From assembly GCA_913055635.1 (NCBI GenBank), contig CAJXLK010000019.1:1-64000 (forward strand): a stretch of 64,000 nucleotides of DNA, in the 5' to 3' direction. The position numbers and the translations under genes are program-made. Below, piece by piece: positions 1-64,000 of this stretch. Positions within the stretch are counted from its first letter, which is position 1, and each line of letters opens with the position of its first letter. The DNA is from an uncultured Bacteroidota bacterium. Lineage in GTDB: Bacteria > Bacteroidota > Bacteroidia > Bacteroidales > UBA12077. The notes under the pieces were generated by a model that made no database searches, was not told the DNA's origin, and was given only the letters and a program-made list of their open reading frames with translations.

Positions 1-393
1 AATCTATTGCCTGATGAAGGACTGGGCGGAGAACGGTCAACGGGTGCCGGAAAATTTCAATCTATTTGTATTCAGGAAGATAACCTGCCTATGCCAGATT
101 CTTATTCTTATTTTATGAATCTATCCCTGGTTTCTCCTAAAGATCAACAAGAAATGAATCAGGCAAATTTTTACCGGCTTATCAGAAGGGGCGGAAGAAG
201 AACGGCTAAGGACGGTCAATTAAAACTCACCAATATGATTCAGGAAGGTGCTGTTTTTGAACAAGAATTGGAGGGACGGTTGATTGATATATCCCCCCAG
301 GCTAACAACAGTTACCTGCGCAATGGAAAAGCTTTTTCAATACCGTTGCATAAAAATTTTGAAACCCTATGGAATACAAACAATATCAATTAG
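1..393 (+). CDS. csm4: Csm4 (Cas5 group RAMP), C-terminal part only
   Basis: This is the C-terminal end of Csm4, the Cas5-like subunit that caps the crRNA 5' handle in the type III-A (Csm) interference complex. The frame is open to the first base of the window, so the start lies upstream. The glycine-rich loop GLGGERSTGAGKF near the beginning is the RNA-binding signature of RAMP proteins. The following region, with a YRLIRRGG segment and an EGAVFE segment, fits the usual Csm4 C-terminus. The stop lies 25 bases inside csm5, so the two genes are translationally coupled. The family call is from the motif and from csm5 next door; about 130 residues are visible. Confidence 0.85.
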   Translation, partial: NLLPDEGLGGERSTGAGKFQSICIQEDNLPMPDSYSYFMNLSLVSPKDQQEMNQANFYRLIRRGGRRTAKDGQLKLTNMIQEGAVFEQELEGRLIDISPQANNSYLRNGKAFSIPLHKNFETLWNTNNIN

Positions 394-1478
394 AGACCAT
401 TACACCTGTTTGCATCAGTTCCGGGGAGAAACTTTCGCCTATAACTGACTTTTTTATAGAAGATAATCATATCCATATTGTGGACCAAATCAAACTGGAT
501 GATGAGATAAGGAAAAAGCAATTGATGAATAAGTACATTCAAAAAATACATCAAACAAAAGATAATGAAAATTTCAAACTAAAGCTTTTTATAGAAAATC
601 ATCTGGGTGATGCCAATCATTATATCAAATATTCGATACCTTATCTCAATCAAAAAGGCTATAAGCAAACCCATTTGCAAACCCATATAAAAACAAACGA
701 TTCGCTTTATATACCAGGTACTTCCTTTAAAGGTGCCATAAAATCTGCCCTGTTTTATCATTGGCTTACCAATAATAAAGAAGGGGAAAAGGCATTAAAT
801 GCAATCATAGAATTTTTGAAAAAGAAAGTTGATAAGGGTCAATTAAAAAAGGAGTGGAACAAACTTGAAGAAAAATACTTGCAGCATAAGGATTCCGACG
901 GCCGATTTCTTTTTTCCGATCTTAGCATCAGTGATTCTGACCCCATCACTGAAGAAAGTCCGGTGGTCTTCTATACACAGCGCATTCACATGAAAAACAA
1001 ACAGGGGATTCCTCAATTAAAGGAATGTATCAACAAAAACGAAAAAGCTACCTTTCGAATGAAGGCTGATAACTTTAATCTGACCCAATCTTTGAACCGT
1101 TTTGCCTATAATGCCATTCTTACAGAACAGGAAATACTGGAAGATGAGGCAAAGGGATTTGTTGACGCTGCGGTTCGACCTCAGCTAAATAGTTTTTATG
1201 AAAACATCTTGGATGATATCGATGCCCTGGAACATTCCAATTCAAACACTTATTATCTGCGGATTGGATCCGGTAAAAGTTACTTCGATAACTCAGTAGG
1301 CATGGCAATATTTGAGAGGGATAAAGATGCCTTTTTTCAGTTACGGAAAACAGAAAATCTGGGAAAAGCACCTGGCGAAAAGAATTTCAAACCTCGTTTT
1401 GTTTTTCCCATAACCCGTTCATTGATTGATCAAACTTTTGAACCTACCGGCTGGATTAAAATTGGTCTCAACCAATAA
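369..1478 (+). CDS. csm5: Csm5, type III-A CRISPR RAMP protein
   Basis: Csm5 is the Cas7-like subunit at the 3' end of the crRNA in the Csm complex and helps crRNA maturation. The protein has 369 residues, normal for the family. It opens with the RAMP pattern ETITPVCISSGEKLSPITDF and carries the typical IPGTSFKGAIKSAL glycine-rich loop at about residues 115-128. A conserved C-terminal stretch around PRFVFPITRS also fits. It overlaps csm4 by 25 bases, and the next gene starts 37 bases later, so this is one operon. Csm5 rather than Cmr subunits marks the system as subtype III-A. cas10, csm2 and csm3 would lie upstream of the window. Confidence 0.9.
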   Translation: MEYKQYQLETITPVCISSGEKLSPITDFFIEDNHIHIVDQIKLDDEIRKKQLMNKYIQKIHQTKDNENFKLKLFIENHLGDANHYIKYSIPYLNQKGYKQTHLQTHIKTNDSLYIPGTSFKGAIKSALFYHWLTNNKEGEKALNAIIEFLKKKVDKGQLKKEWNKLEEKYLQHKDSDGRFLFSDLSISDSDPITEESPVVFYTQRIHMKNKQGIPQLKECINKNEKATFRMKADNFNLTQSLNRFAYNAILTEQEILEDEAKGFVDAAVRPQLNSFYENILDDIDALEHSNSNTYYLRIGSGKSYFDNSVGMAIFERDKDAFFQLRKTENLGKAPGEKNFKPRFVFPITRSLIDQTFEPTGWIKIGLNQ

Positions 1479-1515
1479 CACTCATCCGGACTTATTTTGT
1501 TTTATTTCAGTTTAA

Positions 1516-2859
1516 ATGAACATAAACGCTGATCCTATGGCTAAACTTTTAATCAGTTTTTTAGGGGCTTCTTCCTACAGTTACTGCAATTATTATTATG
1601 AAGATCAAAAAATCGAAAATGTACGGTTTATTCAGGAAGCTATAGCACAAATCTTTTGCAGGCAATGGAAGCAAGATGACCGCATCATTATCTTTACCAC
1701 AAAGGAAGCGTATGAAAAAAATTGGCAAGATCAGGAAAAAAGAGAAACGAAAGGACTTAGAAAAAAATTAGATAACCTGAATTTAAATGCTCAAATTATA
1801 AACAAACCAATTTCCAATGTAACCATACAAGGAACAGGTGAGACAGAGATCTACGAGCGGTTAAATCAATTGTTTGATCATATTTATCAAACCATTCAAA
1901 ACCAGGATGAAATCATCTTTGATATCACCCATGCTTTCCGTTTTCAACCCATGTTGGGGCTGGTTCTTTTACATTATTCCAAATTACTGAAAAATATTAA
2001 GATTGACCGCATACTATACGGCGCTTTCGATGTCCTCGGACCTGCCAGTCAGATCAATGAAATTCCCGTTGAAAACAGAAATGTACCGATACTGGATCTT
2101 ACACAATTTGCTACTTTGCTGGAATGGACCAATGGAGCCGATGAATTTTTAAATTTTGGAAATGCCAAAAAAATTAAACAACTGGCAGATCAGGAGATAA
2201 GACCTGTTCTGAAAAATAAACAAAAGCGAAATGTTACGGCTGAAAACATTAATAATCTTACCAAAAAATTGAATGAATTTGCCGATGATATTGCTACCTG
2301 CAGGGGAAGAACGCTTGTTGAAGCCAAAACTTTAAAAACAATCAAATCCCTTTTGCCTCAAATAGAAGACAATATTATTCCCCAGTTAAGCCCCATTATT
2401 AAAGAACTGGATAAGAAAATATCCGAATTTGAAGCTGAAGAAAATGTCAAAAATGGTTTCCAGGCTGTCCGGTGGTGTATAGACAACAATTTGATTCAAC
2501 AGGGTATTACTCTGCTTATGGAAACCCTCATTACCTTTATAGCCAAAAAATTCGATTTAGATTATAAAGAAGAAACATCCAGAAACCTGGTAACTGATTG
2601 CTTCCATATATTCAATAAAGGGTTACCTGAAGAGCGATGGAAAAATGAAACAATAAAACAAAAAGAGCTAGCAGATAAAATATTGACATCTGTTTTTATT
2701 AAAGAATTATCTTATGATTACATTACATTAAATAGATACAGAAATGATATCAATCATGGCGGTTATTTAAATAATGCCATGAAGGCCAACAAATTTGAAG
2801 ACAAACTAAACGAACTTTATACACGAATATATTCAAAGATATTCCCTGATGTTGATTAA
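1516..2859 (+). CDS. CARF-HEPN effector of the TIGR02221/Csx1-Csx2 type
   Basis: This looks like a cyclic-oligoadenylate-activated RNase of the type III CRISPR response. The N-terminus (AKLLISFLGASSY, then a Rossmann-like half) matches the TM1812/TIGR02221 CARF families. The diagnostic DxTH motif is present as DITHAFR at residues 136-142. Near the C-terminus RNDINH (residues 409-414) is a good HEPN R-x4-H active site. In known relatives the CARF domain binds cOA made by Cas10 and the HEPN dimer then cuts RNA. The length of 447 residues is normal. The start may instead be the ATG at 1537 (MAKLLISF), which fits family N-termini better. The stop overlaps the next gene by 11 bases. The specific cOA ligand cannot be told from sequence. 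Confidence 0.85.
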   Translation: MNINADPMAKLLISFLGASSYSYCNYYYEDQKIENVRFIQEAIAQIFCRQWKQDDRIIIFTTKEAYEKNWQDQEKRETKGLRKKLDNLNLNAQIINKPISNVTIQGTGETEIYERLNQLFDHIYQTIQNQDEIIFDITHAFRFQPMLGLVLLHYSKLLKNIKIDRILYGAFDVLGPASQINEIPVENRNVPILDLTQFATLLEWTNGADEFLNFGNAKKIKQLADQEIRPVLKNKQKRNVTAENINNLTKKLNEFADDIATCRGRTLVEAKTLKTIKSLLPQIEDNIIPQLSPIIKELDKKISEFEAEENVKNGFQAVRWCIDNNLIQQGITLLMETLITFIAKKFDLDYKEETSRNLVTDCFHIFNKGLPEERWKNETIKQKELADKILTSVFIKELSYDYITLNRYRNDINHGGYLNNAMKANKFEDKLNELYTRIYSKIFPDVD

Positions 2860-3220
2860 TTTTACCAATCATCCCAGCCAGCAATGGAAAACCACACAGT
2901 TGAGCACAGCTGTAAAGCAATTCGGGAAGGTATCAGATATGTCATTTCCGGCAATAGATCCCGAATGGGATGATAAAAAAATCAGACAACTGGCAGAAAA
3001 TTACCATGAAAAGATCATACAAAAAATAAATGATAAGCAAAAAGATGCTGTCTTGATAATGGGAGAACACACATTTTCCTTTGCACTGATATGTAAATTG
3101 CAAAAAGCAGGCATTTTTTGTTACGCCACCACCAGTCATCGGATTGTCACGGAAGAAGAGAAAATAAAAATGAGTACATTTAAATTTGAACGTTTCAGAA
3201 AATACCCCCCATGTATATAA
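2849..3220 (+). CDS. Small CRISPR-associated protein with NHPS-x2-W N-terminus, possible ring nuclease
   Basis: A 123-residue protein wedged between a CARF-HEPN effector and cas2, overlapping both (11 and 10 bases). It starts MLINFTNHPSQQW and has a second conserved-looking segment, IMGEHTFSFAL at about 70-80, then a GIFCYATTSHRIV stretch. This layout (short N-terminal strand with an N/H motif, then a GE-x-TF helix) resembles the small CARF-like proteins Csx15, Csx16 and Csx20, which have been predicted to be ring nucleases that switch off cOA signalling. I recall similar proteins beside type III loci but cannot assign the family with certainty. The operon position supports a CRISPR role; the enzymatic role is inference. 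Confidence 0.6.
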   Translation: MLINFTNHPSQQWKTTQLSTAVKQFGKVSDMSFPAIDPEWDDKKIRQLAENYHEKIIQKINDKQKDAVLIMGEHTFSFALICKLQKAGIFCYATTSHRIVTEEEKIKMSTFKFERFRKYPPCI

Positions 3221-3477
3221 TTTTGGTATACGACGTCGGGCAAAAGCGGGTGGGCAAAATGCTCAAGCTTTGCCGCAAGTATTTAAACTGGATCCAGAAC
3301 TCTGTCTTTGAAGGTGAAATTACTGAGGTTAAACTTAAGGAATTAAAAAAATATTCCGAAGATTTGATGAATGAACAAGAAGGCGACAGCCTGATCATCT
3401 TCAAGTCAAGGGACGAAAAATGGCTGGATAAAGAGGTGATTGGAGAAGATAAAAACCCAATAAATTCTTTTTTATAG
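3211..3477 (+). CDS. cas2: CRISPR adaptation endonuclease Cas2
   Basis: Cas2 of 88 residues, the usual size. It begins MYIILVYDV with the conserved Asp at position 8 after the first strand, followed by a ferredoxin-like fold pattern and the NWIQNSVFEGEIT segment typical of Cas2. With Cas1 it forms the spacer integration complex. Its ATG overlaps the end of the preceding gene, so it is the last gene of this operon. No cas1 and no repeat array follow it inside the window; cas1 may lie upstream or elsewhere. Downstream sequence quickly becomes non-coding with insertion-sequence-like repeats. Confidence 0.92.
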   Translation: MYIILVYDVGQKRVGKMLKLCRKYLNWIQNSVFEGEITEVKLKELKKYSEDLMNEQEGDSLIIFKSRDEKWLDKEVIGEDKNPINSFL

Positions 3478-3903
3478 GTAATATCCCTTATTGTTGCTCG
3501 CTCCGGATGGAAATTTTTATTCCGGCAATGTTACCCCCACTGTCCGGGCAAATTTGACCCCCCATTCCGGAAGAATTTGACCCCCCATTGTGGGAAAGTG
3601 CCCCCGGGGTCAATTTCCCGGAATAGATTGGAGAAGATCAATCCATTGAATCAGGCTTGCCTGATGTTCCTTTTTCTTATTCATACTAAATTCAAATAAG
3701 CCCTTCCCCATCATAAAGTCTTTAAAAATGAGGCTTTTTTCGATAATTTCCAGTATTATTGTTACAGGTGTTTGGATATAAGGGGTAAAAGGCTCATTGC
3801 CGATTGCCCCCTGAAGTAATGTCCTGCAGCGGTTTAACCTGCAACAGCCCCAAAAACCCAACTGGTTCAGATCAATAGATGCCTCTGTATAAAATCCTTT
3901 GCT
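3478..3903. other. Gene-free stretch after cas2
   Basis: These 426 bases lie between cas2 and the sugar dehydrogenase. They hold the IS-end-like repeats (3521-3621) and an 83-codon minus-strand open frame (3610-3861) that matches no family I know. The frame has no good start context and its 3' end runs into the IS-like repeat, so I regard it as a decayed fragment or chance. No CRISPR repeat-spacer unit is present here. Confidence 0.5.
3521..3621. mobile_element. Remnant resembling an IS21-type element end
   Basis: Three direct repeats of the form TCCGG-n3-5-ATTTGACCCCCCAT start at 3521 (degenerate), 3543 and 3566. An inverted copy, GGGGTCAATTTCCCGGA, lies at 3607-3621. Clusters of TTTGACCCCC-type repeats in direct and inverted order are what I know from the termini of IS21-family elements. 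No istA or istB coding sequence is left, so this would be a solo or internally deleted end. The family name is inference; the repeats themselves are plain. Confidence 0.4.
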
Positions 3904-5319
3904 ATGAATCGAATAACCTGGATTGTTTTGACCGGAATGCTTTCTCTTTTTGTTTTTTCAGCCTGCGGGCAGAATGAGCGGGGAAAGCAATTGTACATGC
4001 GCCATTGTGCCCAGTGCCACGGAGCCGGTTTAACCGGCGGCAACGCTCAGAGCCTGGTGGACGGGTTCTGGCAATATGGCAGCGAAGACCATTACAAGCA
4101 CCGCAACATCAAATTCGGCATCCCCCATGTGGGCATGCCGGCCTATAAAGAAACCCTCAGCGACCGGGAAATCAGCCTGATTGTGGAGTTCATGAACCAG
4201 TATGAGGCCGAACAGGCAAAAGACCAGCCCGATGTACCGGTTGATCTTTTGACCCTGGATTACCAGATGGCGATGGAAGTGGTGGCCGAGGGCCTGGACA
4301 TACCCTGGGCCATAGACTTCATTGACAAGCGGCGTTTTCTGGTCACCGAGCGGCCGGGCCGCCTGCGGATCATCCAGGATGGGAAGCTGATGGACCAACC
4401 CGTGCAAAACACCCCGGAAGTACTGCCCGAGGGACAGGGCGGACTGATGGATGTGGCCCTCGATCCTGAGTATGACCAAAACGGTTGGATTTACCTGGCC
4501 TACAGCCATGCATTGAAACAAAACGGGGGTTCAGAGCGCAACCCGGCGATGACCCGCATTGTCCGGGGCAGAATAAAGGACCATACCTGGACCAACCAGC
4601 AGGTGATCTATGAAGCACCCCACAAGACTTACCGCACCACCCGCCACCACTACGGCTGCCGCATCGTCTTTGACCCTGACCGGTACCTCTACTTCAGCAT
4701 CGGCGACCGCGGGGCCAAACAACAAGCCCAGGAGCTGGACAAACCCAATGGCAAGATCCACCGCATCCGCCGCGATGGCTCCATCCCTCAAGACAACCCC
4801 TTCGTGGGCCGCGATGATGCCCTGGCCTCCATCTTTGCCTACGGGGAAAGAAACGCCCAGGGCCTGGCAGTGCATCCCGAAACAGCTGATCTGTGGGAAG
4901 TGGAGCATGGCCCCATGGGAGGCGACGAGATCAACGTCATTGAAGCAGGCAAGAACTACGGCTGGCCGGTGATCACTTACGGGATCAATTACAACGGCAC
5001 CCCCATCACCGATATCACTCAAAAGGAAGGGATGGAACAACCCATCCTCTACTGGAAACCCTCCATTGCCGTCTCTGGCCTGAGCTTCTATACCGGCAGT
5101 GAATTCCCCAACTGGAACAACGATCTGCTGGTCTCTGCCCTGCGCTTTGAGGAAGTGCAGCTGCACCGAGTATACAACCACCGCATCATGCACACGGAAA
5201 CCATCCTGAAAAACATCGGCCGGATAAGAGAAGCCGTGCCGGGACCCGACGGCGCCATATACGTGGTGGCCAACCAGCCGGGGCGAATCCTCAAACTTAC
5301 CCGCGCCAAAAAAGAATAA
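3904..5319 (+). CDS. Lipoprotein cytochrome c fused to a PQQ-type aldose sugar dehydrogenase
   Basis: The 471-residue protein has a lipoprotein signal with a FSAC lipobox (Cys21). A short cytochrome c domain follows, with CAQCH at residues 35-39 and a likely axial Met near residue 78 (VGMP). From about residue 100 to the end it is a GSDH/YliI-type beta-propeller: DIPWAIDF, then LVTERPGRL, GQGGLMDVALDPEY, an HHYGCRIVFDP segment and GDEINVIEAGKNYGWP. Such enzymes oxidise aldoses in the periplasm with PQQ, and the fused haem would take the electrons. No PQQ biosynthesis genes are visible, so the cofactor source is unknown. The gene ends 60 bases from the convergent EamA gene. Confidence 0.88.
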   Translation: MNRITWIVLTGMLSLFVFSACGQNERGKQLYMRHCAQCHGAGLTGGNAQSLVDGFWQYGSEDHYKHRNIKFGIPHVGMPAYKETLSDREISLIVEFMNQYEAEQAKDQPDVPVDLLTLDYQMAMEVVAEGLDIPWAIDFIDKRRFLVTERPGRLRIIQDGKLMDQPVQNTPEVLPEGQGGLMDVALDPEYDQNGWIYLAYSHALKQNGGSERNPAMTRIVRGRIKDHTWTNQQVIYEAPHKTYRTTRHHYGCRIVFDPDRYLYFSIGDRGAKQQAQELDKPNGKIHRIRRDGSIPQDNPFVGRDDALASIFAYGERNAQGLAVHPETADLWEVEHGPMGGDEINVIEAGKNYGWPVITYGINYNGTPITDITQKEGMEQPILYWKPSIAVSGLSFYTGSEFPNWNNDLLVSALRFEEVQLHRVYNHRIMHTETILKNIGRIREAVPGPDGAIYVVANQPGRILKLTRAKKE

Positions 5320-5379
5320 GAGGAAAACAAACAACAGCTTGATTACGAACCTTTTAGAGAGGTCCTTCAAGACTTCCTG

Positions 5380-6231
5380 TCACTTCTTCCTCAGCAGCAC
5401 GGAGGCGGCAATAATCAATAATCCACCCAGGATGTCATTCCAGCCCAGGGTTTCGTGAAAAAGAAAAACACCAAACAGCACGGCTGCAGGCACTTCAATG
5501 TAGGTCAAAAAGGAAGCATTGGAAGCCTTCAGCCTCTTCAGCGAAAAGAAAAACAACCCATAACCAATCACCCCCACAGCAAAGGCATAACCCGAGGCTA
5601 CTGAAGTTTTATGCAGGGTGAGCTGCTCCAGCCCGCCCAAAAAGAAGGGAAGAAACAACAGGGCCCCTACCAGGTTCTGAAAAAAAACAATCTGAAGATG
5701 GGTGTACTTATGCGATTCCCGCTTAAAAATAACCACCGTTGATGCATACAACACGGCCGAAATCAACATGGCACTCATTCCCCAAAAAACCCCGTTGTCC
5801 AAACTAACCGGCTTGTCCGAGTAAATAAGCACAATACCGGCCAGGGCCATCAACAGCAAAAGTTTGTTGATGCCCGGCAAGGCCTCCTTCAAAAAAAGAT
5901 GACTGAAAACGACTGCAAAAACCGGCCAGGTATAGAGAATCATGATGGCATTGCCAATGGGGGCCTCCAAAAAACCAATGAAATAAAAAAACAGCCGCAC
6001 GGCATTGATCACCGAGGCCACCAGCAAAATGGCCACATTGTTGCGGAAAATGGGCTCACGGCGTACCAGAAAATAAATGCCCAAAAAAAGGGTGGGTATA
6101 CCCAGGCGAAAAAAAGAGATCACCGGGGCAGGCAGGCTGAGGTATTTGATAAACGCCCCCGATGAGCCCCAAATAATTGCAGCCACAACAATCTTCAGGT
6201 AATTCGAATCGATTTTTCTCTGTATGTTCAT
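5380..6231 (-). CDS. EamA/DMT-superfamily transporter
   Basis: A drug/metabolite-type permease of 283 residues with about ten membrane segments in two EamA repeats. The first begins VVAAIIWGSSGAFIKYL, and the second starts around residue 148 with FWGMSAMLISAVLYAST. The C-terminal FGVFLFHETLGWNDILGG is the usual last-repeat signature. The substrate cannot be told. I place the start at the ATG at 6231 (MNIQRKID); a TTG two codons upstream is possible. It is transcribed divergently from the peptide-binding protein gene and convergently with the sugar dehydrogenase. Confidence 0.88.
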   Translation of the reverse strand: MNIQRKIDSNYLKIVVAAIIWGSSGAFIKYLSLPAPVISFFRLGIPTLFLGIYFLVRREPIFRNNVAILLVASVINAVRLFFYFIGFLEAPIGNAIMILYTWPVFAVVFSHLFLKEALPGINKLLLLMALAGIVLIYSDKPVSLDNGVFWGMSAMLISAVLYASTVVIFKRESHKYTHLQIVFFQNLVGALLFLPFFLGGLEQLTLHKTSVASGYAFAVGVIGYGLFFFSLKRLKASNASFLTYIEVPAAVLFGVFLFHETLGWNDILGGLLIIAASVLLRKK

Positions 6232-6456
6232 CCTCAATCCATTTGTTCCGAATTAACACGCTTAGCCCCTACTCCCCTCGACGGGGCATCGCTCAATAAC
6301 AGCCCGTGAATTCATCATGAAGGCCTTTCCTGCAGCACCTTTCCATGAAACCGAAAGATACAGACAATCAGTCGATAAAGGATCAAATCACTTTTCCGGC
6401 ATTTTTATTGAAAAATTTCCAAAAATACAAGGAAAAATTTATTTGATGAAATCCAT

Positions 6457-6464
6457 TACCTTTG
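6457..6464 (+). promoter_or_regulatory. -7 promoter element TACCTTTG
   Basis: A perfect match to the Bacteroidota -7 consensus TAnnTTTG, 16 bases ahead of the start codon at 6481. No well-spaced TTG -33 box is evident. Confidence 0.5.
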
Positions 6465-6480
6465 CATCAAAACCAAAGCT

Positions 6481-8112
6481 ATGCGGTGTTTTTTTACGGG
6501 TTTGCTGGTGAGCCTCATACTGGCGGCGGGCTGCAGCAATCCTGAGCAGCGGCATTCGGACAAGACCGTTTTCCGATACAACGAATCGAAGGGCATTGCC
6601 ACTTTGGATCCGGCCTTTGCCAAGAGCCAGACCCTGATCTGGCCGGTTCATCAACTCTTCAACGGGCTGGTCCAGATGGATCCGGACCTCAACGTACAGC
6701 CGTGCATTGCCAAAGACTGGGATATATCTGAAGACGGCACGGTATACACCTTTCACCTGCGCGACGATGTGTATTTCCATGACCACCGGCTTTTTCCGGG
6801 GGGTAAAGGGCGGCAGGTCACGGCCCGGGATTTTGTTTACAGCCTCAAAAGGATATATGACCCGCAAACGGCTTCGCCGGGGGCATGGATCTTCAACCGC
6901 CTGGACAAGGAAAAAGGCCCACAAGCCCTCAATGACAGCACCTTAAGGATACACCTGAAAAAACCTTTTCCCGCCTTTCTGGGTTTGCTCACGATGAAAT
7001 ATTGTTCGGTGGTCCCGCGCGAGGTGGTCGAGCACTATGGGGATGCTTTCGGGCATCATCCGGTGGGAACCGGGCCCTTCCGGTTCAAGATGTGGCGGGA
7101 AGGCGAAAAGCTGGTTTTTGTCAAAAACCCCGATTATTTCGAGCGCGACGTCCAAGGGCGGCGCCTGCCCTATCTGGATGCGGTGGCCATAACGTTCATC
7201 ACCGACAAACAGTCGGAATTTCTGGAGTTCATCAAAGGCAACCTTGATTTTCTCTCGGGGTTGAGCCCGGCCAATAAGAACGAGTTGCTGACCCGTGGCG
7301 GGCATCTGAATCCCAAATACGAAGATCAGATTGAGCTTCACACCCATCCCTACCTGAACACCGAATACCTGGGTTTTCTGATGGATTCTGCCAAGCACCA
7401 GGGATCATCGCCGGTTTTGAACCGAAAAGTCCGCAAAGCGATCAATTACGGTTTTGACCGTCAAAAAATGATGAAGTACCTGCGCAACAACATTGGCACC
7501 CCGGCCAACAGCGGATTTATTCCCAAAGGCCTTCCGGCCTATGCCCCCGACTCCGTTTCTGGTTTCCACTATGCCCCGGACAAGGCAAGGGAGCTGCTCA
7601 GGCAGGCCGGACATCCCAATGGTGAGGGCTTAGAAGCCATCACCCTGACCACCACTGATGATTACCGCGATTTGTGCGAATTCATCCAGCACCAGTTGGC
7701 TGAAATCGGCATCGAGATCGAGATAGAGATCAGCACCGGGGCCACTTTCCGCGACATGGTGGCCAATTCCAAGCTGCCTTTTTTCAGGGGTTCATGGATT
7801 GCCGATTACCCGGATGCCGAGAATTACCTGGCGTTGTTCTACAGCCGGAATTTCAGCCCGGGCGGGCCCAATTACACCCATTTCAGCAGCCCGCGCTACG
7901 ACAGCCTTTATGAACGCGCCCTCAGTACCATGGACCCCGCCAAAAGGCAAACCCTCTACCGGCAAATGGACCGCATGATCATCGACCATGCCCCCATTGT
8001 GCCCCTTTACTATGACCAGGTGGTGCGCTTCACCCATCAAAACGTCAGGAATCTGAAGAGCAACCCCATGAACCTGCTGATGTTAAAACGGGTAAAAAAA
8101 GTTCAGCCATGA
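6481..8112 (+). CDS. Peptide-type ABC transporter substrate-binding lipoprotein (SBP family 5)
   Basis: A 543-residue periplasmic binding protein of the DppA/OppA class. It has a lipoprotein signal with LILAAGC, then TLDPAFAKS and ISEDGTVYTFHLRDDVYFHD, which are standard SBP_bac_5 landmarks, and the downstream VGTGPFRFKMW segment. It presumably captures oligopeptides or another small ligand on the outer face of the inner membrane. No permease or ATPase genes are next to it, so its partner transporter must be elsewhere. The stop overlaps the start of the BadF-type kinase gene by four bases, suggesting co-transcription and possibly an amino-sugar or muropeptide ligand; that link is inference. 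Confidence 0.9.
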   Translation: MRCFFTGLLVSLILAAGCSNPEQRHSDKTVFRYNESKGIATLDPAFAKSQTLIWPVHQLFNGLVQMDPDLNVQPCIAKDWDISEDGTVYTFHLRDDVYFHDHRLFPGGKGRQVTARDFVYSLKRIYDPQTASPGAWIFNRLDKEKGPQALNDSTLRIHLKKPFPAFLGLLTMKYCSVVPREVVEHYGDAFGHHPVGTGPFRFKMWREGEKLVFVKNPDYFERDVQGRRLPYLDAVAITFITDKQSEFLEFIKGNLDFLSGLSPANKNELLTRGGHLNPKYEDQIELHTHPYLNTEYLGFLMDSAKHQGSSPVLNRKVRKAINYGFDRQKMMKYLRNNIGTPANSGFIPKGLPAYAPDSVSGFHYAPDKARELLRQAGHPNGEGLEAITLTTTDDYRDLCEFIQHQLAEIGIEIEIEISTGATFRDMVANSKLPFFRGSWIADYPDAENYLALFYSRNFSPGGPNYTHFSSPRYDSLYERALSTMDPAKRQTLYRQMDRMIIDHAPIVPLYYDQVVRFTHQNVRNLKSNPMNLLMLKRVKKVQP

Positions 8113-8951
8113 TCATTGTCGCAGACAGCGGATCGACCAAAACCGAGTGGGCATTGATCAACCGTGGGCAAACCCGCCAGGTTCGCACCCCGGGTTTGAA
8201 TCCATTCTTCAACGGGCCCCGCCTGATCGAAGAAACCGTGGCCGGGCACCGCCTGCTTGCAGAAAGCCGACATACCGCAAAACAAATCCATTTCTACGGA
8301 GCAGGCTGTGGCCACAAGGAAAATATCGAGGCCATGGGTTCAGCCCTGCAACAGGCCTTTCCCCAGGCCCAGGTACACGTTCATTCGGATCTGCTGGGAG
8401 CCGCCCGGGGTCTCTTCCTCGAAGAAAAAGGCATTGCCGGTATCCTGGGCACCGGCTCCAACTCAGGCTTCTACAACGGCCACCGCATCACCCAAACCAC
8501 CCCTACCCTGGGGTATATCCTCGGCGACGAAGGCAGCGGCAACCACCTGGGCAAAATGCTCCTGAAAGCTTATTTCCACCATGAGCTGCCACAGGCATTG
8601 ACCAACCAGTTCAACCAACAATACCCGGATTCTTCCCGCTCCCTCCTCTATGAACTCTACCACCACCCTTACCCCAACCGCTTTTTGGCCGAATTCACCC
8701 CCTTCATTCAAACCCACCAGCAAAACCCCTACCTGCAAAACCTCCTTCAAAAGGCTTTTGAAGCCTACCTCCTATTGCTGCAAAACCACTACCCCAAAGC
8801 CCTGCTCAATAACATCCGCCTGACAGGTTCCGTGGCCTGGGCTTTCCAGGAAAAACTGAAAGCAACAGCCCGCCAAATGGAAATGCAGATCGACCGGGTG
8901 GTGGCTTCCCCGATGGAAGGCCTTCTCCAATATCACCACCTCCACCAATGA
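8109..8951 (+). CDS. BadF/BadG-type ATPase, N-acetylglucosamine kinase-like
   Basis: A 280-residue ASKHA-fold protein. IIVADSGSTKTEWALI at the start is the phosphate-1 loop with its catalytic Asp, and GILGTGSNSGFYNG (about residues 114-127) with LGDEGSGNHLGKMLL form the phosphate-2 and sugar-binding regions. This pattern is that of the BadF/BcrA family proteins annotated as GlcNAc kinases, common in Bacteroidota. Overlap with the binding-protein gene (ATGA) points to a two-gene operon, perhaps for recycling of amino sugars or cell-wall fragments. The precise substrate is not shown. Confidence 0.85.
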   Translation: MIIVADSGSTKTEWALINRGQTRQVRTPGLNPFFNGPRLIEETVAGHRLLAESRHTAKQIHFYGAGCGHKENIEAMGSALQQAFPQAQVHVHSDLLGAARGLFLEEKGIAGILGTGSNSGFYNGHRITQTTPTLGYILGDEGSGNHLGKMLLKAYFHHELPQALTNQFNQQYPDSSRSLLYELYHHPYPNRFLAEFTPFIQTHQQNPYLQNLLQKAFEAYLLLLQNHYPKALLNNIRLTGSVAWAFQEKLKATARQMEMQIDRVVASPMEGLLQYHHLHQ

Positions 8952-9053
8952 ACACCCTCCAAAACATTAAACAACCAAGGCCTTAAAGATAAATCCATCC
9001 TGTTCCACCTCTTTTGGCAGGTACAATATTTTTTATTATTGCATGAAAATCAT

Positions 9054-9061
9054 TATATTTG
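9054..9061 (+). promoter_or_regulatory. -7 promoter element TATATTTG
   Basis: A perfect TAnnTTTG match 28 bases before the ATG at 9090. It lies inside the longer open frame that starts at a TTG at 9039, which argues for the downstream ATG as the true start of the LytTR gene. Confidence 0.5.
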
Positions 9062-9089
9062 GGGGCTTCTTAAAGAAAAATCCCCGCCA

Positions 9090-9854
9090 ATGATATGGAC
9101 CAGTGTCATTATTGATGACGAACGCAAGTCCCGGGAAACCCTTCAAAAAATCATTGAAAAATATTTCAGTGACCAGATTAGCATCGTCTATCTCGCGGAG
9201 AACGTACAAGAAGGCGTTACAGCCATCAACAAATACAGCCCCCGGCTCGTGTTCCTCGACATCGAAATGCCCGGGGAGAACGGCTTCAAGCTGTTTGATT
9301 ATTTCAATTACTACAACTTCGAAGTCATCTTCACCACCGCCTATAAACAATATGCCATTGACGCCATTAAATATTCGGCCCTGGATTACTTGCTGAAACC
9401 CATCAATTATATTGATCTGAAGGAAGTCCTGAAAAGGCTTGAAGAAAAAAAGGAAAGACTGACCCCCAACACCCAGATTGAGACCTTTCTGGCCAATATG
9501 AATGCCAATTCAGCAGAATTCAATAAGATAGCCCTTCCCACGATGGACGGCTATGAACTGGAGCGGGTCAACAACATTGTTTACTGCCAGGCCGAAGAAA
9601 ATTACACGAAGATCGTCACCAATCGGGATGAAGTGATCATGGTGGCCAAGACCCTGAAAAACATTGAAAACCTATTGCCCGAAAAGATGTTTTTCCGCAT
9701 CCATAAATCCTACCTGGTCAACCTGAATTACATCAAATCCTACAGCAAAGTCCAGGGCTACAAGATCACCCTGGAGAACGGGGTGAAGCTGGATGTGGCA
9801 ACCCGCCGCAACGATGAATTTGTCCGGGCCCTGACCCGCAAGAATGGCTCATAG
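9090..9854 (+). CDS. LytTR-family response regulator
   Basis: Receiver domain at about residues 3-120: VIIDDERKS holds the acidic pair, VFLDIEMPGENG the phosphoacceptor Asp, then FTTAYKQYAIDAIKYSALDYLLKPI. A LytTR DNA-binding domain follows at about 150-250, with VYCQAEENYTKI and FFRIHKSYLVNLNYI. Such proteins usually answer a LytS/YehU-type histidine kinase. None is adjacent, so this is an orphan regulator. I chose the ATG at 9090 because the -7 element lies just upstream. The gene is monocistronic, followed by a good terminator. Confidence 0.93.
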   Translation: MIWTSVIIDDERKSRETLQKIIEKYFSDQISIVYLAENVQEGVTAINKYSPRLVFLDIEMPGENGFKLFDYFNYYNFEVIFTTAYKQYAIDAIKYSALDYLLKPINYIDLKEVLKRLEEKKERLTPNTQIETFLANMNANSAEFNKIALPTMDGYELERVNNIVYCQAEENYTKIVTNRDEVIMVAKTLKNIENLLPEKMFFRIHKSYLVNLNYIKSYSKVQGYKITLENGVKLDVATRRNDEFVRALTRKNGS

Positions 9855-9895
9855 CAACCGGGATCAGACGGAGTTCAACCGCCAACACGCCCAAT

Positions 9896-9930
9896 AAACG
9901 GCCTTCTTCCGTTTTGCCGGCCGTTTTTTT
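9896..9930 (+). terminator. Rho-independent terminator after the LytTR gene
   Basis: Perfect 8-bp arms AAACGGCC (9896-9903) and GGCCGTTT (9919-9926) are followed by a T run to 9930. It sits 42 bases after the stop codon. Confidence 0.8.
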
Positions 9931-9988
9931 GCAAATACCGGTTTTGCCAGGGGCTGCTAAAAGGTGGCCTTATTGAAGAGCCCCCGGG

Positions 9989-10026
9989 GAAGAAAAAACC
10001 CCGGAGTTATGAAAATCTCCGGGGTT
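9989..10026 (-). terminator. Terminator of the cytidylate-kinase-like gene
   Basis: Perfect 10-bp arms (AACCCCGGAG at 9997-10006 and CTCCGGGGTT at 10017-10026). Read on the minus strand the hairpin follows the stop codon at 10046 by about 20 bases and runs into TTTTTTCTTC. Confidence 0.8.
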
Positions 10027-10045
10027 AATGAACCATTGCCGGGGT

Positions 10046-10741
10046 TCAGATCACTTTTTTGAGCTTCAGGACATGAATGATGATCTGGACCATTTCATCA
10101 AAAGAAAAGTCTTTGGCATTGAGCACCATATTATAATGGGTGTCATCCACCGCTTCTCCGGCTATTTCATTGCGCAGTTGCGTTCTTTTCTTGTCAATAT
10201 CGAGGACATACTCGCGGGCCTTCTTTTCATCAAGGTTGAAGCGTTTGGCGATGACCTGGGTGCGCCAGGGAAGCGGGGCAATCAGGCGCAAATGAAGGGA
10301 GCGCGGGATGTCCTTGGTAATGATCGAACCGCAACGACCCAGAATGACCGAATTGCCTTCCACCCCAATGTTATGGATCACTTTCTTGATGGTGTTTTTG
10401 ATCTTCCGGTCGCTTTTGTAATATTTACTGGATAAGGCCCCGAGGATTTCATCAATGGCACTTTTCCGTTCATATTTAAAAACGTATTCAATCTGGGAGG
10501 GATGAAGTTCTAATTCACGGGCTGAATGCTCGAGAATTTCCTTGCTGATGACCTTCCAGTTATTGCCTTTATCAGGCACATAACCTTGCTCAGTGAGCTG
10601 TTCGACCAGTTTATCGGCCAAAAACTTACCGGAGCATCCAAATTGTCTGGAGATGGTAATCACCGGGCCGGGCTGGCCAAAATCCTTGTCTTGTTTTTTA
10701 TCCCGATGGCGTTCTTCGAGATATTTTTGGAGTATATTCAT
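10046..10741 (-). CDS. Cytidylate-kinase-like protein
   Basis: A 231-residue P-loop protein of the Cytidylate_kin2 family. VITISRQFGCSGKFLADKL at about 27-45 carries the variant nucleotide-binding loop of this group, and the middle region NSVILGRCGSIITKD with LRLIAPLPWR matches the lid/substrate part. Bacteroidota keep several such proteins beside the genuine Cmk; their substrates are mostly unproven. It is monocistronic with its own terminator. An alternative role in nucleotide salvage is possible but unsupported here. Confidence 0.85.
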   Translation of the reverse strand: MNILQKYLEERHRDKKQDKDFGQPGPVITISRQFGCSGKFLADKLVEQLTEQGYVPDKGNNWKVISKEILEHSARELELHPSQIEYVFKYERKSAIDEILGALSSKYYKSDRKIKNTIKKVIHNIGVEGNSVILGRCGSIITKDIPRSLHLRLIAPLPWRTQVIAKRFNLDEKKAREYVLDIDKKRTQLRNEIAGEAVDDTHYNMVLNAKDFSFDEMVQIIIHVLKLKKVI

Positions 10742-11075
10742 AACTGATGGGATTTACAGGATGCAAACGCTACAATTTAAGAAATTTTACCCCGCTAAAC
10801 AACCCCAGTAATGAACCGGGGACAAATAATCAGGGGCGATCAGTAGCTGGAAGCGGCGACCGGTGCTGAGGAGGAAGCGGCAATCACCACCGAGCAAACC
10901 TCGCGCAGGGGGAGATGGAGGCCATGGCCCAGGTGATAATCGCGGGTAAGCGAGCGGATTTTTTTGCGGGCGCGGCGGTAATTTTATCCGAACCCCGCTT
11001 AGCGGGGGGTGAATTTGACCCCGCTAAGCGGGGGGGGCTTACAGAAGGGCCTTGCCGGCGGGGTACCGCTGGGGG
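10742..11075. other. Gene-free stretch between the cytidylate-kinase-like gene and dinB
   Basis: These 334 bases hold two copies of the 15-bp palindrome (10993-11033). They also hold a minus-strand open stretch (10840-10983, 47 codons) whose translation, starting YRRARKKIRSLTRDYHLGHG, reads like protein but has no start codon and no family I know. It ends in a run of small residues and a stop at 10840. It may be the tail of a gene broken next to the palindromes, or chance in GC-rich DNA. Confidence 0.35.
10993..11033. repeat. Two copies of the 15-bp palindrome CCCCGCT(T/A)AGCGGGG
   Basis: Copies at 10993-11007 (TT centre half) and 11019-11033 (AA centre half), 26 bases apart and joined by a GAATTTGA-type spacer. 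The same palindrome recurs at 48.4 and 60.1 kb. It lies just after the dinB stop on the minus strand. Confidence 0.85.
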
Positions 11076-12239
11076 TTACCGCAGGGGGTTGCCGTATCCG
11101 GCAGCTCTTCCGATGGCCCGGGCCCCGTAGCGTTGTTTTATGGCATCCAGGCTGTGGTAGAGGTTGATCAACTCGCGGGTATCCTCAAACATGTTGAGTT
11201 GCTGGCTGCCGTGGACCAGGCCGCTCAGGCGCACGCCCAACAGCCGCACGAGCATGCGCCGGGAATAGAGTTTTCGGAAAAGTTCGCGGGTGGTAGCCAT
11301 CAGGTGGTGATCAAAGGCGGTATAAGCGATGCGTTTCTGGAGGGTATGGGTATCGTAATTGGCATAGCGCAGCTTCACGGTAACGCAGGAGGTCAGTTTG
11401 CGCTGCTGTCGCAGCTGATGGGCCAATTGTTCGACCATGGCCACCAGCAGGGCATCCATGGCCTGCACATCGGTGGTGTCGCGCTGAAAGGTGCGTTCAG
11501 TGCCTATGGATTTGGCCCGCGAATAAGGCTCTACCGGGGTAGGGTCTATGCCCTGGGCCTTCTTCCACAGAGCCACCCCGTTTTTGCCCAGCACATGTTC
11601 AAGCATCTCGACCGGCACCTGGCTGAGGGTCTGGATGCGGCTTACCCCCATCGAACGCAACAAACGGTAGGTCTTGTCCCCTACCATCGGAATCTTACGG
11701 ATAGACAGGGGCCAGAGAAAAGGCTTTACCCGCGAAGGCGGCACATAAAGAGCCCCATCGGGCTTGGCCTCGCCCGTGGCAATCTTCGAGACCGTCTTGT
11801 TCAATGACAGGCCAAAGGAAATCGGCAACCCCGTGTGCCGCACAATCTGCCGCTTGAGCTCCCGCGACCACCGGAAAGTACCAAAAAATCGCTCCAACCC
11901 CGTGAGATCCAAAAAATGCTCATCAATAGATGCCTTCTCGTAGACAGGGGCCCATTCATCAATGATATCGGTCACCATATCCGAATAACGGCTGTACAAA
12001 TCCATATCCCCCCGGATAACTACCGCATCACCACATAACTGCCGCGCCATACGCATGGGCATGGCCGAATGAACCCCAAACCGCCGGGCTTCATAACTGC
12101 AACTGGCCACTACCCCACGGTCTGAAAGCCCCCCGATGATCACCGGCTTGCCCTCCAACTTGCGGTTGTGCAACCGCTCGACCGAAACAAAAAACGAATC
12201 CAGATCCAGATGGACGATGTTGCGCTCTTCACTCTTCAT
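11076..12239 (-). CDS. dinB: Y-family DNA polymerase IV
   Basis: Translesion polymerase. The N-terminus IVHLDLDSFFVSVE holds the first metal-binding Asp residues, and SIDEHFLDLTG (about residues 103-113) holds the catalytic Asp-Glu pair. The thumb and little-finger domains follow and the total of 387 residues is normal. The start is the ATG at 12239 (MKSEERN); a TTG four codons upstream is unlikely. It is divergent from a LexA-like S24 repressor, and a perfect operator-like palindrome sits about 44 bases upstream. This suggests DNA-damage control of dinB by the neighbouring repressor, which is inference from layout. Confidence 0.95.
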   Translation of the reverse strand: MKSEERNIVHLDLDSFFVSVERLHNRKLEGKPVIIGGLSDRGVVASCSYEARRFGVHSAMPMRMARQLCGDAVVIRGDMDLYSRYSDMVTDIIDEWAPVYEKASIDEHFLDLTGLERFFGTFRWSRELKRQIVRHTGLPISFGLSLNKTVSKIATGEAKPDGALYVPPSRVKPFLWPLSIRKIPMVGDKTYRLLRSMGVSRIQTLSQVPVEMLEHVLGKNGVALWKKAQGIDPTPVEPYSRAKSIGTERTFQRDTTDVQAMDALLVAMVEQLAHQLRQQRKLTSCVTVKLRYANYDTHTLQKRIAYTAFDHHLMATTRELFRKLYSRRMLVRLLGVRLSGLVHGSQQLNMFEDTRELINLYHSLDAIKQRYGARAIGRAAGYGNPLR

Positions 12240-12282
12240 TTTATGGCTCAAGCATTTGGTATGATGGAAAAATTGTTATATG

Positions 12283-12303
12283 TTTGATTAGATTTTAATC
12301 AAA
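12283..12303. promoter_or_regulatory. Operator-like palindrome in the dinB/repressor intergenic region
   Basis: Perfect 8-bp arms TTTGATTA (12283-12290) and TAATCAAA (12296-12303) around a 5-bp spacer. It lies between divergent dinB and the S24 repressor gene. A weaker TGATTATCA half-match sits directly before the repressor ATG (12377-12385). It is the natural candidate for binding by that repressor. Confidence 0.6.
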
Positions 12304-12385
12304 ATCAAGACAATAATTTAATCATTCCCGTCCAAAAAAACAAGGCCATGCCCCCTTTTTTTAGAAAATTAAAACACTGATTATC

Positions 12386-13180
12386 ATGAACTTTAGCAAA
12401 AACATCCGCCTCCTCCGAAAACGCAAAAGAAAAACCCAGGACGATGTAGCCCGGGCCTTGAACATCAAACGATCAACCTTAAGCGGGTATGAAAATGAAG
12501 TGGCACAACCGGGCATCCAGGCTTTGATAGCCTTTTCCGATTATTTCCAGGTTGCCGTCGACAGCCTGATCAAAACCGATCTTAGTGAACTCAACGAACG
12601 GCAATTGTCACAGCTCGAAAACGGATATGATGTGTACCTCAAAGGAAGTCAGTTAAGGGTTTTGGCCACCACGGTTGATCAGAACAACGAGGAAAACATT
12701 GAACTGGTTCCCGAAAAAGCCCAGGCCGGCTATCAAAGGGGATTTGCCGACCCCGAATTCATCCGGGAATTGCCGGTCTTCAAATTGCCCTTCTTGTCGG
12801 AGCAAAAAAAATACCGTACTTTTCAGATCAATGGCGATTCGATGCACCCGATTCCCGACGGGGCATGGATTACGGGAGAATTTGTCATGGACTGGCTTGC
12901 CTTAAATCACGGTACCCCCTGCATCATCTTAACCCTGAATGAAGGCATCGTTTTCAAAATCATCGAAAACCACCTGAAGGAGTACAAAAAACTAACCCTC
13001 CACTCACTGAACCCCCTGTATGATCCTTACGATTTGCCGGGAGATCAGATCAAGGAAATCTGGAAATTCACCCATTACATCAGTCAGCAAATGCCTGAGC
13101 CCGCAGTTCCCAGGGAAAATATCCTTGAGCGCATCAACAGCCTCCAGCAGGAGGTGGCCAAACTAAAGGGCCATTCCTGA
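12386..13180 (+). CDS. XRE-HTH repressor with S24 (LexA/CI-like) self-cleaving domain
   Basis: A 264-residue repressor. An XRE helix-turn-helix spans residues 5-60 (RKTQDDVARALNIKRSTLSGYE). A peptidase S24 domain follows, with the self-cleavage site Ala114-Gly115 (KAQAGY), the nucleophile Ser152 in GDSMHP and the base Lys191 in VFKIIE. In family members, RecA filaments trigger cleavage between the Ala and Gly and derepress target genes. The divergent dinB and the palindrome between them suggest that it controls both. All catalytic residues are present, so it should be functional. A short C-terminal coiled-coil-like tail ends the protein. Confidence 0.92.
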   Translation: MNFSKNIRLLRKRKRKTQDDVARALNIKRSTLSGYENEVAQPGIQALIAFSDYFQVAVDSLIKTDLSELNERQLSQLENGYDVYLKGSQLRVLATTVDQNNEENIELVPEKAQAGYQRGFADPEFIRELPVFKLPFLSEQKKYRTFQINGDSMHPIPDGAWITGEFVMDWLALNHGTPCIILTLNEGIVFKIIENHLKEYKKLTLHSLNPLYDPYDLPGDQIKEIWKFTHYISQQMPEPAVPRENILERINSLQQEVAKLKGHS

Positions 13181-13202
13181 GGCAGGAACCAAGAGGTGAT
13201 CT

Positions 13203-13219
13203 GCCTCGGGAGCCGAGGC
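13203..13219. other. Hairpin after the S24 repressor gene
   Basis: Perfect arms GCCTCGG (13203-13209) and CCGAGGC (13213-13219). The left arm can alternatively pair with GAGGCAG at 13179-13185, which overlaps the stop codon. No T run follows, so it is not a standard terminator. Function unknown. Confidence 0.4.
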
Positions 13220-13302
13220 AAAGGCAAGTGTGATGTTAAGCTAAAACATAAGCGAAAGGAAGTCAAAGCTAAGACAAAAACACGAGCCAAAACTGATGGA
13301 AC

Positions 13303-14010
13303 CTATACATTTTTGATCTCTCCCCCACCAAACAACACCACCCCTTTGATCACCAACACGCCTTCTTCCTGATTGGACTGGCTCTCCACCACCGATCGCT
13401 TATCGGTAAATCCCCCCAATATAGAAGTGACTTCCACCTTCACATTCCAATCGCGGGGGACAATCAGTGTTGAACCGCCAAACAGGGAAAATACATCCAG
13501 ATAATTATCGCCCGGGGCAAGATGGGCACTGATCATATTGATTTGAGAGCCCCCGAGGATGGAGGTGATCTGCCCGCCCTTGAATGCCCCGGAGGTGATT
13601 TTGCGTTCACTGCCACCCAAAATGGCCACCTCATCAATGTAATCAGCACTCGAACCGCTGGTCTGCACCCCACGTTTGCGGCGCACTCCCCCAAGCGAAC
13701 GCACCAATATCAACAGACCGATCCCGATAAAAACCACCGGCCAGAATATTTCCCGCAAGGAATAGGAAAAAAGGGTGAACCGCTGCAGCAGAAAAACACC
13801 CCCGATAATTAATAAAACCCAGCCCGAAGTACTGGAGGGACGATTGGAAAGGAAAATAACACCCAATACAACCAGAATCATCGGCCAACTGAACAAATGA
13901 TCGGCCCATGCTTCCGGTAAAACATCTAAACTTCTTGCAATCAGGAATATTCCGATCAAAACCAGGATAATTCCCAGGATGGTTCTGCCTTGAAAAATTT
14001 TGCGCGCCAT
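13303..14010 (-). CDS. LiaF-like membrane protein (DUF5668 plus LiaF C-terminal-type domain)
   Basis: A 235-residue protein with four hydrophobic segments in the first 105 residues (ILGIILVLIGIFLIARSL, then FSWPMILVVLGVIFL, WVLLIIGGVFLL and FWPVVFIGIGLLILV). A soluble beta-rich C-terminal half is built on repeats such as ILGGSERKI, SILGGSQI, LFGGSTL and ILGGFTD. This is the arrangement of LiaF/YvqF-type proteins, which in Firmicutes modulate a cell-envelope stress kinase; in Bacteroidota the role is not settled. No kinase or regulator lies next to it. It is in the same direction as the bat operon but about 290 bases downstream of it. Confidence 0.8.
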   Translation of the reverse strand: MARKIFQGRTILGIILVLIGIFLIARSLDVLPEAWADHLFSWPMILVVLGVIFLSNRPSSTSGWVLLIIGGVFLLQRFTLFSYSLREIFWPVVFIGIGLLILVRSLGGVRRKRGVQTSGSSADYIDEVAILGGSERKITSGAFKGGQITSILGGSQINMISAHLAPGDNYLDVFSLFGGSTLIVPRDWNVKVEVTSILGGFTDKRSVVESQSNQEEGVLVIKGVVLFGGGEIKNV

Positions 14011-14299
14011 AATGGTCCTTTTAAAAATTTGTCCGGGTTTATAAAGATAGCATTTTTTCTAATAAAATGCATATCAACCAGATAAAAAAACAGGGGGGAC
14101 GAACAAGATTTCACAAAACTCTTAGAAGGCGCACATAAAGTCACGGGACTCGTAAAAAAACCTCCCAGGGATCATCAATCAGAGGTATACAGAGGGCTCA
14201 TTTCAAGGGGCCAGGGCGGTGGGATGAAACGGATCCATCGCCATCTTCGGTGACCGGGTCTTTTTCCGGGGCAGGTTGCTTTATTTGGGGAAAGGCTGT

Positions 14300-14749
14300 C
14301 TAATCGTCTATATCCAGGTCGGTATAGATTTTCAGCCGGGAAGGCCGTTCAAAAAAGAGGAATAAGACCCCGGCCAAAAGCAGGACCAAAATCATCGGAT
14401 CGCCGGATAAGGCGAACACCAGCAGGGTTAATAAGCAAAGGGCTACTATTACGGCTGTTTTGATGTAAAACTGTCGCTGATAGGCAGTAATTTTGAGCAA
14501 TGGCTCCCGATCGCGGGGTATCTCATACAATTTGCGTTTAAAATGGCTGAGCATCAACGGGATGATTGACAAAAACAGGATAATCAGCACCGATTTGCTG
14601 ATCAGGGCAGCTTTTTGAGTGAAGTTCGGCAAACCGGGAAAAAGAAAATGCAACAGCAGCACCCCGGCGCTAAGGGTGAGCAGCCCAAACATGATGGTTT
14701 GATAGCGTTTGCGGAGGGCATGAATTTTTTGCTCAAAAAGCTCTGCCAT
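14300..14749 (-). CDS. Small membrane protein at the 3' end of the bat operon
   Basis: A 149-residue protein I do not recognise. After a basic start (LRKRYQT) it shows four membrane segments, at about residues 19-38, 48-66, 95-110 and 115-130, and a short acidic tail (YTDLDIDD). It begins six bases after batE and reads in the same direction, so it is almost certainly the last gene of the bat operon. It may assist Bat complex assembly in the membrane, but nothing in the sequence shows this. Confidence 0.75.
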   Translation of the reverse strand: MAELFEQKIHALRKRYQTIMFGLLTLSAGVLLLHFLFPGLPNFTQKAALISKSVLIILFLSIIPLMLSHFKRKLYEIPRDREPLLKITAYQRQFYIKTAVIVALCLLTLLVFALSGDPMILVLLLAGVLFLFFERPSRLKIYTDLDIDD

Positions 14750-14755
14750 AAAACT

Positions 14756-15523
14756 TTATATAGGTTCAACGCTTTGACGTTTCAGCCATCCCTGGCTGCC
14801 GTCGGTCAGTTCAATCTCATACCATTCACTGACGCGATCTTCAATGTAGACTTTGGTTCCTTCGTGAATGACGAACAATTCCGTGCCACTTTCATCGGGC
14901 GAACTGCGTACGGTAACTTTGGCATCGAAAACGATGGCCTCTTGTGAGCGGACGATATCCTGTTTCTGCTGCAGGGAAAAGGCGAAGGATGAGACGGCAA
15001 TGGCCAGGGTCAGTATGCTGCTCCAGAACGCCCCTTTCTTAAGGGCGAGCCTTCCCGCATAGAGATAGAGGGAAAAGAGCAGGAGAAAAGCCAGAAAGGT
15101 GGCCATACTGATATAGGCCCATTGATCGGAAGAGAACAGGTTAATGAATTGGCGAAACCAGCGGGTAAGGAAAAATTCGGGGATTTTTTCGATGCGGTCG
15201 GTTATTTGCTGGCGGGCCAACTTCAGGTTATGGCGTATATCCTCATTGCCGGGATCGCGCAGGCGGGCCCGTTCATAATTCAAGATGGCCGGAGCCAGCT
15301 GATTGGATTTGTAGTAGGCATTGGCCAGGTTGTAGTAGATGCCGGGGGCTTCCTTACCGGCGGCCAGCACCTGGCTGTAAAGTTCGATGGCCTGATGATA
15401 GTGTCCGTTCTGGTATTGTTGGTTGGCCGAATCGACCAGGGGGTGGACCTGCCGGGCCCCGGCCTGCAGACTCATCAAAACACCCACCATAAGGAACACA
15501 AGCACGTATCGTTTTGTCATCAT
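14756..15523 (-). CDS. batE: BatE: TPR plus SH3-like protein
   Basis: A 256-residue envelope protein. It has a signal peptide (MMTKRYVLVFLMVGVLMSL), two to three tetratricopeptide repeats (GHYHQAIELYSQ and APGIYYNLANAYYKSNQLAPAI), two membrane helices at about 135-155 and 162-182, and a C-terminal bacterial SH3 domain ending GWLKRQSVEPI. This order is that of BatE in Bacteroidota aerotolerance operons. I chose the ATG at 15523, one base after the batD stop; a longer open frame upstream overlaps batD and is unlikely. Confidence 0.85.
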   Translation of the reverse strand: MMTKRYVLVFLMVGVLMSLQAGARQVHPLVDSANQQYQNGHYHQAIELYSQVLAAGKEAPGIYYNLANAYYKSNQLAPAILNYERARLRDPGNEDIRHNLKLARQQITDRIEKIPEFFLTRWFRQFINLFSSDQWAYISMATFLAFLLLFSLYLYAGRLALKKGAFWSSILTLAIAVSSFAFSLQQKQDIVRSQEAIVFDAKVTVRSSPDESGTELFVIHEGTKVYIEDRVSEWYEIELTDGSQGWLKRQSVEPI

Positions 15524-15524
15524 C

Positions 15525-17351
15525 TTATTTGAGTTTTTGTTGCAAGGCTGTGATGGTAGAGAGGGCCTCGCGGTAAAACTGCTCCATGCCTCCGGATTGC
15601 GATGCCGGGGCATATCTTGCATATTCACAATTATCGATCAGATCCACAAACCGGGAAATCAGCTCTTCGGGTATCTCCCGCTCCTGCAGTTTGCCCCTGA
15701 CATGATCGCGCGACAAATCAGCAATGGGAATACCCAGTTTATCGCTCATATATCCCCACAAGGCTTTCAGGGTCTCTTCATAGAACTGGTCCTTGTTGTC
15801 CTGTTTCAGGTACCTCGAGGCAGCTTTCAGCCTTTTCCGGGCAAATTTATTGGCCTTTCTTTGTTTCAAAAGGGCAAGGTCGGCGCTCTCTTTGGCTTTC
15901 CTTCGGCGGAAAAACAATACCACAAAGAAAGCCGCCAGCCCGCCGGCATAAGTCAGGTAAAAACCGGGCGAACCAAAGACAAAGGTATTTTTCTCTTTCA
16001 GGTCAAAGCCATCGGTTTGGATATAGCGGATGTCGCTGCCAATGATGCTCACATCCTGCCTGGCATAGGAGCGGCGCCCCCCTGTGGTGGTGTCGCCGGC
16101 AGCCGGCTTCGCCTGAAGGGTCAACGGTTCGGTTTGCCGGGTCAGGTAAGCCTGCTGATCCAAATCAAAGTACGACATGCGCACCGGGGGAATGCGGTAT
16201 TCGCCGGCATGTCTTGGTATGATCAAATACTCAATGGTTTTGGTGCCCCGGGCCCCTCTCTGCGAGACCTCAATGTTGTTGGATACTTTGGGGTCATACA
16301 CCTCCAAATCGGGGGCAAACTCAACGCTGGGGTGATCCATCACTTTCAGGTTGCCCCGGCCCGAGACTTCCAGGGTCAGGCTCACCCCTTCATTGACTTT
16401 AACCTGCTGTTTATCCAATTTGGCATCGATTTGGAAGGAACCCACCCCGCCGCTAAAATGGCGGGGAGCCCCCGACGGCAAGGGGCGCACCTGTACCCCT
16501 ACCGGTTCACTTTCGACCGACATGCGCACATTCCGGTAAGAACCAAAAAAATCATCGAAAATGCTGCGCGACTTCCCTTCCACCTTCTTCTGGACAATGC
16601 AGTCCACCTGGAAAGAACCAATGGTCAATTGGCCACTTTTTTGGGGAAACAGCAAATATTTTTTCAAAATACCGGTGCCATAGATTTGCCCGTTTACATT
16701 TTCTTTCTCCAACTGCCTCAGCGTGGGGGTTTCAATTTCCTGCTTGTAAAACCCTTCAAAAGCAGGAAATTTAACATTTTCCAACCCGGAAATATTCAGT
16801 TTCGAATAGAGTTTAATGGTGGCCACCAGGGGCTCGGCCTGATAGACCCGGTCTTTATCGACAAGGACCTTTACAAAAAGATCATCGCCCGGGGCCTGCA
16901 CCTCTTTTGTTTTGCCCTTTTGAGCCTGGGAGGGGCTGGATTGTTTTTGCCCGCCCGAGCCCTGTTTTTGCTTGATCACCTCAATGGTCAGGGCATTGGA
17001 CTGGTAGGTTTGCCCATCGACCTCCACCTGAGCCGGTGATAGGGTGTATTTTCCGGTTTCAGAAGCCTGCAATACATAGGTATAGGTTTGGCGGTACTTA
17101 CGGGTCATTTTCCCGTTGATGATGCTGACATTGGTACTGGAAGAGGTACTGGGGCCGGCCAGCACATCAAACGGCGAGAGATCGGGCGGATTAAAATCGC
17201 CCGCCTGGGAGTTGACCGTATAAGTTAACCGGAACTGTTGGCCTTGCCTGACCACGTTGGGGGCTTTAGCGGTAAAGTCCACCTCATCTGCCTCAACAGC
17301 TGACCCTATTAAAAGCAATGCCAACAATACAAGTATAGATCTCATTGCCAT
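15525..17351 (-). CDS. batD: BatD, oxygen-tolerance membrane protein
   Basis: A 608-residue protein with a signal peptide, repeated Ig-like beta domains (VDFTAKAPNVVRQGQQFRLTY opens the first), a membrane helix near residue 455 (FYLTYAGGLAAFFVVLFF) and a cytoplasmic helical tail with LWGYMSDKLGIPIADLSRD. This is the BatD layout. In Bacteroides the operon was linked to aerotolerance; the mechanism is thought to be envelope protein quality control by the Bat complex. The start is the ATG at 17351, four bases after the batC stop. A shorter paralogue lies upstream at 20158-21180. Confidence 0.9.
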   Translation of the reverse strand: MAMRSILVLLALLLIGSAVEADEVDFTAKAPNVVRQGQQFRLTYTVNSQAGDFNPPDLSPFDVLAGPSTSSSTNVSIINGKMTRKYRQTYTYVLQASETGKYTLSPAQVEVDGQTYQSNALTIEVIKQKQGSGGQKQSSPSQAQKGKTKEVQAPGDDLFVKVLVDKDRVYQAEPLVATIKLYSKLNISGLENVKFPAFEGFYKQEIETPTLRQLEKENVNGQIYGTGILKKYLLFPQKSGQLTIGSFQVDCIVQKKVEGKSRSIFDDFFGSYRNVRMSVESEPVGVQVRPLPSGAPRHFSGGVGSFQIDAKLDKQQVKVNEGVSLTLEVSGRGNLKVMDHPSVEFAPDLEVYDPKVSNNIEVSQRGARGTKTIEYLIIPRHAGEYRIPPVRMSYFDLDQQAYLTRQTEPLTLQAKPAAGDTTTGGRRSYARQDVSIIGSDIRYIQTDGFDLKEKNTFVFGSPGFYLTYAGGLAAFFVVLFFRRRKAKESADLALLKQRKANKFARKRLKAASRYLKQDNKDQFYEETLKALWGYMSDKLGIPIADLSRDHVRGKLQEREIPEELISRFVDLIDNCEYARYAPASQSGGMEQFYREALSTITALQQKLK

Positions 17352-17355
17352 CAAT

Positions 17356-18111
17356 TTACCAGTTCTTAGTTGTTTTTACCTGAACGTTTTTGGCTTTCTT
17401 CTTCTTAAGCTTCTCCTGCAGCTGCTCCTCGTCATTGGCCAGGGCCTGAAGCAAGCGCCGGGCGTCTTCTTTGGAAATACCCTGTTTGGAGGGATTGCCC
17501 TGTTGTTTGTTTTGCTGCTTTTGTTTTTGTTGCTGTTGTTGTTGCTGTTGCTGTTGCCGGCGTTTTTGATTTTCCCTGTCCTGTTGTTTTTTCTTCTGTT
17601 GTTGATTTGGTTGCTGGTTGTTCTGATTCTGATCCGACTGCTGATTCTGCTTCTTCTTTTGTTGCTGTTTTTTCTTTTGCTGCTGTTTCAGCTGCCTCAG
17701 GGCATAAGTCAGGTTGTGCTTGGTTTGTACATCGCCGGGATGAAGGCGCAGGGCGTTTTTATAGGCAGAAATGCTCTTGCGCAGCTGTTTGGATTTCAAC
17801 AGCGAATTGCCCAGGTTATGATAGGCCCGTGCCAGCTTCTGGTCCGATACATCCCGGCTGGTCAACGCATTGAATTGACGCGCCGCCTCCTTATACTTTC
17901 CCTGCTGATAAAGGGCATCTCCTACATTAAATGCCGCCTTGAACGAATTGCCATCTTTCTCCAAGGCTTTGCGGTATTTCACCTCCGATTGGGTATAATC
18001 TTTCTGCTGATAGGACTGGTTGCCCTTTCGGATAAACTTGCGCTCCGACTGGCTGTAAGCCCCCAGGCTGATAAACAGGAGCATGAAAACGATCCATCCT
18101 GAAAATCTCAT
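17356..18111 (-). CDS. batC: BatC: TPR protein with a Gln/Lys-rich tail
   Basis: A 251-residue secreted or periplasm-facing protein with a signal peptide (FMLLFISLGAYSQS) and three TPR units between residues 25 and 135. From about 140 to 225 the composition is almost only Gln, Lys, Asn and Arg, including a run of ten Gln, before a short conserved-looking end (ISKEDARRLLQALANDEEQLQEK). BatC proteins of this group do have such low-complexity regions. Position between batB and batD, with gaps of two and four bases, makes the call firm. Confidence 0.88.
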   Translation of the reverse strand: MRFSGWIVFMLLFISLGAYSQSERKFIRKGNQSYQQKDYTQSEVKYRKALEKDGNSFKAAFNVGDALYQQGKYKEAARQFNALTSRDVSDQKLARAYHNLGNSLLKSKQLRKSISAYKNALRLHPGDVQTKHNLTYALRQLKQQQKKKQQQKKKQNQQSDQNQNNQQPNQQQKKKQQDRENQKRRQQQQQQQQQQKQKQQNKQQGNPSKQGISKEDARRLLQALANDEEQLQEKLKKKKAKNVQVKTTKNW

Positions 18112-18113
18112 AA

Positions 18114-19151
18114 TTACCTCCTGACTTTAAAAAGATTAAAACGCATCAACCTTTTATTTCGCCGCTCAAGCAATAACAAATCAAGCAAAAGGAAGAACAA
18201 AGCCATTCCGACCAGGTACTGGAAACGATGCTCATAATCTTTGTATACTTTGGCTTCGATCTCCTTTTTTGTCATCTGGCTGATTTCACTAAACAGCTGT
18301 TCCAGGCCGGTACGGGCATTGCTGGCCTGGATATAAGTACCTTTTCCGGTCGAAGCCAGCTGCTTCAATGTGGAAGCATTCAGTTTGCTGATCACGGTAT
18401 TGCCCTGCTGATCTTTTTGATAAACGGTCTGGCCGTTTTCTTCCCGCAGTGGGATTGGGGCTCCCTGGCGGGTACCCATGCCGATGGCGTGGATGGTGAT
18501 ATCCTGCTTGCGTGCTTTCTGAGCTGCTTCCACCAGGTTTCCCTGATGATTTTCGCCGTCGGTTATAACAATCAGGGCCTTATCCAATTCACTCTTTTTG
18601 CCAAAGGACTCCCGGGCCAGATCAATGGCCGAACCCATGGCGGTACCCTGGCGGGGTACAATTTCCGGGGTGATCGAAGACAGGTACATCTTAACGGCAG
18701 AGTAATCCGTGGTCAGGGGAACCTGCACATAGGCATCACCTGCAAAAACGATCAACCCGATGCGGTCATTGCGCAAACGGTCAATCATCTGGGAAATGCT
18801 TCGCTTTGCGCGTTCCAGACGGCTGGGCTCAATGTCTTCAGCCAGCATGCTGTTCGATACATCCAGGGCAATGATCAGCTCCACCCCTTTGCGCTTGACC
18901 TTTTCCAGTTTGGAACCGAACTGGGGATCGGCCATGGCAAAAATCACGGAGGTCAAAGCCAACAAAAGAAAGATGAACTTGATCACAGGCCGCAGCCTCG
19001 ACAAATAAGGGGTGAGCTGGGAAAGGAGATCGGTATCCCCAAATTTCCGCATCGATCGCTTGCGCATATACCGTGACACCAGGAAAAGGATGATCATCAC
19101 GGGAACGATCACCAGGGCATATAAAACGTCATTGTTTCCGAATCTAAACAT
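18114..19151 (-). CDS. batB: BatB: von Willebrand A domain membrane protein
   Basis: A 345-residue protein: membrane helices at the start (YALVIVPVMIILFLVS and FIFLLLALTSVIFAMA), a VWA domain from about 88 to 280 with an intact MIDAS (LIIALDVSNSMLAED, later TDGENHQGN), and a C-terminal membrane helix. VWA domains bind partner proteins through a divalent metal. BatA and BatB are thought to form a membrane complex. It lies 14 bases after batA in a tight operon. Confidence 0.92.
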   Translation of the reverse strand: MFRFGNNDVLYALVIVPVMIILFLVSRYMRKRSMRKFGDTDLLSQLTPYLSRLRPVIKFIFLLLALTSVIFAMADPQFGSKLEKVKRKGVELIIALDVSNSMLAEDIEPSRLERAKRSISQMIDRLRNDRIGLIVFAGDAYVQVPLTTDYSAVKMYLSSITPEIVPRQGTAMGSAIDLARESFGKKSELDKALIVITDGENHQGNLVEAAQKARKQDITIHAIGMGTRQGAPIPLREENGQTVYQKDQQGNTVISKLNASTLKQLASTGKGTYIQASNARTGLEQLFSEISQMTKKEIEAKVYKDYEHRFQYLVGMALFFLLLDLLLLERRNKRLMRFNLFKVRR

Positions 19152-19165
19152 AAAGACTTTCCGGT

Positions 19166-20161
19166 TTAAGGTATGGTCCGCAAAACGGTAAACCGCAGCA
19201 ACAATTCTGTCAGCAGCAGGATTCCTGCGATCAGGGTAAACAAGAAAAATTCCTCGGTTTTCTGGCTGTATTCTTTGACTTCGATTTTAGATTTCTCCAT
19301 CTGGTCAATCTGGCTATATATTTGTTTGAGTTTTTGGTTGTTGGTGGCCCTAAAATAGGAGCCATTGGTTTCATTGGCAATTTGTTGGAGGACGTCTTCA
19401 TCAATTTCGACCTCCATATTTTTATACTGCACGCCATATGGGGTATTTACCGGATAGGGGGCAGTACCCTGGCTGCCCACCCCGATGGTATAGACTCTGA
19501 CATCGAATGTTTTGGCTATTTCTGCGGCCGTAGCCGGGGCAATGGAGCCGCGGTTATTGACCCCGTCGGTCAGCAGGATCACCACCTGGCTTTTGGCGTC
19601 GCTGTCCTTCAAGCGGTTCACCGCGGTAGCCAGGCCCATACCGATGGCGGTGCCATCGTCGACCATTCCGCTTTCGATGTCCTCAAAAAAATTGATCAGT
19701 ACTGAATGGTCGGTGGTCAGGGGGCACTGGGTGAAGCTTTCCCCGCTGAACACCACCAGTCCGATCCGGTCGTTGTTGCGGCCCTCAATAAAATCGATGG
19801 CAATATCCTTGGAGGCTTCCAGTCGATTGGGGTCAAAATCGCGGGCCAGCATGCTGCTGGAGATATCCAGGGCCAGGACAATATCGATGCCCCGGATATT
19901 GTCTTCTTTCTTGCTCATACTGGACTGGGGCCGGGCCAGGGCTATGACCAAAAGGGCGACGGCCAGCATGCGAAAAACAAAAAGCACATGGCGCAGGTAG
20001 TATTTATAGGATTTCCCGGCATGTTTGATGCCCTGTGTCTGCGACATCTGAAGGCTCGCCTCGGAGGTGCGGTGGCGCAATATGTACCACACCACTGCCG
20101 GAACAATCAATACCAGCAGAAAGAGCCATTGAGGCTGGGCAAATGTGATATCCTGCATCAT
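19166..20161 (-). CDS. batA: BatA: von Willebrand A domain membrane protein
   Basis: A 331-residue paralogue of BatB with the same plan: N-terminal membrane helices (WLFLLVLIVPAVVWYIL), a VWA domain with MIDAS DIVLALDISSSMLARD and LLTDGVNNRG, and a C-terminal membrane segment (FFLFTLIAGILLLTELLL). The start overlaps the end of the upstream BatD-like gene by four bases. Both MIDAS motifs of the BatA-BatB pair are complete, so metal-dependent partner binding is expected. Confidence 0.92.
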   Translation of the reverse strand: MMQDITFAQPQWLFLLVLIVPAVVWYILRHRTSEASLQMSQTQGIKHAGKSYKYYLRHVLFVFRMLAVALLVIALARPQSSMSKKEDNIRGIDIVLALDISSSMLARDFDPNRLEASKDIAIDFIEGRNNDRIGLVVFSGESFTQCPLTTDHSVLINFFEDIESGMVDDGTAIGMGLATAVNRLKDSDAKSQVVILLTDGVNNRGSIAPATAAEIAKTFDVRVYTIGVGSQGTAPYPVNTPYGVQYKNMEVEIDEDVLQQIANETNGSYFRATNNQKLKQIYSQIDQMEKSKIEVKEYSQKTEEFFLFTLIAGILLLTELLLRFTVLRTIP

Positions 20162-21180
20162 TGGGTTTGTTGTTCACTTTTAACGTTTACGTTTTCACCA
20201 TTTTCCGGCTGATCGCCTTCGGTTTCCTGCCCACCGGCCTGCTCTACATAGCGGGTGGCCCGGACAAACGCGTAGGCCGATTCCAGGTGCGATTCATTTT
20301 CGCCGGGTGCGGGTTCCATACGGGCAAACTTGACCAGATCCGCTGTTTTTAGGATCGTGCTGAGCTGATCATAAGCCTGTTGGTCGTTCAATTCAGAATT
20401 TTGCAAAGAAAGCAGGATTTCATCGGTTGTACGCTCCAGGGTTTTGATGTCATAGCGCATCCATAGATAAGTCCTCAGAATTTCGGTCAATCGTGTATAA
20501 TAAAGCTTAACCTGGCCGTTTTGCCAGAGGCGTTGCTCTTTCAAGCGATCCAACTCGCGGAAGGCATAAACATGGGCTGGTTCATCGGGTTTTGACGGTG
20601 TTTCGGCGGCGGGTTGGTGTTTTTTCCTGCGTTTCCAAAGATAAATACCGGCCCAGATCAGCCCGGCAAGCGCCAGGGCGGCCAGCAAATAAGGCAACAG
20701 TTCGGCAAAGCTCAAGGGTGCCCCCAGCGGCCCCTTGATGCCAAAAATGCTGCGGGTGGTATCGACCCTAACCGTTTCCACAAAAAGACTCACCGGGGGG
20801 CTCACGATGCTGTCTACACCCTGTTGATGCCTGTATTTAAAGGCCATGGATGGAATCTCCACGGCACCCGAATCAAAGCTGGTGATCAGCAACCGCTGCC
20901 TGACCCGGATCATGCCCGATGACTTCGACTCGAGGGTGTCCCTCGGATAAGCCCGGATCAGTTCAATGTCCTGGGAAAAGCGCTGCTCCATGGAAGGAAA
21001 AGCCACCCGCGCCGTTTCGGGTTGATTGACCGTATAATCCAGATGGATCTGATCGCCGATCTGGATCCGGTTCGTATCCACCGTGGCCCGAACACTATAA
21101 GGCTGCCCCCTGAGCTGCCCGATAAAGGCCAGGAGGAACATCAAAAATATCACACTTCCTAGGGTTCCCCTTTTAACCAT
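20158..21180 (-). CDS. BatD-like protein preceding batA
   Basis: A 340-residue protein with a signal peptide, one BatD-like beta domain (VRATVDTNRIQIGDQIHLDYTV), a membrane helix at about 165-185 and a cytoplasmic helical tail (RLTEILRTYLWMRYDIKTLERT). The tail resembles the end of BatD and DUF4381 proteins. It is a short relative of batD found at this place in many Bacteroidota bat operons, between the DUF58 gene and batA. The acidic C-terminus (GQETEGDQPENGEN) is unusual. It presumably joins the same membrane complex. Confidence 0.75.
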   Translation of the reverse strand: MVKRGTLGSVIFLMFLLAFIGQLRGQPYSVRATVDTNRIQIGDQIHLDYTVNQPETARVAFPSMEQRFSQDIELIRAYPRDTLESKSSGMIRVRQRLLITSFDSGAVEIPSMAFKYRHQQGVDSIVSPPVSLFVETVRVDTTRSIFGIKGPLGAPLSFAELLPYLLAALALAGLIWAGIYLWKRRKKHQPAAETPSKPDEPAHVYAFRELDRLKEQRLWQNGQVKLYYTRLTEILRTYLWMRYDIKTLERTTDEILLSLQNSELNDQQAYDQLSTILKTADLVKFARMEPAPGENESHLESAYAFVRATRYVEQAGGQETEGDQPENGENVNVKSEQQTQ

Positions 21181-21192
21181 CTGTTCCTTTTT

Positions 21193-22077
21193 TTATCGCC
21201 TTTCAAATAAATTTACCAATGGCTTTACATAATCCCCACCCGTTTCAAATGAGGCATAATCCACCCCCGCCTGCGAAAAAACCGTATGAATATTCCGCGA
21301 AGTGGTCTCCCACCACTGCCTGTAAGCCTTGCGTATCTTACGGCTTGAAGTGTCAACCCATACATAATCGCCGGTCTCTGCATCCTGCATCTTAACCAAA
21401 CCCACATCCGGCAATTCTTTCTCCCGTTGATCATATATCCGCAGGCCAATCACATCATGCTTGTTGTTGGCAATGCGCAGGGCCTCTTCATAATTCATGG
21501 AATAATCCGAAGGATCCTGGTCATAAAAATCAGAGACCACAAAAGCCGTACATTTTTTCTTGATCACATTGGTCAAATACTTAAAGGCCTCGGAAAGATC
21601 AGTGGAAGCATCTTCGGGATCAAACTCTATCAGCTCACGAATAATCCTCAATATGTGTTTGCGCCCTTTTTTAGGAGGGATAAATTTCTCAACCTTCCCG
21701 CTGAACAAAATAACCCCAATTTTATCGTTGTTCTGGATGGCTGAAAAAGATAAAACCGCTGCAATCTCGGTGATCAGATTTTTTTTTAGCTGCCGGCGGG
21801 TACCAAAAACCCGGGAATTGCTTACATCAACGAGCAACATCACGGTGAGTTCACGTTCTTCCTCGTAGATTTTCACATAAGGATGGCTAAAGCGGGCCGT
21901 CACATTCCAGTCGATGTTGCGGATATCATCTCCATACTGATACTCGCGAACTTCACTGAAAGACATGCCCCTTCCCTTGAATGCGCTGTGGTACTGACCC
22001 GCAAAAATATTGCGCGAGAGGCCCCGGGTTTTGATCTCGATCTTTCGAACTTTCTTTAATAATTCAGTGGTTTCCAC
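21193..22077 (-). CDS. DUF58 domain protein of the moxR-bat operon
   Basis: A 294-residue cytoplasmic protein with the DUF58 signature GRGMSFSEVREYQYGDDIRNIDWNV split around residues 35-60, and a VWA-like fold (VMLLVDVSNSRVFG, then VVSDFYDQDPSD). DUF58 proteins sit between MoxR ATPases and VWA proteins and are thought to be substrates or adaptors of the ATPase. The start codon is GTG. Nine bases separate it from the upstream gene, and 12 from the next. Confidence 0.9.
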   Translation of the reverse strand: METTELLKKVRKIEIKTRGLSRNIFAGQYHSAFKGRGMSFSEVREYQYGDDIRNIDWNVTARFSHPYVKIYEEERELTVMLLVDVSNSRVFGTRRQLKKNLITEIAAVLSFSAIQNNDKIGVILFSGKVEKFIPPKKGRKHILRIIRELIEFDPEDASTDLSEAFKYLTNVIKKKCTAFVVSDFYDQDPSDYSMNYEEALRIANNKHDVIGLRIYDQREKELPDVGLVKMQDAETGDYVWVDTSSRKIRKAYRQWWETTSRNIHTVFSQAGVDYASFETGGDYVKPLVNLFERR

Positions 22078-22086
22078 AGTTACTCC

Positions 22087-22509
22087 TTAATTTTTGCTCC
22101 GGCTGGTTCGAATGGTAAAAAACCATTCTCTTTTGTCCAGCTCAATCAGGTATTCATACTTCCCGTCCTCTGAGTAATCCCGCCAGGTCAGGTCTTTTTG
22201 ATATTCATAATGGCTGTTCAGCGAATCCTGAGCTTCCTTCAAAAGGGCATAATCGCACATCTGTTTGGTATAGCGGCACCGACCCTGATCGGAGAAGATG
22301 AACAACATGGTTTTGGTCTGATCGCGGTTCTCATACTTAAGGAAATGGTGTTGACCGGTTTGGACCTCTTTGGTGAAAGACAAATCACCGTCTGACTCCT
22401 GCATCAGGGTTTTCACCTGGTCGACGGTTTTACCAATAAAGTGCTGATCTTGTGCTGATGAGACAGCCACAAAACCGAACAACAGGCACAATAAAAGAAA
22501 CGTCTTCAT
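22087..22509 (-). CDS. Small secreted protein within the moxR-bat operon
   Basis: A 140-residue protein with a clear signal peptide (LLLCLLFGFVAVSSAQ) and no family I recognise. The mature part holds HFIGKTVDQVKTLMQ and a C-terminal LIELDKREWFFTIRTSR, and looks like a small mixed alpha/beta domain. It lies between moxR and the DUF58 gene, all in the same direction. Operon membership suggests a role with the Bat system, but it is not a canonical member, so its function is open. Confidence 0.75.
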   Translation of the reverse strand: MKTFLLLCLLFGFVAVSSAQDQHFIGKTVDQVKTLMQESDGDLSFTKEVQTGQHHFLKYENRDQTKTMLFIFSDQGRCRYTKQMCDYALLKEAQDSLNSHYEYQKDLTWRDYSEDGKYEYLIELDKREWFFTIRTSRSKN

Positions 22510-22544
22510 GATCCCGGGATTATAAGTTTAAAGAAAAAGCCGCA

Positions 22545-23540
22545 CTAGGGCACCTCAATGGCATTGAGGATTTGAGTTACAATATCTTCACTGGTCACAT
22601 TTTCCGCTTCCGCCTCATAGGACAACCCGATGCGGTGGCGCAGCACATCATGGCAAACAGCGCGGACATCTTCAGGGATGACATAGCCCCTTCGCTTGAT
22701 AAAGGCATAGGCTTTGGCGGCCAGGGCCAGGTTAATGCTGGCCCGGGGGGAGCCCCCGTAATTGATCATTCCCTGGAAATGGTCCAGTCCGTAGTGTTGG
22801 GGATAACGGGTGGCAAAGACAATATCCAGAATATAGCGTTCAATCTTCTCGTCAATATAGACTTCTTTGACCACGCCACGGGCGCGGATGATGTCGTCGG
22901 GCTGAACCACCTGGTTTGCGGTGGGAAATTCTTTGGCCAGATTCTGACGCACGATCAGCTTTTCTTCCTCCAACTGGGGATAATCAATAACCACCTTCAG
23001 CATGAAACGGTCTACCTGAGCTTCCGGCAACGGATAGGTCCCTTCCTGTTCAATCGGGTTTTGGGTGGCCAGCACCAAAAAAGGCTGATCCAGTTTAAAG
23101 GTCTCCTCCCCGATGGTAATCTGGCGCTCCTGCATGGCCTCGAGCAAGGCACTCTGTACTTTGGCCGGGGAACGGTTAATTTCATCGGCCAGGACAAAAT
23201 TGGTAAAAATGGGGCCCTTCTTGACCATGAACTGCTCCTTCTGCTGGCTGTATATCATAGTTCCCAGCAGGTCGGCCGGCAGCAGGTCGGGGGTAAACTG
23301 AATCCGGTTAAATCGGGCATCCACAATTCCTGACAGGGTGCTGATGGCAAGGGTTTTAGCCAGGCCCGGCACCCCTTCCAACAGTACATGCCCATCGGAT
23401 AGCAGCCCAACCAAAAGGCTCTCTACCAAATGCTTCTGCCCGACAATCACCTTATCCATCTCCATATTGATCATGTCCACAAATGAACTCTCATTGCGGA
23501 TACGTTCGTTCAATTCCTGTACATTGACGGTTTGATTCAT
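22545..23540 (-). CDS. MoxR-family AAA+ ATPase
   Basis: A 331-residue AAA+ protein: Walker A GVPGLAKTLAIS, Walker B VLADEINRSPAKVQ, sensor region LATQNPIEQEGTYPLPEAQ and the DRFMLKV arginine-finger segment. MoxR ATPases work with VWA proteins as chaperones in complex assembly. It is the first gene of the bat operon. Its upstream region (23541-24007) carries two members of the dispersed hairpin family. Confidence 0.95.
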   Translation of the reverse strand: MNQTVNVQELNERIRNESSFVDMINMEMDKVIVGQKHLVESLLVGLLSDGHVLLEGVPGLAKTLAISTLSGIVDARFNRIQFTPDLLPADLLGTMIYSQQKEQFMVKKGPIFTNFVLADEINRSPAKVQSALLEAMQERQITIGEETFKLDQPFLVLATQNPIEQEGTYPLPEAQVDRFMLKVVIDYPQLEEEKLIVRQNLAKEFPTANQVVQPDDIIRARGVVKEVYIDEKIERYILDIVFATRYPQHYGLDHFQGMINYGGSPRASINLALAAKAYAFIKRRGYVIPEDVRAVCHDVLRHRIGLSYEAEAENVTSEDIVTQILNAIEVP

Positions 23541-23571
23541 ACGATTATCTTTTATTTAACATGTTGGCCGT

Positions 23572-23669
23572 ATGGAACCTGCATGAATAATCATGTCCTT
23601 GTTGTGTAAGTCCTTGCATGCAGGTTTCATTGGTATATAGACTTATTAAAGGTTATCAATCGCTATGGT
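23572..23669. repeat. Dispersed hairpin element, copy A
   Basis: Arms ATGGAACCTGCATG (23572-23585) and CATGCAGGTTTCAT (23617-23630) pair over 14 positions with one G-T. The 31-base loop contains CCTTGTTGTGTAAGTC. The following 39 bases (ACTTATTAAAGGTTATCAATC and on) are also shared with the copy at 55975-56073, about 80% identical by eye over the whole length. Confidence 0.8.
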
Positions 23670-23702
23670 ATTACATCCTTAATTCTTCGCAGAAGGCCCG
23701 CC

Positions 23703-23758
23703 GAACCCACATGATTGATAAAAACAGCCTTGTTGTGTATTGACCCATGTGGATTGCA
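23703..23758. repeat. Dispersed hairpin element, second copy in the moxR-truA region
   Basis: Arms AACCCACATG (23704-23713) and CATGTGGATT (23746-23755) pair with one mismatch around a 32-base loop holding CCTTGTTGTGTA. The loop is shared with copy A while the arms differ in a complementary way. The rest of 23541-24007 shows no gene. Confidence 0.7.
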
Positions 23759-24035
23759 TATAAGTATATCGTTATTTAATTTATGGACTCAATGCAATTT
23801 GACATGATAAAACAATTACAACTGCCGGCGCCAGGCATGTCGGTGCTATATCATGGATTTTTTAACTTTCTGCAGAATTTTTCCCAAATTAATAACATTT
23901 CCACCAGAAATGAAAGTAATAACGGGCCAATGATAGGGTTTTATTCTGTTAATAAAAGTTAAAGTAATTTAAGGATTATTAAGGCTGCGGGGGGATAATC
24001 ATTCTGGGTGGCTTTCAAATGGAGAGATATTGTAT

Positions 24036-24043
24036 TAATTTTG
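24036..24043 (+). promoter_or_regulatory. -7 promoter element TAATTTTG upstream of truA
   Basis: A perfect TAnnTTTG match. It implies transcription from about 24047, which would exclude the GTG at 24008 as start codon and favour the TTG at 24059. Confidence 0.4.
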
Positions 24044-24058
24044 AGCCCAAAAAAGATC

Positions 24059-24844
24059 TTGGATCCATCTCAACGCTACTTCATCCAGCTGGCATACAAG
24101 GGGACACATTACCATGGCTGGCAGGTCCAGCCCAATGCAGTGACCATTCAGCAGGTACTCAATCAGGCATTAAGCACGGTATTGCGGGAGGATATCCATG
24201 TGGTGGGTGCAGGGCGCACCGATGCCGGGGTGCATGCGAGTTGTTACTGGGCCCATTTCGATTACAGCGGGAAGCTGGAGGAGCCCGGCCACATCATTTT
24301 TCGCCTGAACCGATTCCTGCCGGATGACATAGCCATTTACGGGCTTTATGAAGTCCCCCCAAACGCTCACGCCCGATATGACGCCCTCTCGCGCACCTAC
24401 CAGTACCAGATCACCACCATCAAGGATCCGTTCAAAAGAGAATATGCCTATCATCTGTTTTGGGAGGTGGACATGGAGGGCATGAACGAAGCGGCAAAAG
24501 TATTATACCGTTACCAGGACTTCTCGAGTTTCAGCAAATCCAATACCCAAAACAAAACCAATTTGTGTGAAGTTTACCGGGCTGAATGGCAGAGGGCGGG
24601 GCACATGCTGATTTTCACCATTCAAGCCAACCGGTTCCTGCGCAATATGGTACGCGCCATTGTAGGAACCCTCCTGGAGACAGGCCGGGGGCGGCTGTCG
24701 CCGGAGGGAATGCAAAAAATCATTGAAAGCCGCAACCGCTCGCAAGCCGGCTACTCTGTACCGGCCAACGGCCTGTTCCTAACCCATATTCAGTATCCGG
24801 CCCACATGAATTTGAAACCCTATGGCCGCAAAACAGTACACTAA
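24059..24844 (+). CDS. truA: tRNA pseudouridine synthase A
   Basis: TruA makes pseudouridine at positions 38-40 of tRNA anticodon stems. The catalytic Asp lies in GAGRTDAGVHA. FIQLAYKGTHYHGWQVQ near the start and SRTYQYQI are standard landmarks, as is the RFLRNMVRAIVGTLLETGRG block. I put the start at TTG 24059 (MDPSQRYFIQ), which matches family N-termini and lies behind the -7 element at 24036. A GTG at 24008 adds 17 residues and has a purine-rich GGGGGGA upstream, so it cannot be ruled out. Single gene, divergent from moxR. Confidence 0.9.
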   Translation: MDPSQRYFIQLAYKGTHYHGWQVQPNAVTIQQVLNQALSTVLREDIHVVGAGRTDAGVHASCYWAHFDYSGKLEEPGHIIFRLNRFLPDDIAIYGLYEVPPNAHARYDALSRTYQYQITTIKDPFKREYAYHLFWEVDMEGMNEAAKVLYRYQDFSSFSKSNTQNKTNLCEVYRAEWQRAGHMLIFTIQANRFLRNMVRAIVGTLLETGRGRLSPEGMQKIIESRNRSQAGYSVPANGLFLTHIQYPAHMNLKPYGRKTVH

Positions 24845-24903
24845 TACCACACGTGTGATAAAAAATCATTATCTTCGTATATCTATAAAAACACCTGTAT
24901 ATT

Positions 24904-26565
24904 ATGAAATTAAGGTTTTCGATCGGAGCTAAGTTAATCCTGGGCATCGGGGCCATCATTATAGCCATCCTGGTCAACAGCTATTTAATCAATAATTCCC
25001 TTCAGAAAAGCCGAAAGATCAACCAACAAATCACCGAGCTTTACGTGCCTTCAGCCTCCCACCTGAATGACCTCTACAACCAGATCAACCGGTCGAAATC
25101 CCTGATCAAAACCTGGGTGTTCATCGACAAGAAAAAGAACACCCCCGATAAGATTCAGCTTCAAAAGCTTCACAGCAAGAATTTTCCGGAACTTCACGAC
25201 AAAATAAGCCAGCTCAGCGACAAATGGGAACCTGAAGAGCGCAAGAAGTATCAGCAAATCCACCAGGCCATACAAGACACCCTGTTCAGGGAACATCAAA
25301 GCATCATGGAGAGCCTCAATGATTTTGAGAGCTATAATGATCCGATGTTGTTGTTTGAGATCACCCCGAAGGTGGAGTATGGCGGGGAGATCATTGTTTT
25401 AACCGACCGGATCCTGGAACAGATCAGCACATTGCGCAACACGATGCAGGCCAAGGTAGATCAATCGAGGGTAGAGATGTCATCGTTGTTCAACCGTTTT
25501 GAGCGGTTCATCATGATCCTGGGGATTGCCTTGATTGTCATCTCTTCGGGGATAGCCATTTTGCTCACCCGCACGACGGTCAAACCCATCAAGAATGTCA
25601 AATCCATTTTAACCTCGATGTGTCAGGGCATACTGCCCCGCGAAAAGCTCAAAACGCGCAATGATGAGATTGGGGATATGTCGGCGGCGCTGAACGATTT
25701 GGTGGAGAGTTTCCGCAAGTTCACCAGTTTTGCCAAGGAGATCGGCAAAGGCAATTATGATGTGCCCTTCGAGCCCCTCAGCGAGCAGGACGATTTGGGC
25801 AATGCCCTCCTGGAGATGCGCGATAACCTGAAGCAGGCTGCCCAGGAGGAAGAAAAGCGCAAGAAGGAAGATGAACAAAGAAACTGGGCTTCGCAGGGGA
25901 TCGCCAAGTTTTCTGACCTGCTGCGCCAAAACAACGACAACCTCGAAGAGTTGTCGTACCAGATCATTCAGAACCTGGTCCAATACACCCAGGCCAATCA
26001 GGGCGGATTATTTATGATCAACGATGAAGACCAGGAGAACCGGATCATTGAACTTAAGGCAGCCTATGCATACAGCCGGCGCAAGTATATGGATAAGCAG
26101 ATTGAACCGGGGGTCGGCCTGGTAGGCCGGGCCGTAGAGGAGGGTGAGACCATCTACATGAGTGATATCCCGGACGATTACATCAACATCACCAGCGGGC
26201 TGGGCGAAGCCACACCTACAAGCCTTTTGATCGTGCCCCTGAAGAACAATGAGGAGATCCACGGAGTTATCGAGATGGCCTCATTTGAAGAATTTGAGCA
26301 ATACCAAATCGATTTTGTGGAACGGGTGGCTGAAAACATCGCTTCTACCCTCTCGGCGGTTAAAATCAACATCCGTACCAACGAACTGCTGGAAAAATCC
26401 CAGCAACAAGCCGAAGAGATGAAATCGCAGGAGGAGGAAATGCGCCAGAACATGGAAGAACTGAAAACCACCCAGGAAGAGTCGGCCCGGCGCGAAAAGG
26501 AGTTGAACCAGAAACTGGAGGATTGTCAGAATAAACTAAACCAGTATATTGAAAAATACGGATAA
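24904..26565 (+). CDS. HAMP-GAF sensor protein without an output domain
   Basis: A 553-residue membrane sensor. TM1 is at about 7-29 and TM2 at about 200-222, with a roughly 170-residue periplasmic helical domain between them (PSASHLNDLYNQINRSKSLIKTW). A HAMP region follows from 223, then a coiled coil, then a GAF domain at about 340-490 (NLVQYTQANQGGLFMIND, PGVGLVGRAVEEGE, PTSLLIVPL). The last 60 residues are a charged coiled coil. No histidine kinase, phosphatase, cyclase or methyl-accepting domain is present. It ends eight bases from a convergent SiaC-like gene, which hints at partner-switching signalling. Confidence 0.85.
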   Translation: MKLRFSIGAKLILGIGAIIIAILVNSYLINNSLQKSRKINQQITELYVPSASHLNDLYNQINRSKSLIKTWVFIDKKKNTPDKIQLQKLHSKNFPELHDKISQLSDKWEPEERKKYQQIHQAIQDTLFREHQSIMESLNDFESYNDPMLLFEITPKVEYGGEIIVLTDRILEQISTLRNTMQAKVDQSRVEMSSLFNRFERFIMILGIALIVISSGIAILLTRTTVKPIKNVKSILTSMCQGILPREKLKTRNDEIGDMSAALNDLVESFRKFTSFAKEIGKGNYDVPFEPLSEQDDLGNALLEMRDNLKQAAQEEEKRKKEDEQRNWASQGIAKFSDLLRQNNDNLEELSYQIIQNLVQYTQANQGGLFMINDEDQENRIIELKAAYAYSRRKYMDKQIEPGVGLVGRAVEEGETIYMSDIPDDYINITSGLGEATPTSLLIVPLKNNEEIHGVIEMASFEEFEQYQIDFVERVAENIASTLSAVKINIRTNELLEKSQQQAEEMKSQEEEMRQNMEELKTTQEESARREKELNQKLEDCQNKLNQYIEKYG

Positions 26566-26573
26566 CCCGGGCT

Positions 26574-26954
26574 TTATACTTCCATCTCAACCATACGGAA
26601 GGGCACACCGATCATGGACTGATAATGCTTGCCCAGTTCATAAACACTCTCATCATCGGCCTCGTAATACCAATCAATTTGAGCCGAATAGCCTTCCTGA
26701 TACTTCTCTTCGAGCACCTGAAAAAATTCCAGTATAAACTTGGAAGCCCCGCTGTTGATATATTCCAGTTCAATATTGACCTGGGTATGGCTGCAGGGGT
26801 TCTTGAAATAACTGAACACCCACTCCACCACATCGGCAAAAAAATGTTCCGGATTTTCCGGGATGGCCCTGCCGGACATGGTCAACACGCCGGTCTTTGC
26901 ATCGAATTTGACACCGGGAGTTTTGATGGTCTCTTCGATGAATAAATTATCCAT
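26574..26954 (-). CDS. SiaC-family (DUF1987) regulatory phosphoprotein
   Basis: A 126-residue protein of the DUF1987 family. The pattern IEETIKTPGVKFDAKTG, SGRAIPENPEHFF and a YINSGASKFILEFF segment is that of SiaC, the anti-sigma-antagonist-like protein that in Pseudomonas is phosphorylated by SiaB, dephosphorylated by SiaA and controls the cyclase SiaD. NSGASK holds the likely phospho-acceptor. I chose the ATG at 26954 (MDNLFIEE); an ATG eight codons upstream overlaps the permease gene. No SiaB kinase or SiaA phosphatase is adjacent. Confidence 0.82.
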   Translation of the reverse strand: MDNLFIEETIKTPGVKFDAKTGVLTMSGRAIPENPEHFFADVVEWVFSYFKNPCSHTQVNIELEYINSGASKFILEFFQVLEEKYQEGYSAQIDWYYEADDESVYELGKHYQSMIGVPFRMVEMEV

Positions 26955-26974
26955 AGGGCAAATATAATGATTTT

Positions 26975-28213
26975 TCACTCATATCGAAGCGATGTGATGG
27001 GGTCGACTTGAGAAGCCTTCACTGCGGGGAGCAACCCGCTAAGCAGACCCACCACCAGGCAAAGCAGCACCCCGCTGATGATCCACACCCAGGGCACAAT
27101 AAAGGCACTGCCGGTGATGGCCGATACCAGGTTGCCCACCAAAATCCCCAGGATGATCCCCAGGAGGCCCCCCATTTGACCGATAAAAACCGATTCGAAC
27201 AGGAATTGCTGACGGATAAGCCCTGATTTGGCGCCAATGGCCTTGCGCACACCTATCTCTCTTGTTCGCTCAGTCACGGAGACCAGCATGATGTTCATCA
27301 GTCCGACGGAGGCCCCAAACAGGGTAATCACGCCAATGATGGTGGCAGCAAGGGTGACATAGCGCAGGTTTTCCATCATCAGATTAATCAGATTGTCACT
27401 GGTTTCAATGGTAAAATTATCGGGATCACGGATGCGCAGCCCCCGGATAACCCGAAACAGGCCCCTGGCCTGACTAACGGCCATATCCATCAGCCGGGGC
27501 TCATTGGGCAGGGCTGTGATGCGAAAATGCATGTTGGGCCGGGCAAAGTATTGGCGCACATTGCTCAGGGGCAACAGACAAATCTTATCGCTTCCCGAAC
27601 CAAATCCCGAACCTTTCTCCCTGAGGATGCCAATCACCTTATACTTGCCACTGCCCACGGTAATTACCTTGCCTTCCCCCTGCACCCCCGGTTCAAAAAG
27701 CTCCCCGGCAAGATGGCTGCCGATAATGGCCACATGGGCATTGGTATTGATCTCATTGGCCGAAAAATTCCGCCCCCGGGCCAACTCATACCCCGAATTC
27801 ATTAAGTAAAACTGATCGCTCCCCATAACTGTGATGTTGGGGTTGGTCTTGACTGAACCATACTTGACAGTGGCCGTGCCTGAGGCATTGTAGGAAACTG
27901 AAACCCGCGCAGGAAAATCATACTCCTGGCTGAACTCCATGGCCTGACGGTAACTGATCACCGGATTCGACGTTTCCCCCCGGCCCCCTCTCCTCACCAT
28001 CTGGCGATTGGTAATGGTAAAGGTGTTGGCCCCCATGATGGTGAACTGATTTTCCAGTGACCCCTTAATGGCATCAATGGCCGTTAATATGCCCACCAGG
28101 GCCATAATCCCAAAGGCAATGATAAATACCGTTAAGACCGTCCGCAGTTTATTGGACTTGACAGCATTTACCGATATCCTGAGGTTTTCCCTTAGTAATA
28201 CCCCATACTTCAT
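26975..28213 (-). CDS. MacB/FtsX-type ABC transporter permease
   Basis: A 412-residue permease. It has an N-terminal membrane helix (LRTVLTVFIIAFGIMALVGI), a large periplasmic MacB_PCD domain up to about residue 265, then three C-terminal helices forming the FtsX domain, with the family motif TERTREIGVRKAIGAKSGLIRQQFLFES. Such permeases act as mechanotransmission half-pumps for lipoproteins, peptides or drugs. No ATPase gene is adjacent, so the partner must be elsewhere. It may share a transcript with the SiaC-like gene that begins 20 bases downstream. Confidence 0.9.
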   Translation of the reverse strand: MKYGVLLRENLRISVNAVKSNKLRTVLTVFIIAFGIMALVGILTAIDAIKGSLENQFTIMGANTFTITNRQMVRRGGRGETSNPVISYRQAMEFSQEYDFPARVSVSYNASGTATVKYGSVKTNPNITVMGSDQFYLMNSGYELARGRNFSANEINTNAHVAIIGSHLAGELFEPGVQGEGKVITVGSGKYKVIGILREKGSGFGSGSDKICLLPLSNVRQYFARPNMHFRITALPNEPRLMDMAVSQARGLFRVIRGLRIRDPDNFTIETSDNLINLMMENLRYVTLAATIIGVITLFGASVGLMNIMLVSVTERTREIGVRKAIGAKSGLIRQQFLFESVFIGQMGGLLGIILGILVGNLVSAITGSAFIVPWVWIISGVLLCLVVGLLSGLLPAVKASQVDPITSLRYE

Positions 28214-28404
28214 TGGTATAAAGGGTTATTAAAGTTCTTGACTATATTCTGAAAATAATTGACTCTACAGTTTGTATAATAATTATCAATGAACCATTGA
28301 AATAATAATAGCTCTTATCTGCCACAACCAAACATCTGGAATTTAACCAGGTTTTCATCCACCTGGGATTGCACCATCATTTATTTTTTGTTGGCGCGCT
28401 CCCG

Positions 28405-28464
28405 ACGGAATCCGCTTGTTTTATACATCGCCTTATTGTGTAAGTCATTGCATGCGGGATTCAT
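28405..28464. repeat. Dispersed hairpin element in the permease-amrA region
   Basis: Arms GAATCCGC (28408-28415) and GCGGGATTC (28454-28462) pair with a one-base bulge. The loop carries CCTTATTGTGTAAGTCATTG, nearly the loop of copy A. The rest of 28214-28601 is AT-rich with a small CCAGGT/ACCTGG hairpin near 28350 and no gene. Confidence 0.7.
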
Positions 28465-28601
28465 GCGCCACTGTTTTAGGGATAATGTTGCGAGAACCTG
28501 TTAATAATATTGATGTTAAATATACTATTTTTTAAATTTACATAATGATTTTTATCTTTTAACCAAGAAGCCAGCAAAATTCTAATTAAAATTTAAAATT
28601 T

Positions 28602-29135
28602 ATGTTTGAGCCCAACACCGTGTATGCTAAAATCGCTTATGATGCTATTTTGCTTTACTTAAAAACCGGCAAAAAACTTTTCAGACAAGCAGATCAGATT
28701 CCCCCGGCTTTAAAACTCAAACTTTCTTGCTATGTATCATTATATAGCGGCAATCAACTGCGGGCATGCATAGGAAATCCACAACCCAAATGTGAACACC
28801 TCTACAATGAAATCATCGAAAACGCAGTAGCAGCGGCCTTTGACAATGACCAGACCGAACCCTTAAAAGAAGCAGAATTGAACAATATCAGCATTGTAGT
28901 GGACGTTATCTCGGAGCCCAGGCCGGTAAAAGATCGATCGCTTTTAAAGCCCGGCAAGCATGGGGTTATGCTCGAAGATGAGCAGGGCAAATTTTCCGTT
29001 TTGCTGCCCAATCAGGATGGCATTGATTCAGTGGATCAACAACTGGAAAAAGCCCGTGCGCAAGCCGGCATTGACCAGGAAAAACCGGTCGATCAACTCA
29101 AGATATACAGTTTTACCACAACCAGTTACCAGTAA
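28602..29135 (+). CDS. amrA: AMMECR1-domain protein, AmmeMemoRadiSam system protein A
   Basis: A 177-residue AMMECR1 protein. The landmarks are LSCYVSLYSGNQLRACIGNPQP, with the conserved RACIG, then the NAVAAAFDNDQTEPL region and GKHGVMLEDEQGKFSVLLP. AMMECR1, radical SAM and Memo proteins are encoded together in many bacteria, but the reaction they carry out is not known. Here it is the first gene of a four-gene run (gaps of 14, 11 and 4 bases) with an acylphosphatase inserted as second gene. Confidence 0.9.
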   Translation: MFEPNTVYAKIAYDAILLYLKTGKKLFRQADQIPPALKLKLSCYVSLYSGNQLRACIGNPQPKCEHLYNEIIENAVAAAFDNDQTEPLKEAELNNISIVVDVISEPRPVKDRSLLKPGKHGVMLEDEQGKFSVLLPNQDGIDSVDQQLEKARAQAGIDQEKPVDQLKIYSFTTTSYQ

Positions 29136-29149
29136 AATGCAGTGGAGGT

Positions 29150-29419
29150 ATGAAGCAGGCATTGTCGATCACCATAAGCGGAAGGGTACAGGGGGTAGGA
29201 TTCCGCTTCAGCGCTGTGAATAAAGCCCAGGCGTTGGGACTGAAAGGATTTGTCAAAAACAACAGGGATGGAACTGTTTACATTGAAGCAGAAGGACCCC
29301 CGGAAAACCTCCAGGAGTTGGTGCAATGGTGCTGGCAGGGTCCGCCTTCGGCACGGGTTGAACATGTCAGCCACCAGGAAATTCCGGTAAGAGATTACGC
29401 CCGCTTCGGGGTAAAATAA
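29150..29419 (+). CDS. Acylphosphatase
   Basis: An 89-residue acylphosphatase, full length. The catalytic Arg is in the P-loop GRVQGVGFRFS and the catalytic Asn in GFVKNNRDGTV. The enzyme hydrolyses acyl phosphates. Its place inside the amrA-amrS-amrB operon suggests that an acyl phosphate may be a side product or intermediate of that system, which is inference. The start ATG follows amrA by 14 bases. Confidence 0.92.
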   Translation: MKQALSITISGRVQGVGFRFSAVNKAQALGLKGFVKNNRDGTVYIEAEGPPENLQELVQWCWQGPPSARVEHVSHQEIPVRDYARFGVK

Positions 29420-29430
29420 GCGCCTTTGTT

Positions 29431-30435
29431 ATGAAAGAAGCCTCATATTATGTAGCATTAAAGGATCAAAAAGTCAGATGTGAACTATGTCCCCATAATT
29501 GCATCATAAAAGAAGGGAAATTAGGAATATGCGGGGTCCGCAAAAACACCTCAGGCAAGCTTTACAGCCTTAATTACGGGGTCGTTACGGGCCTGGGCTT
29601 TGATCCGATTGAAAAGAAGCCCCTCTACCATTACTATCCCGGAAGAAATATTTTGTCGCTGGGGAGCCTGGGTTGCAACATGAAGTGTTTTTTTTGTCAG
29701 AACTGGCAAATCTCCCAGGTCAATGAAGGGGATTTACCGAGGAACCCCACCCATCAGCCGCAAGACATAGTCCAGATGGCCACCAACCGCTCCGACAACC
29801 TGGGGGTGGCTTATACTTACAATGAACCGGCCATCTACTATGAATTCATGCTGGATATTGCCAGAGCGATCAAAAAGCAGGGGCTTAAGAACGTGATGGT
29901 GACCAATGGCTACATCCATCAAAAACCCCTGGCCGAACTGCTGCCTTACATGGATGCTTTCAGCGTCGACCTGAAGGGTTTTACGGAAGAATTTTACCGC
30001 AAACATACCGCTTCAGGCCTTCAACCCATCGTTGAGGCCATTGAACAGATAAGCCGCAGCGGTGCTTTCATGGAGCTGACCAACCTGGTGATTCCGGGGC
30101 TGAACGATCAAATTGGCAAGTACGAAGAGATGCTCTCCTGGATCCGGGATCATATCGGGGAGAAGACCGTTTTGCACATCTCCCGGTATTACCCCAGCTA
30201 CAAATCCAGTATCGGGCCTACATCGGTATCCAAGCTGAAAGAGCTATATACCCTGGCCACCCAGTATCTGGATTATGTGTACCTGGGCAATGTGATGTTG
30301 GAGGCTGGCAGCAATACTTATTGTGACGGCTGCGGGCAGTTGTTGGTAAAGAGAAATGGCTATTATACCCGGACCCCGGGCTTGGACGAATCAGGAAGTT
30401 GCACCCAATGTGGAAACAAAGTGTTCATACGCTAA
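29431..30435 (+). CDS. amrS: AmmeMemoRadiSam system radical SAM enzyme
   Basis: A 334-residue radical SAM protein of the PflA-like group. The SAM cluster motif is GCNMKCFFCQNW (CX3CX2C). An extra N-terminal Cys motif (CELCPHNCIIKEGKLGICG) and a C-terminal zinc-ribbon-like pair (YCDGCGQ and CTQCG) flank the barrel. VAYTYNEPAIYYEF and VMVTNGYI are standard for this family. The product of the reaction is unknown. Co-encoded with amrA and amrB here, as in other genomes. Confidence 0.92.
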   Translation: MKEASYYVALKDQKVRCELCPHNCIIKEGKLGICGVRKNTSGKLYSLNYGVVTGLGFDPIEKKPLYHYYPGRNILSLGSLGCNMKCFFCQNWQISQVNEGDLPRNPTHQPQDIVQMATNRSDNLGVAYTYNEPAIYYEFMLDIARAIKKQGLKNVMVTNGYIHQKPLAELLPYMDAFSVDLKGFTEEFYRKHTASGLQPIVEAIEQISRSGAFMELTNLVIPGLNDQIGKYEEMLSWIRDHIGEKTVLHISRYYPSYKSSIGPTSVSKLKELYTLATQYLDYVYLGNVMLEAGSNTYCDGCGQLLVKRNGYYTRTPGLDESGSCTQCGNKVFIR

Positions 30436-30439
30436 ATAA

Positions 30440-31282
30440 ATGACCATGAGCAACATACGCAAACCAGCAGTAGCCGGTCAGTTTTATCCCGAAGACCCTG
30501 CGGAACTCAAAGCCCTGCTGACAGAGATATATAAAAAGGAAAAGCCCGATATTGACCTGGACCTGGCTGATCAAAATATTATCGGGGGGATATCCCCCCA
30601 TGCCGGGTATATGTTTTCCGCCTACCAGGCGGTACATCTTTTTCAGATCATTGGCCATTACCACAAACCTTTTGACACGGTTTTCATCATCAACCCCAAT
30701 CATTCCGGCATGGGCCATCAGATGGCCTATGACGCCAGCGATTACTGGCAAAGCCCGCTGGGTAAAGTGGAAATCGACGGTGATTTTGCCCGTTTCCTGG
30801 AGCTGCCGGTATCGGCAAACGAGCAAAAAAGGGAACATGCCGGTGAAGTGATGGTACCTCTTTTGCAACATTTCCTGAATTATGAGTTCAAGATTGCCCC
30901 GGTCACCATCACCCGGCAAACCCACAGCAACGCCTTATGGCTTGCCCGGGCCATCCATCAGGCCAACCAGCAGCTCAACAAAAACATCCTGCTGGTGGCA
31001 TCTTCCGATTTTTCCCATTTTGAACCCCCTCAGGTAGGCCGCGAGAAAGACCGCTACGTACTGGATAAGATCGAAGCCATGGATGCCCCGGGCGTTGAAC
31101 ATGTGATTCACGAAAAACACATCTCGGTATGTGGGTACGGCCCCATCATGACCTTGATCGAATATGCCGGTATGGTGGCCGACAAACCTCAAACGCGCAT
31201 CCTTAAAAAAGGGTGCTCGGGCGATGTGATTCCCTCTGATGAAGTGGTCGATTACGTATCGATGCTCTTCTATGGTACCTGA
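30440..31282 (+). CDS. amrB: MEMO1-family protein, AmmeMemoRadiSam system protein B
   Basis: A 280-residue Memo protein. RKPAVAGQFYPEDP opens it, GGISPHAGYMFS is the metal-proximal His motif, and VASSDFSHFEP lies near the active site. Memo is related to extradiol dioxygenases and keeps the His ligands. It begins four bases after amrS. The function in bacteria is not established. Confidence 0.92.
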   Translation: MTMSNIRKPAVAGQFYPEDPAELKALLTEIYKKEKPDIDLDLADQNIIGGISPHAGYMFSAYQAVHLFQIIGHYHKPFDTVFIINPNHSGMGHQMAYDASDYWQSPLGKVEIDGDFARFLELPVSANEQKREHAGEVMVPLLQHFLNYEFKIAPVTITRQTHSNALWLARAIHQANQQLNKNILLVASSDFSHFEPPQVGREKDRYVLDKIEAMDAPGVEHVIHEKHISVCGYGPIMTLIEYAGMVADKPQTRILKKGCSGDVIPSDEVVDYVSMLFYGT

Positions 31283-31399
31283 AACCATGGGATATAAAAG
31301 ATGGGGTTCAGGTGAAAAGGAAACCCGCACTGGTTTGGGCCGGGGTGGTCGTGAAAAAAGCAATGTGATGCCGCTCATCCCTTTGAACTGAATCAAACG

Positions 31400-31699
31400 A
31401 TGCGCCAGGAAATTATTCAATGGCTCGAAAACCACCTGCATCCCTGTTTATTTAAGCAAACCACAGGGATTGAATGTTTGGGCTGTGGCTTTCAGCGCTC
31501 ACTGATCGCCCTTTTGAAGGGAAATATTTGGAAAAGCCTGGTGCTCTACCCCGGTCTGATCCCAATGTTCATCCTTTTTGGGGTGCTTATCCTGCATTTG
31601 ATCTTCCATTTCAAAAAAGGGGCATTGGTGTTGAAATATCTGTTCATTGGAGAGGCCGCTATTATTGTGATCCACTATATAATAAAAATCACCCTTTAA
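31400..31699 (+). CDS. DUF2752 membrane protein
   Basis: A 99-residue protein with the DUF2752 core TTGIECLGCGFQRSLIALLKG (split by the CxGCGxQR motif) and two membrane helices (LIPMFILFGVLILHLIFHF and LFIGEAAIIVIHYIIKI). Function is unknown. In Bacteroidota it is often followed by a CCC-motif membrane protein, as here with a 12-base gap. Confidence 0.85.
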   Translation: MRQEIIQWLENHLHPCLFKQTTGIECLGCGFQRSLIALLKGNIWKSLVLYPGLIPMFILFGVLILHLIFHFKKGALVLKYLFIGEAAIIVIHYIIKITL

Positions 31700-31711
31700 A
31701 ACCAAACAACC

Positions 31712-32119
31712 ATGGAAAATCAAAACACAGCTCAACAAAGCAGTCAGGGGCAACAGCCCGCTGAAGGCGAAAAGCTCATGCTTCCCAATTCCACGGCCAT
31801 CCTGGTTTTGGGCATCACCTCGATTGTTGGTGTGCTATGCACTCAGGGGGTGTTGGGCATCGTTTTGGGCATCATCGGCATCGTTTTGTCGGTTTCGCCC
31901 CTGAAACAATACAAAGAAAACCCGGGGCTTTATACGGAAAACTCCATCAAAAATCTGAAAGCCGGGCGCATATGCTCAATCATTGGTGTAAGCCTTGGAG
32001 GTGCCTTTTTCCTGCTGATCGTTTTGGTGCTGATTTTTCTGCTGGCAGGGGGCATATTGGCCACTCTTCCCTTCCTGGAAGAATTGTCCCCGCAAATCAT
32101 CACTTTTCTGCCGTTTTAG
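31712..32119 (+). CDS. CCC-motif-type membrane protein lacking the Cys triplet
   Basis: A 135-residue protein: a Gln-rich start, then NSTAILVLGITSIVGVLC, GVLGIVLGIIGIVLSV, a basic loop with KENPGLYTENSIKNLKAGR, and a third membrane helix. This is the plan of the Bacteroidota CCC-motif proteins paired with DUF2752. The usual CCC plus Gly is replaced by LCTQG, leaving one Cys. Function unknown. Confidence 0.7.
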   Translation: MENQNTAQQSSQGQQPAEGEKLMLPNSTAILVLGITSIVGVLCTQGVLGIVLGIIGIVLSVSPLKQYKENPGLYTENSIKNLKAGRICSIIGVSLGGAFFLLIVLVLIFLLAGGILATLPFLEELSPQIITFLPF

Positions 32120-32149
32120 GCCACCAACAATTTTTCACGAAGGATGTGT

Positions 32150-32183
32150 CAGGCTGCTTCCATGGGGGGAAGCAGCCTGTTTT
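32150..32183 (+). terminator. Terminator after the DUF2752 / CCC-type gene pair
   Basis: Perfect 12-bp arms CAGGCTGCTTCC (32150-32161) and GGAAGCAGCCTG (32168-32179) around a six-base loop, followed by TTTT. Confidence 0.8.
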
Positions 32184-32268
32184 CGGTTATCCCTGGAATG
32201 AAAATTGCCCCGGAAAATTGGTCTTCAACCGGCGGCCTTTTATCTTTGCCGGGTAAAGATCACCTGCT

Positions 32269-33345
32269 ATGAATTTACAACAGCGCATAAAAGCTTTTGA
32301 CAGGCTGGGTCAGCTTCTGCGGGCCTTTACCGCTGAATACCATCGCCAGGGCACCCACCGGGATTCCCGGCTGAGTTGGCTGCATGAGAAGGTAAGACAG
32401 GCAAACGAGCAGAATCCGTGGTTTACGGAGCATCACATCCTGACCGCCCTCCGCTCGATCGGGGCACAGCTCAGCCAGAACCAGCTGGAGCGATGGACGC
32501 AGGGATACGCCCAACTGAAACAACCCAATTACCCTTCCCAGGTGATCGGGGTGGTAGCGGCCGGCAATATTCCCCTGGTGGGCTTTCATGATTTTTTGTC
32601 CGTGCTGATGGCCGGCCATACCTACCAGGGCAAACTCTCCTCGCGCGATAAAATATTGCCCGAGGCCCTGGCCCGCCTGCTCGGGGATATCGAACCGGGT
32701 TTTAACAAACACATTGATCTGAGAGAAGATCAACTGCACGATTTCGACGCCATCATTGCCACCGGCAGCAACAACACCTCCCGCTATTTCCATTACTATT
32801 TCGGCAAATACCCCCATATTATACGGCATAACCGCAACGGGGCCGCCGTTTTAACCGGCGGGGAATCAAACGAGCAGCTGAAAAAACTGGCCGACGATAT
32901 CCTCCTCTTCTTTGGACTGGGCTGCCGGAACATATCCAAACTATATGTTCCTGAGTCATTTGAGATGGAACGAATAATGAACAACCTGGAGCATTACCGC
33001 CACATCACTGATAATTCCAAATACGCCAACAATTATGACTATCAGAAATCGGTTTTCCTGATCAATCAAATGCCCCATTATGATACGGGATTTTTGCTGC
33101 TTAAAGAAGATCAGCGGCTTGCTTCGCCCCTTGCCACCCTTCATTTTGAAAGATACCGCCGCCTCGCTCAGGTAAAACAGAGCCTGGCAGGGCAACAGGA
33201 TCAAATACAGTGCATTGTAAGTGTGAGCGATGAATTTCCCCGGGCCGTTGCACCCGGGCAGGCGCAATACCCCAAACTCTGGGAATACGCCGACGGCATC
33301 GACACCCTTGCATTTTTAACCGGCTTAAAGACCCCCCGTTCATGA
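32269..33345 (+). CDS. Acyl-CoA reductase (LuxC-like)
   Basis: A 358-residue aldehyde-dehydrogenase-fold protein of the LuxC type. GVVAAGNIPLVGFHDFLS is the nucleotide-binding region and FGLGCRNISKLYV contains the catalytic Cys. It would reduce an acyl-CoA or acyl-ACP to the aldehyde. Bacteroidota carry a lone copy, often next to a ferredoxin gene; none is seen here. The stop overlaps the miaA start by four bases. Confidence 0.85.
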   Translation: MNLQQRIKAFDRLGQLLRAFTAEYHRQGTHRDSRLSWLHEKVRQANEQNPWFTEHHILTALRSIGAQLSQNQLERWTQGYAQLKQPNYPSQVIGVVAAGNIPLVGFHDFLSVLMAGHTYQGKLSSRDKILPEALARLLGDIEPGFNKHIDLREDQLHDFDAIIATGSNNTSRYFHYYFGKYPHIIRHNRNGAAVLTGGESNEQLKKLADDILLFFGLGCRNISKLYVPESFEMERIMNNLEHYRHITDNSKYANNYDYQKSVFLINQMPHYDTGFLLLKEDQRLASPLATLHFERYRRLAQVKQSLAGQQDQIQCIVSVSDEFPRAVAPGQAQYPKLWEYADGIDTLAFLTGLKTPRS

Positions 33346-34256
33346 GCCCCAACAAAACCCTGATTGTACTGGTAGGACCTACAGCAGTGGGGAAGACCCG
33401 GATAAGTCTGGACATCGCAAAGGAATTCTCCAGTGAAATCATCTCGGCCGATTCGCGCCAAATATACAAAGAACTTCGGATTGGCACCGACACCCCCTCG
33501 CCCGGGCAACTCAAAGCCATTCGCCACCATTTTGTAGCTAGCCACAGCATCCATGATTATTACACGGCCGGGATGTACGAACTGGATGCCCTGGATAAAA
33601 TCAACGAGTTGCTGAAAAGCACAGACCAGGTGCTCCTGACCGGGGGGTCGGGACTTTACATAAGTGCCGTATGTCGAGGTATTGATGAATTGCCCCGGGT
33701 CGATCAGCAGGTGCGAGAAAACCTGCTGGAAGAATATGAACAGGAAGGCCTGGAAGGCTTGCGCCAAAAGCTGAAACTACTCGACCCCCAATCTTACCAC
33801 CAAATTGACCTGAAAAATCCCAAACGGATCCTTAAAGCCCTGGAAATAACCCTGACCACTGGCAAGGCCTATTCTTCATTCCTGACCCGCCGGAGCAAGC
33901 AGCGCCCTTTCCATATCCTCAAGATCGGATTGAACCGCCCGCGCCAGGAACTCTATGAACGCATCAACCAAAGGGTCGATCAAATGATTGAAGCCGGCCT
34001 GGTTGAAGAAGCCCGACGGTTCTTCACCCTTAAACACCTCAATGCCCTTAATACCGTAGGCTACAAGGAATGGTTCCGTTATTTCCAAAACGAAATCTCC
34101 TATGACGAAGCCATCCGGCTCATCAAAAGAAATACCAGAAGATATGCCAAACGCCAAATTACCTGGTTCGCCAAAGAAAAAGACCTTCAATGGTTCCATC
34201 CCGATGAGAAAGGAAAAATCATTCAATACCTCCACCAAAAGCTGGGAGCTCCATAA
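33342..34256 (+). CDS. miaA: tRNA dimethylallyltransferase
   Basis: MiaA adds a dimethylallyl group to A37 of tRNAs that read U-starting codons. The P-loop is VGPTAVGKTRIS, DSRQIYKELRIGTDTPSP holds the conserved Asp and Thr, and LNTVGYKEWF and RRYAKRQITWF complete the family pattern. At 304 residues it is full length. It overlaps the acyl-CoA reductase gene (ATGA), so the two are co-translated. Confidence 0.95.
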   Translation: MSPNKTLIVLVGPTAVGKTRISLDIAKEFSSEIISADSRQIYKELRIGTDTPSPGQLKAIRHHFVASHSIHDYYTAGMYELDALDKINELLKSTDQVLLTGGSGLYISAVCRGIDELPRVDQQVRENLLEEYEQEGLEGLRQKLKLLDPQSYHQIDLKNPKRILKALEITLTTGKAYSSFLTRRSKQRPFHILKIGLNRPRQELYERINQRVDQMIEAGLVEEARRFFTLKHLNALNTVGYKEWFRYFQNEISYDEAIRLIKRNTRRYAKRQITWFAKEKDLQWFHPDEKGKIIQYLHQKLGAP

Positions 34257-34392
34257 GAGGCTTTACCTCCCACGGCCTGACTCCCCCCGCAAATACCCCG
34301 GGTGTAGTTGTAAGGGGAAACATTTCAATGAAAAGGATGACCATGCAACAAAAGATTTTTACTTTCGTTAATTATCACCGTAAGAAAATAGA

Positions 34393-34887
34393 TTGCACAA
34401 ACCCCTAAACCCATTATTGGAGTTGAAACTCAGCCACCATTTCCATAGCGCCTTTCGTAAGTTGCACATGCTGCTGAACCAGGGAACCAGCCCGGAAAAG
34501 CTCTCCATGACTGTTGCTGTTGGTATTATCCTGGGGCTTTTCCCGATTATTGGCACCACCAGCGTGCTTTGCCTGGGAGCATCGCTGACCCTCAGGCTGA
34601 ACAAGGTCTTCATCCAAATGGTCAATTACATGGTTTACCCCCTGCAACTGGTCCTTTTTATCCCCCTGATTAAAGCAGGCAACGAAATATTCCAACTTAC
34701 CGGGCATCCAGTCAATTATCAAAACCTCCTCCACCTCTTCCGCCATGACACCTTTGCCGCCCTTGGAGAATTCACCAATCTGCTGATGGCAGCCATTATC
34801 CTTTGGGCGGTTGCCGCTGTCCCCCTTACCTTCATCCTTTACCACTCCAGCCTAAAATATATGAAAAGATTGAAGGTAAAAATTTGA
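34393..34887 (+). CDS. DUF2062 membrane protein
   Basis: A 164-residue protein with the DUF2062 core GTSPEKLSMTVAVGIILGLFPIIGTTS split around residues 31-58, and further membrane helices at about 75-95 and 132-153. The function is unknown; relatives often occur beside glycosyltransferases. The start is a TTG (HKPLNPLLELKL follows); an ATG at 34468 would cut into the domain edge and is less likely. Confidence 0.75.
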   Translation: MHKPLNPLLELKLSHHFHSAFRKLHMLLNQGTSPEKLSMTVAVGIILGLFPIIGTTSVLCLGASLTLRLNKVFIQMVNYMVYPLQLVLFIPLIKAGNEIFQLTGHPVNYQNLLHLFRHDTFAALGEFTNLLMAAIILWAVAAVPLTFILYHSSLKYMKRLKVKI

Positions 34888-34988
34888 GTTTATCATTTTT
34901 TCCCATTAACTTGATGAATGGTTTTGGGTTGTTCTTCACTCATGTCAGCGACCAGGGGTATATCTGCGATTAACTTCACTTATACAGC

Positions 34989-35765
34989 ATGACACCGGAT
35001 TACCATACGCACACCAATTTTTCGGATGGCATCAGCCCCCATTACAGTTATCTGAGCCAGGCCCATTATTCGTGCATCGATGAACTGGGTTTTTCAGATC
35101 ATTTCTCCATCCTTGACAGTCATTGGAGCGTGCGCAATGATGAGATCATTGAAATGCACGAACGCATCGAAGCGATCAAACACATGGAAAACCTGCCGGT
35201 TCAGGTCAGGTTTGGTGCAGAAATTGACTACATACCGGGAAAAGAAAAAAAGATTCGCCAGCTCATCCGGACCCTTCCCCTGGATTATGTCATTGGCTCG
35301 ATCCATTTTTTGGGAAGCTGGAATTTCGATACCGACCCGATGAGCTTCGAGGGCCGCAACATTGATGACCTCTACGATATCTACTTCACCACCGTACGCA
35401 AGGCGATCCTCAGCGGTTTATACGACATCATCGGCCACATCGACCTGATCAAAAAATTTGGACATTATCCCAGCACCGATCCCTCCCACTGGCATAAAAA
35501 AATCATCCGCTCCCTAAAACAGATGAACTCAGTGGTCGAGGTCAACACCAATGGCCTGAATAAACCCTGTCGGGAAATGTATCCGGAAGAAAAGTTTCTG
35601 GAGGCCTGTTTTCATGCCAATATACCGGTCACCCTCGGGTCGGACGCCCACCAGGCCAATCAGATCGGACAATACTTTCCCAAAGCCAAGGAGATCCTTA
35701 AAAGAATCGGATACCGCCAACTGGCCACTTTCCATAAACGCAAGCGCACCATGCAGCCTTTCTAA
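34989..35765 (+). CDS. PHP-domain histidinol-phosphatase-type phosphoesterase
   Basis: A 258-residue PHP protein. YHTHTNFSDG at the start carries metal ligands, followed by LGFSDHFS, IDYIPGKEKK and a C-terminal TLGSDAHQANQIG. This is the HisK/HisJ pattern (histidinol phosphate to histidinol). No other his gene is near, so the substrate could also be another phosphate ester. The stop is only four bases from the convergent HlyD gene. Confidence 0.85.
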   Translation: MTPDYHTHTNFSDGISPHYSYLSQAHYSCIDELGFSDHFSILDSHWSVRNDEIIEMHERIEAIKHMENLPVQVRFGAEIDYIPGKEKKIRQLIRTLPLDYVIGSIHFLGSWNFDTDPMSFEGRNIDDLYDIYFTTVRKAILSGLYDIIGHIDLIKKFGHYPSTDPSHWHKKIIRSLKQMNSVVEVNTNGLNKPCREMYPEEKFLEACFHANIPVTLGSDAHQANQIGQYFPKAKEILKRIGYRQLATFHKRKRTMQPF

Positions 35766-35769
35766 AGTT

Positions 35770-37092
35770 TTACTCCTTCAGGTTTTTATTCACCACATAC
35801 CGCAGAGGCCTTACAATGCGTTCGAGCAGCCGGGTATGATCGGTGATGATTTCAGCCCGGCCCCTCATTTTTTGGGAAAAGTCCAGTTTTTCCCCGTAAA
35901 AGGTAGTCAGGCCATTGGGCAAAGCCACTTCCACCGAATAGGCCTGATTTTGGGGAACCAGGGAAATGGATCGCACCACACCTTTCACCATACCATACTC
36001 CATGTGGGGATAATTGGCCAGCTGGATTTGTACTTCCTGGCCCTTTTTCACCTTGCCGGCTCCCCTTAAGGGCAGGGTCATCTTGCCGATGAGTTCACCG
36101 GGGTTGGAGGGAATTACAGTCATCACCCGCTTGCCTTCTTCAACGTGCTGGTTTTCATTCCAGTATCGGGTAAAAGTAACTTTCCCGGCAATGGGCGAGT
36201 CCAGATAATAGCGTTTCTTCCACTGATCAACAGCGGCCCCCAAATTATCTCGGGCCTCCTGCAAACCCGAGCGCAGCTGATTTTTCCGGCGGCGGTAGGA
36301 AAGCTTCAGATCAAGCATCCGCTGCTCGATTTGAGCCTGTTCAATCCGGGCATTGGAAAGGCTTACCTTAACCTGTTCCAGTGCATATTGTTTTCTTAAT
36401 ACCCGTGCCTCGGAGCTTTCGTATTCAGCCTCCGGAATGACCTGCCGCTGATAAAGCACCGAATCGCGGCTGAACTGTCGGCGGGCCAGATGATATTCAC
36501 GGGCCAGTATGTTGCGCTGATTCTGCAGTTTCTGATAATGGCGGCGCGAGCGCTCCATTTCATCTTCCAGGGAAGCAATCTTTTGCTGATGATAATTCAA
36601 TTGGATAAAATGACGATAATCGGCAAGGCGCTTTAGGAACAGGCTATACTGATCCTGAACCGAACCCAGTTGAAAACCTTCAAATAAGAACGGATCGGGA
36701 AGGTTTTGATTCAGGCTGTCGGGATGGAAATGGGCGAGGGTCTGTTCCAGTTTCAGCATATCGCGGTAATTGGCAGAATTTTCTATCACCGCCAGGGCCT
36801 GGCCCGGCTTGACCTCTTGCTGATCGCTCACCAGCAGGTGCTCGATCTTGCCCGTGGCCCGGGCTACAATAGGAGCTGGCGGATTTTCTGTGGTTACCAC
36901 CACTTGCGAGGGCACCACATCCGGGTACTTGAAAAACCAACTGCCCAGGATCAAAAACAACAAAATCAGCAAGATAACAGTAATCCCCCATCTTATGGTC
37001 CACCTCGGGGGCCTGCCCAAAATCTCCTTAAATTCTTCTGAGCGGAGATTCACGTTTTTTAATTCTTCTTCCGTATGGTTCTTACCTGCCAT
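35770..37092 (-). CDS. HlyD-family membrane fusion protein
   Basis: A 440-residue periplasmic adaptor. It has one N-terminal membrane helix at about 37-55 (GITVILLILLFLILGSW) and a lipoyl half-motif (ATGKIEHLLVSDQQEVKPGQ). A long coiled-coil hairpin spans roughly 150-290, and a beta-barrel follows with SPIAGKVTF and a GEKLDFSQKMRGRAEI end. It should link the C39-peptidase ABC exporter, encoded 42 bases upstream, to an outer membrane channel. No TolC gene is next to it. Confidence 0.9.
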   Translation of the reverse strand: MAGKNHTEEELKNVNLRSEEFKEILGRPPRWTIRWGITVILLILLFLILGSWFFKYPDVVPSQVVVTTENPPAPIVARATGKIEHLLVSDQQEVKPGQALAVIENSANYRDMLKLEQTLAHFHPDSLNQNLPDPFLFEGFQLGSVQDQYSLFLKRLADYRHFIQLNYHQQKIASLEDEMERSRRHYQKLQNQRNILAREYHLARRQFSRDSVLYQRQVIPEAEYESSEARVLRKQYALEQVKVSLSNARIEQAQIEQRMLDLKLSYRRRKNQLRSGLQEARDNLGAAVDQWKKRYYLDSPIAGKVTFTRYWNENQHVEEGKRVMTVIPSNPGELIGKMTLPLRGAGKVKKGQEVQIQLANYPHMEYGMVKGVVRSISLVPQNQAYSVEVALPNGLTTFYGEKLDFSQKMRGRAEIITDHTRLLERIVRPLRYVVNKNLKE

Positions 37093-37134
37093 AGGTTATT
37101 GGTTTTGAAGGGCAATGACTGAAACGCAGCCGAT

Positions 37135-39324
37135 TCAGTTGCCCAACTCCAGTTGATTTTTAACCAGATCATAATAAGCCCCCTTGCGGGCGGCCAGTTC
37201 GCTGTGGGTTCCCTTCTCGACGATCCGGCCTTTATCGAGCACTACGATTTGATCGGCGTTTCGCACTGTACTCAGCCGATGAGCCACCACAACCACCGTA
37301 CGTCCCTGGAAAAATGCATCCAGGTTGTTCATGATCACCTTTTCATTGTTGGCATCCAGGGCATTGGTGGCTTCGTCAAAAAACAGATACGCGGGATCTT
37401 TATAAACGGCACGGGCAATAAGGATCCGCTGCTGCTGACCCTGGCTCAGACCGACCCCTTCCTTGCCAATGCGGGTATTATAGCCCAGGGGAAGGGCTTC
37501 AATATCTTGCTGAATATTTGCTGTTTTTACGGCATGCAACAAACGCTCCCGATCAACCGATTCATCGGAAACGGCGATGTTATTGGCAATGGTATCGGAA
37601 AAAATAAATCCATCCTGCATCACAACCCCACATTTGCTTCGCCATACCCGGTTGCTGAAGTTGCCCAGGCGGATGTCGCCGATCTTGATCGTGCCATCGA
37701 CCGGCCCGTAAAAGCCCAGCAACAATTTGATCAGGGTCGTTTTGCCGGAACCTGAAACCCCCACAACGGCTGTCACCTTGTTTTCGGGGATCTGAAGATG
37801 AACATCCTCCAAAACATACGGAGAATGGGGGCCTTCATATTGAAAATAAACATGATTCAGGTTTAGATCGGCGTTTTCAGGCAGGGTGGTTATTTTCGGG
37901 GTGGCCACATCTTCTTCATCCTCCTTGTTATGGATCTCTCCCAGGCGTTCCAGGCTGATCTTGGCATCCTGGGCGGTATGGAAAAAGCGAATCATCTGCT
38001 GCAGCGGGGCGTTCAACTGACCAATGATAAACTGTACGGCAAGCATCATCCCCAGGGTCATTGACCCCTCTATAACTGCCTGGGCGGCCAGAAAGGTGAT
38101 GGCCACATTTTTGACCTCATTGATGAACACCCCCCCGGCTTGCTGATATTGCTGCAGCGACAGCCCCTTGACTTCCACCCGGAAAAGGCGCGTTTGAATA
38201 TTCTCCCATTCCCATCGCTTTTGCTTCTCACAATTGTTCAGCTTGATTTCCTGCATCCCCGTAATCAGCTGAATCAGATTGCTCTGGTTATCGGAAAGCT
38301 GGGCAAAACGCCGGTGATCCAACTCCCGCCGCCGCTTCATGAACACAATGACCCAAACCACATACAAGAGACTGCCCGCCATAAAAATGCCAAAAATCGA
38401 CCAGCTGTATATGGCCAAAACAATGGCAAAAACCACCAAACTGAAAAAGGAAAAAAGCACGTTCAGGGTATTGGTGGTCATAAAATTCTCAATACGCCGG
38501 TGATCCTGGATGCGTTGAATCAAATCGCCGGTCATCTTGGTATTGAAGAAAGCCACCGGCAATTTCATCAGCTTGATTAAAAAATCCGATATCAATGAAA
38601 TGTTGATCCGGGTGCTTAGATGCAGCAGTATCCAGCTGCGGATGAAATTAACGGTGGTACGTCCCACGATCAGCACCAATTGAGCAATGATGATCAGGGT
38701 CACAAAATTCAGATCTTGGTTGTTGATCCCTTTGTCAACGATCGACTGGGTGAGGAAAGGGAAGATCAGCTGAAGCATGCTGCCGATCATAAGCCCCAGG
38801 AACAGCTGGGTCAAATACCTGCGGTAAGGCTTCAGATACTGAAGTAAAAAGCCAAATCCCGACTTATCCAGGTGTTCATCCGCCTGCTTGTAGAAATCCG
38901 GGGTCGGTTCCAGCAACAGGCACAATCCCTTGTCGGTATCGTCCTGGCGGGTGGTGGCCCATCCCTGCATAAACTCTTCGCGGGGGAAACGGATCCGGCC
39001 CCTGGCCGGGTCAGAGACATAAACCGTGTCTTTGGTGATCTTATAGACCACCACAAAATGTTCCTGTTTCCAATGGGCAATACAGGGCAAGGGGGCCTCC
39101 GATACCAGCTGATCCCAACCGATGCGAACCCCCATGGTCCGAAAGCCAATCGATTCGGCCGCATCACTGATGCCCATCATCGATACCCCTTCGCGCGTTA
39201 TATAACTGCGATCGCGCAGGGTTTGCAAGCTATAGTGCTTTCCATAATGTCGGGCAATCATCCGCAGGCAGGCCGGCCCGCAATCCATGGCATCATGTTG
39301 CTGATAATGAGGAAATTTGGGCAT
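37135..39324 (-). CDS. C39-peptidase-containing ABC exporter (PCAT)
   Basis: A 729-residue exporter with three parts. The N-terminal C39 peptidase (about 1-135) has QQHDAMDCGPACL with nucleophile Cys15, the catalytic His in KQEHFVVVYKI and Asp in YVSDPARG. Six membrane helices span about 165-440. The ATPase has Walker A VVGVSGSGKTTLIKL near 520, signature LSQGQQQRILIARA and Walker B YLFFDEATNALD. Such proteins cut double-glycine leader peptides and export the mature peptide with an HlyD partner, here the next gene. All catalytic residues are present. No candidate GG-leader peptide is visible nearby. Confidence 0.95.
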   Translation of the reverse strand: MPKFPHYQQHDAMDCGPACLRMIARHYGKHYSLQTLRDRSYITREGVSMMGISDAAESIGFRTMGVRIGWDQLVSEAPLPCIAHWKQEHFVVVYKITKDTVYVSDPARGRIRFPREEFMQGWATTRQDDTDKGLCLLLEPTPDFYKQADEHLDKSGFGFLLQYLKPYRRYLTQLFLGLMIGSMLQLIFPFLTQSIVDKGINNQDLNFVTLIIIAQLVLIVGRTTVNFIRSWILLHLSTRINISLISDFLIKLMKLPVAFFNTKMTGDLIQRIQDHRRIENFMTTNTLNVLFSFFSLVVFAIVLAIYSWSIFGIFMAGSLLYVVWVIVFMKRRRELDHRRFAQLSDNQSNLIQLITGMQEIKLNNCEKQKRWEWENIQTRLFRVEVKGLSLQQYQQAGGVFINEVKNVAITFLAAQAVIEGSMTLGMMLAVQFIIGQLNAPLQQMIRFFHTAQDAKISLERLGEIHNKEDEEDVATPKITTLPENADLNLNHVYFQYEGPHSPYVLEDVHLQIPENKVTAVVGVSGSGKTTLIKLLLGFYGPVDGTIKIGDIRLGNFSNRVWRSKCGVVMQDGFIFSDTIANNIAVSDESVDRERLLHAVKTANIQQDIEALPLGYNTRIGKEGVGLSQGQQQRILIARAVYKDPAYLFFDEATNALDANNEKVIMNNLDAFFQGRTVVVVAHRLSTVRNADQIVVLDKGRIVEKGTHSELAARKGAYYDLVKNQLELGN

Positions 39325-39454
39325 GAATAAGGGTAGATGTTGATTCTCCCAGGTAAATATAAAGATTTTATGGGCACTGCCGAATCATCGCCCCTTATTT
39401 TTTAAGGCTGTGCTAGTAGACAGTATTGTTGAGGGGCTCTACCCTGACCTGACT

Positions 39455-39874
39455 TTAACGCTGCTCCAATCCCAAAAGGCTCAAATCCAGAATGCGCTCA
39501 GGCCGCACCGGTTTGCCGTTATCAAGGGCAACCCCGTATACCTTTGCCCGCGCCACCAGTTCGTCATCGGGCAGACGCCGGATCACCTGGTTGAACACCA
39601 ACTTTAAATGGCCTTCCCGCGCCGTATCGACCGTTACCCTAAAGCGGTCATGGCTCTTCAAAGATTGCTTGTAATCAATTTCTACCCGGGTGACGATCAA
39701 ATCTTTCCCCTGCTCGTGAAGCCCGGCAAAATTAATGTTCCGCGAATACAGATATTCATGGCGGGCATGTTCAAAATAATTCTGATAAACAGAGTTGTTG
39801 ACAATACCCTGCAAGTCCAGCTCATAATCGCGGACCGACAGCTCCAGTTCATATAAATGGTCGGAATGGTGCAT
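39455..39874 (-). CDS. Acyl-CoA thioesterase of the 4HBT/YbgC type
   Basis: A 139-residue hotdog-fold protein. The motif VRDYELDLQGIVNNSVYQNYFEHARHEYL is the 4HBT active-site helix, here with Asp14 and an Asn-Asn variant of the family pattern. It hydrolyses acyl-CoA thioesters. I start it at the ATG at 39874 (MHHSDHLYE); a longer frame upstream would overlap comB. It begins ten bases after comB in the same direction. Confidence 0.85.
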   Translation of the reverse strand: MHHSDHLYELELSVRDYELDLQGIVNNSVYQNYFEHARHEYLYSRNINFAGLHEQGKDLIVTRVEIDYKQSLKSHDRFRVTVDTAREGHLKLVFNQVIRRLPDDELVARAKVYGVALDNGKPVRPERILDLSLLGLEQR

Positions 39875-39884
39875 CCTGTTGGGT

Positions 39885-40559
39885 TTAAGTAATAAACAGA
39901 CTTTGAATTCTTTGCGTTTGGGCGTCATACCGGGGGATCATGTTGTAGAGATCCAGCCGCAAGCCAAATTCCATGTCGTCTTCCCGTCCTATTCGCCTAA
40001 GGCGATCGGCCCCTTTTGAATCCAGTATTTTCCGGCGCATTTGCTCCATATCGGTCTCCTGCCCCAACAACTGCTGCTTCAGGTAAAGGGCACATTGTTC
40101 ATCTTCCTCGGCTTTATCGGACGAGGCAAAACCCATCGGCGCCAGGGTCACTACATCCGGGTTCTGCTTGCCGATATAAGCCACCAGGGCCTGTGCATTG
40201 GCAAAACTGCCAACAACAATTTCCTGGGCCAGCCGGGCACTGACAATCCCCTGGGTTCCAGCCGAAGTGGTCAGTATGGCCTTTTTATGTCTCATATCAA
40301 GTTGGGATATCTCCACCGGACTGTTGCCCAGGTCAAATCCCTCCGGGGTCTGACTTTTCCTTTCTCCCACCAACAGATGGTCGGGATTGGCTTCCTTCAA
40401 ACGGTAGGCTTCATCAAGGGGGCCCACCGGTATGATATAATCCGCCCCCCGGTCCAGACACGTCAGTATGGTGTTGCTGGAACGAAACACGTCAATGATC
40501 ACCGTTAATCCACGGGCTTCGCGAGCCCCTTCTAAACAACTATTGATACGTACCTCCAT
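39885..40559 (-). CDS. comB: 2-phosphosulfolactate phosphatase
   Basis: A 224-residue ComB-family protein. TVIIDVFRSSNTILTCLDRGA is the conserved N-terminal block, LVGERKSQTPEGFDLGNSP the central one, and AILTTSAGTQGIV the third. In methanogens ComB acts in coenzyme M synthesis; in bacteria the family probably dephosphorylates phosphosulfolactate or a relative. No other coenzyme M or sulfolactate gene is nearby. Start at the ATG at 40559 (MEVRINS). Confidence 0.85.
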   Translation of the reverse strand: MEVRINSCLEGAREARGLTVIIDVFRSSNTILTCLDRGADYIIPVGPLDEAYRLKEANPDHLLVGERKSQTPEGFDLGNSPVEISQLDMRHKKAILTTSAGTQGIVSARLAQEIVVGSFANAQALVAYIGKQNPDVVTLAPMGFASSDKAEEDEQCALYLKQQLLGQETDMEQMRRKILDSKGADRLRRIGREDDMEFGLRLDLYNMIPRYDAQTQRIQSLFIT

Positions 40560-40751
40560 AAAATACTCCTTTATGAATTGTTCCGCTCCCAAACAGAGCG
40601 AAAAATGGGTTGAAAAGCTGAAATGAAGACTCAAATCTACGACAGTTTTTCAACATTATGAATATTCACCGGACAAATCTTGTTTTTTAAAATTCCAGCC
40701 ATTGGAAAAGTTTTTTTTCATAACTTGAATTTTATTCGCCCTGACGAAAAT

Positions 40752-40820
40752 AAATCCCACATACAGGAGCCTTCACAACCGGGCCATCTATAAAGCATTT
40801 GGGTTGTAAGTCGGGATTGC
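40752..40820. repeat. Hairpin element with enlarged loop, comB-comEC region
   Basis: Outer arms AATCCC (40753-40758) and GGGATT (40813-40818), with an inner pair ACAACC (40775-40780) and GGTTGT (40802-40807). GCCTT and TTGTAAGTC are split by an inserted stem-loop relative to the other copies. Probably the same family with an insertion. Confidence 0.5.
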
Positions 40821-40901
40821 GCCAACAACAGACAAGATCAAGATCATGCTGATTTACAATAACCAGAAAGCCTTTGCCCTAAAAAACAAGTTTTTATCCT
40901 A

Positions 40902-40962
40902 ATGAAGCCCGGCAAGCACTGATCTGCACAGCAAGTAAAGGTATAAAGCATGTAGGTTTCAT
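40902..40962. repeat. Possible diverged hairpin element upstream of comEC
   Basis: Arms ATGAAGCC (40902-40909) and GGTTTCAT (40955-40962); the right arm and its CATGTA flank match copy A. The loop is not conserved. The remainder of 40560-40997 has no gene; an 18-codon frame at 40847 looks accidental. Confidence 0.35.
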
Positions 40963-40997
40963 AGCGGGTAAGCCAATAAAATCAAAAAAAATATCCC

Positions 40998-43088
40998 ATG
41001 CATTTCCTGCCGGGAAATCCTTTGGTGAGGCTGGTGGTGCCACTGATGGGCGGCATATTGCTGCAGCATCACTGCCGTTTGGAATGGAGTGTTATTTTCC
41101 TTTCAGCGGCTGGGTTTTTGGTCATTGTGATGGGCTTTTCGCTTTTGGCTTCCCGCTGGAAGTTTTTTTCAGGTTGGCTGCCGGGATTTTCCATTCTGAT
41201 CCTCCTGCTGGTTATTGGAGCAACCCTTACCAGGATTAACCAGGCACAGCGGCCGGTATTCAGCAGCGAGCAACAGTTTTTTTTAGGGGAAATAACGGAA
41301 CTTCCCGGGAAGAAGGCCCGCTCAGTCCATACGACCTTAAGGGTCAGGCGGCTTCGCACTGACACAGGGTGGATTCCGGCAAAGGCCAAACTCTCGGCCT
41401 ACTTTGCATCCACCCGAGAAGCCAGGGAGCTGTTACCGGGCGATCACATCATGGCAAGAGCTTACATCCGGCCGATTCAAAATTATGGCAATCCGGGGGA
41501 ATTTAACTATAAGACCTATATGGCCACCCACCGGATCTACCACCAGGTGTACCTGGGCAGGGATGCCTGGCAAAAGACCGCGCAGAGGGGTAAAAAATCT
41601 CTGAAAGCCCGTTCCAACCGTTTGCGTTATCATTTGGCAGAAATCCTGGCAGGCGGCATCGGGGGAAAACGGCCCAGGGCCATTGCCTCGGCACTTTTGT
41701 TGGGCCACAGAGACCTACTGACGCCACAAATGAAGGAACAATTCTCTGCCTCAGGAACGATGCATATTTTAGCCATCTCTGGACTGCATGTGGGCATCAT
41801 TTACCTGATTTTCAGCACCGGCCTTTCATTCATGGATCGCTACCGCCACGGGCGCCCTATAAAAACACTGATCGTGCTGAGTGTCCTGCTTGCTTATGCT
41901 TACCTGACCGGGCTTTCCCCTTCGGTCGCCAGAGCCACCCTGATGTTTGCCATCCTAGCCCTGGGGCGCCTGATGAAACGCCACACATCAGTCTACAACA
42001 ACCTGGCCTGCTCAGCCTTTATCCTACTGGTGATCAACCCCATGCTCCTGTTTTCCATCAGTTTTCAGCTTTCCTATGCCGCGGTGACCGCCATCATCTT
42101 TTATCAACCCCGTATATACCGGCTTTTCTCCCTGCCACCCCTTCCCGGTAAAATCTGGCAATGGCTGTCCCTCGCCCTGGCCGCGCAAATCGGGGCAGCT
42201 CCACTGGTCATCCACTATTTTCACACCTTCCCCAACTATTTCTGGTTATCCAACCTGGTGGCCCTTCCCCTGGCCTCACTCATCCTGATCCTGGGTATGG
42301 TTTATTTGATAACCACCCCAATTCTGCCCTTCCTCAGCGAATTCATTCAACCCCCACTCAACATAGTCCTGCTGGGGCTCAGCAAAATTCCCGGCATCAT
42401 CGCCCAACTCCCCCTTTCCGAAACCTCCGGGCTGTGGCTCTCCCCCCTTCAATTGCTGCTGCTTTATTCACTGATCCTCTCATTATCCGGCTTTATCCTT
42501 GTAAAAAAAATCCGCCTGCTGAAACTTGCCCTGATCCTGTCCATCAGCCTGGCCACCTTTAACATTTACACCAAATGGCATAAACCACAGCAACTGGTTA
42601 TTTACAATACCGGAAAAATTTCAGCCATCAATCATCTGAACGGCCGCCATAATATCCTTTATTTGAACGGAAACAAACAAACCCTGAAGAAAATTCACCG
42701 TTATATGGAAAATCACTGGCTAAGCCACCAGGCCGGTGAGCCCGTCATCAAACAGCTGCCTGGACCTCCTCCCAATGCGCCGACCCTGCCGGTAAACCAG
42801 GCACATTTCATCCGGGCCGGCCACATCAGGCTGGCCTACTTCCACGGAAAAACAAATTTTTCGCGACTCCGCCCGGCTGAAAAACTGAAGCTCGACTACA
42901 TTGTACTGGCCGGCAATGCCAATATTTCGGGAGAAACCCTGCGCCGTTGTTTCACTTTCAAAAAAATCATTCTCGACAGCTCATGCAGCTATTACTACAG
43001 ACAACGGTGGATCAAAGCCTTTGGTCAAAAAGACATCCCCGTGTATTCTATTCCGGAGCAAGGGGCCTTTTATAAAACATGGGGGTAA
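40998..43088 (+). CDS. comEC: ComEC/Rec2-family DNA uptake channel
   Basis: A 696-residue membrane protein. DUF4131-like helices and an OB-like domain fill the first 200 residues (YGNPGEFNYKTYMATHRIYH). The competence domain follows, with ALLLGHRDLLTPQMKEQFSASG, MHILAISGLHVGIIY and YAYLTGLSPSVARATLM. The C-terminal region has the position of the metallo-beta-lactamase domain but no HxHxDH metal motif that I can see, as in other Bacteroidota ComEC. It would form the inner-membrane pore for single-stranded DNA uptake. Confidence 0.9.
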   Translation: MHFLPGNPLVRLVVPLMGGILLQHHCRLEWSVIFLSAAGFLVIVMGFSLLASRWKFFSGWLPGFSILILLLVIGATLTRINQAQRPVFSSEQQFFLGEITELPGKKARSVHTTLRVRRLRTDTGWIPAKAKLSAYFASTREARELLPGDHIMARAYIRPIQNYGNPGEFNYKTYMATHRIYHQVYLGRDAWQKTAQRGKKSLKARSNRLRYHLAEILAGGIGGKRPRAIASALLLGHRDLLTPQMKEQFSASGTMHILAISGLHVGIIYLIFSTGLSFMDRYRHGRPIKTLIVLSVLLAYAYLTGLSPSVARATLMFAILALGRLMKRHTSVYNNLACSAFILLVINPMLLFSISFQLSYAAVTAIIFYQPRIYRLFSLPPLPGKIWQWLSLALAAQIGAAPLVIHYFHTFPNYFWLSNLVALPLASLILILGMVYLITTPILPFLSEFIQPPLNIVLLGLSKIPGIIAQLPLSETSGLWLSPLQLLLLYSLILSLSGFILVKKIRLLKLALILSISLATFNIYTKWHKPQQLVIYNTGKISAINHLNGRHNILYLNGNKQTLKKIHRYMENHWLSHQAGEPVIKQLPGPPPNAPTLPVNQAHFIRAGHIRLAYFHGKTNFSRLRPAEKLKLDYIVLAGNANISGETLRRCFTFKKIILDSSCSYYYRQRWIKAFGQKDIPVYSIPEQGAFYKTWG

Positions 43089-43176
43089 AAAATTGATGAA
43101 AAAATTGGTTTATTATAAAACAAGATTTTTCTTTGCGTCGTTACAGCTCGGCCTGATATGTTAAAATACGCCAACT

Positions 43177-44517
43177 ATGAAGATTATTATTGCCGGTGCC
43201 GGTGAGGTAGGAACGCATCTGGCCAAGATGCTCAGCAGCGAATTGCATGACATCATCATCATCGACAACAATGAAGAGAGCGTCAGAGGGATAGATGCCA
43301 ATCTGGACATTCTGACGATCACGGGTTCAGCCACTTCATTTGAAGTGTTGAAGGAGGCCAACATCAAACGTTCCGACCTGTTGATTGCCGTGACGCATTC
43401 GGAGGAGACCAACATCGCGTGTGCCATTCTGGCCAAGAAGCTGGGTTCGAGGCAGACCATTGCCCGGGTTGACAATCCCGAATACATCCGGCCGGTCAAC
43501 AAGAACCATTTCACCGATCTGGGCATTGACTACCTGATTTATCCTGAGCGGATTGCGGCCAAAGAGATCACCGGGATGGTTGGACAAACGGGAACATCTG
43601 AAATCGTTGACTTCACCGGGGGCAAACTTTCCCTGTACGTGATCAAGCTGGAAGAGCATGCTCCGGTCATCGGCAAGAGCCTGAATGAAGTGACCGACAA
43701 CATTGCTGAATTTGATTTTCGGGCGGTGGCCATCACCCGGAACGGCCAAACCATTATACCCCGGGGGCTGGACCGGTTCCAGGTGAACGACCTGGTATAT
43801 GTGGTCACCAACAAGGCCGGCATCAATAATGTTTTGAGATACTCAGGCAAAAAGAAAACAGAGGTCAAGAACATCATGATTCTCGGAGGAAGCCGCATTG
43901 GCAAGAGAGCGGCTCAATCCCTGGAAAACAGGATGAACGTCAAACTCATCGAGAAAGACAAGGCGGAGAGCACGCGCCTGGCCGATGAGTTAAACAACAC
44001 GCTGGTAATCAACGGAGACGGTCGTGATGTAGAGTTGCTCAAACAGGAAGGCCTGGCCAAGATGGATACCTTCATTGCGGTAACGGGCAGTTCAGAGATC
44101 AACTTGTTGTCGTGCCTACTGGCCAAAAAAATGGGGGTTAAAAAGACCATTGCCGAAATTGAAAACATTGATTACATCAACATCGGCGAGAGCATGGGCA
44201 TCGATACGATCATCAATAAGAAACTGGTCACGGCCAGCCGGATTTTCAAATTTACCCTGAGCGCCGAGGTTTCGACCATGAAATGCCTCACCGGCTCGGA
44301 TGCGGAAGTCCTTGAGTTCAAGGTTCGGGCCAAATCCAAAATCACGCGCAGCCGGCTCAAGGATCTGAACTTCCCGAAGGATGCCATTGTCGGGGGGATC
44401 ATCCGGGGCAACAACAGCTTTATTGCCAAGGGGGATACCCGGATCCAGGCCGATGACCGGGTGGTGGTTTTTGCCATGCCCGCGGCCGTAAAAAAAGTGG
44501 AAACCTTCTTCAGCTGA
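43177..44517 (+). CDS. trkA: Trk potassium uptake regulatory subunit TrkA
   Basis: A 446-residue peripheral protein with two RCK modules. The first Rossmann domain starts KIIIAGAGEVGTHLAKML; the second starts at about 230 with IMILGGSRIGKRAAQSL. Each is followed by a TrkA-C domain (for example LYVIKLEEHAPVIGKSL). It binds NAD(H) or ATP and gates the TrkH channel, whose gene begins five bases downstream. Full length, standard operon order. Confidence 0.95.
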   Translation: MKIIIAGAGEVGTHLAKMLSSELHDIIIIDNNEESVRGIDANLDILTITGSATSFEVLKEANIKRSDLLIAVTHSEETNIACAILAKKLGSRQTIARVDNPEYIRPVNKNHFTDLGIDYLIYPERIAAKEITGMVGQTGTSEIVDFTGGKLSLYVIKLEEHAPVIGKSLNEVTDNIAEFDFRAVAITRNGQTIIPRGLDRFQVNDLVYVVTNKAGINNVLRYSGKKKTEVKNIMILGGSRIGKRAAQSLENRMNVKLIEKDKAESTRLADELNNTLVINGDGRDVELLKQEGLAKMDTFIAVTGSSEINLLSCLLAKKMGVKKTIAEIENIDYINIGESMGIDTIINKKLVTASRIFKFTLSAEVSTMKCLTGSDAEVLEFKVRAKSKITRSRLKDLNFPKDAIVGGIIRGNNSFIAKGDTRIQADDRVVVFAMPAAVKKVETFFS

Positions 44518-44522
44518 GGGAT

Positions 44523-45968
44523 ATGATCAACCTCCGCGTGATTTTCAATATTTTGGGCCTGCTGCTACTGATCGAAGGCATCTCCATGCTTTTGCCCGTG
44601 GGGGTATCGCTCTATTACGGGGAAGGAGATGCCCTGGCCCTGGCGGCTCCAGCTGCCCTGGCCATTGCCCTGGGGGCTTTGGCCTGGCTGTTGACCCAGC
44701 GGGGCGATAAAACCATTACCAAACGCGAGGGCTACATCATTGTAAGTCTGGTCTGGGTCGTTTTTTCCCTTTTCGGGGCCCTGCCCTTTATCCTCAGCGG
44801 AGCCATCCCTTCGTTTACCAACGCCTTCTTTGAGACCATATCCGGTTTTACCACCACCGGGGCCTCGATCCTGGACAATGTGGAAACCCTCCCCCATGGC
44901 TTGCTCTTTTGGCGAAGCATGACCCAGTGGCTGGGAGGCATGGGCATTATTGTCCTTTCCCTGGCCATCCTGCCTATCTTTGGTATTGGCGGCATGCAGC
45001 TCTTTGTCGCCGAAGTACCCGGGCCCACCCCCGACAAGTTTCATCCACGGGTCAAGGAAACCGCCAAACGCCTTTGGGTGATCTACCTGATTTTTACCCT
45101 CAGCGAAATCCTGCTGCTGAGCCTGGGGGATATGAAAATTTTTGATGCCGTCTGCCATTCCTTCACCACCATGGCCACCGGCGGCTATTCAACCAAGCAG
45201 GCCAGCATCGCCTACTTCTCGCCTTATTCGCAGTATGTGATCACCCTGTTCATGTTCCTGGCCGGTACCAACTTCGCCCTGTCCTATTACGGGCTGCATT
45301 TTCAGTTCGACAAGGTCTTTAAGAATGAAGAATTCCGCTTTTACGGGGGATTCCTGTTGGGGTTCACCCTCCTGATCACCGCGATGCTCTGGTTTGGACA
45401 GTACACCGACTTTGAAAAATCGTTCCGCCACGGCCTCTTTCAGGTGATCTCGATTACCACCACCACCGGCTATGTCACCACCGATTACCTGCAATGGGCC
45501 CCATTTTTGGTGGTGATCATCTTCATGCTGATGTTCCTTGGCGGCTCGGGCGGTTCGACCGGCGGGAGCATCAAGATTGTACGGGTAGCCCTGTTGATCA
45601 AAAACAGCGCCCTTGAATTGAAACGCTTGCTCCATCCCAATGCCATCCTGCCGGTGAGGTTGAACAAGAAAAGCATCAATCCCCAGATCATCACCAATGT
45701 GCTGGCTTTCGTAGTGCTTTACATGATGCTGCTGGCCTCCAGCACCATCGTGATGGCCGCCATGGGCTACGACCTGAACTCTGCCATCGGCTCGGTAGCA
45801 GCAACCCTGGGCAACATCGGCCCCGGTATCGGTGCCGTCGGGCCGGCCGAAAATTATGCCCACATCCCGGGGTTCGGCAAATGGTTCCTCTCCTTTCTCA
45901 TGCTCGTTGGCCGTCTGGAATTGTTCACCGTGCTCATATTGTTCTCCCCGGCTTTCTGGAAAACATAA
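44523..45968 (+). CDS. trkH: Trk potassium uptake channel TrkH
   Basis: A 481-residue channel with four pore-loop repeats. Filter-like segments are TISGFTTTGAS, SFTTMATGGYST, ITTTTGYVTTDY and ATLGNIGPGIGAVGP. With TrkA it takes up potassium across the inner membrane. The gene follows trkA closely and ends in a strong bidirectional terminator. Confidence 0.95.
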   Translation: MINLRVIFNILGLLLLIEGISMLLPVGVSLYYGEGDALALAAPAALAIALGALAWLLTQRGDKTITKREGYIIVSLVWVVFSLFGALPFILSGAIPSFTNAFFETISGFTTTGASILDNVETLPHGLLFWRSMTQWLGGMGIIVLSLAILPIFGIGGMQLFVAEVPGPTPDKFHPRVKETAKRLWVIYLIFTLSEILLLSLGDMKIFDAVCHSFTTMATGGYSTKQASIAYFSPYSQYVITLFMFLAGTNFALSYYGLHFQFDKVFKNEEFRFYGGFLLGFTLLITAMLWFGQYTDFEKSFRHGLFQVISITTTTGYVTTDYLQWAPFLVVIIFMLMFLGGSGGSTGGSIKIVRVALLIKNSALELKRLLHPNAILPVRLNKKSINPQIITNVLAFVVLYMMLLASSTIVMAAMGYDLNSAIGSVAATLGNIGPGIGAVGPAENYAHIPGFGKWFLSFLMLVGRLELFTVLILFSPAFWKT

Positions 45969-45971
45969 CAC

Positions 45972-46006
45972 AAAAAAGCCGGCCCGTTAACCACTGGCCG
46001 GCTTTT
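45972..46006. terminator. Bidirectional terminator between trkH and the YciO-like gene
   Basis: Perfect arms AAAAGCCGGCC (45974-45984) and GGCCGGCTTTT (45996-46006) with A and T runs on either side, between two convergent genes. Confidence 0.85.
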
Positions 46007-46028
46007 GAGCATAAAGTGAACAGGGCCC

Positions 46029-46646
46029 TTATGAAATCAACTCGCCCATACCTTCGCGCACGATAACAGGTTCCTGATTGGTGCAGTCCACAACCGTCGA
46101 GGCATCTGTGTTGCCAACACCCCCGTCTACAATGACATCGACCTGCTGGTCATACTTTTCAAAAATCTGCTGGGGATCAACCATATAGTCCATAATCTCG
46201 TCGTCGCTGTTGTGCAGGGAGGTGGTCATAAGCGGATAACCCAGCTCTTCAACGATGGCCAGGGGAATGTTGTTGTCAGGGATGCGAATGCCTACCACTT
46301 TCTTCTTTCCCCCATAAATATGAGGTATTTTATTGCTCGCCGGTAACAGGAAAGTGAACGGGCCGGGCAGATTGTGCTTCAACAATTTGAAGGTAGATTT
46401 ATCAACAGGCTTGGTGAATTCCGAAACCTGGCTCAGGTTTTTACAGATCAGCGAAAAGCTGGTGCGTTTTTTCTTGTCCTGCCGGATTTGACTGATCCGT
46501 TCCTCTGCTTTGGTATTGTTGATGCTCCATCCCAAAGCATAGACCGTGTCGGTGGGATAAATAATGAGGCCATCGTCGCGGAGTACATCGGCTACCCGTC
46601 GAATCTGTCTCTGACTGGGCGTTTCTGGATGAATTTTTAATAACAT
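46029..46646 (-). CDS. YciO/YrdC/Sua5-family protein
   Basis: A 205-residue YrdC-fold protein. GLIIYPTDTVYALG and RTSFSLICKNLSQVSEF hold the nucleotide-binding pattern, and GGVGNTDASTVVDC is the C-terminal block. Enzymatic relatives (TsaC/Sua5) make threonylcarbamoyl-AMP for tRNA t6A. By length and by the start KIHPETPSQRQIRR it is closest to the YciO branch, whose activity is weak or unproven. It could still be the sole TsaC of this genome; that needs a look at the rest of the genome. Confidence 0.85.
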   Translation of the reverse strand: MLLKIHPETPSQRQIRRVADVLRDDGLIIYPTDTVYALGWSINNTKAEERISQIRQDKKKRTSFSLICKNLSQVSEFTKPVDKSTFKLLKHNLPGPFTFLLPASNKIPHIYGGKKKVVGIRIPDNNIPLAIVEELGYPLMTTSLHNSDDEIMDYMVDPQQIFEKYDQQVDVIVDGGVGNTDASTVVDCTNQEPVIVREGMGELIS

Positions 46647-46743
46647 AGGCGGTATGTTTTAAGTTGACTGGTTTTCCTTTTTCATCTGTGGTAAAAGCTT
46701 CCCCCGATTATATATAAGACAGGGAAGCCTGTAAAAATGTTTG

Positions 46744-46774
46744 AAAAAAAAAGCGGAAACCCGAAAGTTTCCGC
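46744..46774 (-). terminator. Terminator of the aldolase gene
   Basis: Perfect arms GCGGAAAC (46753-46760) and GTTTCCGC (46767-46774); read on the minus strand it is followed by nine T. It lies 24 bases after the stop codon. Confidence 0.85.
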
Positions 46775-46797
46775 CTTCATTGAATCTTTCATGGGCC

Positions 46798-47472
46798 TTA
46801 TTTGGAAGCGCCAACTTGCTGTTGGGCTTTGCGGTGGTCGGCGAGGAATTTTTCCAGGCCACTGTCGGTCAGTGGATGTTTGAGCAGCCCCAGTATGGGT
46901 TGTAGCGGACAGGTGGCCACATCGGCGCCTACTTCCATAACCTGGATGATATGCTGGGTATGACGGATCGAGGCGGCAAGCACCTGCGTATTAAACCCGT
47001 AATAATTGTACATGTCTACAATTTGCTGCACCAGCTTAACCCCGTCGGAAGAGATATCATCCAACCTGCCAATGAAGGGAGAGACATAAGTTGCCCCGGC
47101 CTTTGCGGCAAGCAGGGCCTGTCCGGGACTGAAAACCAGGGTGCAATTGGTGCGAATGCCTTTCTCGGTCAAATGCTTGATGGCCCTGATCCCCTCCTTG
47201 ATCATCGGGATTTTTACCACAATTTGCGGATGTAAAGCGGCCAAATGCTCGGCTTCTTCCATCATCCCCTCAAAATCCGTGGCAATGACCTCTGCACTCA
47301 CGTCCCCGTCAACAATATCGCAGATGGCTTTGTAATGCGCCTCCACATTCTCCTTGCCCGTTATGCCTTCTTTGGCCATCAACGACGGGTTGGTGGTAAC
47401 CCCATCCAGTACACCCAGGTCCTGTGCTTCCTTGATCTGATCCAGATTTGCGGTATCTATAAAAAACTTCAT
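46798..47472 (-). CDS. fsa: Fructose-6-phosphate aldolase / transaldolase-like protein
   Basis: A 224-residue short transaldolase. MKFFIDTANLDQI, VTTNPSLMAKEG and KIPMIKEGIRAI hold the Schiff-base Lys region; TNCTLVFSPGQALLAAKAGATYVSPFIGR is split over the centre. Members of this size are either F6P aldolases or small transaldolases of the pentose phosphate pathway, and sequence alone does not separate them. Monocistronic, with a good terminator. Confidence 0.9.
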   Translation of the reverse strand: MKFFIDTANLDQIKEAQDLGVLDGVTTNPSLMAKEGITGKENVEAHYKAICDIVDGDVSAEVIATDFEGMMEEAEHLAALHPQIVVKIPMIKEGIRAIKHLTEKGIRTNCTLVFSPGQALLAAKAGATYVSPFIGRLDDISSDGVKLVQQIVDMYNYYGFNTQVLAASIRHTQHIIQVMEVGADVATCPLQPILGLLKHPLTDSGLEKFLADHRKAQQQVGASK

Positions 47473-47851
47473 ACTAATGCTTTTTTCTTATTTATACTCA
47501 CTTGCCCGCAAAAATAATGTAAAAAATAACAACATAAAATATCCGCATGCATTTCAGCCCTCAAATCATATAGAGAGGATGAACCCTCCACAATCCTTTC
47601 ACCATTAAAATCACAAATGAAGAATCTCTGCTCAGCTTAAATGGCATCCGGCCAACATGCCACCTTCAATCTTCTTAAAAGGTCTATTTAGCCTGGTCAG
47701 GCTAAGTTCCTTTAACCAATCAACATTCCAGTGACATCCGCGGACAGGGACCTAATCAACAAGAAGATGCATAATTATGATTTATATTAGTTTTCAACAA
47801 AAGCAACACATTATGGTTTATTTTTGAACCACAAACCAAAAAACCGATGCC
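47473..47851. other. Gene-free divergent intergenic region with a palindrome
   Basis: These 379 bases contain a perfect palindrome TTAGCCTG-GT-CAGGCTAA (47688-47705), about 150 bases upstream of the thioredoxin-like gene, that could be an operator or a small hairpin. Otherwise the sequence is AT-rich and shows no gene. Confidence 0.4.
47819..47826 (+). promoter_or_regulatory. -7 promoter element TATTTTTG
   Basis: A perfect TAnnTTTG match 25 bases ahead of the start codon at 47852. No clear -33 box. Confidence 0.5.
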
Positions 47852-48430
47852 ATGACTTTTCATTCAATAGCCCGCCTGGGGCTGGCCCTTTTCATCGGGA
47901 TAGCCGTAGGCTCATGTTCCCAGCAAACAAATAAAAAGCAGGATTCCAGCGAAAAAAACGGGAAAAAAGACCAGGCTGCCGAAATCAAAGCTTCCACCCG
48001 GATAAAAAAAGGAGAGAAAGTGCCGGAGTTCAGTTTCACCACCCTTTCGGGACAACAATACTCCATTGATGATCTGAAAGGCAAGGTGGTACTGATCAAC
48101 CTTTTTGCCACATGGTGCCCCACCTGTCAAAAGGAAATGCCGGCCCTTGAGAATAAGATCTGGAAGCAATACCGGGAGAGGGAAGATTTTTTCATGATCA
48201 GCATCGGCCGCGAGCAAAACCGGCAAAAGCTGAAGGATTTCAAGGACAAAAAAGGCTATACTTTTCATTTTGCCGCTGACACAGCCCGGCAGATTTACGG
48301 CAAGTTTGCCGGCAAGTACATTCCCCGCAACATCATTGTAGACCGCCAGGGCACCATCGTCTACCAGGCCACCGGCTTCGATGAGGCCAAGTTACAGGAA
48401 ATGCTCCAGCAACTCGGGCAAACCCTTTAA
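47852..48430 (+). CDS. TlpA-like thioredoxin-fold lipoprotein
   Basis: A 192-residue lipoprotein with a VGSCSQ lipobox, a Lys/Gln-rich linker, then an AhpC/TSA-type thioredoxin domain (VPEFSFTTLSGQQYSIDDLKG). The active site is FATWCPTCQKEMP. It would reduce disulfides or act in cytochrome c or envelope redox chemistry, anchored in the membrane. The gene has its own promoter and is followed by a cluster of GC palindromes. Confidence 0.9.
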   Translation: MTFHSIARLGLALFIGIAVGSCSQQTNKKQDSSEKNGKKDQAAEIKASTRIKKGEKVPEFSFTTLSGQQYSIDDLKGKVVLINLFATWCPTCQKEMPALENKIWKQYREREDFFMISIGREQNRQKLKDFKDKKGYTFHFAADTARQIYGKFAGKYIPRNIIVDRQGTIVYQATGFDEAKLQEMLQQLGQTL

Positions 48431-48435
48431 TAAGA

Positions 48436-48617
48436 GACCCCGCTTTAAGAGACCCCGCTTAGCGGGGGGGGTTATTTTGACCCCGCTTAGCGGGGGTAAG
48501 GACCCCGCTGTAAGGACCCCGCTAAGCGGGGTTGGATTTTGAGGACCCCGCTAAGCGGGGTGAGCTTAGGCGATATGACCCCGCTAAGCGGGGTCCTTAA
48601 AGCGGGGTCTTCCTAGC
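48436..48617. repeat. Cluster of CCCCGCT(T/A)AGCGGGG palindromes
   Basis: Five full copies at 48453-48467, 48481-48495, 48517-48531, 48546-48560 and 48579-48593. Half copies lie near 48438, 48502, 48601 and 48613. The first two have the TT form and the last three the AA form. Spacing is irregular (28, 36, 29 and 33 bases), unlike the regular array at 60.1 kb. Confidence 0.9.
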
Positions 48618-48633
48618 GGGGTTGGTCCATAAA

Positions 48634-48679
48634 AATGATCAAAATCATTGGGCAGATTGCAAAGGATTTGCTATTTTTG
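48634..48679 (+). promoter_or_regulatory. Promoter with an FNR/CRP-like site before the hydrogenase-linked cluster
   Basis: A palindrome AATGAT-CAAA-ATCATT (48634-48649) fits the FNR form TTGAT-N4-ATCAA apart from the outer base. It abuts a TTG (48648-48650) that is 21 bases upstream of a perfect -7 element TATTTTTG (48672-48679). With a start near 48683 the palindrome centre falls at about -41.5, the class II activator position. Confidence 0.6.
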
Positions 48680-48765
48680 TTAATGAATTAACAGCTACGA
48701 CTGAGAAACGGACCGGGTCGGTTTCAAGGTCAAAGTCATCCAATCTAATCCGGAGGAATGATCTG

Positions 48766-49014
48766 ATGGAAAAGAGAATCGGCACCACCGTCATACGGGT
48801 TTTAGACCGCCAGAGTGCGGGCAAGCTCAATGCCATCCTTTCGCGACACGCCAACATCATCATCGCACGTCAGGGACTGCCGCGTGAAGACGGGACCAGT
48901 GTCATTTCGCTGGTTCTGGAGGGCACCACTGATGAGATTGGATCTTTGACCGGTCAAATCGGCCGCATCCAAGGGATCCAAACCAAATCAGTGTTGCTTA
49001 AAAACGAGGCATGA
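48766..49014 (+). CDS. TM1266-type iron-only hydrogenase system regulator (putative)
   Basis: An 82-residue ACT-like protein. It matches the small family found with [FeFe]-hydrogenase maturation genes: KRIGTTVIRVLDRQSAGKLNAIL split by the conserved Asp-Arg, then ISLVLEGTTDEIGSLTGQIGRIQGI. I use the ATG at 48766, which has a GGAGGA ribosome-binding site eight bases upstream; a longer frame from 48622 would overlap the promoter. The stop overlaps the TonB receptor start by four bases. The DNA-binding role of the family is not proven. Confidence 0.82.
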   Translation: MEKRIGTTVIRVLDRQSAGKLNAILSRHANIIIARQGLPREDGTSVISLVLEGTTDEIGSLTGQIGRIQGIQTKSVLLKNEA

Positions 49015-51446
49015 TGAAAAAAACATTGTGGTGGGTGTCGCTGACCCTGCTTTTTTTAGGCTTTTCCACCCTTTATGGGCAGCAACGACAGGCTGTATTG
49101 GAGGGTAAGGTAATCACCCGGGATAACGCAGAGCCCCTGAGCGGGGTTAACCTGATGCTATACAATGCCGGCGACCAATCAAGCCCCATAGGCACGACCA
49201 TCACCAATATGGATGGGCAGTATCGTTTCAAGGGGCTTTCGCGCGGTGAATATGTACTGGTTGCCAGCCACGTTGGCCATCAGCGGGTGCGTCGAACCCT
49301 CACTGTGGATCAGGCCGGGAAGCAGGTGGACATCACCATGCAATCGCAAAACATTGACCTGGGTGAAGTCATTGTCACGAGCCTGCACCAGCAACAGCGG
49401 GTCAAGGAGGTCTCCATGCCGATGGAAGTGATGGATGAGGCAGATATCAGTCGCCTGGCGGCCTTTTCACCTTCACAAGCCCTGGCGGCAGAACCGGGCA
49501 TCACCCTGCAGAACGACGGGGTATGGGCCACCAGCGTCAATATCCGGGGCATGAGCGAACAACGGATTGTCACCCTGGTCGACGGCAACCGCATTGAGAC
49601 AGCCACCGACCTGGCCGCCGGCCTGTCGATGGTGGACATGAGCGATCTCCAACGGGTAGAGGTGATCAAGGGAGCGGCTTCCTCTATCTACGGAACAGGT
49701 GCCATGGGTGGTGTGGTCAACTTCATCACCAAAAGCGGAACCTTTGCTGGCGAAGCCTATACCCGCGGTACCCTCTCCTCGTCATTCCATAGCGTCAACG
49801 ACATGCTCTTTCGAAAACTCTCGATCAGCACCGGTGCCGATTATGGCTACATCCGCATCAATGGGATGCAGCGAAATGCCTCGGACATAAACACCCCAAG
49901 AGGCACCCTTGAAAACAGCCAGTTCACCGACCACAGCCTGAGCCTGGATGCAGGGATTAAACCCCTTGAAAACCATACCCTCGAAATACAACTCCATCGA
50001 TTCCTGGCCCGCGATGTAGGTATACCCGGTGGTGCCCCCTTCCCCGGCCCGGCCAAAGCCACCTACCCCAAAGAACGACGAAACCTCTACAGCGCCACCT
50101 ACCAGATAACAGATATAACCCCGGCCCTGTCTGAACTCTCCTTCAAATATTACCACCAGTACATCCTGCGCGACGTTAAATTGCTGCCCAATGCCCCAGC
50201 TCAACAGGCAGGAAACTTCAGGATCACCCCGCAAAAAATCACCCCTCAGGGCCAACACTATACCGACGGCTTGAAACTCAAAAGCGACTGGCAGCTTTTT
50301 AACGGCCACCAAGTCACAGCCGGAATAGACCTTTGGCAGAGACGCCTGAGAACACAACGCCAGAAATACATACAAAGAGAAACCCTCAATGACCAGGGAC
50401 AACCCGTTGACACCACCCAAATCATACGGGGAGAAAAGCCAATCCCGGATTCCCGCTTTCAAAGTGCCGGGATATTCGTTCAGGACCGGTTTGCCTTACT
50501 GAATGATCAATTGAAAATCACCGTGGGCGGCCGTTACGACCTGCTGGGAATACACAACAACCGGGCCCTGGACCCACATTACCTGATTGTGGATGGTCAA
50601 AAAAATCCCAATCCGCCAAACCAACGCATCACCTTTGAGCAGCGGGATGTGTCCAACAAATCATGGAGTGCCGATCTGGGTTTCGTATACCAGTTAACCC
50701 GGGTGCTGGATGTGACCCTGTCTATGGGCCATTCCTTCCGTTCACCCTCGCTGGAGGAAAGATACAAATACATCGATCTGGGCAACAAAGTCAGAATCGG
50801 TGATCCCGACCTCAAACCGGAAAAAGGCTACAACCTGGACGCCGGCTTCCGGGTATGGCATCCCGATATCAACCTGCGGGTCAATGGCTTTGTTAATCGG
50901 TTCCGGGACCTGATCGTGGAACAACCCGGTGAGTACATCTACACTTACAGCACCGGTCCGCTGGCCGGTACCCGCGATACCCTGCCAGCCCTGATCAATT
51001 CCAATGTCAGCCAGGCCCTTTACTACGGGGTGGATCTGAAATTTGACATCAGCCTCCTGCCCAGCCTGGTATGGCACGGTTCAATGTCGCTGGTGCGGGG
51101 ACGCGATACCAAAAATAAAGAGCATCTGCCGCTGATCCCGCCACTGAACGGCACAATCGGTTTCAAATACACCCTGCCGGGCTCGATCACCATGGATCTG
51201 TATTCCGAATGGGCCGCCGACCAGGATAAGGTTGCCCCGGGCGAATCACCCACTCCCGGATATGCCATCGTGAATTTCAGGGCCCATTCCAAACCCATCA
51301 ACCTGAACTTTGCCCGTTTGAGCCTCTCCGGCGGGGTGAACAATATCTTCAACAAAGCCTATCAAAATCATTTGTCCACCAACCGGGGAATCATTCAAAC
51401 CGAACCCGGCAGAAACCTCTATATTAAAATGCAACTGCATTTCTAA
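49011..51446 (+). CDS. TonB-dependent outer membrane receptor
   Basis: An 811-residue receptor. A signal peptide is followed by a CarboxypepD_reg-like domain at about 27-110 (VLEGKVITRDNAEPLSGVNL), a plug with ITLQNDGVWATSVNIRG and VEVIKGAASSIYGTGAMGGVVN, then the beta-barrel ending in Phe (LYIKMQLHF). The length and plan are those of a FepA/BtuB-like siderophore or metal-chelate receptor, not a SusC. It is coupled (ATGA) to the TM1266-type gene and precedes hydG by 32 bases, so iron supply for hydrogenase assembly is a reasonable guess. Confidence 0.92.
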   Translation: MMKKTLWWVSLTLLFLGFSTLYGQQRQAVLEGKVITRDNAEPLSGVNLMLYNAGDQSSPIGTTITNMDGQYRFKGLSRGEYVLVASHVGHQRVRRTLTVDQAGKQVDITMQSQNIDLGEVIVTSLHQQQRVKEVSMPMEVMDEADISRLAAFSPSQALAAEPGITLQNDGVWATSVNIRGMSEQRIVTLVDGNRIETATDLAAGLSMVDMSDLQRVEVIKGAASSIYGTGAMGGVVNFITKSGTFAGEAYTRGTLSSSFHSVNDMLFRKLSISTGADYGYIRINGMQRNASDINTPRGTLENSQFTDHSLSLDAGIKPLENHTLEIQLHRFLARDVGIPGGAPFPGPAKATYPKERRNLYSATYQITDITPALSELSFKYYHQYILRDVKLLPNAPAQQAGNFRITPQKITPQGQHYTDGLKLKSDWQLFNGHQVTAGIDLWQRRLRTQRQKYIQRETLNDQGQPVDTTQIIRGEKPIPDSRFQSAGIFVQDRFALLNDQLKITVGGRYDLLGIHNNRALDPHYLIVDGQKNPNPPNQRITFEQRDVSNKSWSADLGFVYQLTRVLDVTLSMGHSFRSPSLEERYKYIDLGNKVRIGDPDLKPEKGYNLDAGFRVWHPDINLRVNGFVNRFRDLIVEQPGEYIYTYSTGPLAGTRDTLPALINSNVSQALYYGVDLKFDISLLPSLVWHGSMSLVRGRDTKNKEHLPLIPPLNGTIGFKYTLPGSITMDLYSEWAADQDKVAPGESPTPGYAIVNFRAHSKPINLNFARLSLSGGVNNIFNKAYQNHLSTNRGIIQTEPGRNLYIKMQLHF

Positions 51447-51478
51447 AAAAATCGATTATTAAACCAAAAGCATTCACT

Positions 51479-52909
51479 ATGAAATTTAATCCCGGACAAT
51501 ACAAGATCAAGGATGAACGCATGCAACCGTTCATCGATGCGGACGAAATATGGAATTTCATCGAAGAAACAAAGAACCCTGACAAACAGCAAGTTCGGGA
51601 AGTCATCTCCAAATCCCTGAACAAGGAGCGGCTTTCCCTGAGAGATACCGCCATTCTGGTCAACGCCGATGACCCGGAACTGATTGAGGAGATCAAACAA
51701 GGGGCCCGCGATTTGAAAAACAAGATCTACGGCAACCGCATCGTACTGTTTGCCCCCCTTTACATTGGCAATCGCTGCACCAATGACTGCAAATACTGTG
51801 GTTTTCGAACTTCCAACAAGTATGCTGTCCGGCGCACCCTTTCCGATGAAGAAATTGTCCATGAAGTGGAAGCCTTGGAGGACAACGGCCAGAAGCGTTT
51901 AATCCTCGTTTATGGGGAGCACCCGCACTATGATGCCGATTTTATAGCCCATACGGTAAAAAAAGTGTATGAGGTCAAAAAAGGCAACGGCGAGATTCGC
52001 CGGGTCAATATCAATGCAGCCCCTTTGGACATCGAGGGTTTCAAGACCGTTTGGGAAGCCGGCATCGGCACCTACCAGATTTTCCAGGAGACTTACCATC
52101 CCAAAGCTTACAGCTGGTATCACCTGGGCGGCAAAAAGATGGATTATAACTGGCGGCTGACCTCCCTTGACCGGGCCCAGGAGGCAGGTGTGGATGATGT
52201 GGGCATTGGGGCTTTATTCGGCCTCTACGACTGGCGGTTTGAAGTATTGGGCCTGGTGCGCCATACCAATCATTTTGAGGCCTGCTACAATGTGGGGCCC
52301 CATACCATCTCTTTTCCCCGAATCAAGGATGCCGCTGAACTCGACATCGATCCCAAATGGGAGGTGAACGATGAAGATTTTGCCCGGCTGGTGGCTATCC
52401 TGCGCCTGGCCGTACCTTATACCGGCCTGATCCTGACAGCCCGCGAAAAGCCCGAGCTGCGAAAAGAAGTGATGGATTTTGGTGTCAGCCAAATAGACGG
52501 GGGCACCAAGATTGAACTGGGCTCCTATACCGACACCAAAAACGAAGAACAAAACCTGAACCGCGAACAATTCGAAATAGGCGATTCCCGCTCTCTGAAT
52601 GATGTGATCGATGAACTGCTCGAAGATGGGTTCCTCCCCTCCTTCTGCACAGCTTGCTACCGGCTGGGACGTACCGGCGAACATTTCATGGAGTTCTCCG
52701 TACCCGGATTCATCAAGCGTTATTGTACCCCCAACGCCATCCTGACCCTGGCCGAATACCTGACCGATTACGCTAAACCCCAAACGGCCGACAAAGGCTG
52801 GAAAGTCATCGAACGGGAAATTCAGAACCTGGACGGGTTCAAAAAAGTCGGGGAACTGCGCAACCGCATCGAACGCATCAAGCAGGGAGAAAGGGATCTC
52901 TATTTCTAA
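51479..52909 (+). CDS. hydG: [FeFe]-hydrogenase H-cluster maturase HydG
   Basis: A 476-residue radical SAM tyrosine lyase that makes CO and cyanide ligands for the H-cluster. The SAM cluster motif is CTNDCKYC (CX3CX2C) and the HydG-specific auxiliary cluster motif is FCTACYR with a later Cys in KRYCTPNA (CX2CX22C), which separates it from ThiH. LIVYGEHPHYDADF and QETYHPKAY fit the family. hydE, hydF and the hydrogenase itself are not in the window. The gene is expected to be part of the transcript starting near 48.68 kb. Confidence 0.95.
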   Translation: MKFNPGQYKIKDERMQPFIDADEIWNFIEETKNPDKQQVREVISKSLNKERLSLRDTAILVNADDPELIEEIKQGARDLKNKIYGNRIVLFAPLYIGNRCTNDCKYCGFRTSNKYAVRRTLSDEEIVHEVEALEDNGQKRLILVYGEHPHYDADFIAHTVKKVYEVKKGNGEIRRVNINAAPLDIEGFKTVWEAGIGTYQIFQETYHPKAYSWYHLGGKKMDYNWRLTSLDRAQEAGVDDVGIGALFGLYDWRFEVLGLVRHTNHFEACYNVGPHTISFPRIKDAAELDIDPKWEVNDEDFARLVAILRLAVPYTGLILTAREKPELRKEVMDFGVSQIDGGTKIELGSYTDTKNEEQNLNREQFEIGDSRSLNDVIDELLEDGFLPSFCTACYRLGRTGEHFMEFSVPGFIKRYCTPNAILTLAEYLTDYAKPQTADKGWKVIEREIQNLDGFKKVGELRNRIERIKQGERDLYF

Positions 52910-52968
52910 TGCGTTTTCATAAAGCTTCCTTGCCTGCAACCGGTGCCCATCGGGTTAATGATAAATAT

Positions 52969-52990
52969 TTTGTATCTTAGGGGATACAAA
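52969..52990. promoter_or_regulatory. Palindrome upstream of the second ACT-like gene
   Basis: Perfect arms TTTGTATC (52969-52976) and GATACAAA (52983-52990) around a six-base spacer, 17 bases before the ATG at 53008. It overlaps an imperfect -7-like TATCTTAG. Operator or short hairpin. Confidence 0.5.
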
Positions 52991-53007
52991 CCCCAAAAAC
53001 AAATCCT

Positions 53008-53265
53008 ATGGAAGAAAAACGCATTCTGGGCATCTTAATCACTGACCGGAAAAAGGAAGCCGGCAACGTTCAGAAAGTCCTGACCCAGTTCGGCAGCTGC
53101 ATCAAAACACGCCTTGGTCTGCACGAAACGGGCAACGAGGAGCTCAGCCGGGAAGGCCTTATTTTGCTGGAACTGGCCGGCGATCAAAAAGATAAAGACC
53201 AGTTGCAGCAGGAACTGGAAAAAATTGAGGGAACACAGACCAAAGAAATGGTTTTCTCCATGTAA
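53008..53265 (+). CDS. Second ACT-like small protein (TM1266-related)
   Basis: An 85-residue protein with the same outline as the TM1266-type gene at 48766: KRILGILITDRKKEAGNVQKVL, a CIKTRLGLHE segment, then GLILLELAGDQKDKDQLQQEL and a final EGTQTKEMVFSM. It is a likely paralogue, probably binding a small ligand as an ACT-like dimer. It follows hydG by about 100 bases with its own palindrome. A strong hairpin ends the cluster just after it. Confidence 0.65.
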   Translation: MEEKRILGILITDRKKEAGNVQKVLTQFGSCIKTRLGLHETGNEELSREGLILLELAGDQKDKDQLQQELEKIEGTQTKEMVFSM

Positions 53266-53275
53266 ACCTTCCTGT

Positions 53276-53318
53276 CCTTAGTAACAGGTCTTAGCTGCAG
53301 ACCTGTTACTAAGGCTTT
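53276..53318. terminator. Strong bidirectional-looking terminator
   Basis: Perfect 16-bp arms CCTTAGTAACAGGTCT (53276-53291) and AGACCTGTTACTAAGG (53299-53314) with a 7-base loop and CTTTT after it. It lies between the ACT-like gene and the convergent M14 peptidase gene. Confidence 0.8.
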
Positions 53319-53330
53319 TGCTATGATCCC

Positions 53331-55898
53331 TTATTCAATCAAACGACCGAAAAACAGGGCGTTCATAAACAGCTTGTTGGTACCATACCAAAAAGCTCTG
53401 AAATTCGGATTGGCTGTAAAAGAAATGATGTTGCCCCCGCCCAGTTCGGTAATATGACAATAAGGGGAATTCCCCAGGAGCTTTTGATTTTCCTCCGACA
53501 AATAGCCGCTCATCAGGGGATTCTGCTGTATCATCACCGGGGTATCATAAGGCTGAGGGGTATTTTGATAAATGGCCTCGTTGTCCTTGAACACAGGCAT
53601 CTTTTGCTCCCCCATTCCATAACCCACCGGGTGTGTCGGATCGACCGAAGCCCGGAGGATCACTCCGTTGATGGCCTGGGCCTGTAGGGCATTGCGCCTT
53701 TTGTTGTAAGGCAGGGTGCGGGTGGAATCGAGCCGGGAAATCTCCTTTTGTTCAAGATCACTCATGCCTTGATCCATAAGCCACTGGTTGGCCCGTTCCA
53801 GGGCCACCATCAAATTGCCTTCTTCCACCCAGCTTGTCAACTTCTTTTGGGTCGTCTTCCCCCACTCATAATTGCCATCGGGCAGGATGAGGGTATTGAA
53901 ATCAAACAGGTTGATTTGTTTCAGGGCTTCAGGGCGCACCATCACCACGGGAATCTGAAAACGGTGATCCAGCAGATGCCAGATCTCGCCGGATGAATAG
54001 CTGCTGGTACCTTCACCGGTGACCATTAAGATATGGGGTTGTTCGAGGCCGGCCATGCTCCAGCTGCCCAAATCCAGCCCCCGTGGGGTTAATGCGGTTT
54101 CCAGGCTGTAAATATCAATGCCCGATTGGTCGGCGACATCACGGACGATTTGGAAAACTTTTGCCGGTTGAGATTTTTGTTGGCGTGAAGAGATAAAAAC
54201 ACTGCCTGGCGGAAAAGCGACCTGGCCCTGTGGCGTTTTGGCCGTGAGCGATTTCTCTGCCGTCTTCAGGATCAGCCCTTTTTCCTGCAACTGATGCATG
54301 GCAGAATAAAGGTTATAGGGGTTGCTGCGCACCATGTAACCTACGGGGCTTTTTCCGCCCACCAGCTTACCTTCAGCGGAAGCGGTCTTATTGACCATTT
54401 TCCCCTTTAATTGATTGGCCACCTTTTGCTGATCAACGGCCTTATAGGTCAAATTAAAGGCCAGGGGCATGGTCCAGGCGGAAACATCGTAAAAGATGCT
54501 GTCCTCAAAACGGGTCCGCTTCTCAAACAAGCTCTTGATAAAACGATACTGAGGCTGATCGAGTGAAACCATGTAACTGGATTGCCGGGGAAAATCCTGA
54601 TTATCCACGGTATGATCGCTGGCTAAATGGTGTACCTGAATCTGGTGGAGATCCAGCAGCTCCAGGAAATGGCGAAGGCGGGTGGGGTCGTGCCTGGCCC
54701 GAAAAAGATAAGCTTTCACCGGGTCTTGTTGGTATTTTGCTGAAGCCTCTTCAAAAAATTCCCGCTGATAAGTATTCAGGTCGGCCCGATGCGCCATTGC
54801 GCCTTCCATGGTGGAAAGGGAAACGGTAAAATGGTTGCGGATGGATTCAGCAAAGGTTTGCCTGCCCTGGTCATTTTCAAGGACCTGCCCCATCACCCTC
54901 GATTGTTCAAACAAAATACCGATGCTGCCCTGGCCGTCGGGATAGGTCGATCCCTTGCCATAGTAAAAATCGTCAAATCCTTCTTCACTGAAATACAGGG
55001 ATCCTATCTCATCCAGGGCCCGGGCATGATGGTGGGATAATTTTTTGGTCAGGGTGAAATTGCGCTCCGGGGTTCGGGGATTGACCCGCTGGGGTTCGCC
55101 CGGTTGGAAAAAGAAGGTTGAATTGGAGCCCATCTCGTGGTGGTCGGTAACCACATGGGGTTTCCACGCATGGAAAAGTTTCAGCCGGGCTTTGGATTCA
55201 GGGTGCTGAGCCGGCATCCAATCGCGGTTCAAATCGAACCAATAGTGATTGGTGCGGCCTCCAGGCCAGGCTTCACGGAACTGTCGGTCACGCCTATCAC
55301 CCGTCTGAACCCGGTGCATATGCATATTGCTCCACTGGGCGGCCCGGTTAAAGCCATCGGGATTCAATACGGGGTCAACCAAAATCACTAGGCTGTCAAG
55401 CAAATGCTGAACCTCGGCAGAATGCGAGGCGGCCAGATAATAGGCCGTCAGCATGGCGGCATGAGCCGGGCTCGCTTCATTGCCATGTACACTATACCCC
55501 AGCCATACAATCAATGGCATATCCTGTTTCACATAAGCATTGCTGCGGCCATGGATATAATCCTGGTGCGCCTGGCGGATTTGCCTGAGGCGTTGATGGT
55601 TTTCGCGGGAAGTGATCGTAAGCATCTGCAAGGGCCGGTTTTCATGGGTGCGCCCGTATTCCTGGATGTCCACCCGCGGTGAACGTTCAGCCAAACCAGC
55701 CATATAACGCGATAGCTGATCATGCGAAAAATGCCACCAGCCAAAACGATGGCCACTGAAATGGCCCGGATAAGGCATATCCTGCCTGACAGCAGCGGTA
55801 TCTCCGCCTAAATAAAAGGACAGACCCTTTTGGGCAAAACCCATCGTAGTGGTAAAAATCAACAGCAGGGCAAGAAAATAGACACGGAAAAAGTTCAT
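53331..55898 (-). CDS. M14-family zinc carboxypeptidase, secreted
   Basis: An 855-residue exported protein. A signal peptide is followed by an M14 peptidase domain at about 55-370: the zinc ligands HGNEAS (HxxE) follow YSVHGNE, VDPVLNPDGF and WFDLNRDWM are standard, and ILFEQSR supplies the likely catalytic Glu. The remaining 450 residues include a class I glutamine amidotransferase-like region (HILMVTGEGTSSYSSGEIW and LILPDGNYEW), as in other large Bacteroidota M14 proteins. It presumably digests peptides outside the inner membrane. Confidence 0.88.
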   Translation of the reverse strand: MNFFRVYFLALLLIFTTTMGFAQKGLSFYLGGDTAAVRQDMPYPGHFSGHRFGWWHFSHDQLSRYMAGLAERSPRVDIQEYGRTHENRPLQMLTITSRENHQRLRQIRQAHQDYIHGRSNAYVKQDMPLIVWLGYSVHGNEASPAHAAMLTAYYLAASHSAEVQHLLDSLVILVDPVLNPDGFNRAAQWSNMHMHRVQTGDRRDRQFREAWPGGRTNHYWFDLNRDWMPAQHPESKARLKLFHAWKPHVVTDHHEMGSNSTFFFQPGEPQRVNPRTPERNFTLTKKLSHHHARALDEIGSLYFSEEGFDDFYYGKGSTYPDGQGSIGILFEQSRVMGQVLENDQGRQTFAESIRNHFTVSLSTMEGAMAHRADLNTYQREFFEEASAKYQQDPVKAYLFRARHDPTRLRHFLELLDLHQIQVHHLASDHTVDNQDFPRQSSYMVSLDQPQYRFIKSLFEKRTRFEDSIFYDVSAWTMPLAFNLTYKAVDQQKVANQLKGKMVNKTASAEGKLVGGKSPVGYMVRSNPYNLYSAMHQLQEKGLILKTAEKSLTAKTPQGQVAFPPGSVFISSRQQKSQPAKVFQIVRDVADQSGIDIYSLETALTPRGLDLGSWSMAGLEQPHILMVTGEGTSSYSSGEIWHLLDHRFQIPVVMVRPEALKQINLFDFNTLILPDGNYEWGKTTQKKLTSWVEEGNLMVALERANQWLMDQGMSDLEQKEISRLDSTRTLPYNKRRNALQAQAINGVILRASVDPTHPVGYGMGEQKMPVFKDNEAIYQNTPQPYDTPVMIQQNPLMSGYLSEENQKLLGNSPYCHITELGGGNIISFTANPNFRAFWYGTNKLFMNALFFGRLIE

Positions 55899-55974
55899 TC
55901 GTATAAAGTTTAATTAACAGTTTGTATTTCAGTATAATAATAGTATATCATCGTTGATCTCGGTAACCTCTGCC

Positions 55975-56073
55975 ATGGAACCTGCATGGAATAATCATGT
56001 CCTTGTTGAGAAAGTTACTGGAGGCAGGTTTCATGGGAATAAAGACTTATTAAAAGTTATCAATCAGTATAGT
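55975..56073. repeat. Dispersed hairpin element, copy B
   Basis: Arms ATGGAACCTG (55975-55984) and CAGGTTTCAT (56025-56034); loop with TCATGTCCTTGTTG. The downstream flank ACTTATTAAAAGTTATCAATC is shared with copy A at 23.6 kb, giving about 80% identity over roughly 98 bases by eye. Confidence 0.8.
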
Positions 56074-56112
56074 ATAGTATTGCACCATTTGTCATTTAAC
56101 GGAACGTTATCC

Positions 56113-56244
56113 ATGGAGACCGCATGCTTTATGCATTTCATTGTTATGGGAGTGCGTGCATCATCCTGCTGTAAAGGTTCCTGCATGCTTTTTTATTTAA
56201 GGCAATGCAATGACTTGTAGTTCACTCTCATGCATGGGATTTCA
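56113..56244. repeat. Diverged members of the hairpin family
   Basis: ATGGAGACCGCATG (56113-56126) resembles the left arm, GGTTCCTGCATGC (56176-56188) a second left arm, and CATGCATGGGATTTCA (56229-56244) a right arm. AATGCAATGACTTG between them matches the reverse complement of the loop of the 28.4 kb copy. Confidence 0.4.
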
Positions 56245-56443
56245 AAATGAAATGGAGCTATCATCTATGGTCATTAGATCTTCTTCACCGGATAAAGTTT
56301 AAAAAATATTCGCCTGCGTCCATATCCGGTGCCCTTTTGATCGCGCTCCAAAACAAATACGAAGCGGGTGTTATTCATCAATTTTTCTTAAATTGGTCCT
56401 TCAATGCCCCCATTAAGGCTAAACCATCAGAATTTTGCCCCAA

Positions 56444-56577
56444 TGTTTAAACTGGAGAAGTTTCTGCTTGTTATAGTTTAGCCGTTGTTTAAACCGCGAT
56501 GGGGTTTGATTGTTGCACGTCAGCCTCTGTTTAAATCCTACAGAGCTCTACTTGTTATAGATCAGCCGATGTTCAAC
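56444..56577. repeat. Pair of degenerate direct repeats
   Basis: Units of about 50 bases at 56444-56494 and 56528-56577. Both open with TGTTTAAA and share CTTGTTATAG followed by AGCCG and TGTT-AA. Period 84 bases. No function evident. Confidence 0.45.
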
Positions 56578-56763
56578 TCTGCTGGTCAGAATACGGCCGC
56601 ATTGAGCCATTCTTGCGCCCCCAACCTCAGGATAAAGGGCTATTACGGGCTGTATGGGGCACGAGAGCCTTGATCTGAGGGATTCATTAAATTGGTGGGG
56701 GTAAAATCAGATCAAACAAGCCCTAATTAAGTCAAAATCAAGTCAAATCAAAGAGCGATAACC

Positions 56764-57429
56764 ATGACCAATCAGGAACAAGACCAAACCAACAGGATTC
56801 CGCTCATAGGAGAGCGTTTTCCGGAGATGCACGTAGTTACCACCCATGGCCCCCAGGTACTGCCCCGTTATTACAAGGGCAAATGGATGGTGCTGTTCAG
56901 TCATCCGGCCGATTATACACCGGTATGCACCACTGAATTTGCTGCATTGGCCAAAAGAATTGAAGAATTCAGGGCCCTCAATACCGAGTTAATCGGTTTA
57001 TCCATGGACCAGGTTTTTTCGCACATCAAGTGGCTGGAATGGATTAAAGAGAAGCTGGGCATTGAGGTTACCTTCCCGGTGATTGCCGACAGCAAGGGGC
57101 ATATAGCAACACGCCTGGGCATGTTGCAGCCCGGCAGGGGTTCTTCCACGGTAAGGGCTGTTTTCATTGTAGATCCCAACAGTTTCATCAGGTTGGTTCT
57201 CTATTACCCTTCGGAGGTAGGCAGAAAGACCGATGAAATCCTTCGCACCATCAAAGCCCTGCAGCTGTCCGACCAGCAAAACGTTTCCACCCCCGCCGAC
57301 TGGCCCGAAAATGATTTGATTGAAAACAAGGTGGTTTTGCCACCGGCCAAAGATGTGGATTCAGCCGAGAAAAGGAAAAACTGCGAAAATTCCTACGACT
57401 GGTGGTTCTGCTATAAAGATCCCGATTGA
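56764..57429 (+). CDS. Peroxiredoxin, Prx6/archaeal type
   Basis: A 221-residue thiol peroxidase. The peroxidatic Cys is in [16 protein letters not shown]. The large size, [15 protein letters not shown] and [23 protein letters not shown] place it in the Prx6 group. The C-terminal tail has two more Cys ([15 protein letters not shown]), the likely resolving residues as in archaeal members. It would reduce hydrogen peroxide and organic peroxides in the cytoplasm. Confidence 0.93.
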
Positions 57430-57505
57430 TTCACCTCATAAGGATTGAACCCACAGCAAAAAATGGAATTTTGCCGGTGGTTCTGCTATAGAGCCCCTGA
57501 CTGAT
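57401..57505 (+). repeat. Duplicated 3' end of the peroxiredoxin gene
   Basis: The last 29 bases of the gene (57401-57429, starting GGTGGTTCTGCTATA) recur in degenerate form at 57477-57505, including an in-register TGA. The second copy is outside any gene. Confidence 0.6.
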
Positions 57506-57594
57506 GAGACAAGGAAATCAAAGCAGGCCAACAATTCTGAAATCGAGGTATGGAAGCATCCACCGGCTCTTTTTATTAAGGCGAAAGGGGGCAT

Positions 57595-58383
57595 TCATTT
57601 TTTACGGGGGTTGCCCATCCCTCTAAGGTAGAGGTCTTTTTTGATCTGAAAATCTTTTTCCGGCTGCAATCTTTGGCCGATGGGCTGGATCAGCTCCCTG
57701 CCTTCGGCCCGGGGATTTTTGATTTTCGGATCGATGGGGTAGGCATTCATATACTGGGCCGGATAGGGGCTCATCAGCCCGAGGATATCCTGAAGGGGTG
57801 TTTGCTGGCTGAGCCATTCTTTTTCAGCATCTTCAGGCAGGATGACCGGTGAGCGGTGATGGGGCAGTTTACGGATCAACTCATTGGCCACGGTGGTAAT
57901 AATGGAGAAGGATTCGAGCTGTTCGCCTGTTTGGGGATTTTTCCAGCGATCCCAAATGCCGGCGAAGGCAAAAGGACGCCGGTGATTTTTCAGGTACAGC
58001 AGATAGGGCTTGCTCAGTCCCTGCTCGGTAGTTCCTTCAATAAAGGCATCGGCCACCACCAGGCATCGCTGTGAGCGCACCGGTTTGCGAAAAGCGGGTT
58101 TGCGATGAATTTCGCGTGCCCCTCGGTAATTGGGATCATTCTCCTTATTCTTGCTGCCTTCGGCCCGGGCATTGAAAAGGTACATGGGCTTTTTGGACCA
58201 AAAAGGCGTCAGCCCGAACTGATACATTTGCAGCTGGTCAGGCTTCTCACTGGTGATCACCGGCGCTTTTTGGCCGGGGCTGATGTTGTAGCTGGGCTTA
58301 TACCCCAGTTGTTCCGGGACACTCACCTGGAAACGTTTTTCAATGGTTTCCACCTTCTGCACTTCGATGTATCTGCCGCACAT
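57595..58383 (-). CDS. SRAP (YedK/HMCES) abasic-site protein
   Basis: A 262-residue SOS-response-associated peptidase family protein. MCGRY places the catalytic Cys2 at the N-terminus after Met removal; NISPGQKAPVI, NARAEG and RCLVVADAFIEG follow, with the active-site His in KLPHHRSPVIL. These proteins crosslink to abasic sites in single-stranded DNA and protect them. At 262 residues it is slightly long because of a basic tail. Related in theme to dinB and the S24 repressor at 11-13 kb but not linked to them. Confidence 0.93.
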   Translation of the reverse strand: MCGRYIEVQKVETIEKRFQVSVPEQLGYKPSYNISPGQKAPVITSEKPDQLQMYQFGLTPFWSKKPMYLFNARAEGSKNKENDPNYRGAREIHRKPAFRKPVRSQRCLVVADAFIEGTTEQGLSKPYLLYLKNHRRPFAFAGIWDRWKNPQTGEQLESFSIITTVANELIRKLPHHRSPVILPEDAEKEWLSQQTPLQDILGLMSPYPAQYMNAYPIDPKIKNPRAEGRELIQPIGQRLQPEKDFQIKKDLYLRGMGNPRKK

Positions 58384-58452
58384 GATCTTTGGATTTGGGT
58401 GAACCGGGTATAAGTTAATGAAAAAAAAGCTTTAGGGCAAACCCGAACGCGA

Positions 58453-60096
58453 TCAGGATCCCCCTGCCCTAAGTCTTTCCAGGTCAGCGTGCCGGCTGCG
58501 GTTGACCAGCACTTTGGCCACCAGGTAAAGCAGGGCAAAGACAGCCATAAAATCCCCTATCCGGCCGATGTAATCTCCATAACGCACATAAACGGTGCGG
58601 GCATCATTGGCCTGGAGGGTGCCTTTCAGGGCGGTTCGCTCCCACCATCCGGCAGATTTCACTACATCTCCCCGCTGATTGATGAAACAGGAAATCCCCG
58701 TATTGGCTGCCCGGGCAATGCTGCGGCGGGTCTCGATGGCCCTTAACCTGGCATAATTCATATGCTGGCGGTAGCCAATGGTCTCGCCCCACCAGCCGTC
58801 ATTGGTCAGGATAAAAATCAGGTTGGCCCCGTTTTTCACATAATCAGAAACATACGCGCCATAAATCGATTCATAGCAAATGACCGGGGCAATTTGCAGG
58901 GCTCCGCCGGGGGCCTGAAAAGTTTCGCGGTTGTTCTGGGTGCCCCGGGTAACCGTGTTGCCGCCCAAATCAACGATCAGCTCGTCGAGAAACCCCAAAA
59001 CCCCGGAATAGGGCATTTTCTCGACCCCTGCCACCAGCCTCGACTTATGATAAATGGGCCAGTGACCACTTGTATCAACCTGGATGGCCGAATTGTAACG
59101 GGCAATCCATGAATGGCTCTGACCAATCCGGCGGGCGGAAGGCACGGGTTGGTGCTGATCCTTAAATTTTCGGAAACTCTCCATGCCCACCACCACCTTC
59201 AAACGGGGTTGGACCTTTACGAGTGAATCAATCCGCAAGAGGGAAGGATGTTGGCGGATTTTTGATTCCTGCACATTCTGATGAATTACCGTCTCCGGCC
59301 CTACCAGATAATCCATCCGGGAGTCGGCAATGCTGTCGGCCAGGTGCATGAAGATATCCATTTGCTGCTGGTGAGACATCCCCGAAAACTTGTCCTGATA
59401 AGGATCAATGCTTGGCTGTACAATTCCGATATAATAAGGGTTTTTGGCTGGCTTATAATCCCGGTAAATAAACAGTGAAAGCACAATGGGGGCAATGATC
59501 AGGCTCAGCAGAAAAATGATCCGGGGCCATTGGGTATGAACCGTCTTATGAACGATATAATGTCTGAGGATGGCAAAAATCAATAAATTGACGGCCACCA
59601 CCCAAAGGGTTCCCCCCAGGGTGCCGGTCAGCTCATACCACTGAATCAGACTGATGTCCTTGGCAAAACCATTGCCCAGGTTCAGCCAGGGCCAGGATAT
59701 TTCGGTATTCAGGTAAAGATGTTCCCAGCCAATCCAATAAACCAACAGGGAAAAGTTTCCAAACTGCCGACCCAGGTTCCGCTTGGTCAGATGAAACAAA
59801 AGGAACACCACGGAGATAAAAAAGCTGTTGACCACAATAACGATCAGGGCCCCGGGCAGGGTGGCCTTGCCAATCCACCAGGTAGTCAGGGCATTCCATA
59901 TAAAAAACGTAAGCCAGCCATATCCAAAAAGCACCACGGGCCGATTACGTTCTTTGGTACTGAAAAAGTATTCTTCAATAAACAGCAGGGGAATCATCGC
60001 CACCAAAAGGATGATACCGGAGAACCACGGGTAGAAAGGCAAACTCATCAGGATGCCGCTTATTATGGACAGGGCCAACAGTCTATGTTGCTTCAT
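58453..60096 (-). CDS. lnt: Apolipoprotein N-acyltransferase
   Basis: A 547-residue inner-membrane enzyme that adds the third acyl chain to lipoproteins. Six or so membrane helices in the first 210 residues are followed by a nitrilase-fold domain with the catalytic triad Glu (VGPETVIHQ), Lys (AGVEKMPYS region) and Cys (VICYESIYG), and a last membrane helix (FMAVFALLYLVAKVLV). The array of GC palindromes starts only about 30 bases upstream of its start codon. Confidence 0.93.
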   Translation of the reverse strand: MKQHRLLALSIISGILMSLPFYPWFSGIILLVAMIPLLFIEEYFFSTKERNRPVVLFGYGWLTFFIWNALTTWWIGKATLPGALIVIVVNSFFISVVFLLFHLTKRNLGRQFGNFSLLVYWIGWEHLYLNTEISWPWLNLGNGFAKDISLIQWYELTGTLGGTLWVVAVNLLIFAILRHYIVHKTVHTQWPRIIFLLSLIIAPIVLSLFIYRDYKPAKNPYYIGIVQPSIDPYQDKFSGMSHQQQMDIFMHLADSIADSRMDYLVGPETVIHQNVQESKIRQHPSLLRIDSLVKVQPRLKVVVGMESFRKFKDQHQPVPSARRIGQSHSWIARYNSAIQVDTSGHWPIYHKSRLVAGVEKMPYSGVLGFLDELIVDLGGNTVTRGTQNNRETFQAPGGALQIAPVICYESIYGAYVSDYVKNGANLIFILTNDGWWGETIGYRQHMNYARLRAIETRRSIARAANTGISCFINQRGDVVKSAGWWERTALKGTLQANDARTVYVRYGDYIGRIGDFMAVFALLYLVAKVLVNRSRHADLERLRAGGS

Positions 60097-60126
60097 TGTT
60101 ATTAAGACTTATTTTGGGGTGATTTC

Positions 60127-60337
60127 GACCCCGCTTAGCGGGGGGTATGATTTCGACCCCGCTTAGCGGGGGTATGATTTTGACCCCGCTTAGCGGGGGG
60201 TATGATTTCGACCCCGCTTAGCGGGGGTATGATTTTGACCCCGCTTAGCGGGGGTATGATTTTGACCCCGCTTAGCGGGGGTATGATTTTGACCCCGCTT
60301 AGCGGGGAGTATGATTTCGACCCCGCTTAGCGGGGGT
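60127..60337. repeat. Tandem array of eight CCCCGCTTAGCGGGG palindromes
   Basis: Full copies begin at 60129, 60157, 60184, 60212, 60239, 60266, 60293 and 60321, so the period is 27 or 28 bases. The spacer is a constant GTATGATTT(T/C)GA. All copies have the TT form. The array lies between divergent lnt and the aldehyde dehydrogenase gene and is the only content of 60097-60459 apart from the promoter. Confidence 0.95.
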
Positions 60338-60429
60338 ATTAACCGGGGTGTTATTCCACGGTAATTTGCAAAGGTAACACATTTTGCTAAGATGATAACC
60401 GAAGGGGGAAATGATTGGTTTATGTTTTG

Positions 60430-60437
60430 TAGATTTG
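60430..60437 (+). promoter_or_regulatory. -7 promoter element TAGATTTG
   Basis: A perfect TAnnTTTG match 22 bases before the aldehyde dehydrogenase start at 60460. Confidence 0.5.
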
Positions 60438-60459
60438 CAAATAAAACAACAGCAAGCCT

Positions 60460-61887
60460 ATGACAAATTATAAAATATACCAGGCCGGAGATTTTATCTC
60501 AACCGATAGCCGGTTGGAGGTGGTCAATCCTTATACGGAGGATGCTTTTGCCAAGACCTATCTGGCGGGTTCGGAAGAGCTGGAAGGAGCCATTCAGAAG
60601 GGACAGGCGGCAGAGCGGGCGATGAAGGAGTTATCTTCGCACCGGCGTTACAAAGCCTTGATGGAGGTATCCGAAGGCATTGCCGGGCGCAGGCAGGCTT
60701 TGGCCGAGTCGCTTGCGCGCCAGGCAGCCAAACCGATGAAGTATGCCCTGGGCGAAGTTGACCGGGCGCGGCAGGGTTTTATCATTGCCGCGGAAGAATC
60801 GAAGCGCCTGCCCCGCGAGTCGCTTTCACTGGACTGGACTGGCAAGGGTGAACAAAGAGAAGGCCTGGTCAGGGCTTTCCCGGTGGGGTTGGTGGCCGGC
60901 ATTGCCCCTTTTAATTTTCCCATGAATTTGGCGGTTCATAAGATTGCTCCTGCCCTGGCGGCTGGCAACCCCATCATCCTCAAGCCGGCCCGTTCCACTC
61001 CCCTTTCGGTGCTGGAGCTTGCTGAGATCATTGATCAAACCGACCTTCCACAGGGGGCCCTTTCGGTGCTTCCCATGGATCGTCAGGCAGGCAACCAGCT
61101 GGTCACCGATCCGCGCATCAAAATGCTCTCTTTTACCGGTTCACCCTCGGTGGGATGGAAGATGAAACAACAGGCCGGCCGCAAAAAAGTGTCCCTGGAG
61201 CTGGGCGGCAATGCCGGGGTCATCATTTCCCCATCTGCCGACCTGGAAGATGCCGTACAAAAAGCTGTATTTGGCTCTTTCGCCTATTCCGGGCAGGTAT
61301 GCATCCACACCCAACGCATCTTCGTGCACCGCGAGCTGTTTGAGTCGTTTACCAGCCGTTTTATCGAACAAGTCCAACAACTCCAGCCGGGTGATCCTTT
61401 AAACGAGGGAACCGACATCTCGGTTTTGATCGACCGGGAAAACGCCGACCGGGTAGCCGAATGGGTCGAAGAAGCCCGCAATCAAGGTGCCCGCGTGCTG
61501 ACCGGCGGAAAAAAACAGGCAGGCTACTATGCCCCCACCGTACTGACCCGTACCCAACCCGGGATGAAAGTTTGCGCTCAGGAAATATTCGGCCCGGTGG
61601 TTACCCTGGAGCCTTTCGACGATTTTTCACAGGCCGTCGATCAGGTCAATAACTCCGATTATGGCCTGCAAGCCGGGGTTTTTACCAATAACCTAAAAGA
61701 AATCAACAGGGCCTATGAAAACCTCGATGTTGGCGGGGTCATCATCAACCATGTTCCAACTTTCCGGGTTGACCATATGCCCTATGGTGGAGTCAAACAA
61801 TCCGGCTTCGGCCGCGAAGGCATTAAATATGCCATCCGCGAAATGACCGAACCCAAGCTGCTGGTAACCAATACCCACACCGGATAA
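60460..61887 (+). CDS. NAD(P)-dependent aldehyde dehydrogenase
   Basis: A 475-residue ALDH-superfamily enzyme. The cofactor region is GIAPFNFPMNLAVHKIAPAL, the general base Glu is in VSLELGGNAG and the catalytic Cys in FAYSGQVCIHTQR. NHVPTFRVDHMPYGGVKQSGFGREG is the usual C-terminal block of succinate-semialdehyde and non-phosphorylating GAPDH-like members. The exact aldehyde cannot be named. Single gene with its own promoter. Confidence 0.92.
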   Translation: MTNYKIYQAGDFISTDSRLEVVNPYTEDAFAKTYLAGSEELEGAIQKGQAAERAMKELSSHRRYKALMEVSEGIAGRRQALAESLARQAAKPMKYALGEVDRARQGFIIAAEESKRLPRESLSLDWTGKGEQREGLVRAFPVGLVAGIAPFNFPMNLAVHKIAPALAAGNPIILKPARSTPLSVLELAEIIDQTDLPQGALSVLPMDRQAGNQLVTDPRIKMLSFTGSPSVGWKMKQQAGRKKVSLELGGNAGVIISPSADLEDAVQKAVFGSFAYSGQVCIHTQRIFVHRELFESFTSRFIEQVQQLQPGDPLNEGTDISVLIDRENADRVAEWVEEARNQGARVLTGGKKQAGYYAPTVLTRTQPGMKVCAQEIFGPVVTLEPFDDFSQAVDQVNNSDYGLQAGVFTNNLKEINRAYENLDVGGVIINHVPTFRVDHMPYGGVKQSGFGREGIKYAIREMTEPKLLVTNTHTG

Positions 61888-61969
61888 AGCAACCCGGTTC
61901 ATTCAAATAAGTATTTCCAATCAATGGAAAGGTTAGGTTAAATAACCGATTAGCTCAGCCTTTGGGAGC

Positions 61970-62010
61970 CACCGGCCAGCTCCGTTGGTGTCGGCGCCAT
62001 TCCTTTTTTT
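61970..62010 (+). terminator. Possible terminator after the aldehyde dehydrogenase gene
   Basis: A hairpin CACCGGC (61970-61976) with GTTGGTG (61984-61990), allowing G-T pairs, followed after 13 bases by seven T. Moderate because the T run is not adjacent. Confidence 0.4.
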
Positions 62011-62040
62011 ATTTGCGCGAAAGTCAAAGACCAAAAAGTC

Positions 62041-62637
62041 ATGCAAATCAAACAGGTTGAATTCATTCAAAGCAGCACTTCACTGGAGAACTTACCCAAA
62101 CAATCCTTGCCGGAGTTTGCCTTTGTCGGGCGCTCCAATGTGGGCAAATCTTCCCTGATCAATATGCTGGCCGGCCAAAAAAACCTGGCACATACCTCTC
62201 AAAATCCCGGGAAAACCCAAACAATCAACCATTTCCGAATCAACCAACGGTGGTTTCTGGTGGATCTTCCCGGGTATGGCTATGCCCGGCGGTCAAAAAA
62301 ACAACGCAGCCAGATGATGCAGTTTCTCAGGGATTATTTGCTCAAGGCCCCTGACCTGATGAACCTCTTCGTGCTGCTCGATGCCCGTATTGAGCCCCAA
62401 AAATCCGATCTGGAATTTATGCAATGGCTGGGATTAAACGAAATCCCCTTTACCATGGTCTTTACTAAAATAGATAAATTGTCCAGCCACAAATTAAGTA
62501 AGAGTTTGCGGCATTATCGGGAAGAAATGCTCAAGACATGGGAGTTCCTCCCCAAAGTCATCTCAACCTCAGCTGTTTCTAAAAGCGGGAAGGATGAAAT
62601 CCTTGCTTACATCGATGAAATATTGAAGGGCATTTAA
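62041..62637 (+). CDS. ysxC: Ribosome biogenesis GTPase YsxC/EngB
   Basis: A 198-residue GTPase of the TrmE-Era class. G1 is VGRSNVGKSSLINML, G3 is DLPGYGYA and G4 is FTKIDKLS. YsxC assists assembly of the large ribosomal subunit. Full length; it precedes prs with a separate promoter between them. Confidence 0.95.
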   Translation: MQIKQVEFIQSSTSLENLPKQSLPEFAFVGRSNVGKSSLINMLAGQKNLAHTSQNPGKTQTINHFRINQRWFLVDLPGYGYARRSKKQRSQMMQFLRDYLLKAPDLMNLFVLLDARIEPQKSDLEFMQWLGLNEIPFTMVFTKIDKLSSHKLSKSLRHYREEMLKTWEFLPKVISTSAVSKSGKDEILAYIDEILKGI

Positions 62638-62675
62638 TTTTTTTCCCGATAAGGACAAACAAGACAAACTATTTT

Positions 62676-62683
62676 TATTTTTG
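62676..62683 (+). promoter_or_regulatory. -7 promoter element TATTTTTG upstream of prs
   Basis: A perfect TAnnTTTG match 33 bases before the prs start at 62717. Confidence 0.5.
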
Positions 62684-62716
62684 CAGCAACTTTAGAACCA
62701 CAAAAATCACCATCCG

Positions 62717-63661
62717 ATGGAAAAGGACGCCAGACCCCCGATTAAAATTTTTACAGGAACCGCCTCGAGGTATCTGTCCAAGAAGATTGCCAATGGATTT
62801 GGGATCGAATTGGGTAAATCCACGCTCATTGAGTTCAGTGACGGGGAGTTTCAGACCTCTTATGAAGAGAGTGTACGCGGGGCGTATGTCTTCATCATTC
62901 AGTCAACCTTTGCCCCCACGAGGAACCTGATGGAGCTGCTTCAGATGATTGATGCCGCCCGGCGGGCCTCGGCCTATAAGGTAGTGGCGGTAATCCCCTA
63001 TTTTGGATTTGCCCGGCAGGACCGCAAGGATAAGCCCAGGGTTTCCATCGGTGCTAAACTGGTGGCCAATTTACTGACGGCGGCCAATGTTGACCGGGTG
63101 ATGACACTCGACCTGCATGCCGATCAGATTCAAGGTTTCTTTGATGTGCCGGTCGATCACCTTTATGCCTCTTCTGTCTTCGTGCCCTACATTAGGGAAT
63201 TAAACCTCAATGACCTGGTCATAGCCGCCCCCGACATGGGAGGCACTAAACGCGCCAATGCTTACGCCAATCACCTGCAAACCCCGCTGGTGATTTGCCA
63301 TAAATCGAGAGAAAAAGCCAATGTGGTCAATGAAATCAAGATCATCGGGGAAGTGGAAGGCAAAAATGTAATCATCCTGGATGATATGATTGACACGGCC
63401 GGGACCATGACCAAAGCGGCTGATAAGATGATTGACCAGGGGGCCAAAAGCGTTCGGGCCATGGCCACCCACCCGGTTCTTTCCGGACCCGCCTACGAAC
63501 GGATCAACGAATCAAAGATCAGCGAGGTGGTGGTTACCGACTCATTGCCCATCAAACCCAATTCAGACAAGATTAAAGTGCTCTCGGTAGCCGGTGTCTT
63601 TACCGATGTGATAAAGAAAGTTTATAATTATCAGTCTATAAGTACCAATTTTATTTTTTAA
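62717..63661 (+). CDS. prs: Ribose-phosphate pyrophosphokinase
   Basis: PRPP synthase of 314 residues. FARQDRKDKPRVSIGAKLVA is split around the ATP-binding flexible loop, DLHADQIQGFFDVPVDHL is the metal and ribose-phosphate region, and VIILDDMIDTAGTM is the PRPP motif. It supplies PRPP for nucleotide, His and Trp synthesis. Its order before the L25 gene is common in bacteria. Confidence 0.97.
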   Translation: MEKDARPPIKIFTGTASRYLSKKIANGFGIELGKSTLIEFSDGEFQTSYEESVRGAYVFIIQSTFAPTRNLMELLQMIDAARRASAYKVVAVIPYFGFARQDRKDKPRVSIGAKLVANLLTAANVDRVMTLDLHADQIQGFFDVPVDHLYASSVFVPYIRELNLNDLVIAAPDMGGTKRANAYANHLQTPLVICHKSREKANVVNEIKIIGEVEGKNVIILDDMIDTAGTMTKAADKMIDQGAKSVRAMATHPVLSGPAYERINESKISEVVVTDSLPIKPNSDKIKVLSVAGVFTDVIKKVYNYQSISTNFIF

Positions 63662-63665
63662 ATTA

Positions 63666-63673
63666 TATATTTG
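63666..63673 (+). promoter_or_regulatory. -7 promoter element TATATTTG upstream of the L25 gene
   Basis: A perfect TAnnTTTG match just after the prs stop and 45 bases before the ATG at 63719. Confidence 0.55.
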
Positions 63674-63718
63674 CACTCCGAAATTATTTTTCAGAAACAG
63701 GAATAAAAAGACTGCACG

Positions 63719-64000
63719 ATGAAATCAATACAGATTCAAGGATCTATAAGAGAAGAAGTCGGGAAGAAAAGCACCCATGAATTGCGCAAGAAAGGCCATG
63801 TACCCTGTGTGCTTTACCGTGAGGGCAAATCCATCCATTTTGAAGCCCCTGAGAAAAACTTTTTCAATCTGGTCTATTCACCGGACGTCTATCTGGTAAG
63901 TCTTGACCTGGACGGCACCGAATATAAAGCTGTGATGCAGGACATTCAGTTTCATCCGGTACGGGATGACATCCAGCACATCGACTTTTACCAGGTGATC
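63719..64000 (+). CDS. rplY: Ribosomal protein L25 / Ctc family, N-terminal part
   Basis: The first 94 codons of an L25/general stress protein Ctc; the frame is still open at the window edge. KSTHELRKKGHVPCVLYREGK and the DIQFHPVRDDIQHIDFYQV block, each around 20 residues, are the classic L25 patterns for 5S rRNA binding. The ATG at 63719 follows a -7 element. In Bacteroidota the full protein usually has the longer Ctc form with an extra C-terminal domain, not visible here. Confidence 0.93.
   Translation, partial: MKSIQIQGSIREEVGKKSTHELRKKGHVPCVLYREGKSIHFEAPEKNFFNLVYSPDVYLVSLDLDGTEYKAVMQDIQFHPVRDDIQHIDFYQVI

Follow-up and report, generated by a model that had tools for sequence, protein, structure and literature searches.

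As described for IS608, Y1 HUH transposition is marked by a short guide, located at a hairpin's foot, which base-pairs with the cleavage word, by insertion behind a fixed word, and by the absence of inverted repeats (PMC5934647). The targets are TTAC^C for IS608 and TTGAT^G for ISDra2, the caret marking the break, with a preference for the next base (PMC5934647). One RAYT protein cuts at CA, the foot of the hairpin carrying GTAG or GTGG (PMC8266576). The rule given for REP sequences is a basal stem with a loop of 2–5 nt (PMC6006769). Among RAYT (TnpA-REP) proteins, subclass 2.6 / group 5, the one considered here, is found mostly in Bacteroidetes and has atypical flanking structures without GT[AG]G, copies of which occur elsewhere in the genome; its motifs are NH[LIV]H, WQ, and YIH[QN]NP (PMC6006769). 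PATEs (palindrome-associated transposable elements) are too short to hold a transposase gene and are reported to be moved in many cases by an enzyme acting in trans (PMC3119063, PMC7290912).

The stretch of DNA analyzed here, called the window, is 64,000 nt of contig C19 in the genome (G000; 4.08 Mb, 77 contigs) of an uncultured Bacteroidota bacterium. It contains members of a family of hairpins which, judged by sequence comparison, are the right ends of gene-less units of ~90 nt (short type) or 135–138 nt (long type). PATEs and REPs are the closest known kinds. Like PATEs, the units lack terminal inverted repeats and have a palindrome near one end and a fixed border word; they differ in showing one hairpin and one guide that seemingly serves both ends, in their head-to-tail arrays, in their frequent start-codon sites, and in that no IS200/IS605 parent was found for them. 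With the IS200/IS605 elements IS608 and ISDra2 they share insertion 3' of a short word, a putative guide at the hairpin foot that is complementary to the cleavage word, and a next-base preference (here TTCA^T). Unlike those elements, they have no transposase gene, a different target word, and, in the short units, one hairpin instead of one per end: the right hairpin is clear, and at the left end the only structure is a stem formed by the border word with the shared guide. As with REPs and their RAYTs, there is a tetranucleotide at the hairpin foot (GTGG in most units of genome G019 of the sister genus, ATGG in the window's genus), the copies are spread over the genome, and the resident RAYT has a Y motif as in subclass 2.6. 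In contrast to REPs, the units have a loop of ~30 nt and defined borders 90–138 nt apart, occur in direct arrays and not in inverted pairs, and do not lie beside the RAYT gene. Among the papers listed on IS200/IS605 elements, RAYTs, PATEs, and Bacteroidales start-codon repeats, no title or abstract opening gave an account of this family, and the sole match to its loop word, CCTTGTTGTGTA, in the literature text available was a plant qPCR study.

A preliminary description of the window reported two hairpins about 130 bases apart with a common loop word and unlike arms. The coordinates and arms were confirmed, and the spacing of the loop words is 131. The arms of copy 1, ATGGAACCTGCATG/CATGCAGGTTTCAT, could be extended to 14 nt with 93% pairing; those of copy 2, AACCCACATG/CATGTGGATT, are 10 nt with 90% pairing, that is, one mismatch. 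At no more than one mismatch the loop word occurs three times in the window (0.17 expected), a number reached in none of 100 shuffles. By themselves these two copies are thin evidence for a selected hairpin. The analysis below shows that the reported hairpin is one end of a larger unit, that copy 2 belongs to a decayed unit of the other type, and that the array containing them is inserted at the start codon of a gene. The positions of these and related features are given in Table 1. No Rfam family matched the window at its gathering score.

Table 1. Units, hairpins, and insertion site of the hairpin-unit family in the window
Feature	Position	Strand	Remarks
Insertion point TTCAT (ATGAA, moxR start codon)	23536..23540	-	CAT 23538-23540; unoccupied in three sister species
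Break point TTCA^T	between 23539 and 23540		
Unit 1, short type, 90 nt	23540..23629	+	TACG..linker..CGTA-TGGA-hairpin-GGTTTCA
Right-end hairpin of unit 1 (reported copy 1)	23572..23630	+	83.1 bits; guide 6-mer ATGGAA 23572-23577; loop word 23597-23608
Left stem of unit 1	23536..23577	+	TTCATACG (23536-23543) against CGTATGGAA (23569-23577)
Unit 2, long type, decayed, 129 nt	23630..23758	+	right end TGCA, not TTCA
Right-end hairpin of unit 2 (reported copy 2)	23703..23759	+	33.9 bits; loop word 23728-23739
Putative third unit, strongly decayed	23759..23853	+	ends ATCA; no model match; placed from the extent of the sister-species gap
Hairpin of a further diverged unit	28405..28464	+	58.3 bits
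Long unit, 136 nt	55898..56033	+	at start codon of 855-codon ORF on - (CAT 55896-55898); hairpin 55975-56034
Decayed hairpin adjoining the preceding long unit	56113..56164	+	22.7 bits
Decayed hairpin	40750..40809	-	33.2 bits
Decayed hairpin	40902..40962	-	31.6 bits

The claim that the hairpins form a dispersed family was borne out; further copies, whose absence would have spoken against it, are abundant. In the window's own genome there are 119 matches to CCTTGTTGTGTA with at most one mismatch, compared with 36 for the reversed word, and at least 78 of the matches listed are exact. The covariance model of genome copies that had been proposed as a check was built from 83 copies (model R1, alignment A1). 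It found at least 93 matches in G000 and 86, 67, 43, and 21 in the four other genomes of the genus (G001 to G004), the genome with 21 being 57% complete; copies are thus present in all five. In the sister genus there were 48 matches in G019 and 0 to 8 in each of the remaining 19 genomes, and overall 20 of 59 genomes had a match. Within the window, R1 marked four good copies (starting at 23572, 55975, 28405, and 23700) and decayed ones at 40750 (−), 40902 (−), and 56113 (+). No copy was present among IMG/VR viral contigs, PLSDB plasmids, or INPHARED phages, where three short phage matches with E 0.9 were at chance level. Several G000 contigs, for example C4, C6, C12, C25, C26, C53, C62, and C63, end in or near units; the true copy number and the frequency of longer arrays are therefore perhaps underestimated.

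Comparison of the flanks showed that the similarity between copies reaches well past the hairpin and then breaks off sharply. Each unit starts behind TTCA and ends in TTCA, the right-hand TTCA being mostly followed by T. Among 89 unit candidates at G000 loci, TTCAT was found 56–59 or 97–104 nt before the loop word in 60, and at +33/+34 from the loop-word start in 61; the others had no exact TTCAT at the border positions. The bases preceding TTCA vary, no gene was seen inside the units, and the unit ends, TACGATT.. and ..GGTTTCA, are not inverted repeats. A classical MITE, moved by a DDE transposase whose 4–5 bp target duplication happened to favor TTCAT, would account for the direct repeats of TTCA(T) at both borders. 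We consider this highly improbable, because the repeat hardly ever departs from one word, the ends are not inverted repeats, and close neighbors in the list of loop-word matches from the own genome share one orientation.

Some units adjoin one another, and the TTCAT that ends one unit is then the TTCAT that starts the next. Collected strand by strand, 70 arrays comprised 54 single units, 12 doubles, and 4 triples. Left and right halves are variously combined into mosaics, with the exchange around the loop word; the A-type left half, for example, was joined to three right types 12, 6, and 3 times, in a typing that left 22 right halves and 19 left halves, out of 89 each, without a class. Some loci showed variant forms: L011 and L064 have a sub-family with a longer hairpin (ACCATGACAAAATAATCAT..ATGATGATTTTGTCATGGA), loop CCTTTTGTG, and the same TTTCAT end; L018, L026, L055, and L060 have units with the loop CCTTTTGTG.TAGTCGG; and at ~1400–1520 of L012 the loop word has other surroundings, in short repeats around GCCATCTGTGCCTTATTGTG behind a terminator-like hairpin.

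Head-to-tail arrays of units that each end in a hairpin resemble integron cassettes. Integron attC sites have a GTT core, and in them the structure of the hairpin outweighs its sequence; the cassettes are likewise arranged head to tail. Gene-less mobile units could accordingly owe their movement to another enzyme that recognizes folded single strands, such as an integron-like tyrosine recombinase acting on attC-like hairpins. The mosaic halves joined around the loop, and the finding that no convincing unit lies near a Y1 gene at the loci scanned, would also agree with this. The border word of the units, however, is TTCA and not the GTT core, the bases before TTCA vary, and no cassette genes were seen in the units. 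We regard an enzyme of this kind as unlikely.

Evidence for movement came from the moxR gene, at whose start codon the window's array lies. In three genomes of the genus (G001, G002, and G004) this site is empty: the moxR sequence runs to the start codon and is followed by 5–10 bases and then by the conserved AATTTTT.CCCAAATTAATAA, which in the window follows the array. The aligner misplaced the moxR end, so the joint was determined by visual inspection; G003 had no match there. The word at the empty start was TTCAT in G004 only, and TCCAT in G001 and G002. The gap between the window and its sister species at moxR is ~330 bp, more than the two reported units occupy, and the remainder may be a third, decayed unit. 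At the gene start near 55.9 kb, G001 and G004 have no unit, the flanks being too diverged to show a joint, and the G002 contig stops short of the site. We consider the mobile nature of the units well supported.

Start codons are frequent sites of insertion. The left border was clean in 42 of the 70 arrays, and in 27 of these 42 an ORF of 60 or more codons starts there; for comparison, 40 of the 270 TTCATs in the window are the start of such an ORF. In none of the 21 clean-border arrays for which this could be tested was an ORF split by the array. Because TTCAT reads ATGAA on the other strand, surviving insertions would very often lie on a start codon. The bias may thus reflect survival rather than aim, since a unit inserted at TTCA^T rebuilds ATGAA on both of its sides.

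The sister-genus genome G019 allowed the break to be placed more exactly. Most of its units begin with C and not with T. Behind 19 of 29 left borders lay an ORF that either had at least 54 codons or stayed open as far as the locus end, and 18 of these read GTG. At mnmE, where 12 of 17 other loci could be read by motif, all 12 start with ATG and have Ile as the second codon; in G019 the unit is followed by GTG-Asn-Asn-Asp, and an ATG lies beyond its other end. Because of these GTG starts and the arrangement at mnmE, the break is best placed between the A and T of TTCAT, the first base being the unit's own.

The preliminary description had claimed covarying arms and a fixed loop. Covariation within the window's genus was examined with A1, whose 83 rows were not chosen by pairing: 80 came from the 87 listed places, and three had two mismatches. 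Seven places were left out: L012, L013, and L025, which have none of the family's flanks; L026, which lacks its right half; L057, whose right end is altered; and two places of L070, removed by hand, one of which is a fair copy. In A1, 86.7% of cells were paired, compared with 24–46% when the arms were slid, and 38 cells had changes on both sides, compared with 19.8 in shuffles (0/500), mainly at two central pairs. Stricter measures were not clearly beyond the shuffles: double-change pairs were 5 against 4.0 (138/500), and pair types 17 against 15.0 (43/500). On A1, RNAalifold kept only four pairs, in part owing to mosaic copies, which combine halves of different types.

Across species, changes in one arm are accompanied by changes in the other, as in CCCTCATG/CATGAGGG, CATTCATG/CATGAATG, and CATCCATG/CATGGATG. 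Alignment A5 contained 24 diverse hairpins, five from G000 and 19 of 37 model matches; the 18 matches left out included weak ones (L100, L101). Because its rows were picked by hand for diversity and are mostly model matches, A5 leans towards structure. In A5, 7 of 14 pairs changed on both sides, compared with 3.6 in shuffles (0/500); 94.9% of cells were paired, compared with at most 51% in slides; and there were 15 further pair types against 12.1 (8/500). In two rows the first guide base and the last right-end base changed together from A-T to G-C. Covariation of the arms is therefore broad across species and, within the genus, real but narrow. The loop proved fixed inside the window's genus but not beyond it, the loops of G019 being CCATTTTTGTGAAC-like. 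That the hairpin is selected, in RNA or in single-stranded DNA, is supported; it is, however, not a free-standing RNA gene but one end of a mobile unit.

The left end of the short units was examined in alignment A4, which held 59 units from six genomes (29 from G019, 19 from G000, six from G001, two each from G002 and G004, and one from G023) out of 75 found. Its finder accepted only units bordered by TTCA on either side and with 8 or more of the 10 right-stem pairs, and among candidate left borders the one with the most left-stem pairs was taken; the pairing percentages are inflated by these choices, and A4 adds nothing to the test of the insertion word, because TTCA was required. In the left stem, TTTCA plus the unit's first four bases face four bases plus TGGAA. 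Pairing in this stem was 87.6%, with 44 both-side cells compared with 18.4 in shuffles (0/500); in the right stem it was 98.0%, with 60 cells compared with 25.9 (0/500). Slides of either stem gave at most 53.3%. As in the other alignments, these both-side counts include related copies, and the stricter measures did not clearly beat the shuffles (left, double-change pairs 3 against 2.4 and pair types 7 against 9.2; right, 4 against 3.4 and 8 against 8.9).

The 6-mer (A/G)TGGAA at the hairpin foot can pair with either the left or the right TTTCA, and the two stems compete for it. TTCA and TGGA are complementary with one G.T and almost invariant, TTCA having been required by the A4 finder. Between the first base of the unit and the one preceding TGG, the combination was T-A in 29 of the 59 units, C-G in 22, and T.G in six, with no pair in two; because the C-G state is almost confined to G019, it may represent one or a few events. 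The base behind the right-hand TTCA was T in 54 of 59. In predicted DNA folds, unit 1 and the G001 unit L083 formed adjacent left and right hairpins, the left one containing the ATG of the 6-mer, and in the G019 unit L224 this ATG paired with the right end.

We lean, somewhat beyond an even judgment, towards the reading that these are non-autonomous, gene-less transposable units moved as single strands, with one shared guide and cutting at TTCA^T, by a Y1 HUH enzyme supplied in trans, perhaps the resident RAYT. A Y1 mechanism is likely; the RAYT as the moving enzyme is a guess by elimination. As proposed, a Y1 HUH single-strand transposase would bind the folded top strand, and the guide, TGGA within (A/G)TGGAA, would pair in turn with the left and the right TTCA. 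Both cuts would be made after TTCA, and the excised unit would enter a TTCAT behind its TTCA. An inserted unit has TTCAT once more at its right end, so that further units could insert there and give head-to-tail arrays. The start codon would be rebuilt by the unit's first base, T giving ATG and C, in the species of G019, giving GTG. The enzyme would act in trans, and the resident RAYT, with the motifs NHFH and YIHQNP, is the best candidate.

RAYT homologues with NHFH and YIHQNP were found in all five genus genomes and in G019, which has a second homologue with YIHLNP. The Y motif YIHQNP fits the printed consensus of subclass 2.6, and the HUH motif NHFH lies outside it (NH[LIV]H). With PF01797 at E≤5, the matches in G000, G001, G003, and G004 were only RAYT-like genes and one short stretch; in G001, G003, and G004 the sole Y1 matches were the RAYT, except for that stretch, of 61 residues, in G004. 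An earlier result at E≤1e-3, that three carrier species were without any Y1 gene, was ruled out, one gene each being found by the looser limit and the NCBIfam RAYT model. The presence of a RAYT was rejected as the reason for differences in copy number: of 25 genomes in the genus and sister genus, 24 have homologues, many of them with no or few units.

The Y1/RAYT loci scanned, those of the carriers included, held no convincing unit, and 30 RAYT loci gave only chance-level matches, both in L305 (E 0.38 and 0.98). No autonomous relative was found, and these loci held no parent IS that combines the ends of the units with a Y1 transposase gene. The neighbors of the RAYT genes are other palindromes or none. 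In G002 and G003 the genes (L274, L268) lie inside long arrays of complex GGTCGGACGGG / CCGGTCCGACC repeats. A separate REP-like family with the palindrome ACCCCGCTTAGCGGGG occurs in clusters in the window (10992–11035 and 48436–48622) and also near the own genome's RAYT gene (L071, L321). That gene is split between contigs C51 (L071 start) and C64 (L321 start); because the contig ends overlap by exactly 77 nt, the split is an assembly break and not a broken gene.

The units could instead be host-selected regulatory elements, in which a 5'-leader mRNA fold or a short leader peptide controls the downstream gene, spread by recombination. The clean left ends on ORF starts fit this reading. In 52 of the 59 short units, moreover, an in-frame stop follows the right-hand ATGAA before the host start, and in 37 of the 59 all three frames are closed within the last 45 nt, compared with 17% in whole-unit shuffles; the frame count is weak evidence, because it includes related copies and the shuffles extended to the AT-rich linker. 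The − strand of unit 1 folds as RNA better than chance (z −2.52; + strand −1.17), in a set of fold energies that was not decisive (as DNA, −2.21 for + and −1.70 for −). A fold or peptide selected by the host does not readily explain the fixed-word borders, the empty site, the arrays, the unlike genes behind the units, or copy numbers that range from 0 to at least 93 between related species. One-base insertions and deletions, found among units between the loop and the guide, also shift the frame; for this reason a protein-coding meaning of the loop word (Leu-His-Asn-Lys behind ATGAAA on the − strand) is not supported. Taken together, we judge the regulatory reading improbable, more so than an integron-like enzyme and less so than a MITE.

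Within the preferred reading of single-strand transposition, a more specific version can be formulated. A single-strand unit with one DNA guide for both ends would be aimed at start codons, would rebuild the start and could turn ATG into GTG, would place stops just before it so that ribosomes that begin at the displaced original start end there and restart at the rebuilt one, and would be moved by a Bacteroidetes RAYT near subclass 2.6. This full combination is possible but doubtful, and we rate it slightly above the integron-like alternative. More generally, natural changes of a guide along with its expected partner bases would be direct evidence that single-strand transposons select their sites through DNA-DNA pairing, and the family provides a candidate both for the substrate and for the target word of a Bacteroidetes RAYT. 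Insertions on start codons give genes new leaders, which bears on both annotation and expression: in one species, that of G019, apparent GTG starts were present at 18 of the 29 borders examined.
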